From a virus, in the IMG/VR virus record IMGVR_UViG_3300044816_000092, positions 1 through 30,125 of that record: a DNA stretch of 30,125 nucleotides; one strand, written 5' to 3'. Shown piece by piece: positions 1-30,125 of the stretch. A model generated the notes under the pieces. The model was not told the origin of the DNA. It was given only the letters and a program-made list of their open reading frames with translations, and did no database searches. A program made the translations under genes and the position numbers. The stretch's first letter is position 1; every line of letters begins with the position of its first letter.

Positions 1-179
1 AATGATATTTTTTACTTCCAATTCTGATATGTATCTCATTAATTAATCATTAAAACTAAATTGATTTTATTAATGTTGCATTTTTGCAACATTTTGAACA
101 AAAAACGCACAAAGGAATTTCGGTGTCTTTCTTTAAATTAAAAGAAATAGTGCTACATAAACACTGAAACAACATAAAT
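1..179. other. Left-edge non-coding stretch with hairpin
   Basis: No supportable gene is seen. The clearest structure is a perfect inverted repeat, AATGTTGCA at 72-80 and TGCAACATT at 85-93, with a four-T loop. It lies downstream of the leftward genes, where a terminator would be expected, but no T-run follows the stem in the leftward direction, so a termination role is weak. A second imperfect AT hairpin (TTTCTTT/AAAGAAA) lies at about 129-148. Confidence 0.4.
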
Positions 180-383
180 TTAGGCTTCTTTGATTTTGAT
201 ATCATCATTTGACGCTACCCCTTCAATTTCAGTATTTGTAGGATTGTAATCAAAATCACCATTATTTATTGAACCTATCAATTTTTCTGATAAATCAGAT
301 TTTCCAAGATTTTGATGGGCTACAAATATAGTTTCTTTTTTTGCTGAATCCAAAAATGATAAAACTGCAATTTTGTCTAACAT
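180..383 (-). CDS. Hypothetical protein, 67 aa
   Basis: A small leftward gene of unrecognised family. The product is acidic toward the C-terminus and has no membrane segment, Cys pair or obvious DNA-binding motif. The ATG start at 383 is preceded on the minus strand by AAGGA at a good distance, which supports expression. It lies 70 bases downstream of another leftward gene (454-672) and beyond the XRE repressor, so it may belong to a lysogenically expressed set. That role is inferred from position alone. Confidence 0.55.
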   Translation of the reverse strand: MLDKIAVLSFLDSAKKETIFVAHQNLGKSDLSEKLIGSINNGDFDYNPTNTEIEGVASNDDIKIKEA

Positions 384-453
384 ATAGTTTCCTTTGAACG
401 TAAGTTAATTTATAAAGAACCGGTTTCATAGCCCCTAACTGGCGGTAGGTTAC
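384..453 (-). other. C/G-rich leader between two leftward genes
   Basis: This 70-base gap is richer in C/G than its surroundings. On the minus strand it contains CCTA...TAGG complementarity flanking CCGCCAGT and then the 8-bp palindrome AACCGGTT. It could fold into short hairpins upstream of the 180-383 gene. I cannot assign it to a named RNA family; phage C4-type antisense RNAs would be one thing to compare. Confidence 0.3.
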
Positions 454-672
454 TTATGATGTGATATCACACTTGCTATTTTTTACAATTTGAATCCTGC
501 TGTTACAATTATCACATTGCGAATTCTCAATTATTTTGTATTTTTTATTAATTTTTATTTTCCCATACATACATATTCCGCAATTAAAATTAATATTTTC
601 TTTATCTTCATGAATAAGATGAGCCATAAATATTTCATTATTTGAGGAATAACAATTTATCTCTAGAAGCAT
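454..672 (-). CDS. Small zinc-ribbon-like protein, 72 aa
   Basis: The central region has CGIC followed about 25 residues later by CDNC, a spacing typical of a zinc ribbon that binds one zinc ion. No known family is recognised. The ATG at 672 follows AGGAC on the minus strand with normal spacing. A near-consensus leftward promoter lies about 120 bases upstream (792-820), so the gene may be transcribed independently of the repressor. A 12-bp perfect palindrome, TGTGATATCACA, falls near its 3' end. Function is unknown; nucleic-acid or protein binding is the usual role of such folds. Confidence 0.6.
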   Translation of the reverse strand: MLLEINCYSSNNEIFMAHLIHEDKENINFNCGICMYGKIKINKKYKIIENSQCDNCNSRIQIVKNSKCDITS

Positions 673-887
673 GTTTTGTCCTATAAAGTTAAGTTTAATA
701 TAAAAATCATATTAAAATAATATGGGATTTTATTTGTATATTATTTAATAATTACAGTTGTTATATATTTGTTTTTTCATCCCATGAAAGAATGATAATA
801 TGCAAATTTATATTTGTCAACATCTTTTTGTAAAAAAACAAAAATATTTTGTAATCATTATTTTTTATCTATTTTTAATTTAAAAAA
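673..887. other. AT-rich intergenic region with a leftward promoter
   Basis: This 215-base stretch has no convincing gene on either strand. It contains the promoter at 792-820 and many A/T runs, and separates the repressor's 3' end from the next leftward gene. I see no strong terminator. Confidence 0.45.
792..820 (-). promoter_or_regulatory. Leftward sigma70 promoter for the 454-672 gene
   Basis: On the minus strand TTGACA (815-820) is a perfect -35 box. Exactly 17 bases separate it from TATCAT (792-797), which matches the -10 consensus at four or five positions. The spacer contains TTTGCATA, resembling half of the palindrome in the rightward early promoter at 1400-1415, so the same repressor could bind here. 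Confidence 0.65.
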
Positions 888-1220
888 TTACACTTTGTTT
901 ATTTCTTTTGAGGCTTCTCTCACAATATCTTTCCAGTTAGGGAACATCTTTTTCATTAAGTTTATATTAGTTTTTACATTGTCTTCAGATGAGGGAGGGG
1001 AGAAGTCTAACTCTCTCGGATGGCATCCCAGAATATCTGCAATGCTTACAATCTTACGAGGCTGTATACTATGTCCGCTTTCTATTCTATTTAAAGCAGA
1101 CGGCGACATATTTGCTTTATAAGCAAGCTCTCTTTGATTATATCCTAACCTCTGTCTAAGCATTTTTATTTTTTGTCCTGGAAATTTAAATTGTTCACTA
1201 CATAAGACTTTATCTTTCAT
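888..1220 (-). CDS. XRE-family helix-turn-helix repressor, probable CI analogue
   Basis: The 110-aa product has a classic XRE/Cro-CI helix-turn-helix domain at about residues 16-73, including the segments LRQRLGYNQRELA and MSPSALNRIESG. The remaining ~35 residues form a short tail with no peptidase-like domain, so it is much shorter than lambda CI and has no visible self-cleavage site. The ATG at 1220 follows CGGAG on the minus strand. It is divergent from a YdaS/Cro-like gene across a 249-base control region, the standard layout of a lysogeny switch. A role as maintenance repressor is inferred from fold and position. Induction would need an antirepressor or another route than RecA-stimulated cleavage. 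Confidence 0.85.
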   Translation of the reverse strand: MKDKVLCSEQFKFPGQKIKMLRQRLGYNQRELAYKANMSPSALNRIESGHSIQPRKIVSIADILGCHPRELDFSPPSSEDNVKTNINLMKKMFPNWKDIVREASKEINKV

Positions 1221-1264
1221 AATTTTTCTCCGATTGTTTAAATAAAAAAATAATTGTATTTATA

Positions 1265-1294
1265 ATGATAAAATACGTAACTATTAGTTTGTAA
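1265..1294 (-). promoter_or_regulatory. Possible repressor promoter (leftward)
   Basis: On the minus strand TTACAA (1289-1294) and TATCAT (1265-1270) are 18 bases apart and point into the XRE gene. The -35 box overlaps the first TTGTAAGCATTTG direct repeat, so a protein bound there would block this promoter. The match is moderate. Confidence 0.45.
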
Positions 1295-1391
1295 GCATTT
1301 GACCTATGTTCTTGTAAGCATTTGGCGTAATTTAAATATACGCCATCAGTATTGTTTATGCAAATTATTATTTTATAAATGTAAACTAATA

Positions 1392-1420
1392 TTGTATAAA
1401 TTGCATAAATGCAATATAAT
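1392..1420 (+). promoter_or_regulatory. Rightward early promoter with operator in the spacer
   Basis: TTGTAT (1392-1397) and a perfect TATAAT (1415-1420) are separated by 17 bases and point to the Cro-like gene at 1470. The perfect inverted repeat ATTGCA-TAAA-TGCAAT (1400-1415) sits between the boxes and touches the -10, a natural repressor site. Confidence 0.7.
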
Positions 1421-1469
1421 TGATTTTGTTAAAAACCCTATTAATGCAAGAGATATAGAGAGGTAAGAG

Positions 1470-1853
1470 ATGTCGAATTTAAGTGTTAATGATTTTCCTG
1501 AATCAAAAAAACCTTTAGTTTCAGCGATTATAGAAGCTGGCGGAATAACGGCTTTTTCAAAGCTTATAGGGGTTTCTCATGCAGTTGTTAGCTCATGGAT
1601 TCATGTTTTAACAAAAGGAATCCCGGCAGAAAGATGTATAGAAATAGAAAATATAACGAAAGGAGAGATTAAAAGGCAAGACCTTAGGCCAGATGTTTTT
1701 TCTAGTTTTATCAGTAAAAAAGAATCAACTACTGAAGATAGAATAAAAGAAGCATCTAAAATCCTTAATGAAATATGTAAGGAAATTTATGTGGACAGGG
1801 GAAGAATAAATCTCAGAAAGAAGTCAAAAATAAATAATAAGAGTATGCCTTAA
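1470..1853 (+). CDS. YdaS/Cro-like transcriptional regulator
   Basis: The 127-aa product has an N-terminal helix-turn-helix of the YdaS/Cro type at about residues 16-75: AGGITAFSKLIGVSHAVVSSWI, then a KGIPAERCIEIE segment and LRPDVF. The family includes phage Cro-like repressors and the YdaS part of YdaST modules. The basic C-terminal ~45 residues are of unknown role. GAGG lies six bases before the ATG. It is the first gene of the rightward early operon, immediately behind the promoter at 1392-1420, and its stop overlaps the next start (TAATG). A Cro-like role is inferred from position and fold. Confidence 0.82.
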   Translation: MSNLSVNDFPESKKPLVSAIIEAGGITAFSKLIGVSHAVVSSWIHVLTKGIPAERCIEIENITKGEIKRQDLRPDVFSSFISKKESTTEDRIKEASKILNEICKEIYVDRGRINLRKKSKINNKSMP

Positions 1854-2659
1854 TGGCCGCTATTCCTTATATGCAATTTTACATTGCGGATTACATGGCA
1901 GACACCCAAGGATTGACCACTATTGAGCATGGTGCATATTTACTTTTAATCATGAATTATTATCAAACTGGCAAAAGTTTGGTTGATAATGATCAAGTTT
2001 TGGCTCGGTTTTGTCGCACTTCTGTTCAAAAATGGTTGAGGTTGAAACCAATGCTTAAAAACTTTTTTTCAATTGAGGGGGGTAAATGGTATCACAAAAG
2101 GATAGAGGAAGACTTCAATAGAATCGCAGAAAAGTCATTAAAATCGCGGGATGCGGCGCTGTCAAGATGGTCAAAAGAACGTGAAAACTCAACTAATGAA
2201 AAATATGCGAACGCAATGCGAACGCAATGCGAACGCAATGCGAGTGCAATGCCAGAAGAGAAGAGAAGAGAAGAGAAGAGAAGAGAAGAGATAAACATTA
2301 TGTCGGGCAAGCCCGACGACACATCTTTTTTTCCAAAATCTGAACCAGACACAAAAACCATCCGAAATCGTGAACTTAAAAATCAAGCTCGGGAGGTTCT
2401 TGAATTTCTCAATTTCAAAACCGGGAAAAAATTTCGTCTCGAGTCGGACGTGAATTTGAAAATGGTCATGGCAAGACTTTCGTCTGGCGCGCCGGTCGGG
2501 AAGTGCAAACAAATAATCGCTAAAAAAACTCGAGAGTGGAAAGACGACGAAGTCATGTCTAAGTATTTAAGACCAGCAACACTTTTCAACGCAACCAAGT
2601 TTGAGCAATATCTTGGAGAGTTGGTCATAATTCCTGATGAGGTGAAAAATGTACGCTAA
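1853..2659 (+). CDS. DUF1376 phage replication protein with DnaD-like C-terminal domain
   Basis: Residues 1 to about 90 match the DUF1376 (YdaU-type) domain: the start has YMQFYIADYMADT, then TIEHGAYLLLIMNYY. Residues about 175-255 resemble the phage C-terminal domain known as Phg_2220_C, with VLEFLNFKTGKKFR and a terminal YLRPATLFN motif. Between them is a charged linker (about residues 118-146). It is encoded by tandem DNA repeats of 11 bp and 5 bp, so its codons change frame from copy to copy. The family is linked to initiation of phage replication. Its place right after the Cro-like gene fits an initiator, as with lambda O or P22 gene 18. The linker DNA could be the origin itself. The protein has no recognisable helicase motif. 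Confidence 0.8.
   Translation: MAAIPYMQFYIADYMADTQGLTTIEHGAYLLLIMNYYQTGKSLVDNDQVLARFCRTSVQKWLRLKPMLKNFFSIEGGKWYHKRIEEDFNRIAEKSLKSRDAALSRWSKERENSTNEKYANAMRTQCERNASAMPEEKRREEKRREEINIMSGKPDDTSFFPKSEPDTKTIRNRELKNQAREVLEFLNFKTGKKFRLESDVNLKMVMARLSSGAPVGKCKQIIAKKTREWKDDEVMSKYLRPATLFNATKFEQYLGELVIIPDEVKNVR
2206..2249 (+). repeat. Four tandem 11-bp iteron-like repeats
   Basis: TGCGAACGCAA occurs at 2206-2216, 2217-2227 and 2228-2238, and a fourth copy with two changes (TGCGAGTGCAA) at 2239-2249. Eleven is about one helical turn and is not a multiple of three, so the encoded residues do not repeat. That points to selection or expansion at DNA level. Location inside a replication gene is like the lambda origin. 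Confidence 0.75.
2254..2290 (+). repeat. Polypurine (AGAAG)n tract
   Basis: Seven AGAAG units plus two bases follow the iterons directly, giving 37 uninterrupted purines. The tract is in frame with the DUF1376 gene and encodes a run of E, K and R residues. It is followed by A/T-rich ATAAACATTA and then a GTCGGGC/GCCCGAC hairpin at 2302-2317. It is prone to slippage. Confidence 0.8.
2302..2317. repeat. Perfect GC-rich inverted repeat
   Basis: GTCGGGC (2302-2308) and GCCCGAC (2311-2317) are separated by AA. It is coding sequence of the DUF1376 gene but stands out against the AT-rich background and lies just beyond the iterons and purine tract, so it may be part of an origin. Confidence 0.6.
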
Positions 2660-2960
2660 AAATATTCAATGTCCAGAATGCAACGAAAAAATATCTGCAA
2701 GTTCGATAAAATGCGAATGCGGTTGGAGAAAAAATAAAAATAATTTTTCTGATTCGACGAGATGTGAATTTGAAAAAAGAGACGGCTCAGCGCCGGGATG
2801 TTTGCAGTCTGGATTTTTGTCTTGGGGAAATCCCGATGGAGACGGCTTTTTGCGTAGCGAAGAATCTCGAAAATCCTGGAGAGAATTTGAGGCGATTTTT
2901 TGGTCTGGCAGAAAAACCATCTGTGAGGCTCACTACGAGATTTTCAGGATTAAGAGATAG
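2649..2960 (+). CDS. Small zinc-binding protein, 103 aa
   Basis: The N-terminus has CPEC followed about a dozen residues later by CECGW, a zinc-ribbon-like pair of Cys knuckles. Two more Cys and a CEAHY motif lie toward the C-terminus. The family is not recognised. The start overlaps the end of the DUF1376 gene by 11 bases and is preceded by GAGG within that gene, which indicates translational coupling. It belongs to the early operon. Small Cys-rich proteins in this position often modulate host enzymes or DNA metabolism, but no function can be assigned. Confidence 0.65.
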   Translation: MYAKNIQCPECNEKISASSIKCECGWRKNKNNFSDSTRCEFEKRDGSAPGCLQSGFLSWGNPDGDGFLRSEESRKSWREFEAIFWSGRKTICEAHYEIFRIKR

Positions 2961-3048
2961 TGGTATAGTGGGGGGGTGTTATATCGTCGAATCTACCCCC
3001 CATAAGTCGATGTTTTTTAGCCTAAATTTAGGTGATTTGGGATAATAT
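2961..3048. other. Intergenic hairpin with G7/C6 arms
   Basis: Seven G at 2970-2976 face six C at 2996-3001. Together with T2969/A3002 they form a 7-bp, almost all-GC stem around a 20-base loop. The palindrome CCTAAATTTAGG follows at about 3021-3032. No T-run follows the stem directly, so it is not a typical intrinsic terminator. It may be an mRNA processing or translational control structure for the gene at 3049. Confidence 0.5.
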
Positions 3049-3219
3049 ATGAAAGAAATTGAATTATTGAGAAAATTGCACGGTACTTTTGATCGTCTTT
3101 GTCGATGTTGTGAAACCATAAAACACATCTCAAGATTCAAGAGATTTAATGCGCATCACAAACTTTGTAATGATTGCTTTTTGAAAGAAAAAGGAAATAG
3201 AGAAAATGAAAGAAATTAA
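3049..3219 (+). CDS. Small Cys-rich protein, 56 aa, paralogue of the next gene
   Basis: The product begins MKEIELLRKL and has CRCC and CNDC pairs about 20 residues apart, a small zinc-knuckle layout. Its C..C...K.IKHISRFKRF core resembles C..C..VKHTSNFRQT in the following gene, which also begins MKEI, so the two appear to be tandem paralogues. GGGA lies seven bases before the ATG. The last 14 bases overlap the next gene. Function is unknown. Confidence 0.6.
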   Translation: MKEIELLRKLHGTFDRLCRCCETIKHISRFKRFNAHHKLCNDCFLKEKGNRENERN

Positions 3220-3403
3220 AGATCACATGTTTATTGGTAATTCTTCTGGTCTTTATAAAAAGTGTGAAAAATGTCTTACTGTAAAACATACTTCTAATTT
3301 TAGACAAACTCCTACGGGTAAAGTAGTTTTTAAATCTTGTAAAGAATGTAGAGTAATTTTTAAATCTTGTGAAGGATGTAAAGAATGTAGAGAAAATAAA
3401 TGA
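3206..3403 (+). CDS. Small Cys-rich zinc-finger-like protein, 65 aa
   Basis: The product has CEKC near residue 20, CKEC near residue 47 and CEGC/CKEC close to the end. A short internal duplication is visible: VVFKSCKECR is followed by VIFKSCEGCKECR. The layout C..C..VKHTSNF...G...KSCKEC is like the small zinc domain often found in phage recombination endonuclease and HNH contexts. It overlaps both neighbours (14 bases upstream, ATGA downstream). No nuclease residues are seen. Confidence 0.65.
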   Translation: MKEIKDHMFIGNSSGLYKKCEKCLTVKHTSNFRQTPTGKVVFKSCKECRVIFKSCEGCKECRENK

Positions 3404-3825
3404 TTAGAAGAATTGACCCAACAGAATCACAGATTCAATGCGCGATTGTGGAGTGGGCTAACGTTACCTCTTGCAAATGTAGACATTTTAGTAATCCTAA
3501 TAATAAAAATATAGGTGATTTTCTTTTTGCTATACCTAATGGTGGAAGCAGAAATATTGCAGAAGCAGTCAGGTTGAAAAAAGAGGGTGTAAAAAAGGGT
3601 GTTACTGATTTGTTTCTTGCTATTCCCATAATGAGGCATGGATACATGGTTGATTTTTATTTAAGTTGCGGATTGTGGTTAGAAGCAAAAACAAAAAAAG
3701 GAAAAGTTTCAACTGAACAGAAAAATTGGATGTCGTTGATGAAAGATGTTGGTTATCCTTCGGTGATTTTTCGAAGCGTAGAAGAAGGCATTCAGGCTAT
3801 TAAAGACTATTTGGGGATGTTATGA
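3400..3825 (+). CDS. VRR-NUC domain nuclease
   Basis: The 141-aa protein matches the phage VRR-NUC family, a PD-(D/E)XK-type nuclease domain. It starts with TESQIQCAIVEWA and has FAIPNGGSRN near the middle, then KKGVTDLFLAIP with the expected Asp. It continues with GLWLEAKTKKGKVSTEQ, which holds the E-x-K catalytic pair, and YPSVIFRSVEEGIQAI at the end. Length is normal for stand-alone phage members. These enzymes are thought to cut DNA during replication or recombination. The start overlaps the preceding stop (ATGA) and the stop overlaps the next start (ATGA), so it sits in a coupled operon. Confidence 0.88.
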   Translation: MIRRIDPTESQIQCAIVEWANVTSCKCRHFSNPNNKNIGDFLFAIPNGGSRNIAEAVRLKKEGVKKGVTDLFLAIPIMRHGYMVDFYLSCGLWLEAKTKKGKVSTEQKNWMSLMKDVGYPSVIFRSVEEGIQAIKDYLGML

Positions 3826-4376
3826 ACGTATTAATAGCATGTGAGTTTAGTGGAATAGTAAGAGAAGCTTTTAAAAGAAAAGGGCATAACGCATATTCTT
3901 GCGATCTTATTAGTTCTGAGATCAAAGGAAAGCATTACAAAGGATATGTTGAAAATTTGTTTGATTTATACAAGGAAGAGTTTAACTTAATGATTGCTCA
4001 TCCTCCCTGTACTCATCTTTCGGTATCTGGTGCAAGGTGGTTTAAAGATAAAATTCACGAGCAAGAATTGGCATTAAATTTTGTAAAATATCTAATGAAT
4101 GTTCCTGTAGAAAAGATTTGCATTGAAAACCCTATATCAATAATTTCAACAAAAATAAGAAAGCCGGATCAGATAATACAGCCTTGGATGTTTGGACATG
4201 GAGAAACAAAGTCAACTTGTTTGTGGTTGAAGGGTTTGCTAAAATTAACCCCCACAAATATAGTTGAAGGGAGAGAGGCAAAAGTGCATAAAATGCCTCC
4301 ATCTCCGGACAGATGGAAAAATAGAAGTAGGACATATCAGGGAATTGCTGATGCAATGGCTGATCAATGGGGATAA
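3822..4376 (+). CDS. Cytosine-methyltransferase-like phage protein
   Basis: The 184-aa product begins IACEFSGIVREAF, which looks like an S-adenosylmethionine-binding segment. It contains AHPPCTHLSVSGARW, a possible PC catalytic motif like motif IV of C5 cytosine methyltransferases. It also has IENPISIIS, comparable to the ENV motif, and ends in RSRTYQGIADAMADQWG. This is a widespread phage family usually annotated as DNA cytosine methyltransferase. It is much shorter than true Dcm enzymes and lacks an obvious target-recognition domain, so catalytic activity is likely but not proven. It is coupled to the nuclease upstream by ATGA and lies just before an adenine methyltransferase. Confidence 0.75.
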   Translation: MNVLIACEFSGIVREAFKRKGHNAYSCDLISSEIKGKHYKGYVENLFDLYKEEFNLMIAHPPCTHLSVSGARWFKDKIHEQELALNFVKYLMNVPVEKICIENPISIISTKIRKPDQIIQPWMFGHGETKSTCLWLKGLLKLTPTNIVEGREAKVHKMPPSPDRWKNRSRTYQGIADAMADQWG

Positions 4377-4380
4377 TTTT

Positions 4381-4821
4381 ATGATAGGTCAAAAAACTTT
4401 GTTTTCTTCCAATTCGGATGAATGGGAAACCCCCCAAGATTTTTTTGATAAGTTGAATAATGAGTTTAATTTTTCTGTTGATTTGGCGTGCACACCAGAA
4501 AATAAAAAATGTCGAATAGGAGTATTTGCAATAGAAGTGCTTGCCGGATGGCGTCTCCTAGGTCATGAAAATTGTTTTTATTGGTGCAATCCTCCCTATT
4601 CTAACATTAAAAAGTTTTTAGAGTTTAGAAAAAAACATAATATTAATGCTGTGTTTTTAGTGCCATCCAGAACCGATACAAAATGGTTCCATGAATTTAT
4701 TTACAAGCAGCCTAATGTTGAAATAAGATTTATTAAGGGTAGATTAAAATTTAGCGGGGCAAAATTTAATGCTCCTTTTCCTTCGATGATTGCAATTTTT
4801 AAAAGGATAAATAATGTCTGA
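4381..4821 (+). CDS. Phage Dam-type DNA N6-adenine methyltransferase
   Basis: The 146-aa product matches the phage Dam family (PF05869 type). It starts FSSNSDEWETPQDFFDKLN, has FSVDLACTPENKKC, the catalytic NPPYSNI motif at about residues 75-81, then FLVPSRTDTKWFH and KGRLKFSGAKFNAPFPSM. It would transfer methyl from S-adenosylmethionine to adenine, perhaps to protect phage DNA from host restriction. I chose ATG 4381, preceded by GGGGA, over an in-frame ATG at 4264 that would overlap the upstream gene by 113 bases and add residues the family lacks. Confidence 0.88.
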   Translation: MIGQKTLFSSNSDEWETPQDFFDKLNNEFNFSVDLACTPENKKCRIGVFAIEVLAGWRLLGHENCFYWCNPPYSNIKKFLEFRKKHNINAVFLVPSRTDTKWFHEFIYKQPNVEIRFIKGRLKFSGAKFNAPFPSMIAIFKRINNV

Positions 4822-4975
4822 TTTAAAATGTTTTCAAGAAAAAACACGAAAAACATTTTTAGGTGATAGCAAAGAATTAAAGTCATGCAATGAATGAAGT
4901 TATAGAGCTTTTAGAACTATTGATGAATGTTTTGAAATAGCAGTTAAATTATTTGAAAGAGGAAATATTAAGTGA
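4814..4975 (+). pseudogene. Small gene interrupted by an in-frame TGA
   Basis: From ATG 4814, which overlaps the methyltransferase end, the frame encodes 27 residues beginning MSDLKCFQEKT and stops at TGA 4895-4897. The same frame stays open for 25 more codons (SYRAFRTIDECFEIAVKLF and on) to TGA 4973-4975. That end makes a GTGA overlap with the GTG start of the next gene, the spacing expected if the full frame is or was translated. A TGG to TGA change would explain the break. Readthrough is possible but unproven, and TGA is a normal stop for other genes here. Family not recognised. Confidence 0.5.
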
Positions 4976-5184
4976 GGGAATTTACACCAATAAATGCGTT
5001 TAAGTTATCTAAACGTGGGAAAGATGTTTTAAAGGAATGCAAGGCTATTTTAAAGTGCAATGTAACAAAAGTTCATGTCAAAACATCCGATTATAGCGAA
5101 TTGCTTGCAAGCGTTTCCCCTGCTTCTCGTATATTTTATCAAGAAGCCATTCCGCTCGATGGAAAAATTGTGGTGAGGAAATGA
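4972..5184 (+). CDS. Hypothetical protein, 70 aa
   Basis: A small soluble protein of unrecognised family, basic at the N-terminal half (KLSKRGKDVLKECKAILKC). No motif of known function is seen. The GTG start is supported by GAGG eight bases upstream and by the four-base GTGA overlap with the interrupted gene before it. Its last bases carry the ribosome-binding site of the next gene. It belongs to the accessory stretch after the methyltransferases. Confidence 0.55.
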   Translation: MREFTPINAFKLSKRGKDVLKECKAILKCNVTKVHVKTSDYSELLASVSPASRIFYQEAIPLDGKIVVRK

Positions 5185-5186
5185 AT

Positions 5187-5369
5187 ATGAAAAAATTTAT
5201 TACTGTTAATGAACTTGTGGAAAAACTTAAAAAATATCCAGAATGCGGAGAATATTCTATAACAATAGAATATAACAATGGTAGTTCTGATCCGATAATG
5301 GATGTTACGGTTATTTTTAGCGATTACAATAAAGATGTTATTTTAAAAGTTAATGGATTATTAAAATAA
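5187..5369 (+). CDS. Small protein with TVNELVEKLKKYP motif, 60 aa
   Basis: The N-terminus FITVNELVEKLKKYPECGEYSI resembles a small phage protein pattern in which a T-V-x-E-L-x-x-x-L-x-x-x-P motif is followed by a short beta-rich segment. A second, more distant member is encoded at 6304-6465 (VRQLRFVLSQVPDDAELYV). Function is unknown. ATG 5187 is preferred over ATG 5181 because GAGGAA at 5175-5180 is six bases from the former and abuts the latter. Its TAA stop lies inside a 35-base sequence that recurs at 6632-6666. Confidence 0.6.
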   Translation: MKKFITVNELVEKLKKYPECGEYSITIEYNNGSSDPIMDVTVIFSDYNKDVILKVNGLLK

Positions 5370-5401
5370 GTGTTGACAACGTTACTAATAACGTTTATCA
5401 T
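5364..5401 (+). promoter_or_regulatory. Near-consensus promoter with palindromic operator, copy 1
   Basis: TTGACA (5373-5378) and TATCAT (5396-5401) are separated by exactly 17 bases. The 18-base perfect inverted repeat AACGTTACTAATAACGTT (5378-5395) fills the spacer. A protein bound there would exclude RNA polymerase. Bases 5364-5398 are identical to 6632-6666. It points to the membrane-protein gene at 5441. Confidence 0.85.
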
Positions 5402-5440
5402 GGTTTTACTGCGTTCCTTACAAATTTAGGAGATAGAAGA

Positions 5441-5764
5441 ATGGTTGAAAAATCGAATGAAGCGAATACGCTTTTAAAGATGGGTGTTTTTGGGATGGCG
5501 ATATTATCCGTAGGTACGTTGAGCGTAGGATTTACTCTTTGTGCTCTTGATTATATATCCTCTCAACACTTTTTAATCGGGATTGCGGCAGGCGTTGGAG
5601 CTGCTAGTACAGTTTTTGGAATCGGAGGGTTATTTATGCGTGATAGATTCTTTAAGCCTGTTATAGAAGATCATATTCGGGAAAAAGACCATTTGATTAA
5701 TTTGGTTACCGGAAAAATGGTAATTGAAAATTATAATTCGTCTGATTCTTTAAATTTAAATTGA
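5441..5764 (+). CDS. Membrane protein with two transmembrane segments, 107 aa
   Basis: Hydrophobic segments lie at about residues 13-34 and 42-65, separated by a short loop, and the charged C-terminal ~40 residues are probably cytoplasmic. The family is not recognised. A good AGGAGA site precedes the ATG. It is the first gene after the operator-controlled promoter at 5364-5401. The holin-like topology and position suggest membrane roles such as superinfection exclusion, but lysis proteins are already encoded at 26842-28113, so a holin role is less likely. Confidence 0.65.
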   Translation: MVEKSNEANTLLKMGVFGMAILSVGTLSVGFTLCALDYISSQHFLIGIAAGVGAASTVFGIGGLFMRDRFFKPVIEDHIREKDHLINLVTGKMVIENYNSSDSLNLN

Positions 5765-5777
5765 AAGAGGTTTAAAA

Positions 5778-6086
5778 ATGAATGAAGAAGAGATCAAAGA
5801 GATAAACAGAATTAAGCCAATGGCAAAGATTATGGCTAAACAATGGATATTTAATAATTTCAATAATATGTATAAACCAACAAACAATAAAACATATAAT
5901 GATAATTGCATAATTGCCTTAAAGGCTTTTCATAATCAATTTATCCACATGATTCCAAATTTGACTATTGCACAAATATATATGTTTAATTACACTACAA
6001 AAATGATGATAGATATCATAGATCGTCATTCTGAAAGAGTATCCAAATGTTCTCTTGCTGAAAAACAAAAATCTTGTGGAATTTAG
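5778..6086 (+). CDS. Hypothetical protein, 102 aa
   Basis: A mostly helical, Asn- and Lys-rich soluble protein of unrecognised family. It has no Cys cluster or membrane segment. GAGG eight to ten bases before the ATG supports the start. It follows the membrane-protein gene by 13 bases and so is probably co-transcribed from the promoter at 5364-5401. Confidence 0.6.
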   Translation: MNEEEIKEINRIKPMAKIMAKQWIFNNFNNMYKPTNNKTYNDNCIIALKAFHNQFIHMIPNLTIAQIYMFNYTTKMMIDIIDRHSERVSKCSLAEKQKSCGI

Positions 6087-6134
6087 GAATTGTTATGGAA
6101 TTTTATGAATTTACAGAAAGATCATAGGAATTTT

Positions 6135-6293
6135 ATGAGTTTAAAAATATCGGAAAAAAGAAAACAATCAAATAAACGTCAAGCTTTATTTAGGAAAAAA
6201 ATGATCGAAAAGGGGTTTTTCTTTTTTGCTCATTGGATTCCCGAATCGAAAAGAAAAGAAATTACAGAATTTGCCATTAAAATTTGTGAGTAA
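6135..6293 (+). CDS. Small basic protein, 52 aa, resembling MazE-like/RHH phage proteins
   Basis: The sequence RKKMIEKGFFFFAHWIPESKRKEITEFA follows the pattern of small phage and antitoxin-like proteins, in which a G-x-x-x-x-x-x-W-x-P strand is followed by a helix. Some of these have a ribbon-helix-helix fold, but no partner toxin is recognised here. I chose ATG 6135 because AGGAA precedes it at normal distance; in-frame starts upstream (TTG 6090, ATG 6105) are possible. A similar AGGAATTnTTATG sequence just upstream would start only a 10-codon frame. Confidence 0.5.
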   Translation: MSLKISEKRKQSNKRQALFRKKMIEKGFFFFAHWIPESKRKEITEFAIKICE

Positions 6294-6303
6294 GGATTTT
6301 GTT

Positions 6304-6465
6304 ATGAATGTACGACAATTGCGTTTTGTATTATCTCAAGTTCCTGATGATGCAGAATTATATGTTTCTTTGGGTGACCCAATCCCTGGATATGTGTGGG
6401 CTGCCTATAAATGCGAATATGATCTTCAAACAAATAGATTTTATGTTGATTATATGGAGAGATAA
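6304..6465 (+). CDS. Small protein related to the 5187-5369 product, 53 aa
   Basis: The product begins VRQLRFVLSQVPDDAELYVSLGDP, the same short helix, Pro and strand pattern as the 5187-5369 gene. It ends in an aromatic segment. AAGGA seven bases before ATG 6304 decides the start; a longer frame from 6226 would overlap the preceding gene by 68 bases. Function unknown. Confidence 0.6.
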   Translation: MNVRQLRFVLSQVPDDAELYVSLGDPIPGYVWAAYKCEYDLQTNRFYVDYMER

Positions 6466-6466
6466 A

Positions 6467-6637
6467 GTGCAAAAATATTTTCTTACATTAGCTATGTTTA
6501 TTTTCTCTCTTTATTCTGTATTTTCATTAAATGTTCATCCGTGGTTTAATTTTTTTTCTGTTCTTCTTTCAGGAATATGTTTATTTTTAGCAGGAATGGC
6601 TTTTCAATCAGAATTTGTTAAAAATAATTTTAAATAA
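6467..6637 (+). CDS. Small two-TM membrane protein, 56 aa
   Basis: From GTG 6467 the protein is almost wholly hydrophobic, with membrane segments at about residues 4-21 and 27-46 and a short charged tail. GGAG lies eight bases before the GTG, inside the preceding gene's last codons, so the two genes are tightly linked. A frame from ATG 6308 is a chance extension across the preceding gene. It ends just before the second palindrome promoter. Such peptides in phages can alter the membrane against superinfection, but nothing here proves this. Confidence 0.6.
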   Translation: MQKYFLTLAMFIFSLYSVFSLNVHPWFNFFSVLLSGICLFLAGMAFQSEFVKNNFK

Positions 6638-6669
6638 GTGTTGACAACGTTACTAATAACGTTTATTAT
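6632..6669 (+). promoter_or_regulatory. Near-consensus promoter with palindromic operator, copy 2
   Basis: TTGACA (6641-6646), a 17-base spacer and TATTAT (6664-6669) carry the same AACGTTACTAATAACGTT palindrome (6646-6663) as copy 1. The 35 identical bases include the upstream gene's TAA stop. It points to the gene at 6713. Confidence 0.85.
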
Positions 6670-6712
6670 CTCTTTACTGAGTTGTTAAACGATAGTGAAA
6701 GGAGATGTTGAC

Positions 6713-6958
6713 ATGCTGAATATATCTTTAAATCAAGTTGAAAAATTAAGAGCATTTTTTAGCCCGCTGGAAAATGAAGTTTTAAATAAAGATCAAGTCA
6801 AAATGTTAAGTGAAAAAATAAACAAGTTTTCACATAATTCATTAACAATTTTGGGTTATGCAAAAATACCTCATGTTAGTGAGGCAGCGGTAGATATTTT
6901 GTTTGAGAGCAAAAATATATCTAACGCAGATTATATTAATATTTTAGAAAGTCTTTAA
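6713..6958 (+). CDS. Hypothetical protein, 81 aa
   Basis: A helical soluble protein with no recognised family. ATG 6713 has GGAG at 6701-6704 at good distance; a GTG at 6695 is the alternative and would add six residues. It is the only gene directly behind the second palindrome promoter before a 113-base AT-rich gap. It could be a separately regulated accessory protein. No membrane or metal-binding motif is seen. Confidence 0.55.
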   Translation: MLNISLNQVEKLRAFFSPLENEVLNKDQVKMLSEKINKFSHNSLTILGYAKIPHVSEAAVDILFESKNISNADYINILESL

Positions 6959-7071
6959 TGAAATTTTTTCTTAAATTATTTTAAAGTAATAAAAATAAAT
7001 TGCATTAAGTAAATTTTTTTGGCATAGTTCTTTAATTGGTAATTTATTTTCACAATGTGAGTAATATTTAA

Positions 7072-7287
7072 ATGGCTAAATTAAAAACTTCAACAAGAAA
7101 TAAATTGAAAAAATCTACTTTCGGTTTACCGTCTGAGAGAAAATATCCTATGCCTGATAAATCTCATGCGGCTAATGCTAAGGCTCGCGCTACTCAAATG
7201 GTTAAAAAAGGAAAATTAACAAAATCTCAAGAAAAACGTATTGATGCAAAAGCAAATAAAGTTTTAGGAAAAGGTAAAAATAAATGA
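7072..7287 (+). CDS. Small basic protein of the phage KSTFGLP...YPMPDKSHA type, 71 aa
   Basis: The protein is strongly basic and has the pattern KLKKSTFGLPSERKYPMPDKSHAANAKARA. I recognise this as a recurring small phage protein, usually placed close to structural genes and of unproven role. About one third of residues are Lys or Arg, and nucleic-acid binding is plausible. The stop overlaps the next start (ATGA). The 113-base region before it holds no gene and only weak promoter-like hexamers. Confidence 0.7.
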   Translation: MAKLKTSTRNKLKKSTFGLPSERKYPMPDKSHAANAKARATQMVKKGKLTKSQEKRIDAKANKVLGKGKNK

Positions 7288-7493
7288 AACAATTGTACAT
7301 GCGAGTAATTTTGTCAAAAACACCGGAAGGATTAAACGAAGAGGAAGGAGATTCGGTTAACATCTCTTTTGTAAGAGATTTTGAAGAAAACGAGTCAAGC
7401 GAAAATATTTCTGTGGCTTTTGCAAGAGATATTGTTAATGCCCCATGTATTTTGTTGGGCGATTTATTAAATTTATCGGAGAAATTAACATGA
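7284..7493 (+). CDS. Hypothetical acidic protein, 69 aa
   Basis: An acidic small protein with two similar segments, SVNISFVRDFEENE and NISVAFARDIVNAP, suggesting an internal duplication. It is not recognised. It overlaps its neighbours by four bases on each side (ATGA), so it is firmly within a three-gene operon with a basic protein before and a His/Lys-rich peptide after. The opposite charges might allow the products to interact; that is inference. Confidence 0.6.
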   Translation: MKQLYMRVILSKTPEGLNEEEGDSVNISFVRDFEENESSENISVAFARDIVNAPCILLGDLLNLSEKLT

Positions 7494-7624
7494 AACACAA
7501 AGCTGAACATAAAAAAGAATCTCATAAAGAAGAACATAAAGAGCATTCCCCTGCTCATCACATGAAATTAGCCCATCATCACATGAAAGAAGCTGTAAAA
7601 AAGGCCAAGCACAAAAAGAAATAA
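7490..7624 (+). CDS. Histidine/lysine-rich peptide, 44 aa
   Basis: Eleven of 44 residues are His and fourteen are Lys. HHM and HHHM clusters sit in the middle and KKAKHKKK lies at the end. The ATG overlaps the preceding stop (ATGA), and the gene ends 20 bases before a strong terminator, both consistent with a real last gene of the operon. Metal or nucleic-acid binding is plausible from composition only. Confidence 0.6.
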   Translation: MKHKAEHKKESHKEEHKEHSPAHHMKLAHHHMKEAVKKAKHKKK

Positions 7625-7643
7625 TTATTCTTTTTGATCAAAT

Positions 7644-7669
7644 AAACCCCCTTCATTGGGGGTTTTTTC
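7644..7669 (+). terminator. Intrinsic terminator ending the accessory operon
   Basis: CCCCC (7647-7651) and GGGGG (7658-7662) form a stem extended by AAA/TTT pairs, around a TTCATT loop, followed by a run of T. It separates the early/accessory genes from the late block. Confidence 0.88.
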
Positions 7670-7698
7670 GTTTATTTACCTTAAAATGTCCGTTTTTA

Positions 7699-7763
7699 TT
7701 GACTGAATGCCTATTTTATTGATATAAAGTATATGAATTATTTTTTTTTTCATATAAATCAAT
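7699..7763 (+). promoter_or_regulatory. Probable late-region promoter and long inverted repeat
   Basis: TTGACT (7699-7704) and TATAAA (7723-7728) are 18 bases apart. An inverted repeat follows: ATTGAT...TATATGAA (7718-7737) against TTCATATA...ATCAAT (7749-7763), with ten T in the loop. The complement of its right arm reads ATTGATTTATATG followed by an A-run, matching sequences upstream of the scaffold gene. It lies just after the terminator and before the packaging genes. Confidence 0.55.
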
Positions 7764-7779
7764 CACTTAGGTTTTAATT

Positions 7780-8133
7780 ATGCCATTTGTTAACTTTCCT
7801 ATTCAATGCTCTACATGTCGGGGGTTAGGTAAAATTAAGCCTATTTCTGCATTTGAAATGCACCAAAAAGCCCTAGCAATTGAGTGTCAGAATTGCCGTG
7901 GTAATGGCGTAATTGAAAACAAAGTATATGTCAATCCAGTTACTCAAGAAAAAATTACCGGTGAATCTTCTTCATTGTCAACAACTATTGATGAGTTAAA
8001 TAGTTCAGAGATGGGAGATGTTTTTTTAGAATCATCTGATAAATTGGTGGGTGAAATTAATGCTTACGTAAGTGATATAAACAAATCAAAGAAATCAAAA
8101 AAAACAGGTGTAGAAAATGACACTTCCTACTGA
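7780..8133 (+). CDS. Zinc-finger protein with DnaJ-type CxxCxGxG motifs, 117 aa
   Basis: Two CxxC-x-G-x-G motifs (CSTCRGLG near residue 10 and CQNCRGNG near residue 37) form one DnaJ-like zinc-binding unit. The remaining ~75 residues are acidic and then Lys-rich. There is no J domain, so it is not a DnaJ chaperone. It sits directly before the small terminase and overlaps it by 17 bases, suggesting a role with packaging or its regulation. Similar small zinc proteins are often encoded just before the terminase in podoviruses. Confidence 0.7.
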   Translation: MPFVNFPIQCSTCRGLGKIKPISAFEMHQKALAIECQNCRGNGVIENKVYVNPVTQEKITGESSSLSTTIDELNSSEMGDVFLESSDKLVGEINAYVSDINKSKKSKKTGVENDTSY

Positions 8134-8572
8134 TGGATTCGATCTTACGTTTAAACAAAGGATATTTTGTGAACGTTATTTGAAAGATTACAACGGATCG
8201 GCGGCTGCCGTTGAGGCTGGGTATAGCAAACATTCAGCAAGAGAAATAGCAAAGGAAAACCTTACAAAGCCAGCCATACAAAAGTACTTAGGGGTAAGAA
8301 TGAAAGAAGCAATAGCGAAAGCACAAGTTGGACTAGATTGGCGTCTTGAGATTCTTAAAAAGACGGCAGATGCGTGTTTGGATGGGAAAGCTGATAAAGA
8401 CGGTTGCGTGGACGCAAAAGGCGTTATAGGCGTCGTATCAGAAATAAATAAAATGAATGGTGATTATGCTTCCGTAACATCAAACGTTAATGTTTCAGCG
8501 TCAAATCTTGAAGAGGCAACCGAAATAGCATCAGACTCAGAAAAAGAGATTAACGAAATAAAGACATTTTAA
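8117..8572 (+). CDS. terS: Terminase small subunit
   Basis: The 151-aa protein matches the Terminase_2-type small subunit. It has LTFKQRIFCERYLKDYNGSAAAVEAGYSKHSAREIAKENLTKPAIQKYL, a helix-turn-helix DNA-recognition region at about residues 9-58, and then a helical oligomerisation region. It should recognise the packaging site on phage DNA and load the large subunit. Length is close to P22 gp3 (162 aa). An AGGTG-containing sequence precedes the ATG inside the upstream gene, and the large subunit starts two bases after its stop. Confidence 0.9.
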   Translation: MTLPTDGFDLTFKQRIFCERYLKDYNGSAAAVEAGYSKHSAREIAKENLTKPAIQKYLGVRMKEAIAKAQVGLDWRLEILKKTADACLDGKADKDGCVDAKGVIGVVSEINKMNGDYASVTSNVNVSASNLEEATEIASDSEKEINEIKTF

Positions 8573-8573
8573 A

Positions 8574-10118
8574 ATGTGTCCAGAAATGACGGAAGAATAT
8601 AATCTAAAGTCAAAACTTTTGAATAGTCTCTTGTTGTTTACTAGGGTGTTTTATAAGCTTCGAAATGGAAGAGATTTTGATCTTTCATATCCTATTTCTC
8701 GAGAATGTCATTACATTACTGTCGCAAAAGAATTAACGCTTTGTTTTAAACTCATCACTAATAGACTAATTATCAATCTTCCTCCTAATACTGCAAAAAG
8801 TACAATGATTAAGTATTTTATTTGTTGGTGTTTTGCTCATTATCCAGATTGTCAGTTTATTTACATCTCGTATAGCCATGATTTAGCTGCTACTCATACG
8901 GCTGACATTAAAGGAATAATGGATTTAGTCCAATACAAAGAGTTATTCGGAATTGAGATAAGCAGAGAATCATCAGCAAAAGACAACTTTAAAACGAATT
9001 TCGGTGGGCGTGTACGAGCTTTCGGCTCAGGGGGCGCAGTAACAGGACAAGATGCAGGATTGCCTCGTCTTAAACGGTTTAGCGGAGCTTTAATAATGGA
9101 TGACATGCACAAGCCAGATGAGGCTCATAGCGAGTCAATCCGTCAAAGCGTGATTAGAAACTACAATGAGACTATAAAACTACGTCCTCGTGATCCTGAG
9201 AATGTACCTTTAATCTTTATTGGGCAGCGTGTTCATGAAGAAGATATCGCAAATTATTTGATAGAGGGAAATGATGGCTATGATTGGAGGAAAGTTATTC
9301 TTAAAGGACGTGATGATTCTGGAAATTCAATACATCCAGAACTTTATCCTCTCTCAAAGCTAACGATTGAAGAAAAATTCAATTCTTATACTTTTGCTTC
9401 ACAAATACAGCAAAATCCTTTACCCGCTGGTGGCGGTATTTTCAAGAAAGAAAACTTTGTAATTCTTGATGATGAGCCAGAAATATTGGCAACTTTTATT
9501 ACTGCCGATACGTCAGAGACATCTAAAACTTATAACGACCCTACTGTCTTTAGTTTTTGGGGTGTTTATAAAATAAAACAATTCGGGGAGGAAACGGATA
9601 TATATGGACTTCATTGGCTTGATTGTGTTCAGGTTTGGATTGAGCCAAAAGACTTAATTCCCAATTTTATGCAGTTTTACACGGACTGTATGAGGCATAA
9701 ACAAAAACCTTCAGTTGTCGGAATTGAGAAAAAATCAACTGGTGTAACTTTGATTTCACAGATAAACGAATTGCAGGGAATTAATGTTATTGATATCCCC
9801 AGAACTGTGGCTTCAGGCTCTAAGACAGATAGATTTATATCAATTCAATCATACATTGCGCGCAAGCAAATAAGCTTTACAAAAGGCGACAGACATTCTG
9901 AGATGTGCATCGAGCACATGGCAAAGATAACTGCAAATAACACTCATCGACATGACGATATTGCTGATACGGCATACGATGCTGTCGATATGGCATTGAT
10001 TAGAAATGTTATCTCTGGATTTTCAAAGACTTCTGTAATTACAGATCAGCAAATAGAAAGATTTAAGGCCGCGCAATCTCGCATCCAACAAATGAGGCGA
10101 AAAGCGCGCAGTTATTGA
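8574..10118 (+). CDS. terL: Terminase large subunit
   Basis: The 514-aa packaging motor has an ATPase domain with a variant Walker A, PPNTAKST at residues 70-77 (Lys75). Walker B is LIMDD at 173-177. A C-terminal nuclease half follows, with probable metal ligands in TADTSE (Asp312), VGIEKKS (Glu385) and HRHDDIAD (Asp461/462). Length is close to P22 gp2 (499 aa). It cuts concatemeric DNA and pumps it through the portal. No strong ribosome site precedes ATG 8574; another ATG at 8586 also lacks one, so translation is probably coupled to the small subunit. Confidence 0.95.
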   Translation: MCPEMTEEYNLKSKLLNSLLLFTRVFYKLRNGRDFDLSYPISRECHYITVAKELTLCFKLITNRLIINLPPNTAKSTMIKYFICWCFAHYPDCQFIYISYSHDLAATHTADIKGIMDLVQYKELFGIEISRESSAKDNFKTNFGGRVRAFGSGGAVTGQDAGLPRLKRFSGALIMDDMHKPDEAHSESIRQSVIRNYNETIKLRPRDPENVPLIFIGQRVHEEDIANYLIEGNDGYDWRKVILKGRDDSGNSIHPELYPLSKLTIEEKFNSYTFASQIQQNPLPAGGGIFKKENFVILDDEPEILATFITADTSETSKTYNDPTVFSFWGVYKIKQFGEETDIYGLHWLDCVQVWIEPKDLIPNFMQFYTDCMRHKQKPSVVGIEKKSTGVTLISQINELQGINVIDIPRTVASGSKTDRFISIQSYIARKQISFTKGDRHSEMCIEHMAKITANNTHRHDDIADTAYDAVDMALIRNVISGFSKTSVITDQQIERFKAAQSRIQQMRRKARSY

Positions 10119-10131
10119 TAAGGGGTATTTT

Positions 10132-12282
10132 ATGGCAGATGTATCAAAGAATCATCAAGATCAACTGGAAAGAATCAAAAAAAATATTACAGATTCTTAT
10201 GTATATTTCAAGAAAAATAGAGATTACTTTAATAAAATGCGAAATTATGTTTTTAATACGACAATCAATGATGGACAAAAATCTGCACTGGAAGAGCTTG
10301 ATCGGCCAATAATTGAGTTTAACGTGTTAGAAGCGTTTATCAGTAGATTAATGGGAGAGTTCTCAAAACAAGTTCCTGGCGTATCTGTTCATGCTGAACC
10401 GACGGTCGTTATTCCACCTGAGGTCACAATAGATGCAGTTCAAGGTCACATGCGTCATATCCTTACATCATTAAGAGCAAATGAGATTTATAAAGACCAA
10501 TTAAGCGGCGGATTTAGTGCAATGAAGGTTTGGACTGAATTTGAACATCCAAAAAGCTTTAAACAAAAAATTTGTTTAGATAGGGTTTTTGATCCTTTGT
10601 TATGCGGGTGGGATCCCGCTGCTCAAAAACCACATAAAGGTGACGGATCATATTGTTTTGAAATAATCCCTATTACAGAGGAACAATTCAGAGCAATTTA
10701 TAATAAAGATATTGTTTTGGATGGGTGTTATAAAGGTTCGTTAGGAGGGTTTAAGTGGGGATATAAAAATAACCGGAAAAACATAATAATGTTATGCAAT
10801 TATTATGAAAAGAAAAGTAAGCGCGTAATGCTTTATGAACTTCCGGGGGGAACATGTTTAACAAAGAAAGAATATGAGGAAATGCTTGATATCTATGTTA
10901 AAAACAATGATATAGCTCAACCACCAGAACCTATAAACAAACGATGGACTGATATCCCTTTCGTAGATAGATATCAGATTATTTCCACTCAGGTTTTAGA
11001 GTGTGTAGAAACTGATTTTTGTAGCTTACCATTAGTTTTTGTAGATGGTAATTCAATAACAGTCAGAAAAGATGGAGATGGTAGCACTATAGAACAATTG
11101 ACTCGGTCTTATGTTCATAATGCCGTAGGCGCTCAAAACCTTAAAAATCTTGCAGGTCAAACAATAGCAAATCATATTGAAGACCTTACGCAGCACAAAA
11201 TGAAAGTTGCTATGGAATCTATTCCTCAACAATATGAGGAAGCCTATAAAAACGTTCAAAGCGCAAGCAATTATATATATAAACAATATAGCGACGATGG
11301 TTCTCAGCAATATAATCCTCCTCAAGAGGTTGTTAAAGTTCCTCTTCCTCCTGAAATAATGAATACTTACATGAGCGCAGAACAAACCATACAATCGTCT
11401 CTAGGGTCTTATGATACAGCATTAGGAATAAATAAAAACCAACTGTCTGGCGTGGCTATTGTGGAAGGCGCAACACAATCAAATGCCGCAGCAATGCCGT
11501 ATGTTGTAAATTATTTGGCAGCATTACAGCAGTCTGCCGAGATTGTTCTTGACTTAATACCAAAATACTTTGTTACTCCTAGAAGCATTCCGATATTAAC
11601 AAATGAAGACAAAAAAGAGCACACAACAATTAATGACCCAGAGGGTAAATCCCCTCGCATGAATTTTAATTCGGCTGACTTAAAGGTTATGGTAAGTGCT
11701 GGCGTAAATTTTGAAGTTCAACAAACCCGTTCTGTTCAAATGCTTATAGAACTTTCAAATGCACTTCCAGGTATGGCTCAATTGATAAACAATCCAAAAG
11801 GTTTAGCGATTATTGCTGACAACCTTACAATTAAAGGGGCAGATCAAATTAAATCTATGGCTGAAGAAGCTATAAAAGAAATGGAACAACAAAAGACTCA
11901 ACAACAACATCAACCACCTTCTCCTCCTCCAGAATTAGTTAAATTACATTTACAGCAACAAAAGATTGCTAGCGAATCAGCAGTGGGACAAGGAAAACTT
12001 CAGATTGACAAGCAAAATGCAATAACAAAACGTATAGAAGCTTTGTCTAAAACATCAGATGCAAAAGCGCGCATTGCTATGCAGGCAGAGAAAGATGAGA
12101 CGGAAAGAATGGTTCACGGAATTAAATTGGGTATCGCCAATAAAGCCGCTGATTCACAGATAGCTAAACAGATGGTAGATAGTGCAACAAATCTGATCAA
12201 TGCAAACCCAATCGTACCAACAAACGCTAATGAGGCTCAAATTTCCGGTCAGACCGAACCTCAAGCACAAATGGTTCCATAA
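10132..12282 (+). CDS. Portal protein, P22-like
   Basis: The 716-aa protein is close in length to P22 gp1 (725 aa). It has the typical start (KNHQDQLERIKKNITDSYVYFKKNRDYF), RPIIEFNVLEAFISRLMGEFSKQ, and the wing/stem region. The last ~100 residues are Gln/Lys-rich and helical (EMEQQKTQQQHQPPSPPP and following), fitting the P22 barrel extension. Twelve copies form the DNA channel at the packaging vertex. AAGGGG precedes ATG 10132. A 216-base non-coding stretch follows. Confidence 0.92.
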   Translation: MADVSKNHQDQLERIKKNITDSYVYFKKNRDYFNKMRNYVFNTTINDGQKSALEELDRPIIEFNVLEAFISRLMGEFSKQVPGVSVHAEPTVVIPPEVTIDAVQGHMRHILTSLRANEIYKDQLSGGFSAMKVWTEFEHPKSFKQKICLDRVFDPLLCGWDPAAQKPHKGDGSYCFEIIPITEEQFRAIYNKDIVLDGCYKGSLGGFKWGYKNNRKNIIMLCNYYEKKSKRVMLYELPGGTCLTKKEYEEMLDIYVKNNDIAQPPEPINKRWTDIPFVDRYQIISTQVLECVETDFCSLPLVFVDGNSITVRKDGDGSTIEQLTRSYVHNAVGAQNLKNLAGQTIANHIEDLTQHKMKVAMESIPQQYEEAYKNVQSASNYIYKQYSDDGSQQYNPPQEVVKVPLPPEIMNTYMSAEQTIQSSLGSYDTALGINKNQLSGVAIVEGATQSNAAAMPYVVNYLAALQQSAEIVLDLIPKYFVTPRSIPILTNEDKKEHTTINDPEGKSPRMNFNSADLKVMVSAGVNFEVQQTRSVQMLIELSNALPGMAQLINNPKGLAIIADNLTIKGADQIKSMAEEAIKEMEQQKTQQQHQPPSPPPELVKLHLQQQKIASESAVGQGKLQIDKQNAITKRIEALSKTSDAKARIAMQAEKDETERMVHGIKLGIANKAADSQIAKQMVDSATNLINANPIVPTNANEAQISGQTEPQAQMVP

Positions 12283-12498
12283 AATATAATTAATAAAATA
12301 TAAACTATTGATTTATATACAAAAAATTAACTTAATATTTATTAAGTTCTTGATTTATATAGAAAAAAATAATAACATGTGTTTATGGCGACGACTGCCT
12401 AAGTCGGCTACCTGAATCCATCAGGCTAAAAATGGAACAGTACGACTGTCTAAATCGGCTCACCGTGATGGGGTTAATAATCTTGAGGAGCTATATTT
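12283..12498. other. Non-coding region before scaffold with two kinds of repeat
   Basis: No gene is seen. The first half is A/T-rich and holds direct repeats TTGATTTATATAC/G followed by an A-run at 12308-12326 and 12350-12368. These flank a perfect hairpin, AACTTAAT (12329-12336) and ATTAAGTT (12341-12348). The second half holds stem-loops at 12392-12460 described separately. It may carry a promoter or an mRNA processing/translation control site for the highly expressed scaffold and coat genes. Confidence 0.6.
12391..12460 (+). ncRNA. Paired stem-loop element upstream of scaffold
   Basis: CGACT-GCCTA-AGTCG (12392-12406) and CCTGA-ATCCA-TCAGG (12411-12425) are perfect 5-bp hairpins. The first is repeated 51 bases on as ACGACTGTCTAAATCGGCT (12442-12460), with one loop and one stem change out of 19. 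The region is richer in GC than its flanks. A structured leader RNA is likely, but no known family is recognised. Confidence 0.45.
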
Positions 12499-13206
12499 GT
12501 GAACGAAGTTCAAAATACCGAAGTAGAACAACCTTCTGTAGATATTCAGCCAGAGACAAAGGTTTTGCAGCAACATGAAATCAATGCAATGGTTGGAGGA
12601 GCAAAGCAAAAAGGATTTGAGAAGGGATATCAACAAGCGAAAGCAGAATTGATGTCGCAGAAGCCTAATGATGCTATGCAACCTAATCAACCACAAAACT
12701 TTACTCCTACAGATAATGATTCTCGACTTAGACAAATAGCTCTCGAAGAGCTTTCAAAGCAAAGAGCAATAGAGACAGCCAATTGGGAAGCGAAACAGCG
12801 TGAAGAAGCTGGAACCCGCATACTGAATGAGTTAAATACTAAGGCGTCATCCGCGAAAGCTAAGTTTGAAGATTATGACAAAGTTGTAAGACCTGGTTTT
12901 TCAAACTTCGAAAAGACACCTGAAGTTTTGTTGCTTGCGCATCAATTCGATAATTCTGGTGAGATGCTCTATGACATGGCTAAAAACCCTGGAAAAATAG
13001 CGCAAATTACCATAATGGCTAAACTTGGTATGAATGATGAAGCATATTCAGAAATGAAGAAGCTATCTGATTCAATCAAGGTAAACGAAATGAGCGCTAA
13101 TCAACCGAAACCAAAGATGCCATTATCACAAGTCAATCCCTCAAATGTTGGTGTGGGCAAGACAGATGACAATATTAGTTCCGAAAACTTCCGTGGAAGC
13201 TATTAA
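12499..13206 (+). CDS. Scaffold-like protein
   Basis: The 235-aa product is charged, helical and Gln-rich. It includes QHEINAMVGGAKQKGFEKGYQQAKAEL at about residues 25-51, a pattern common to podovirus scaffold proteins encoded between portal and coat. A long helical central part is followed by a Pro-rich C-terminus. It is shorter than P22 gp8 (303 aa). It should direct coat assembly into procapsids and then leave. The GTG start is supported by GAGGAG seven to eight bases upstream. Confidence 0.8.
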   Translation: MNEVQNTEVEQPSVDIQPETKVLQQHEINAMVGGAKQKGFEKGYQQAKAELMSQKPNDAMQPNQPQNFTPTDNDSRLRQIALEELSKQRAIETANWEAKQREEAGTRILNELNTKASSAKAKFEDYDKVVRPGFSNFEKTPEVLLLAHQFDNSGEMLYDMAKNPGKIAQITIMAKLGMNDEAYSEMKKLSDSIKVNEMSANQPKPKMPLSQVNPSNVGVGKTDDNISSENFRGSY

Positions 13207-13259
13207 GCGCTAGAAAGTCTTTTTGCCCTACAAATTAACTTAATTTATTGGGGGCTGAA

Positions 13260-14612
13260 ATGGCTACTAGTGCAAATATTTTACAAGCGGTACAAACGTA
13301 TCAAAAATCTGGTCTCGCGCGTCTCGTTAATATGTTTGCTGGTATTGCCAAGGCAAACAAAAAGTTCCAAAACTTTGAGGATATGACAGCTCAGTTAGGA
13401 AATACAGTTACTTATGATTCTCCACCTCGTGCTTACGCAAATCCTGGGCTTGTTGTTTCTTCATTTGATTCCGTTGAACAAAGGGTCAATTCATTAACAG
13501 TAGGTGGTTTTGACAATACAGGAGCGCCATTGAATGGTGGTTCTTATGATAGTTATGGAAATCTTAATGCCGCAAACTGTAACTTTGCCGTAAGTTCTGA
13601 GCAGTTGGTGTTTAATGTTGACAATAACGATTACCGTAGAGTATTTGAAGAATCAATGATGGTTGAACTTGGAACTGTAATTGAAAGCAGCATTCTTCAC
13701 AGATTCGTTAATGATACCTATAGATTTTATACGGCTGGCGTAGATTCTACCTCTAAACTTATTAATCCTATTAATTCTTTTTCTCAGTTGGCATTTGCTG
13801 AATCTAAATTCAAAGATTATGGCTGCCCTTCAAAGGGTGATTATGAGGCATTTATTCCTAATATGTCTGTATCAGCAATTATTGCCACAGGACAAAATAA
13901 ATTTACGTTAGATAGCAATAACAAACGATTCAATTCATGGGAAATTGGTGTGTTTGATACATTTAACTATAACAGATCAAATTTATTGCCAATCCATATT
14001 TCTGGAACTATGGGAATAAACCAAGACTCGTTAACTGTAACAAGCTTTGTTACAGCAGCAGATGGCGGAATTTCTAATATTACATTTTCTGGCGCAAGTA
14101 CAAATAATGTTGGCGCTGCTTTGAAAGGTGATCTTGGCTATTTCGTTCAGGGCGTAAGCGGTCAGCCTGATTTACATTACTTAACATTTACGGGTCACGT
14201 TGTTTCTGAAGTTGATGTTCAGTTTCAGGTAACGGCAGACGCAACTAGCGCTGGTGGAAACGTAACTTTAAATATTACGCCTGCTCTGTATAGCGCTCCC
14301 GGTAAAAATCAGAATATAAACGCTCCTATTGCGGCTGGCATGAAAATATTGTTAATGCCAAGTCATAGAGCTGGCGTTATGTATGCAGGTTCGCCATTTT
14401 ATTTGGCGATGCCTCAGTTGCCTGATCAAGCACCGTTTATTACTTCAAGTCACGCAGATAAAGATTCAGGCGCAGCCATTCGTTTAACGACTGGTTCGGC
14501 ATTTGGACAAAACTTGACTGGCTCTATTGTCGATTCAATCTGGGGTAGTAAATTAACGCCTGAATATGGAATGAGATTGTTATTCCCTATTAATTCAAGC
14601 TTTGCGACCTAG
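13260..14612 (+). CDS. Major capsid protein, P22 coat-like
   Basis: The 450-aa protein begins ATSANILQAVQTYQKSGLARLVNMFAGIAKANKKFQNFEDM and has DSPPRAYANPGLVV, as in P22 gp5-like coats (430 aa). A middle insertion rich in beta-type residues (about residues 240-340) would correspond to the variable surface I-domain. ATG 13260 is used; a TTG 12 bases upstream is in frame but GGGG lies between them. It ends in TAG. It forms the icosahedral shell with the scaffold encoded just before. Confidence 0.9.
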   Translation: MATSANILQAVQTYQKSGLARLVNMFAGIAKANKKFQNFEDMTAQLGNTVTYDSPPRAYANPGLVVSSFDSVEQRVNSLTVGGFDNTGAPLNGGSYDSYGNLNAANCNFAVSSEQLVFNVDNNDYRRVFEESMMVELGTVIESSILHRFVNDTYRFYTAGVDSTSKLINPINSFSQLAFAESKFKDYGCPSKGDYEAFIPNMSVSAIIATGQNKFTLDSNNKRFNSWEIGVFDTFNYNRSNLLPIHISGTMGINQDSLTVTSFVTAADGGISNITFSGASTNNVGAALKGDLGYFVQGVSGQPDLHYLTFTGHVVSEVDVQFQVTADATSAGGNVTLNITPALYSAPGKNQNINAPIAAGMKILLMPSHRAGVMYAGSPFYLAMPQLPDQAPFITSSHADKDSGAAIRLTTGSAFGQNLTGSIVDSIWGSKLTPEYGMRLLFPINSSFAT

Positions 14613-14621
14613 AGAAATAAA

Positions 14622-15323
14622 TTGAAAGCGGGAGTATTAGTCCAAAGATCACTTAATCTTTCAGGAATTGTTTCTAAAGACCTAGAAGAATACGATACCA
14701 ATTCAGAAGGTACTGAGGGATTGTTTTGGCTAAATATGCTGATTGCAGAGAAATCTGCAACTGGCATATTGCTCCCGTATTTCGGGCACATAGATATTAC
14801 TCCTGTAGAGGGTCAGGAAGTTTATTTTATTCCTAATCTTATTACCGCTGAGATTTTAACTTTTACAATTCAGGGTGTTAGATATTCAATAACTGTCACG
14901 CCACGATACAAATATTTAGGAACGCCGAGAGCCGATAATATAAGCTCACTTCCTTTTCAATGGTATTGGGAACGTGTAAACGGTGGAATGAATATTTATC
15001 TGTACTTTAAGCCAAGCAATCAAATAGAAGAATTAAAAGTGACAGGTCTTTTGGGGTTGCAGGATGTAATATTTTCCACAGAATTAGATGATTTTATTGA
15101 TTTGTTTTATCAGAATTTTTTAATGTTTGAAAACTCAGAATCATTATGTATTGCATACAATTTATCTGTTCCGCCAGATACAGCGTCAAAATTAAAAAGA
15201 CTTCGTAATGAAATGAGGTCAATAAATCCAAGAGATTTTAGTATTAAGAAAAAATCTCTTATAGGCGGTGGAGGACTTCTTACTTATGGACAAGTAAATT
15301 TTGGGAGGGCATGGACACCATGA
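14622..15323 (+). CDS. gp4-like head-tail adaptor (head completion) protein
   Basis: The N-terminal ~45 residues (VQRSLNLSGIVSKDLEEYDTN...LFWLNMLIAEKSATG) follow the helical pattern of P22 gp4-type adaptor proteins, which bind the portal after packaging and prevent DNA leakage. At 233 aa it is longer than P22 gp4 (166 aa), with a beta-rich middle part. The start is TTG 14622. No ATG is available upstream, and the nearby coat stop leaves only nine bases. Its end overlaps the hub gene. The assignment rests on position plus weak pattern. Confidence 0.72.
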   Translation: MKAGVLVQRSLNLSGIVSKDLEEYDTNSEGTEGLFWLNMLIAEKSATGILLPYFGHIDITPVEGQEVYFIPNLITAEILTFTIQGVRYSITVTPRYKYLGTPRADNISSLPFQWYWERVNGGMNIYLYFKPSNQIEELKVTGLLGLQDVIFSTELDDFIDLFYQNFLMFENSESLCIAYNLSVPPDTASKLKRLRNEMRSINPRDFSIKKKSLIGGGGLLTYGQVNFGRAWTP

Positions 15324-16810
15324 TGGATCAAATTATGCAAATGCAGTTTAGCGAAAAATACCAAGCTGGGTCAAAAGAGCTTCAGTTTATCCCTGGAGAA
15401 AATCTAGACTTTGGATTTATCGGGGGAAATACATTTGGAAGATATAAAAAGATTTCATCCGCTGAAACAATAAACATGATTGTAACTGATGGCGCACTTG
15501 TAAGCTTTTTGGGATATTCACAAGTAATTTCAGTTGGCGCGACAAATGGAAGAGATATATTTACAAGCACAAAATACAATCACATGTTATCAGTTGTTGA
15601 TGATAAAGTTTATATTATAGATACAGGGTTAAATCCTACTCTTATAGGAAAACTTGATACAACATCAGGCCCCGTTTATATAGCAGAAAATGTCGGAAAT
15701 CAAATTGCTATAGTAGACGGTGTTAATGTATACGTATTCAATTATATTGAAAGCAGTTTTAAAAGAATTTCCGTTAACTTTCAACCAAAGTACATAACAT
15801 TCCAAGATACATATTTTATCGCATCTGATGGATTATCAAATAAATTTAGATTATCTGATAATAACAACGGATTATCATGGCCAGATGACGCTTCACATGT
15901 AGGAGAACTTCAAACAAAAGCAACATTGTGCACAGCTCCGGTTGCCCTAGATCGTCAATTATTTGTTTTCGGAGATACTGTCGCAGAACCTTGGCAGGAT
16001 ATTGGTTATACGTTATTTCCTTATCAGAGATCAAATTCATTTAGCATAGATTATGGTTGCGTGAATCCAGCAACAATTGCATCTGGATTTGGTTTATTGG
16101 TTTGGCTTGGCTCAAATGAAAAGACTGGCGTATCAATAATGTACACGATGGGCGCTCAAGGCAAAAGATTATCAAATGACGGAATAGATTTTGTTTTATC
16201 TAAGATGAAAAATCCAAACAATTCAGTTGGTTTTTTATTTAGAGAAGCTGGACATATTTTTTATGTAATTACATTTATTGAAGATAACGTGTCTTACGCA
16301 TTTGACTTTAATACCCAGATGTTTTTTACACTAGTTGATCATAGAATGAACCACCATATTGCAAGACGAGTGACTTTCTTTAATGGAGAATATTATTTCG
16401 TAAGCCTTATCGATGGAAATATTTATAAAATGTCATCTACGATTAATACATTAAATGGACATGAAATGCCTAGATTTAGAATTCTAAGTAATATAAGAAT
16501 TCCGTCTGGAGATAGATTTGTTATAAGAAATATATCGTTAACAATGGAACAAGGAATATTAGAGCATGAAAATGATGAAGATTTATTATTATTGCCAGCG
16601 TCTCAGCCTAGGATAGATTTATCAACGTCATCTGATGGTGGAGAACATTACTGCCATGTAGCGCCAAAATATCTAAATCCATACGGCAAAAGAGCAAATA
16701 TTTGCAATTTTTGGAGATTGGGATCATTTAATGATGCTACTCTAAAATTTGCTTTTTGGGGAATAAATAGATTGTGCGTAATAAAAGCGCAAGGGAGTAT
16801 ATATCAATGA
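15320..16810 (+). CDS. gp10-like tail hub / packaged DNA stabilisation protein
   Basis: The 496-aa product contains LFVFGDTVAEPWQDIG and FPYQRSNSFSIDYGCVNPATIA, typical of the P22 gp10 hub family (472 aa), with a propeller-like series of short beta repeats. It bridges the adaptor to the tail needle and spikes. Three in-frame starts exist. ATG 15320 makes an ATGA overlap with the preceding stop and is ten bases from GGAGGG, while ATG 15311 is too close to that site. Confidence 0.88.
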   Translation: MMDQIMQMQFSEKYQAGSKELQFIPGENLDFGFIGGNTFGRYKKISSAETINMIVTDGALVSFLGYSQVISVGATNGRDIFTSTKYNHMLSVVDDKVYIIDTGLNPTLIGKLDTTSGPVYIAENVGNQIAIVDGVNVYVFNYIESSFKRISVNFQPKYITFQDTYFIASDGLSNKFRLSDNNNGLSWPDDASHVGELQTKATLCTAPVALDRQLFVFGDTVAEPWQDIGYTLFPYQRSNSFSIDYGCVNPATIASGFGLLVWLGSNEKTGVSIMYTMGAQGKRLSNDGIDFVLSKMKNPNNSVGFLFREAGHIFYVITFIEDNVSYAFDFNTQMFFTLVDHRMNHHIARRVTFFNGEYYFVSLIDGNIYKMSSTINTLNGHEMPRFRILSNIRIPSGDRFVIRNISLTMEQGILEHENDEDLLLLPASQPRIDLSTSSDGGEHYCHVAPKYLNPYGKRANICNFWRLGSFNDATLKFAFWGINRLCVIKAQGSIYQ

Positions 16811-17076
16811 ATATACCTAATTTACCTCACATGTCTATACCAATAACTTTATCGTCAGGTCAAGTGCATCCAGATTGGTATAAATATTTTAATCAACTCA
16901 CAAATGAATTACAGATAAACGTATCCCAGGAAGGAACATCAATCCCTGCACAATCAACAAGTAATATTTCAAGTATAGAAGCAAATTTAAAAACACCTAC
17001 ATTGATTTATGACAGTGATTTGAAAGTTCCAAAAATTTCAGTGAATGGTGTTTTTAAAACCATTACTACAAGTTGA
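16807..17076 (+). CDS. Small virion-module protein, 89 aa
   Basis: The product starts MNIPNLPHMSIPITLSSGQVHPDWYKYFNQLTNELQ and ends in a short beta-like tail. In other podovirus modules a small protein of this pattern sits between the gp10 homologue and the ejection proteins. It lies where P22 has gene 26, but it is far too short for the 233-aa tail needle. GGGAG precedes the ATG, which overlaps the gp10-like stop (ATGA). Function is unknown; a structural role is likely from position. Confidence 0.65.
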   Translation: MNIPNLPHMSIPITLSSGQVHPDWYKYFNQLTNELQINVSQEGTSIPAQSTSNISSIEANLKTPTLIYDSDLKVPKISVNGVFKTITTS

Positions 17077-17085
17077 GGTGAAACT

Positions 17086-18021
17086 ATGACAATGGAAAGC
17101 GGTATTGGCTCAATTATGAGCGGATTGTATAACTTGTATGGAACTAATGACCCATATAGTTCTGCAATGCCTTATTACGACAAAATTCCAGGAATGTTAA
17201 ATCAAGAATATTCTCCATGGATAAACGGTGGAAAGTCTGCATTGCCTCAGCTTCAGCAATATATGGGAAGAGGTAATTCTGCTGGCGGCGAGTTAATGAA
17301 TCAATATAGCCAAATGACAAACAATCCAAGTGGATTGATTAATCGTTTGGGCGCTGGATTTAAAGAGTCTCCTGGATATAGCTTCCAAACAAGTCAAGCA
17401 TTAAATGCAGCAAATAGAGCCTCTGCGGCAGGTGGAATGGCCGGAAGTCCTGAAGAGCAACAAAATATTGCTACAACTACAAATCAGTTGGCAAATCAGG
17501 ATTATTACAATTATTTAAATCATTCTCAGCAACTTTATGGGCAAGGAATTGAAGGTTTGCAAAAGACAGAAGGTCTGGGAGCAATGGTTGGCTCTGATCT
17601 TTATAACACCGGCGCAAGTTCTGCAAATAGTCTTGCAAATAATCTTGGTGCTGCTTACATGAACCAAGGAAACCTAAGATTCTCAGACACGCAATATAAC
17701 AATCAACGAAAAGGTCAAGCATACGGTCAAATGTGGGGTGGCATAAACGACATATTTAATCCTGGAGATTCTATGCGCGGCGGAAATGGATTTAGCACTG
17801 CAGGGGGCGGTGGCGGAACATCCGGGGGTGGTGGAGGCGGAGGAGGCGGAAGCATTTTTAGTTCCCTTGGCTCTATGTTTGGTGGCTCAGGAGGGTCAGG
17901 GGGAAGTAGTGGCCAATCAGCAGGATCATCTGGTTCATCAGGATCAAGTGGTGGCAGCTCAAGCGGAATGAATATGGGCGAAATGGCAGGACTTGCTGAA
18001 CTCGCGATGATGCTATTTTAG
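17086..18021 (+). CDS. Probable ejection protein 1, glycine-rich C-terminus
   Basis: The 311-aa protein has a Gln/Asn/Ala-rich helical region (about residues 60-210) and a low-complexity Gly/Ser tail from about residue 235 to 297. A short hydrophobic end (MAGLAELAMMLF) follows. It is in the place of P22 gp14/gp7/gp20/gp16, the internal proteins delivered into the host with the DNA. GAGGTGA precedes the ATG. The Gly/Ser tract is encoded by GGN repeats that make a misleading open frame at 17786-17971. Confidence 0.7.
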   Translation: MTMESGIGSIMSGLYNLYGTNDPYSSAMPYYDKIPGMLNQEYSPWINGGKSALPQLQQYMGRGNSAGGELMNQYSQMTNNPSGLINRLGAGFKESPGYSFQTSQALNAANRASAAGGMAGSPEEQQNIATTTNQLANQDYYNYLNHSQQLYGQGIEGLQKTEGLGAMVGSDLYNTGASSANSLANNLGAAYMNQGNLRFSDTQYNNQRKGQAYGQMWGGINDIFNPGDSMRGGNGFSTAGGGGGTSGGGGGGGGGSIFSSLGSMFGGSGGSGGSSGQSAGSSGSSGSSGGSSSGMNMGEMAGLAELAMMLF

Positions 18022-18031
18022 GAGAATAACT

Positions 18032-19516
18032 ATGTTACCAGTACAAATGTTTCCAATGTTAACGCCTGATCAAATCAGCCCGGTAATGACTGGCATTGGT
18101 CAGTCAAATCAGCTTTATCAGCAAAGTATGCAAAATCAGTATTTACAGCCTGATATGCAAGCTGCCCTCAGAAAACAACAATTATCAAACCAAATATCGC
18201 AAGCACAAGCTAATGTTGCGCCACAAATGAGTGCTGCACAGTTGGCATATAATCAGGCAAAAACACCAAATCTTAATGCAGCAACGCAATATCTTTTAAG
18301 TGGACAAATTCCAGAAGCGCAGGCACAAGCAGGATATTTGGGTACTGAGTCAGGAAAAAATCAATTTCAATTACAAAATCCAGAATTAATGTTGCCTGGG
18401 CTTCCGGGACAAATAGGTGCAATTTCATTATTAAAAAAACTAATGCCTCAAGAATACGGTCAAAATCAGGCTTCTACGCCAACTCAAAATCAAGGTTTCG
18501 TTAATGGAAATCAGGGGCAAATTCCCGGAATGCCGTCGGCAGGAAATATGGGGCAATCACAATCTGCAAATGGGCCTTTATTACCTCCAAATACTTACGG
18601 AAACGCGCAAAATCCTGCGGCGGGATCAACGCCAGGAGGATTGCCAAGCCAGCAGGCATTATCTAGTTTGCTTGTTCAAGGAATGATGGCTCCGATTCAA
18701 GAAAAAATAGCTCAAGGAAATTATTATCAATCAAGAGCGTCTGGATATAATTTTCAAAGTTTGCCTCCTCCTGAAAAGTCATACGCAATTGCGCAGGTTG
18801 CTGGGATGGGAGTTGATCCTATGCAAGCAGCATCAATGCTTAATAATGGTCAAACAATATCTTCTGTTGCGACACAAAGAGGTCTTGACCCAAATAATTT
18901 GCCAACACCTTTGTATGCCGCTACGCCTCAAACTGTGCAACTTATTCAAAGACGCGATCAGGCATTGAATGAAATAAATTCAATTATGCCAAACATAACA
19001 AATTCCATTGCGCCGTATGCGCGCCAGTTTGCAGGATATTCTCCCTCTCAAATATCCAGTGCAATTCAGAATGATAACCCTGACCAGCAATCCAGATTTT
19101 TAGCGGCGCGCGCGTTACAGCCAGAAATGTCATCTCTCAGATTAAAGGCGATGGGAGGAAACATTGGAATTGAAGCGATCAGAGAAGTTAATAATCAATC
19201 AATGGGAAACATTAAATCTTTTCAAGGTCTTGTAAGTCCGAAGGTTTATTCATCTGCTCAAAACTATGTTGATCAGTGGATTAATCAGGGCGCAAATGCT
19301 GCTAATAAAGTCGGACTTGCCGGTTCCGTTGGTAATTTAAACAACGGTGGTCAACCAATGAGTAATGCAACTATGACTGGCGCTCAACCTCCTGTTAATA
19401 CCGCACCTCAACCAAGCGGAATGGTGCGCGTCATTGATCCAAGCGGAAGAACTGGTTCAATTCCTGCCTCAAACTTATCGGCTGCTCTTAAATCTGGATA
19501 TAGGAGCGCACAATAA
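18032..19516 (+). CDS. Probable ejection protein 2, Gln-rich
   Basis: The 494-aa product is Gln/Ala/Asn-rich and predicted mostly helical at both ends, with a Pro/Gly/Gln linker at about residues 155-205. It ends with MVRVIDPSGRTGSIPASNLSAALKSGY, a short conserved motif seen at the C-terminus of many podovirus internal proteins. AGGAG precedes the ATG, and TAATG couples it to the next gene. Role in DNA ejection is inferred from its position as the second of three large proteins after the gp10-like hub. Confidence 0.72.
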   Translation: MLPVQMFPMLTPDQISPVMTGIGQSNQLYQQSMQNQYLQPDMQAALRKQQLSNQISQAQANVAPQMSAAQLAYNQAKTPNLNAATQYLLSGQIPEAQAQAGYLGTESGKNQFQLQNPELMLPGLPGQIGAISLLKKLMPQEYGQNQASTPTQNQGFVNGNQGQIPGMPSAGNMGQSQSANGPLLPPNTYGNAQNPAAGSTPGGLPSQQALSSLLVQGMMAPIQEKIAQGNYYQSRASGYNFQSLPPPEKSYAIAQVAGMGVDPMQAASMLNNGQTISSVATQRGLDPNNLPTPLYAATPQTVQLIQRRDQALNEINSIMPNITNSIAPYARQFAGYSPSQISSAIQNDNPDQQSRFLAARALQPEMSSLRLKAMGGNIGIEAIREVNNQSMGNIKSFQGLVSPKVYSSAQNYVDQWINQGANAANKVGLAGSVGNLNNGGQPMSNATMTGAQPPVNTAPQPSGMVRVIDPSGRTGSIPASNLSAALKSGYRSAQ

Positions 19517-21465
19517 TGGCAGTTTCGAATAATTTCGGGTTTATTCCAGATGCGACACCTGTGTCCTCAGGAAATAGTTTTGGATTTATTCCAGATTCCC
19601 AACAGAAAGGTAATTCTTTTTTAAATAATTCTCTTGGACAAGCCGCCGTGGGAGCAGGTGACGCACTAAGAAATACACTTTCAAGTGTTGAGAATTTTGT
19701 TCGATCATCTCCTTCGCAGGGACAAATTCAAAACGCATCAAATATGATTGGTGGAATGGATTTGCCTAAACAACCTAATTATACGCCTATCCAACCAGTT
19801 AATAACTCAAGTGGCTCTAATCCAACTGCCTACAATTTAGGAAATATTGCCGGTAACATCGGAGGATATATGGCCGGGGGAGGTGCATTTGACACGGCGA
19901 GATTAGCAGCAGAATCATTGCCTGGCATAGCAGGACAGATAGCAAAATCTGCCGGCGAGGAAGGCGCGCAAGGAGTTGCGCGCAGAGCTATTGGTAATGC
20001 AGCATACAGCGGAGTAACTGCGCCCACAAATAATTCTCAGCAAGCAGAGACGGGCGCGGCGGCGTCCTTAGCGGCGGATGCAATTCCTGGAGCAGCCGGA
20101 AAACTTGTGCAAGGCGCTCAATATTTCATGCCACAACGTTATGCGCAAAACATTATTCAAAATCTTAGCGGTGGACAAACTCTTGAAGATGCGACAAAAT
20201 CTGTAATATCGAACGTTAAAAGTTCATACGATGAGCAGAAACAAAATGCTAACATTCTTTACAATTCTGTCCGTGATTCTGTTCCTAGTGGTTCTATTTA
20301 TGCCCCAGTAAAGAGCGTTTATGGAATTCCGTCCGTTGCGCCAACAAATACAGGAATAGTATCAAAATCATATACACCCGTTAAAACTGATTATGACAAT
20401 TATCCTCCTATGTCTTCAGTTTCAGCAGCATATAAACCTGTTGACTATGGAAATAATCCCGCATGGGAAGATAAAACAGGATCAAATACTGTTTCTTCTT
20501 TAATGAAATCCGCACCTTCAAAACCATCTCCTAATATTTCTATATCAACAATCGTGGCGAAAGGAAAACAAAATCCCTCTTCATTTTTAGAGGGATCATA
20601 CCCTAATTTACCTCAAAACATTACAGATAATTACACTGATACATTAAAGGATATGCACAATACTTTTATTAATGATCCTACATTTTCAAATGCCCATCAG
20701 CTTCAAAGTGAACTAGGTGCGGTAAGTCGTCAATTGGATAGTAAATCTGCCCCACCGACCATTGGAACATTGAACGCCCAAAATTCATTGAATAATGCTA
20801 GGGGCGCATTAAAAACAGATATGGATAATTTTCTATCTGCTCAAAGCCCAGAACTCGCGCAACAATATAAAAACGCATCAGATTCCTATCTACAGAATGT
20901 AGTCCCATACAAAACAAACCCAAAAATTTACAAAATGGCTACGGGAGATATTACAAACGTTAAGCCAAATGCTTTATCAAATATTTTTGCTTCACCCGAT
21001 GAAGATATGGAAAAAGTATTAGGGGATTTGCCAAACGGAACCATAGATAAAATTCTTTATACAAAACTTGGGCAAACTGTTCCAAACAAAAGCGCGCAAG
21101 GACTTTTAAACTCTTATCAAAATTTACAACAACAAGGATTGGGTTCACATGTTTCACCTGAATTAGCTTCTCAAGTAGGCGAACTCGAAAACCGGATAAA
21201 AGCACGAAATGGTTTACAAGTAGGAACGGCTGCTTTGTCTGGGGGGTTGATGGGCGCACATGAAAGCGCTACGGCTGGAGCTTTATTGGGATTAGGAGCT
21301 GGTTCTGTCGCATCCCCATTCATGAATTATATAGGTAGAAGATTACCTATAGATAATATTAGCTCTGCCATTTCAAATCTTTTAAGTCGTTCATATCCTT
21401 CTGCCCGTACAGCGATATTGGCAAACCATCTAAACAATAGCGGGGTTCAACAAAATGGCTCTTAA
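19516..21465 (+). CDS. Probable ejection protein 3, gp16-like position
   Basis: The 649-aa protein begins with a duplicated motif, FGFIPD at residues 7-12 and 22-27, a signature of podovirus internal virion proteins. Gly/Ala-rich segments at about residues 110-205 and 570-605 could insert in or cross a membrane. The middle is Ser/Pro/Asn-rich. In P22, gp16 at this place helps DNA cross the cell envelope. It starts within the preceding stop (TAATG) and its last 11 bases overlap the tail gene. Confidence 0.72.
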   Translation: MAVSNNFGFIPDATPVSSGNSFGFIPDSQQKGNSFLNNSLGQAAVGAGDALRNTLSSVENFVRSSPSQGQIQNASNMIGGMDLPKQPNYTPIQPVNNSSGSNPTAYNLGNIAGNIGGYMAGGGAFDTARLAAESLPGIAGQIAKSAGEEGAQGVARRAIGNAAYSGVTAPTNNSQQAETGAAASLAADAIPGAAGKLVQGAQYFMPQRYAQNIIQNLSGGQTLEDATKSVISNVKSSYDEQKQNANILYNSVRDSVPSGSIYAPVKSVYGIPSVAPTNTGIVSKSYTPVKTDYDNYPPMSSVSAAYKPVDYGNNPAWEDKTGSNTVSSLMKSAPSKPSPNISISTIVAKGKQNPSSFLEGSYPNLPQNITDNYTDTLKDMHNTFINDPTFSNAHQLQSELGAVSRQLDSKSAPPTIGTLNAQNSLNNARGALKTDMDNFLSAQSPELAQQYKNASDSYLQNVVPYKTNPKIYKMATGDITNVKPNALSNIFASPDEDMEKVLGDLPNGTIDKILYTKLGQTVPNKSAQGLLNSYQNLQQQGLGSHVSPELASQVGELENRIKARNGLQVGTAALSGGLMGAHESATAGALLGLGAGSVASPFMNYIGRRLPIDNISSAISNLLSRSYPSARTAILANHLNNSGVQQNGS

Positions 21466-23851
21466 TCCAAACTATGTACCATTAACTCCTTTGTGGGAAG
21501 TTTTTACAGATAAGGATTTGTTAACATTTTTAAGCAATGGATACGTTAAATTTTTTGTTGATACTGAAAGAACCGTAGGAAAGCCAGTCTATCAACTAAC
21601 TGGTTCACCTCCAAATTATACTTATACACAAATCGGTTTTTTAGATACAGATGGAAGCTGGCGTGTAAATATGAATTTACAGGGAGCATTTGACCAAGTT
21701 ATTTATGGATATCCATTGGATGAAAACGGAGAAGTTCAGTTATATTTTGCTCAATTTTTCAGTTCAGATGATGTATTTCAATTCTCACGAGAAGGTTTTC
21801 CAAATTTCTTTGTTGCGGGCGGCACGATAACCAATCCAGTAGATATAAATTACATACCTGATGGACAATTTAGGTTACATACAGATATTCCTGCAACAAG
21901 TACATTGGAAGTTGGACAGGTTCGCGATCCTATTACAAATGTTGCGTTTGGCGGATGGACATTTGAACGTCCGATAGCATCTGTCGCAAGAGATTTTGTA
22001 ATATTTCAAAGAATAGGATCATTTGTAACAAATCCTTTAAAAAGTCCGCGATATGCCATCGAAATATCATGTCAAGCACCAAATGCCGGAGATACATTTA
22101 AAGATTTGAGAGTAAAGTTTGATGATGTAAATAAATTTTCATCTGATACAGATATGTTTACGTTTGGTATAACGGGAAAGGTAGTTTCTAGCGGAAACAT
22201 TAATGTCGATCTTATTGTTATTAAAAACTTTGGAACTGGCGGAGATGCAACAACTGAAACAAATCTAGTAACTTTTACATTGACATCAACATTTACTCCT
22301 TTTTATTTTGGATTTTCTTTCGGAGCAAATACAGGGAAAATTATAGGACAACTCAATGATGACTATGTTCAACTTGCATTAAGATTTCCATCAAATGAAT
22401 TATTTGATGTTGAATTTACAGATGCTTTATTGACTCCCGGAAATGTTTTATTACCAACTTTTAATGACACTACAACAAGACAATTTTTATATGAATCAAT
22501 GTTTGATGACATGAATTCTCCCGCTACAGATGGAAGCGACATTGGTCTTCCGTTGATTTTAACTAAAACAGGATTGAGATTTGATAGTTCTCAAGTAGGA
22601 ATGATTTTTCCTTATGTTACGACGCCTATTCCTTTCGGATTTTTATCTTGCGATGGCTCTCGATATGATAAGAATCTGTATTCTACAGATGGAATACCTT
22701 ATTCAAGATTAGCGCTAAAAATTATTCTTCCATTAACAAATCCATTTGTTCCTTTGCCAATGTTACTTCCAACATTTGGAACTGGTGCAGATTTTGTCAC
22801 GACATCAATAGAGGCAACTCTTAATTTAATAATGTCAACAAATATGGCCGGAGCAACATCAGCGCCAACTGATGGAGCAAATCCGACAGGATTTACTTTT
22901 GGAACCTCGCATGTAGGTCAAACAAATATAGATGCTTTTTCGTATGTTGGAGATTTAATTTTATATATTAGATCAAATAATGTTGGAATGATTGGAAGTC
23001 CAGGAGCTGGGAGCGGATTTCTTGGAAATTTTAAAATATTAGTAAATGGAACAGATTCTCGATCTATTATAAGTCTTTCAATAACTGGTATTAGTCCTGG
23101 CGGATATTTTACTTTTAATACACCAGGATTTGTATATTTAGTTTGGTATAAAGTAAATGGAGCTGGAACAATTCCTTCTGTACCGGGAACAATTCCTATA
23201 GAGATTGATGTTTTAACTACAGAAAGCGTTGAAGATATAACCAGAAAAACCGCTTTATCTATTAATGGGCAGCAGATTTCATCAATTATAGCATTGGCAG
23301 CATCTGCCATTCCGCAGTCTTCATACTTTAATTTTTCTACATCTTCACAAGCATATTATTTGTGGATTAATAAAAGTGGTGGCGGAACGGATCCTTTAAT
23401 ATCTGGAAAAATAGGAATTGAAGCAAATATTTTGACGTCTGATACAAAAGATCAAGTAACATCAAAAATTGCTACATCATTAAATACAAGATATTTTGCT
23501 ACGCCAGATTTGAGAGGATTATTTCTTAAAGGTTACGAGGGAAGTGGAACATTTGATTTGGGTTCCGCTAATAGATACGCATCAAATAGTGTTGTATATG
23601 GTGGTCTTATAGGAACATTAGAGTTTAGTGACAATATTTCACATTCACATATTCTTTATGAGGTAAGTGGAGGAACAGTAAACTCATGGGCATTTGATAT
23701 TTTTGGGGCTCCTCTTACTCCACAGGCGGTTCTCGGCACTCCTTTTCCAGATAATCCTAGTGGGTTGGGAATAGTTCCGTCAATGACACCGCAAGGGTCT
23801 ACGGAATCACGTCCAGAAAACATGTATGTACACTATCTTATTAAATATTGA
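21455..23851 (+). CDS. Tail adhesin with collar domain
   Basis: The 798-aa protein has an N-terminal virion-attachment-like region (LTPLWEVFTDKDLLTFLSNGYVKFFVDTERTVGKPVYQLTG), then beta-rich modules. A phage tail collar domain begins at about residue 378 (VGMIFPYVTTPIPFGFLSCDGSRY) and resumes near residue 686 (DLRGLFLKGYEGSG) to ESRPENMYVHYLIKY at the end. About 280 residues are inserted between these halves, including a tandem duplication near residues 549-676. It should bind the host surface. No endosialidase or polysaccharide-lyase motif is recognised. Confidence 0.82.
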   Translation: MALNPNYVPLTPLWEVFTDKDLLTFLSNGYVKFFVDTERTVGKPVYQLTGSPPNYTYTQIGFLDTDGSWRVNMNLQGAFDQVIYGYPLDENGEVQLYFAQFFSSDDVFQFSREGFPNFFVAGGTITNPVDINYIPDGQFRLHTDIPATSTLEVGQVRDPITNVAFGGWTFERPIASVARDFVIFQRIGSFVTNPLKSPRYAIEISCQAPNAGDTFKDLRVKFDDVNKFSSDTDMFTFGITGKVVSSGNINVDLIVIKNFGTGGDATTETNLVTFTLTSTFTPFYFGFSFGANTGKIIGQLNDDYVQLALRFPSNELFDVEFTDALLTPGNVLLPTFNDTTTRQFLYESMFDDMNSPATDGSDIGLPLILTKTGLRFDSSQVGMIFPYVTTPIPFGFLSCDGSRYDKNLYSTDGIPYSRLALKIILPLTNPFVPLPMLLPTFGTGADFVTTSIEATLNLIMSTNMAGATSAPTDGANPTGFTFGTSHVGQTNIDAFSYVGDLILYIRSNNVGMIGSPGAGSGFLGNFKILVNGTDSRSIISLSITGISPGGYFTFNTPGFVYLVWYKVNGAGTIPSVPGTIPIEIDVLTTESVEDITRKTALSINGQQISSIIALAASAIPQSSYFNFSTSSQAYYLWINKSGGGTDPLISGKIGIEANILTSDTKDQVTSKIATSLNTRYFATPDLRGLFLKGYEGSGTFDLGSANRYASNSVVYGGLIGTLEFSDNISHSHILYEVSGGTVNSWAFDIFGAPLTPQAVLGTPFPDNPSGLGIVPSMTPQGSTESRPENMYVHYLIKY

Positions 23852-23861
23852 GGGTTAAAAA

Positions 23862-24200
23862 ATGTCAACAAAATTACTTATTGGAACAGATATAAACGGT
23901 GTTGTTTGTGATGCAATAGGAGTTGCTCAAAATATTATAAGAGGAGCTTCAGGAGCGGGTGTTGCAGTAAATATAACTGTTCCACAGAATGTGGATACAG
24001 CTTATTTTTCTTTTGGTGGTGGTGGAGACTACTGGGTTGATCTTACAAATACAGCAACAGCTCCCGCAGTTCCAATGGAGTCATCAACATCAGAACTTAA
24101 TCCAGTATCAAGATTTGTAGTTCCTGGAAGTACAGTTTCTCTTTATTGTTCAGTAATAAACGTATACCAAGTAAGTTTTTATGCTACACGTAGAGGATAA
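23862..24200 (+). CDS. Small beta-rich virion-associated protein, 112 aa
   Basis: The product is beta-rich, with FSFGGGGDYWVDLTNTATAP and RFVVPGSTVSLYCSVINVYQVSFY, a pattern recurring in small proteins near phage tail-fibre genes. GAGGG precedes the ATG. It lies between two adhesin genes, so a part of the tail tip or fibre is plausible. No catalytic motif is seen and the family's role is not established. Confidence 0.65.
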   Translation: MSTKLLIGTDINGVVCDAIGVAQNIIRGASGAGVAVNITVPQNVDTAYFSFGGGGDYWVDLTNTATAPAVPMESSTSELNPVSRFVVPGSTVSLYCSVINVYQVSFYATRRG

Positions 24201-24205
24201 ATATT

Positions 24206-24352
24206 ATGCACTTTAGCCAAAGAGCGGGAAGATTTTTTTATTTCCCCACAAATGATTCGTCGGTTATTCCTCCTTCTGATAGTCATTTATTATTAGAAGA
24301 TGGAGACTCAATTTTATTAGAAGATGACAGCTTTATTTTACTTGAAGGTTAA
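24206..24352 (+). CDS. Short protein with LLLEDG-type repeats, 48 aa
   Basis: The C-terminal half is three near-copies of a short repeat: LLLEDGDS, ILLEDDS and ILLEG. Strings of this repeat are familiar in phage tail-region proteins, where they probably form stacked beta turns. The ATG follows GAGG (AGAGGATAAATATT). It lies only five bases after the preceding gene. Function unknown; a structural or fibre-associated role is likely from context. Confidence 0.6.
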   Translation: MHFSQRAGRFFYFPTNDSSVIPPSDSHLLLEDGDSILLEDDSFILLEG

Positions 24353-24383
24353 TTAATTTATATATTTTATAAGGGGGTATTTT

Positions 24384-26429
24384 ATGGCTGATACAAAAAT
24401 TTCTGGATTGGCGGCGGGAACACCAAAAGCAACCGATCTTTATGTAGCAGTAGATACTACTGATTCATCTATGGCTCCCACTGGAACCGATAAAAAATAT
24501 ACAAGAAGTGGTGATGCCGCATACGTGGTATCAACAATTACGTTAGCAGGAGATGTAACGGGAGCTCTAGGTGCAAACGTTATAGGAACAAATGTTGTTA
24601 CTAATGCAAAATCAGCTCAAATGGCCGCGAATACAATTAAAGGTAATAATGCGGGTTCTACAGCAAATGCAGTTGATTTAACCGTATCGCAGGTTAAAAC
24701 AGAGCTTGCATACGGTACAATGGCAGATCAAAATGCCAATGCGGTTGATATCATTGGAGGAACTATTAACGGGACATCTATTGGCAACATAATTCCGTTA
24801 GATATTAGCGCAACTTCAATTACTGAAACAACTTTTACAACTGTTGGAATAGTTCATAATTCTGTTGGTGGATTATTTTCTACGGGTTTAATTGTAAACG
24901 CCGATGTTGATTCTGCGGCGGCAATTGTAGATACAAAACTTGCAACTATATCAACCGCTGGAAAAGTTTCTAACTCTGCAACTACTGCAACAGCTTCAAA
25001 TACACCTTCAACAATAGTTTTACGAGACGGAAGCGGTAATTTTGCAGCAGGAACTATAACGGCAACTCTTTCTGGAACCGCGACAAATTTTAGCGGCGCA
25101 TTATCGGGAGATGTAACAGGAACTCAGTCAGCAACATCTATACCGGCAAATTCAATAACAAACGCAAAATTAGCTCAAATGGCTTCCAATACTTTTAAGG
25201 GAAATAATACTTTATCTTTGGGTAATCCTGTTGATTTAACAATTACTCAAGCTAAAACAATGTTAGGTATAGTTGCATCTGTGTCCGTAGCTCCGACTCA
25301 AATAGGTTTTGGAGACGTATCTAGCAATTTGGTAGGTAGTGCGTCCTTGACGTGGGATGGATCAACATTATCCGTTATAGGTGGCGCTAAAATATCAGGA
25401 CTAAGTACAACAGGAATTGTGCATAATTCATCTGCTGGTGTTTTATCAACCAGTTTAATTGTAAACGCCGATATTACAAACGCAACAATTACAGGTGCAA
25501 AAATAGCAGCAAATACTGTTGCTAATTCAAATCTTTCTCAAATGGGGGCGCTTACATTTAAAGCAAATAATACCGGTTCTACAGCAAATGCTGCGGATAT
25601 ATCGGTATCGGCAGCGCAAACATTGCTTGGATTGAGCGGAAGTTTAACGATTGGAAACACTCAAATTGGTTTTGGTGATTCTTCTGGAAACTTGATAGGA
25701 AACTCAAATATCACATGGAATGATACAAATAAAGTATTGAGTTTAGTGGGAGGGTCAGAAATAAATCTTGGTGTAACTACCTCATCAAGAAAAGTTGTTT
25801 TATATTCAGCGACCACAAATGCTTTTCAATATTATGGTTTTGGTGTGGCGGGTGGCGCACAGGAGTATACAGTTGATGCCGTCGCAAGCGATCATGTTTT
25901 TTATGCGGGATTAACAACTACCACCAGACAAGAATTATTTAGAATAAAAGGAAACAAAACTGTTGTTACTCAATCTGGAGGAGGAATACAGTTTGGAAAT
26001 GCTACAGCAAGTTATTCTCCTGCAACATTAAATTATTACGAAGGTGCTGTAACCGTAACAATGTCATTGTCTGGCCCTTGGGCTTCTCCTGTATCATTTC
26101 CTGTAACTTTTTATAGACTGGGAAATCTTGTTACTATGCAATGGGTAGGAATGTCATCAGGAGTAGCAAGAACGGTATCATCAACAATAACTTCGTCTCC
26201 TACATCAAATAATATTCCTGCAAGATTTGGCACATCCGCTCTTAGTGGATTCACGAAACCAATACGGATAATTGATGGCTCTACAAGTGCGAGTGCAGAT
26301 GTTGGTGCGATAGCATTTAGCAATGGAGCTGGCGGGTTATTTATAACTATTACTCCTGCTGCTAATGTTCCATTCTCAAATGCTTTTTGTGGCGTTCCAT
26401 TTGGTGAAATTACTTGGCAATTTGCATAA
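24384..26429 (+). CDS. Repetitive tail fibre protein
   Basis: The 681-aa protein starts ADTKISGLAAGTPKATDLYVAVDTT, the usual N-terminus of phage fibre and baseplate-associated proteins. Internal repeats: NAK/S-x-AQM...K-x-NN...DLTVSQ at about residues 74-106, 260-296 and 381-416; TQIGFGDxSxNLxGxxxxTW at 305-337 and 426-460; GIVHNS...LIVNAD at 153-175 and 342-364. The C-terminal 125 residues form a distinct domain paralogous to the next gene's product. AAGGGGG lies upstream of the ATG. It probably forms a trimeric fibre. Confidence 0.8.
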   Translation: MADTKISGLAAGTPKATDLYVAVDTTDSSMAPTGTDKKYTRSGDAAYVVSTITLAGDVTGALGANVIGTNVVTNAKSAQMAANTIKGNNAGSTANAVDLTVSQVKTELAYGTMADQNANAVDIIGGTINGTSIGNIIPLDISATSITETTFTTVGIVHNSVGGLFSTGLIVNADVDSAAAIVDTKLATISTAGKVSNSATTATASNTPSTIVLRDGSGNFAAGTITATLSGTATNFSGALSGDVTGTQSATSIPANSITNAKLAQMASNTFKGNNTLSLGNPVDLTITQAKTMLGIVASVSVAPTQIGFGDVSSNLVGSASLTWDGSTLSVIGGAKISGLSTTGIVHNSSAGVLSTSLIVNADITNATITGAKIAANTVANSNLSQMGALTFKANNTGSTANAADISVSAAQTLLGLSGSLTIGNTQIGFGDSSGNLIGNSNITWNDTNKVLSLVGGSEINLGVTTSSRKVVLYSATTNAFQYYGFGVAGGAQEYTVDAVASDHVFYAGLTTTTRQELFRIKGNKTVVTQSGGGIQFGNATASYSPATLNYYEGAVTVTMSLSGPWASPVSFPVTFYRLGNLVTMQWVGMSSGVARTVSSTITSSPTSNNIPARFGTSALSGFTKPIRIIDGSTSASADVGAIAFSNGAGGLFITITPAANVPFSNAFCGVPFGEITWQFA

Positions 26430-26443
26430 ACGAGGAATAAAAA

Positions 26444-26818
26444 ATGGCTGCTCCCACTATTATATTTCAAATGACGGGTTCTGTTACACCTACATTTGAT
26501 TTCCCCGTCAGTTTTGCGAGAGAAGGAAATCTTGTCACTATGCAGTGGGACGGAATCCAAAAAAGTACAACAAATACATCAAATTTTTTATTTACTGCTG
26601 ATCTAGTCCCTAATATTTATCTGCCATCTTTCCCATCCGGAAATCCTCTTGTTTGGCAACAAACAGTAATTAATGGCGCATCATTTACGGATTTTGGACA
26701 AGGTAGCCTTAGTTTTGGGCCATTAGGAAATATTCAGATAGGTACTGGATTTTTTGGGGGAAATTTTGCAAATGCTTGCTGTGGAATAAGTGGCGGATCA
26801 ATAACATATATTGTTTAA
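26444..26818 (+). CDS. Stand-alone paralogue of the fibre C-terminal domain
   Basis: The 124-aa product carries DFPVSFAREGNLVTMQWDGI, closely matching SFPVTFYRLGNLVTMQWVGM in the upstream fibre. It ends with NACCGISGGSITYIV against NAFCGVPFGEITWQFA. The middle regions differ strongly, as expected for receptor-contact surfaces. GAGGAA precedes the ATG 14 bases after the fibre stop. It could be a second receptor-binding tip, a decoy, or a fibre cap. Confidence 0.75.
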   Translation: MAAPTIIFQMTGSVTPTFDFPVSFAREGNLVTMQWDGIQKSTTNTSNFLFTADLVPNIYLPSFPSGNPLVWQQTVINGASFTDFGQGSLSFGPLGNIQIGTGFFGGNFANACCGISGGSITYIV

Positions 26819-26841
26819 ATTAAAATTTTGGGAAATTTACC

Positions 26842-27204
26842 GTGACAATAAAAGACAACCTTGAGTTGCATTCTCATTACATAGAACAACTTTTTGAAAG
26901 CAATAAAATTATTCGCGAAAGGACACATGAAATGAAACAAGAAATAGCTATTCAGACGCATGTTTTATCTCAACATGATAAAGATCTTTTGAGATTAGTT
27001 GAAAATGCAAAGTCAACATCGGAAGAAATAAGAAAACTTAAAAGTGAAAATGAAAAACAGAAGTCAATGTTTCAATTTATAAAGGATCTTTTTGAAAAAC
27101 CAATAAATTGGGTTTATGTATCTCTTCTTTTGATTTTAATAGAATCAATAAAGGGTATTGAAATACAAGAAATTGTAAAACATTTTGTTGAGAAAATATT
27201 TTAA
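26842..27204 (+). CDS. Coiled-coil membrane protein of the lysis module, 120 aa
   Basis: Residues about 20-85 are charged and heptad-like (coiled coil), followed by one hydrophobic segment at about 90-107 (WVYVSLLLILIESIKG) and a short tail. This layout resembles XhlA-type holin-associated proteins, though a spanin-related or tail role is not excluded. The start is GTG with GGGAAA upstream. It directly precedes the endolysin and the holin, so a role in lysis is likely. Confidence 0.62.
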   Translation: MTIKDNLELHSHYIEQLFESNKIIRERTHEMKQEIAIQTHVLSQHDKDLLRLVENAKSTSEEIRKLKSENEKQKSMFQFIKDLFEKPINWVYVSLLLILIESIKGIEIQEIVKHFVEKIF

Positions 27205-27217
27205 AAGGTGATATTAC

Positions 27218-27571
27218 ATGGTCGAAGAACAGGCAAAGTTTTTATTAACAATTTGTGATTTTATTCAAAAAGCAACGAAAGCAGGATATCAACTTACCGC
27301 CGGCGAATTTTTGAGAACACCGTCGGAAGCGATGCGCAATGCTCAGAATGGTAGTGGTATAAAAAACTCATTGCATCTTTTAAAGCTTGCGGCAGACTTG
27401 AATGTATTTTATCAAGGGAAATACCTTAATGGTGAAGACGCATGGACAATCCCACATCTTTCAAACCTAGGTCATCTTTGGGAATCATTAGATCCCTTAT
27501 GCGCATGGGGGGGTCGTTTCACACGAAAAGACTACAATCATTACAGCTTTTCTCATAATGGGGTAAAATAA
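27218..27571 (+). CDS. Endolysin, M15 (VanY-like) peptidase
   Basis: The 117-aa protein has the M15 zinc peptidase layout: AGEFLRTPSEA, NSLHLLKLAADLNVF with zinc ligands His53 and Asp60, and WGGRFTRKDYNHYSF with the third ligand His108. It would cut peptide cross-links of peptidoglycan (L-alanyl-D-glutamate or D-Ala-D-Ala type activity cannot be told apart here). No signal peptide is seen, so release through the holin pore is expected. AGGTG precedes the ATG and TAATG couples it to the holin gene. Confidence 0.87.
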   Translation: MVEEQAKFLLTICDFIQKATKAGYQLTAGEFLRTPSEAMRNAQNGSGIKNSLHLLKLAADLNVFYQGKYLNGEDAWTIPHLSNLGHLWESLDPLCAWGGRFTRKDYNHYSFSHNGVK

Positions 27572-28113
27572 TGGAATGGTCAGACATATCATCAACTATT
27601 TCAAAATACGCCCCTCTGGTCGCCACTACGCTTTCATCTCCTGTTGGGGTGGCTATTGGTGCGGGAACTATAATTGCTAATCTCTTCGGGGTTGAGGAGA
27701 AGCCTGAGAGCATAATGGATTACATCAAAAACAATCCCGAAAAGGCACAAGAAAAGATCAGCATCTTTGAAATGATTAAAGAGAAAAATCGTCATGAAGA
27801 AACTATTGATTCTTTAACTCTCAAAAGCCAACAGGGCGCACAAAGTAATAGCGTGAATGTAAACGCAAGCCCGGTAGATAATGTAATAAAGATGAGGCTA
27901 GTAAATTCTGAGATATGTCTTTTGTTCTTATGCGTGGCATCGCTAATAGGGTCAATGTTTTATGACAAGCCCATAGAAACTGGTGTTCTCTCAATATTAA
28001 GTATGATAGTAGGATACTTGCTTAAATCTTCAATAGGCGAAAAGGATGGTTATTATTGGGGAACATCTTTCAGCTCTCAGAAGAAGGATGATGTTATTGC
28101 AGGGAAGAGATAA
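27571..28113 (+). CDS. Holin of the three-TM phage holin type
   Basis: The 180-aa protein has a hydrophobic N-terminal region at about residues 14-40, a central charged helical region with NNPEKAQEK, and two membrane segments at about 113-130 and 136-152. This fits the family called Holin_3TMs. It should form inner-membrane lesions that free the endolysin encoded just before it. The C-terminus overlaps a convergent leftward gene by 20 bases. Confidence 0.78.
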   Translation: MEWSDISSTISKYAPLVATTLSSPVGVAIGAGTIIANLFGVEEKPESIMDYIKNNPEKAQEKISIFEMIKEKNRHEETIDSLTLKSQQGAQSNSVNVNASPVDNVIKMRLVNSEICLLFLCVASLIGSMFYDKPIETGVLSILSMIVGYLLKSSIGEKDGYYWGTSFSSQKKDDVIAGKR

Positions 28114-28261
28114 ACTCTTTTTTCTTCTTGAGCTCTTCAATTGAAGAGATGTCAAATATTCCCGATACAATTCCTTGAATGAGTCTCTCTACAGTTGCAT
28201 TCTCATCTGATTTATCTCTAATCATAAAAAGTAAATCTAAAATGTCTTGTTTGTCTATCAT
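28094..28261 (-). CDS. Small hypothetical protein, 55 aa
   Basis: Reading leftward from ATG 28261 the frame encodes 55 residues beginning MIDKQDILDLLFMIRDKS, and it is predicted to be helical and charged. It overlaps the DUF551 gene stop by ATGA, as do other pairs in this operon, and ends inside the holin gene. It contains the perfect palindrome CTCTTCAATTGAAGAG (28133-28148). Function unknown. It is the last gene of the leftward operon. Confidence 0.6.
   Translation of the reverse strand: MIDKQDILDLLFMIRDKSDENATVERLIQGIVSGIFDISSIEELKKKKEFISSLQ
28105..28123 (+). terminator. Weak terminator at the end of the late operon
   Basis: AAGAG (28105-28109) and CTCTT (28115-28119) form a 5-bp stem with loop ATAAA, directly followed by a T-run to 28123. 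It overlaps the holin stop codon and lies where convergent transcription units meet. The stem is short, so activity is uncertain. Confidence 0.4.
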
Positions 28262-28509
28262 GATTTAATCTCTGGCGGATTAGGTAATGGAAGCCACCAT
28301 ACAAATTCTTTAAAAGCAAAAAATTGTTCGGATGAATTTCCGCATGAGCAAGCATAATACGGAATTGGGATGGCTGAATGTTCTTTATAAATAGAACGAA
28401 TAAATTTACAAGAAAAAATCATTTCGTCTTCTCGGTTAGAAGGAATGAAAACCAGGATTAATTTCTCATTATCAGGAATTTTATCGATTAAATTAATCCA
28501 GTTATTCAT
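28258..28509 (-). CDS. DUF551-like protein, 83 aa
   Basis: The product starts NNWINLIDKIPDNEKLILVF and ends FVWWLPLPNPPE, the two conserved ends of DUF551, in which W-x-x-x-x-x-x-x-P and the W-x-PLP-x-PP motif are typical. This small family is common in phage early operons and its function is not known. The ATG follows GGAG on the minus strand and overlaps the preceding stop (ATGA). Confidence 0.78.
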   Translation of the reverse strand: MNNWINLIDKIPDNEKLILVFIPSNREDEMIFSCKFIRSIYKEHSAIPIPYYACSCGNSSEQFFAFKEFVWWLPLPNPPEIKS

Positions 28510-28673
28510 ATCTCTCTCCTATCTTCATGGTCTTTGTTTTTCAAAACATCAGAAAGCGAAAATATAGAAAATGCTATGGCAATAAGTGATGAAAAAATTG
28601 CGTATAAAGGGAAATGTATTATTGAAAATAATGTACCAAGTAAAAGATAAAAACAGAATGCGATTTTGTTCAT
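28506..28673 (-). CDS. Small membrane protein, 55 aa
   Basis: Starting at ATG 28673, the protein has a hydrophobic stretch from about residue 4 to 43 (two closely spaced membrane segments) and a charged tail (KNKDHEDRREI). GAGG lies seven bases upstream. Both ends overlap neighbours by ATGA, strong support for a real gene. A rightward frame at 28586-28780 is its shadow. Function unknown. Confidence 0.65.
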   Translation of the reverse strand: MNKIAFCFYLLLGTLFSIIHFPLYAIFSSLIAIAFSIFSLSDVLKNKDHEDRREI

Positions 28674-28981
28674 TTATCATCCTCGTACTTTACCATTGCT
28701 TGAATCGGAAAATAACGAAACGAGGGATTTCCGACACCTCTCCATCCCTTAATACAATGGTCTTTTATTTGTTTTTCTAAATCTTTAATTATTTCCATAG
28801 GTTGTTCTTCGTGAGAAAATAATATTTTATAATCAACAATATTTTTTTGTTTTGTTAATGGCTCAATTGATTTCATAATTTTTTCAATATGTTTTTCTCT
28901 TTGTACTGATTCATTTTTTACAAAATGATCTACTATTTCTTGGCATCTATAAATAATTTGTTCGTTTGATATTTCACTCAC
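28670..28981 (-). CDS. Hypothetical protein, 103 aa
   Basis: A helical, charged soluble protein with a short aromatic segment near the end (GWRGVGNPSFRYFPIQAMVKY), reminiscent of small phage proteins that end in a beta hairpin. Not recognised. The start is GTG, with GGAG upstream and a one-base overlap with the previous stop (TAGTG); its stop overlaps the membrane-protein start. Function unknown. Confidence 0.62.
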   Translation of the reverse strand: MSEISNEQIIYRCQEIVDHFVKNESVQREKHIEKIMKSIEPLTKQKNIVDYKILFSHEEQPMEIIKDLEKQIKDHCIKGWRGVGNPSFRYFPIQAMVKYEDDK

Positions 28982-29151
28982 TATTCTATCTCCTCAATTC
29001 GTTTTCCGCAGTTAGGACAATAAAAATAATCGTTACATTTAAAATTCCCATAAATCAACTGAAATGAATTTTTGCAAGAAGTATCATAGGTATGATGATC
29101 GTTATCAGAATATTTTTCATATTTCCACATACACGTTTCTTTATACTTCAT
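28981..29151 (-). CDS. Zinc-ribbon-like protein, 56 aa
   Basis: The pattern C-x-W-K-Y...Y-x-T-S-C near the start and YFYCPNCGKRIEEIE at the end is a small phage zinc-ribbon type, in which the first Cys pair is far apart and the second is CPxCGK. It may bind one zinc. ATG 29151 has GGAA upstream; an in-frame ATG at 29172 would overlap the previous gene by 32 bases. Function unknown. Confidence 0.7.
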   Translation of the reverse strand: MKYKETCMWKYEKYSDNDHHTYDTSCKNSFQLIYGNFKCNDYFYCPNCGKRIEEIE

Positions 29152-29338
29152 ATTTTCTTCCAATGGCATCATCTATTGCGTCCCGCTGTGTTTTTCCACG
29201 TCCTTTTACTTTATGATCTCTATTAATAATTAAATACCCAAATTCCTCTTTACCATAAAATGGAGCAAGGATATCAATTTTAGGATTATTTATCATATAA
29301 TCTAATCTTTCGGTATCAGTAATTTGTTTACTCTCCAT
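29141..29338 (-). CDS. TDTERLD-motif protein, 65 aa
   Basis: The product begins MESKQITDTERLDYM and ends with TQRDAIDDAIGRKYEV. The ITDTERLD and REAIDAAM-type ends are shared with the gene at 29449-29673, so the two are paralogues. The family recurs in phage early operons, with unknown function. ATG 29338 has GGGA nearby; an ATG at 29362 is the alternative. Its end overlaps the zinc-ribbon gene. Confidence 0.68.
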   Translation of the reverse strand: MESKQITDTERLDYMINNPKIDILAPFYGKEEFGYLIINRDHKVKGRGKTQRDAIDDAIGRKYEV

Positions 29339-29456
29339 TGACTTTTTCCCATTCCTTATCATGAACGCTTATAAGTTTTCCGCATATGTAGCATTTTCCG
29401 GAAAATGAAAATAATCTAAAATTGTGACCTTTAAAGTAACATATAATTTTACTCAT
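29328..29456 (-). CDS. Small zinc-ribbon-like peptide, 42 aa
   Basis: From ATG 29456, the peptide begins MSKIICYFKGHNFRLFS and contains CYICGK, the layout of short phage proteins in which C-x(3)-GH is followed by C-x-x-CG. GAGGAAGAAGG precedes the start. It overlaps the upstream gene by eight bases and the downstream gene by eleven, typical of this operon. Function unknown. Confidence 0.62.
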   Translation of the reverse strand: MSKIICYFKGHNFRLFSFSGKCYICGKLISVHDKEWEKVNGE

Positions 29457-29673
29457 CCTTCTTCCTCATTGCGGCGTCAATAGCTTCTCTTAATGGTTTA
29501 CATGGAAGCGTTCGATCAAATGAAAATCCGTGTTTTTCAATAAAATCCAATCTCTCTGTGTCGGTGATTTCTTTTTTTGATTCACTGTACTTTAATTCTA
29601 GCGTAGTTATTTTTTTATTTAATTCAGTTATTGTTTTATCTAATCTCAAAAATAAATCTGTATAAATTTTCAT
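29449..29673 (-). CDS. TDTERLD-motif protein with coiled-coil start, 74 aa
   Basis: The first ~35 residues form a likely coiled coil (LDKTITELNKKITTLELKY), followed by ITDTERLDFIEKHGFSFDR and PLREAIDAAMRKK. The second half matches the gene at 29141-29338. AAGGA precedes the ATG on the minus strand. It could form oligomers through the coil. Function unknown. Confidence 0.68.
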   Translation of the reverse strand: MKIYTDLFLRLDKTITELNKKITTLELKYSESKKEITDTERLDFIEKHGFSFDRTLPCKPLREAIDAAMRKKDE

Positions 29674-29674
29674 A

Positions 29675-29896
29675 TTAAATATCCTTCATTTCGGTTGAAA
29701 ATGAATAGTCTTTAAATTCCTCTGTTTCAATAATATATTTTTTATTGCATCCCATACAATTTATAGTGTGTTTTCCATCCGATAAAAGGTTATAGTTATT
29801 TTTGTCTTCCCAAGCATTGTATATTTCGTCGCAATAAGGACAAACCGGATTTTGATTTGACTCATATTTGAATGGATTTTTTCTATAACACTTCAT
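29675..29896 (-). CDS. Zinc-ribbon-like protein, 73 aa
   Basis: VCPYCDEIYNAWED and INCMGCNKKYIIETEE form two CxxC knuckles about 30 residues apart, a common zinc-ribbon type in small phage proteins. A GAGGAG site seven bases before ATG 29896 decides the start over a TTG at 29926. The gene starts only two bases after the upstream stop. Function unknown. Confidence 0.7.
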   Translation of the reverse strand: MKCYRKNPFKYESNQNPVCPYCDEIYNAWEDKNNYNLLSDGKHTINCMGCNKKYIIETEEFKDYSFSTEMKDI

Positions 29897-29897
29897 A

Positions 29898-30125
29898 TTA
29901 AATCTCCTCAAAAGTCTTTTCTTCAAGGTTTATGCGGGTGATTTTTTTTATTGATTCAGGTGGATTGTATGTATTTAACCCAGATAAATCTTTGTAATGG
30001 GAAGTTATTAAACCTATTGAATCAACGGAAATCACAAAACATATCCTGTCGTACGTAGATTTAAATGCTTCTAAATAAATGCAATTTCCTTTCCGAAGCT
30101 TCGAAAAATCAGGTCGTTTTTTTGT
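29898..30125 (-). CDS. Partial gene running off the right edge
   Basis: A leftward frame is open from the window edge to TAA at 29898-29900, encoding at least 75 C-terminal residues with FSKLRKGNCIYLEAFKSTYDRICFVIS and a basic-then-acidic end (KKITRINLEEKTFEEI). The start is outside the window. Its end contains the ribosome-binding site of the next gene. Family not recognised. Confidence 0.55.
   Translation of the reverse strand, partial: TKKRPDFSKLRKGNCIYLEAFKSTYDRICFVISVDSIGLITSHYKDLSGLNTYNPPESIKKITRINLEEKTFEEI

Follow-up and report, generated by a model that had tools for sequence, protein, structure and literature searches.

A putative replication origin within the DUF1376 initiator gene of a phage, built on an 11-bp repeat found in many other viruses

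Background

Very many phages carry DUF1376, a "domain of unknown function". The locus described here raises the question whether repeats lying in the middle of a DUF1376 gene constitute the origin at which the phage starts its own replication. The stretch of DNA analysed, hereafter the window, is the entire IMG/VR virus record IMGVR_UViG_3300044816_000092 of 30,125 bases; its genes include those for a portal of the P22 type and for a large terminase, and a check of the record found no terminal repeats. An initial annotation, made from the letters alone, had proposed a replication origin in the linker of the initiator gene. Our analysis supports this proposal on sequence evidence: with a probability of about 0.87, the linker array is the replication origin of the phage and lies inside the gene that encodes the phage's own initiator. 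If this is true, DUF1376 would be an origin-recognition domain, its cognate sites would be readable from sequence and origins would become predictable in many uncultured phages. In the literature covered, which lay mostly outside subscription journals, we found no paper joining DUF1376 with "origin of replication", nor DUF4373 with replication.

Results

The initiator gene (positions 1853 to 2659, plus strand; Pfam and PHROGs) encodes an N-terminal DUF1376 domain (PF07120), a linker and a C-terminal Phg_2220_C domain (PF09524). PF07120 covers residues 5-87 (E 1e-24) and, with 87.1 bits against a curated cut-off of 30.1, assigns the protein to the DUF1376 family; PF09524 covers residues 182-254 (E 2.1e-22), and PHROGs annotates the protein as "primosomal protein" or "replication initiation protein". 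The proposed DNA-binding domain is encoded at 1865-2170 (plus strand) and reaches to the conserved tail KSxKARxSAxxRW. Directly 5' of the initiator gene, Pfam identified a YdaS/Cro-like regulator (1470-1853, plus strand), as in the racR-ydaS-ydaT-ydaU order of Rac, and further upstream a CI-type HTH repressor on the strand opposite to the initiator (888-1220, minus strand). The gap between these two regulatory genes holds two direct-repeat pairs of 23 and 21 bp (1281-1324 and 1358-1401), which are probable operators. Elsewhere in the window, a 30-bp repeat in 2.2 copies (3318-3383) lies within a small cysteine-rich ORF. Pfam annotation revealed no helicase or helicase loader gene adjoining the initiator, and a direct search of viral contigs returned no close relatives of the protein.

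The iterons, the purine run, the A/T segment and the hairpin described in the initial annotation are all present, in that order, between PF07120 and PF09524. Repeat finding delimited an iteron array of 4.4 copies of ATGCGAACGCA at 11-bp spacing (2205-2252, plus strand). The unit, an imperfect dyad TGCG-AA-CGCA plus A, is exact at 2205-2215, 2216-2226 and 2227-2237, carries two mismatches at 2238-2248 and continues into a partial fifth copy; the four tandem repeats reported earlier were thereby recovered with a start at 2205 instead of 2206, the register being arbitrary. No exact unit was found elsewhere in the record. The array is followed by 7.6 copies of the pentamer AGAAG (2254-2291, plus strand), the proposed strand-opening element; this polypurine tract is indeed there, at a length of 38 and not 37 bases, and no other purine run in the record comes near it, the next having 15. 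The A/T segment TAAACATTAT (2292-2301, plus strand), possibly part of the opening region, and a GC-rich inverted repeat GTCGGGC-AA-GCCCGAC (2302-2317), whose role is doubtful, complete the row. Ranked by stability among 50-bp windows, the iterons belong to the top 1%, and the stretch of 50 bp that begins at 2254 is surpassed in stability by 82%.

Neither period, 11 or 5, is divisible by three. The four units begin in codon phases 1, 0, 2 and 1, and each phase is represented. To these observations we added 500 synonymous-codon shuffles within the gene, which keep the protein and the codon usage. The linker repeat score of 33 compares with an average of 8.5 over the shuffles (p 0.002, the lowest value that 500 of them can give), and no excess of repeats was detected in the N-terminal (p 0.48) or C-terminal part (p 0.84) of the gene. 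Two other features of the window give no support to the origin reading. The hairpin was rejected as evidence since it is unremarkable among the inverted repeats of the record: 57 perfect ones of 7 bases occur there with loops of at most 8, and two of them, this one included, are GC-rich. Cumulative GC skew, which had been put forward as a check, was rejected as well, its sign changes tracking gene direction.

Screening other viruses for the exact 22-base double unit yielded at least 120 viral stretches, against none for the reversed 22-mer used as a control. The 22-mer was also present in six GTDB contigs, from MAGs named Chitinophagaceae, Methylocystaceae, Bacteroidetes, Acidobacteria (two) and Hydrogenedentota. 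Pfam placed DUF1376 in 66 and Lin1244_N in 42 of 120 proteins scanned (119 from loci with the exact 22-mer plus that of the window), and Phg_2220_C in one of them; the DUF1376 and Lin1244_N domains are homologous (hhalign 98.0%, E 2.6e-13). According to local profiles, 124 of the 133 occurrences, distributed over 126 loci, lie inside DUF1376/Lin1244_N ORFs, every one on the coding strand, 121 of them at 1-125 bp past the domain and three within it. The other nine comprise four contig-edge fragments with a matching linker peptide, one distant DUF1376-like ORF recognised by eye (L103) and four occurrences in apparently non-coding DNA (L090, L095 twice, L125). Proteins bearing ATGCGAACGCA are only 16-40% identical to that of the window.

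The conservation resides in the DNA beyond what the protein would need, as the initial annotation had anticipated; it is seen both in the excess over codon shuffles reported below and in frozen synonymous codons. A scan for NANAMRT with all codons allowed returned at least 119 stretches, 68 of which were new loci. Among 125 NANAMRT matches at all loci, including those picked by the exact 22-mer, 91 had exactly the consensus, Thr was encoded by ACG in 125/125 and Arg by CGA in 123/125. Unit starts in RW-type clusters (classes are defined below) were spread over the codon phases as 94/75/34, and the spacing was exactly 11 in 131 and a multiple of 11 in 151 of 172 gaps. In 54 of the 126 loci (L004-L129), a third exact ATGCGAACGCA, in either orientation, was noticed within the 100-260 bp upstream of the linker array, at around 160-230 bp, inside the domain coding sequence, 23 times at exactly -202; the window has no such unit, which is a possible remote site for looping. 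We also observed a DUF1376 clade (L207, L208, L211, L212, L215, L216) in which the linker unit is inverted (TGCGTTCGCAT).

Eight records carry an array in non-coding DNA (L090, L095, L125, L144, L151, L164, L166, L172), and an initiator gene was found in five of them, with DUF1376 in L144, L164 and L172 and Lin1244_N in L151 and L166. None of these five initiators has iterons in its linker. L144, L164 and L172 are near-copies in which five units at 11-bp spacing are followed by 7-base repeats and then TATATA, so together with L151 and L166 they amount to three independent cases. In L164 some 1.5 kb separate the initiator gene from the array, and next to this gene is an ORF judged by eye to encode a RecA/DnaB-like ATPase; in L166 the array sits just beyond the end of the initiator gene, and in L151 the two occupy opposite ends of a 42-kb record that may be linear or circular. 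Such non-coding arrays, paired with array-free initiator linkers, are the strongest sign in these sequences that the DNA itself may function. The arrays of L090 (at 884 and 1052) and L095 (4261, array strand) stand on fragments in which an initiator gene was not found, and in L095 a repeated T-rich tract comes after the array.

To view relatives irrespective of the motif, 352 genes were grouped into 135 clusters at 65% identity, ORFs with N or with fewer than 50 residues past the domain being dropped; 66 of the clusters, termed unselected, had been gathered by the DUF1376 domain alone. Repeats in the linker whose period is not a multiple of three exceeded codon-preserving shuffles (p<0.05) in 41 of these 66 clusters, compared with 4 for the N-terminal and 8 for the C-terminal parts of the same genes. 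We divided the clusters by the residues at the domain end into our own classes RW, GGRP, GKAS and other, a division made with the data already in view, where significant linkers numbered 23/28, 10/12, 4/8 and 4/18, respectively; five of the eight significant C-terminal parts belong to "other". Relatives without any repeats had been named as an observation that would count against an origin here: repeats were significant in the 41 clusters and not significant in the remaining 25, and thus the linker array is not universal. The one fresh test, on a set of 18 clusters not near the first one and obtained with a query from a motif-selected locus, gave 12 significant linkers, no N-terminal and one C-terminal part. 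As a positive control, lambda O was submitted to the shuffle test and scored in its origin region (p 0.001) and not in its flanks (0.33 and 0.70). Among named relatives, the linker was significant in Vibrio phage 1.052.A (0.001), Acinetobacter phage phiAC-1 (0.001), Paracoccus phage Pkon1 (0.004) and plasmid pCT01 (0.009), and not significant in Vibrio phage 1.003.O (0.067), Flavobacterium phage morran9-1 (0.081) and E. coli ydaU (0.098).

The unit differs between clades. Within the 66 unselected clusters, and with iteron types defined after viewing the data, at least two near-exact TGCGAACGCA were present in 13/28 RW clusters versus 0/38 others, at least two AACCCA in 10/12 GGRP versus 1/54 others, and at least two GTTCAA in 6/8 GKAS versus 1/58 others. 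On a tree that excluded the class-defining residues, rests on 90 columns and leaves many forks open, unit types were clustered (23 changes against a shuffled mean of 32.8, a value as low arising in 0/200), with several apparent switches. It had been suggested that repeats would change together with the protein. That clades carry different units agrees with this; co-change itself did not reach significance. When domain tail and iteron type were compared over independent pairs, the direction was (nearly) uniform, with 3-4 pairs on well-supported branches, too few for significance; the domain tail and the iterons are, moreover, physically adjacent.

Directly past the iterons lies a second array of 7-base (AACCANN, CACCAGA, CCCAATA) or 5-base (AAAGG, AAAAG; AGAAG in the window) tandem repeats. 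Periods of 5, 7 and 8 exceeded codon shuffles (p<0.05) in 18 of the 22 unselected RW clusters that have an array, the six of 28 without one falling outside this test, and likewise in 7/12 GGRP and 2/8 GKAS clusters. The 60 bases past the iteron array were richer in A+T than the gene in 80/87 clusters. The T-free coding strand of the second tract was considered as independent evidence and rejected, since codon-preserving shuffles give equally long T-free runs; the strand and base bias of the tract is no greater than the amino acids dictate.

The genes that follow the initiators were surveyed in 134 clusters. Setting aside five located at the edge of a contig and eleven that lack a usable ORF downstream left 118, of which 117 were aligned; one reference, being itself an initiator, was removed. 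The next gene carried DnaB_C in 36/117, and IstB (7), DnaA-like (6), Toprim (6, Toprim_2) and lambda P (3) matches were also obtained, these counts partly overlapping. In named phages the neighbour is a helicase loader (AH02), IstB (1.052.A), DnaB (1.003.O and Pkon1) or a primase (morran9-1). A candidate replicon is plasmid pCT01 (L408), a circular Clostridia phage-plasmid of 36,627 bp that carries genes for terminase, capsid and integrase; the sole initiator-like gene listed in its incomplete gene table encodes a DUF4373 protein and has near-exact iterons.

The AlphaFold model of the DUF1376 domain (pLDDT 92) is winged-helix-like. Foldseek returned no match to it at E<=0.001; in a further structure comparison, the leading hits included winged-helix domains of ORC (Z 6.4), RepA initiators of plasmids (Z 5.6-6.0; chains 4pql, 5kbj, 4pt7 and 4pta, with 4pql at Z 6.0, rmsd 2.9 and 76 aligned residues) and DnaD (Z 5.2-5.3). 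The modelled fold thus fits an initiator winged helix, at Z values below 8 that may reflect a common fold only and lie below proof of kinship.

In several records a DUF1376-HNH nuclease fusion is encoded directly before a normal DUF1376 initiator (L415, 1971-2501; L436, 2504-3010; L036, 178-753; L411/L412, 2501-3073; all on the plus strand). HNH scored above the Pfam cut-off in L415 and L436, and the domains of L036 and L411 are HNH-like by eye. Comparing the nearest kin of the nuclease's DUF1376 domain with the neighbouring origin, the iteron type differs in L411 and L436 and is ambiguous in L415, and in L036 both are of type A; the idea that the nucleases always spare their own origin was therefore not upheld.

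Discussion

What the sequences show is a signal at the level of the DNA. It keeps a constant position in the initiator genes of two homologous families, turns up in each of the three reading frames, has units specific to the clade and a second array next to it, and also occurs outside genes. Were the array to act as an origin, the DUF1376 domain would bind the 11-bp iterons, one per helical turn, all on one side of the helix. The bound assembly would then strain and open the adjacent short-repeat tract, in the window the 38 bases of AGAAG with the A/T segment. The C-terminal domain would recruit the helicase, in many relatives through the helicase or loader encoded next door.

The same repeats might instead be merely an operator, at which the initiator or a regulator controls its own operon while replication starts elsewhere. 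Repeated dyad-like sites beside a DNA-binding protein fit control as well as replication, and the upstream third unit in 54/126 loci fits it too. We nevertheless regard this as unlikely, because the arrays lie past the domain within the gene or about 1.5 kb off in non-coding DNA, a second short-repeat array comes next, the neighbours are replicative helicases or loaders, and the layout is that of the lambda and SPP1 origins. Slippage in an unconstrained, disordered linker, tolerated without any function of the DNA, would account for the low complexity of the linker, for a second array that varies among phages and for a poverty in T explained by the residues present. This explanation is already disfavoured, and we give it very little credence: slippage would not keep one unit across proteins as divergent as those found here, the same 22 bases recur in at least 120 stretches versus none for the control, synonymous sites are frozen and arrays occur in non-coding DNA too.

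Just as improbable is that the conserved DNA between the domains is a recombination joint promoting swaps of C-terminal halves. It is true that the C-terminal parts vary widely behind the same array, Phg_2220_C being confined to one of 120 proteins; however, neither the phasing at 11 bp nor the existence of clade-specific units, of a second array and of non-coding arrays would follow from it, and such a joint may be a by-product. The origin reading thus remains the one that we prefer.

A broader scheme can be drawn from it, which we offer as speculation and which, with all its parts taken jointly, is rather unlikely to be correct. DUF1376/Lin1244_N initiators and a near-invariant 11-bp iteron would form a portable origin code common to phages of distant hosts, in which the array shifts between linker and non-coding DNA, so that a phage or satellite with the array could be fired by the initiator of another phage. 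The 7- or 5-base array would be a new strand-opening element read by the complex, and the DUF1376-HNH fusions would be weapons that cut the origins of rivals, comparable to Odn against PLE. The origin-directed nuclease Odn of phage ICP1, which the fusions resemble, cuts the PLE origin. The shared unit makes cross-recognition among unrelated phages, and its use by satellites or origin-cutting nucleases, directly testable.

Among known systems, the closest layout is that of lambda. According to passages of PMC5043065 and PMC7466680, lambda carries iterons and a strand-asymmetric A+T-rich region inside gene O, and in lambda ori and its Stx-phage relatives the iterons and then this region stand midway through the initiator gene, behind repressor/cro. 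In the window, iterons and a putative opening region follow each other in a like position. The comparison drawn in the initial annotation holds for the layout, and lambda O passes the same shuffle test, but kinship of the proteins was not detected (hhalign probability 0.2% between the DUF1376 domain and a single lambda O sequence, a weak test). Lambda also differs in having inverted-repeat iterons of 18-19 bp, whereas those of the window are 11-bp direct units, and the second element of DUF1376 phages is, unlike that of lambda, a 5- or 7-base tandem array. In the Bacillus phage SPP1, as described in parts of PMC6316719, oriL lies in gene 38 with direct repeats and an AT-rich opening element, and a similarly built second origin, oriR, lies about 13 kb away. 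In a comparable way, the array of DUF1376/Lin1244_N phages can also sit outside the initiator gene, although SPP1 has other units and another opening element than the window.

Some RepA_N plasmids have their origin inside repA. For the RepA_N plasmids pSK41 and pTZ2162 and the RepA of the satellite PLE, sections of PMC7145576 and PMC8263062 describe an N-terminal winged helix together with direct-repeat iterons, semi-palindromic in form, that converge on an A tract, and the PLE RepA domain covaries with its origin. RepA structures rank among the best fold matches of the DUF1376 domain, at Z values that may reflect a common fold only; RepA_N itself (PF06970) was absent from the Pfam matches of the window protein up to E 1.

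In the Rac prophage of E. coli K-12 the genes run racR-ydaS-ydaT-ydaU-ydaV, ydaU being the DUF1376 gene, and the window likewise has a repressor, a YdaS-like gene and a DUF1376 gene. Rac possesses an active origin, oriJ (passages of PMC3945230), and the literature covered yielded no text placing it within ydaU. The linker of ydaU differs in its GTTCAA-type sites, and the gene was rejected as a positive case given the repeat test above. The system of the window would work like the two phage origins, those of lambda and SPP1.

Follow-up and report, generated by a model that had tools for sequence, protein, structure and literature searches.

In the immI region of phage P22, the repressor Arc, a protein of roughly 53 amino acids, acts at Pant, where it occupies the spacer between the -35 and -10 elements of its own operon's promoter. 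Arc is a ribbon-helix-helix protein, with its elements in the order strand-helix-helix. Anti-CRISPR (acr-aca) cassettes are repressed by Aca proteins, and their promoters carry an inverted repeat, mostly a single one, within the core promoter (PMC9410906). A further type of repeated phage operator is the mycobacteriophage stoperator; stoperators are asymmetric, occur in large numbers, and are sites at which the immunity repressor binds (PMC9283540). The DNA analysed here, which we call the window, is an IMG/VR virus record of 30,125 bases, with terminase, portal and capsid genes on its right side and a pair of C1-like and YdaS-like regulators on its left. It contains two promoters, W1 and W2, that share traits with these systems; we do not claim membership in either the acr-aca or the P22 Arc/Pant class.

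A 35-base block occurs in identical form at 5364-5398 (W1) and 6632-6666 (W2) on the plus strand, 1,268 bases apart and including at each site the TAA stop codon of the upstream gene, in agreement with a preliminary description of this DNA; the repeat family extends to 55 bases at 89% identity. The hexamers and the 17-bp spacing named in that description are likewise present at both sites. The W1 promoter (5373-5401, plus strand) has TTGACA at 5373-5378 and TATCAT at 5396-5401, and the W2 promoter (6641-6669, plus strand) has TTGACA at 6641-6646 and TATTAT at 6664-6669. Both are near-consensus sigma-70 promoters, matching at 11/12 positions each, a likeness to acr-aca promoters, and both rank among the top three sigma-70 matches within the window's first 9 kb. 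Across the whole window, five promoters that match at 11/12 positions or better and have a 17-bp spacer were observed, versus 0.67 expected.

The spacer of each promoter is filled by the same 18-mer, AACGTTACTAATAACGTT (5378-5395 in W1, 6646-6663 in W2), whose first base is the last base of the -35 and whose last base directly precedes the -10, as we checked at both sites. It had been called a perfect palindrome; AACGTTACTAATAACGTT differs from its own reverse complement at two positions and thus forms 8/9 pairs, with arms AACGTTA/TAACGTT flanking CTAA. The 18-mer occurs in the window only in these two spacers. An exact search of IMG/VR returned seven further copies, all with different flanks and without promoter hexamers; these look like chance, several of them lying in repetitive coding-like sequence. 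Over 40 loci covering the window and its TerL relatives, dyads of at least 8/9 pairs were found four times at the W1/W2 register versus once across 11 other offsets combined, and none of the equally good promoters in 150 Markov-simulated windows carried one at this register. A chance origin of the promoter-dyad arrangement is excluded. Like acr-aca promoters, these promoters hold an inverted repeat within the core promoter, here a dyad that fills the spacer and is conserved in the phages L010, L011 and L098; like lambdoid C1/Cro operators, it is a two-fold element of about 17-18 bp overlapping the promoter spacer.

We found two close relatives of the window by TerL search, L010 (86%) and L011 (82%). 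Identity to the window is mostly 57-87% among their main structural proteins, and their early genes are far more divergent. Each relative carries one promoter of the W1/W2 design, at the corresponding gene-order position and with an unchanged register, with the dyads ACCGTTGAATTAAACGGT (L010) and ACCGTTAGCGCTAACGGT (L011). The exact 18-mer is not conserved. Pair 2/17, A-T in the window, is C-G in both relatives, both sides having changed, and the arms AACGTT..AACGTT of the window read ACCGTT..AACGGT in L010 and L011; the L011 dyad is perfect (9/9 pairs). Absence of the repeat from close relatives with the same genes had been named as a result that would speak against the twin promoters; these relatives keep the position, register, symmetry and CGTT/AACG arms. 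When the same number of substitutions was introduced at random into the window site, such dyads were kept with a frequency of 6e-4 for L010 and 5e-5 for L011, and when substitutions were restricted to the positions that did change, at 0.12 and 0.03, respectively. Taken alone, the paired arm changes are suggestive; with the fixed register they make a strong case. The operator-promoter pair is real and conserved. The preliminary description had read the site as tandem AACGTT boxes, but the relatives' ACCGTT/AACGGT arms are not self-complementary, so one two-fold operator with the half-site MCGTTA (M = A or C) fits better. There are two full dyad sites in the window and one in each relative's record, all of them at cassette promoters. 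Repetition of a regulatory site outside the immunity region recalls the stoperators (PMC9283540), whereas here the sites are one or two in number, symmetric and always at a promoter. A W1/W2-type promoter was not found in the more distant TerL relatives L012-L048; a search of INPHARED with window positions 5000-7700 gave no DNA relative, and portal and TerL queries against genome_contigs found no prophage.

Each promoter heads a cassette of small genes, as first proposed: W1 the genes of 5441-6634 and W2 those from 6713 onward, all listed here lying on the plus strand. The first cassette opens with a hydrophobic, probably membrane-bound protein of 107 aa (5441-5764) that has a homolog in L010 (6096-6392). 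It is followed by a 102-aa protein with no function assigned (5778-6086), a 52-aa candidate autorepressor (6135-6293, hereafter the 6135 protein), a 53-aa protein (6304-6465) whose ortholog (60%) is encoded directly upstream of the L011 operator, and a hydrophobic 56-aa protein (6467-6637), the stop codon of which lies within the repeat block. The second cassette begins with an 81-aa protein (6713-6958) for which no relatives were found, and stands just before the conserved late genes. Because the ortholog of the 6304 gene precedes the L011 operator and the W2 leader is identical to the L011 promoter leader at 33/43 positions, it is W2 that is syntenic, W1 being the extra copy. The 6135 gene sits between the two, and therefore upstream of the syntenic promoter W2, and it is exactly upstream of this displaced gene that the window has its extra copy, W1. 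No cassette protein matched a family of known function in Pfam, PHROG or PADLOC, and profile searches recognised no DNA-binding domain, and no helix-turn-helix, in any of them. A further likeness to acr-aca is a small-gene cassette in which a downstream gene encodes a small candidate repressor. The locus differs from those systems in that Aca proteins have helix-turn-helix domains and none was recognised in the window cassette proteins, in that matching to Pfam, PHROG and PADLOC identified no anti-CRISPR gene in the window cassettes, and in having two promoters for one candidate repressor.

Of special interest is the 6135 family, which has members in the window, L010, L011 and L098. In all four phages, three of them close kin, a 6135-type gene lies about 730 to 1,760 bases downstream of the operator-promoter on the same strand, and the genes between them differ from phage to phage. 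The L010 and L011 proteins are 55% identical and the window protein is about 33% identical to either; L010 and L011 share the same operator arms, and the window has different ones. Among the three proteins compared in the three clade phages (6135, C1-like and YdaS-like), only the divergence of 6135 follows the operator arms, a match that, with three phages, is a hint only. Family members share the signature G-x6-W[VI]P, and the profile of phrog_11804, which has no function assigned, gave weak matches in 4/4 phages (4e-4, 0.004, 1e-5 and 1e-4 per record). Pfam and profile searches recognised no DNA-binding domain in the family, fold searches gave no match, and for a ribbon-helix-helix fold no Pfam match was obtained. 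Fold models of its members are either helix-helix, at low confidence, or helix-strand-strand-helix. In the literature searched, we found no description of DNA binding by this family, and tblastn of its members in phages and plasmids gave no significant match. A MazE-like antitoxin (PF11455) was considered as a relative and rejected: at E up to 10 its profile matched in none of the four phages. A weak match came from a Vibrio filamentous phage: its 61-aa protein (L126:2495-2680, plus strand) contains G-x6-WVP and, scored alone, reaches 26 bits against the profile, and no operator was recognised by eye upstream of its gene. In another phage, L016, one ORF weakly resembles 6135, and no clear dyad precedes it.

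The fourth phage, L098, was found through the operator. We scanned IMG/VR with the DNA pattern TTGACAMCGTTANNNNTAACGK alone and obtained 10 matches outside the clade, among which that in L098 is the only one not inside an ORF. This site reads TTGACA-CCGTTACCGGTAACGTGC-AATAAT (6008-5979, minus strand), with an 18-base spacer and a mismatch at the outermost pairs of the operator. The genes downstream on the same strand are small, and the fourth (5147-4917), about 830 bases from the operator, belongs to the 6135 family. Its 76-aa product has two CxxC motifs in the amino-terminal portion and a domain sharing 42% identity with the family member of L011, and is predicted as helix-strand-strand-helix. 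A profile made from the three clade members matched it at E 5e-12, with no other such match in 1.0 Mb of 105 other loci. It is the only L098 protein that matches the clade at E 1e-3, and no TerL match was found in L098. The operator-gene link is thus present in two otherwise unrelated lineages; its probability as a coincidence is about 1% or less, a rough and post hoc bound that assumes such genes to occur about once per megabase at most, a distance of about 1 kb downstream, and ten matches. A profile-guided scan of IMG/VR found only L010, L011 and L098, and a broader promoter-dyad search of the same database found dyads of at least 8/9 only in the two clade phages. A search for a half-site plus -10 returned non-clade matches without a proper -35 and without the 6135 family. 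In an unrelated viral contig, we observed AACGTTAAGTTTAACGTT-TATTAT (L107:6400-6423, minus strand) before a gene with a sigma-factor-like C-terminal part; this site lacks a good -35, and no gene of the 6135 family is close by.

The spacer dyads thus appear from their sequence to behave as operators in two promoters heading small-gene cassettes, in support of the earlier proposal. We lean towards autorepressed accessory-gene promoters with a two-fold MCGTTA operator, for which the 52-aa 6135 product would be the most likely repressor. The circuit we infer would involve DNA binding and repression by this protein, early timing, and an accessory role of the cassettes. On phage entry the strong promoter would fire and give an initial burst from the cassette; the 6135 repressor would accumulate and a dimer would occupy the -35/-10 spacer, excluding RNA polymerase because the operator fills that spacer. 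Since W1 would drive the 6135 gene, the repressor made from this cassette would shut down its own cassette, and the second small-gene cassette, driven by W2, would be controlled in trans by the same repressor. The 6135 protein would probably act as a switch that limits itself, familiar in its general type but not in its regulator, and its role as autorepressor is plausible. In repressor size, in acting at the promoter of its own operon and in spacer occupancy, the role proposed for 6135 resembles that of P22 Arc at Pant. The differences from P22 are that the L098 member has a predicted helix-strand-strand-helix and no fold match, and that no antirepressor or Mnt-like gene was found here.

Among the binders suggested in the preliminary description, the 6135 protein is now the best supported, and the two others, the C1-like HTH_3 regulator (888-1220, minus strand) and the YdaS/Cro-like regulator (1470-1853, plus strand), are unlikely, because their divergence mismatches that of the operator and because the immunity region has other repeats. 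Both are DNA-binding regulators by profile and are found in all three clade phages, and if either bound the dyads the cassettes would belong to the immunity switch. The C1-YdaS intergenic regions, however, contain no copy of the dyad, as had been stated for the immunity region, and a different repeat, TTGTAAGCATWTG, is common to these regions in the window and L011. Moreover, the C1-like proteins of L010 and L011 are the least alike (36%) despite the same arms, and those of the window and L011 the most alike (54%) despite different arms, with 38% between the window and L010; the YdaS-like proteins are about 36% identical with that of the window and show no match between L010 and L011. We regard this reading as doubtful. 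Immunity regions without copies of the site, and regulators that do not co-vary with it, also set this locus apart from lambdoid C1/Cro systems.

Some phages use LexA to tie genes to host physiology. A host regulator could similarly bind the operator here, with the 6135 family as common cargo; the single or paired sites per phage are what is expected of a borrowed host regulator, and the 6135 protein has no recognised DNA-binding domain. This would leave unexplained why L098, found by its operator alone, has a 6135-family gene downstream and why the arm sequence follows 6135 similarity, and we consider it unlikely, though the least so of these alternatives. Slightly less probable even than binding by the immunity regulators is that of another phage protein, from the cassettes or from a part of the genome beyond the 30-kb record. 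The record is indeed shorter than those of the relatives (36 and 38 kb) and most cassette proteins have no assigned function, but none has a recognised DNA-binding domain and L098 has only its 6135-family protein in common with the clade. Very improbable, finally, are dyads without a regulatory binder, as hairpin-forming or merely duplicated promoter sequence: 7-base arms and a 4-base loop could fold on a single strand, and the near-identity of W1 and W2 would fit a duplication, yet ordinary duplex sigma-70 hexamers flank every copy, the L011 dyad has 9/9 pairs and no loop, the arms differ between phages in a paired manner, and the site recurs beside a 6135-type gene in the unrelated L098.

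Autorepression by the 6135 protein would be of a circuit type already known; what appears to be new is the family of the regulator, together with its pairing to the MCGTTA operator. A further, tentative extension that we consider rather improbable is that the family is an unrecognised DNA-binding family (predicted helix-hairpin-helix), Aca-like in autorepressing accessory cassettes, here by way of MCGTTA dyads, but without a helix-turn-helix, and that its neighbours are unrecognised anti-defence genes. Autorepressed cassettes are where phages keep fast-acting accessory genes, and a new family of repressors whose operator is readable would offer a handle on cassettes that lack an Aca or helix-turn-helix gene. 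It would also tie a short protein family without assigned function to a specific DNA site. If W2 obeys the 6135 protein, a second cassette would have been joined to the circuit by copying only about 50 bases.

We made several additional observations on the window and its relatives. In the C1-YdaS intergenic region of the window, TTGTAAGCATTTG occurs twice, 23 bases apart (1288-1325), and TTGTAAGCATATG is present once in that of L011; these are likely immunity operators. A 9-bp dyad, AATGTTGCA-TTTT-TGCAACATT, lies at 72-93, outside the annotated leftward genes, and a similar sequence, TTGCATAAATGCAA, is present in the immunity region near 1400. The third 11/12 promoter of the window (792-820, minus strand, TTGACA-17-TATCAT) is directed left to the 672-454 and 383-180 genes, and a comparable promoter, likewise leftward, is present in L011 at 932. 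Inside the 1853-2659 gene, positions 2205-2292 contain 11-base repeats in tandem (ATGCGAACGCA) and then an AGAGA-rich run, a tract that could be variable by slippage. Both close relatives encode CsrA (PF02599, E 4e-22 and 1e-20; L092:775-978, minus strand, and L094:2259-2627, plus strand) next to an AAA_24 ATPase gene, in L094 also with a DUF669 gene; the window has no CsrA match, and the region around the relatives' CsrA is absent from it. A tRNA-Pro(TGG) lies just upstream of the terminase genes in L010 (8871-8947) and L011 (8989-9065), with none in the window. The record of L011 also encodes a full-length RtcB RNA ligase (L094:4180-5388, plus strand; PF01139, E 4e-122).
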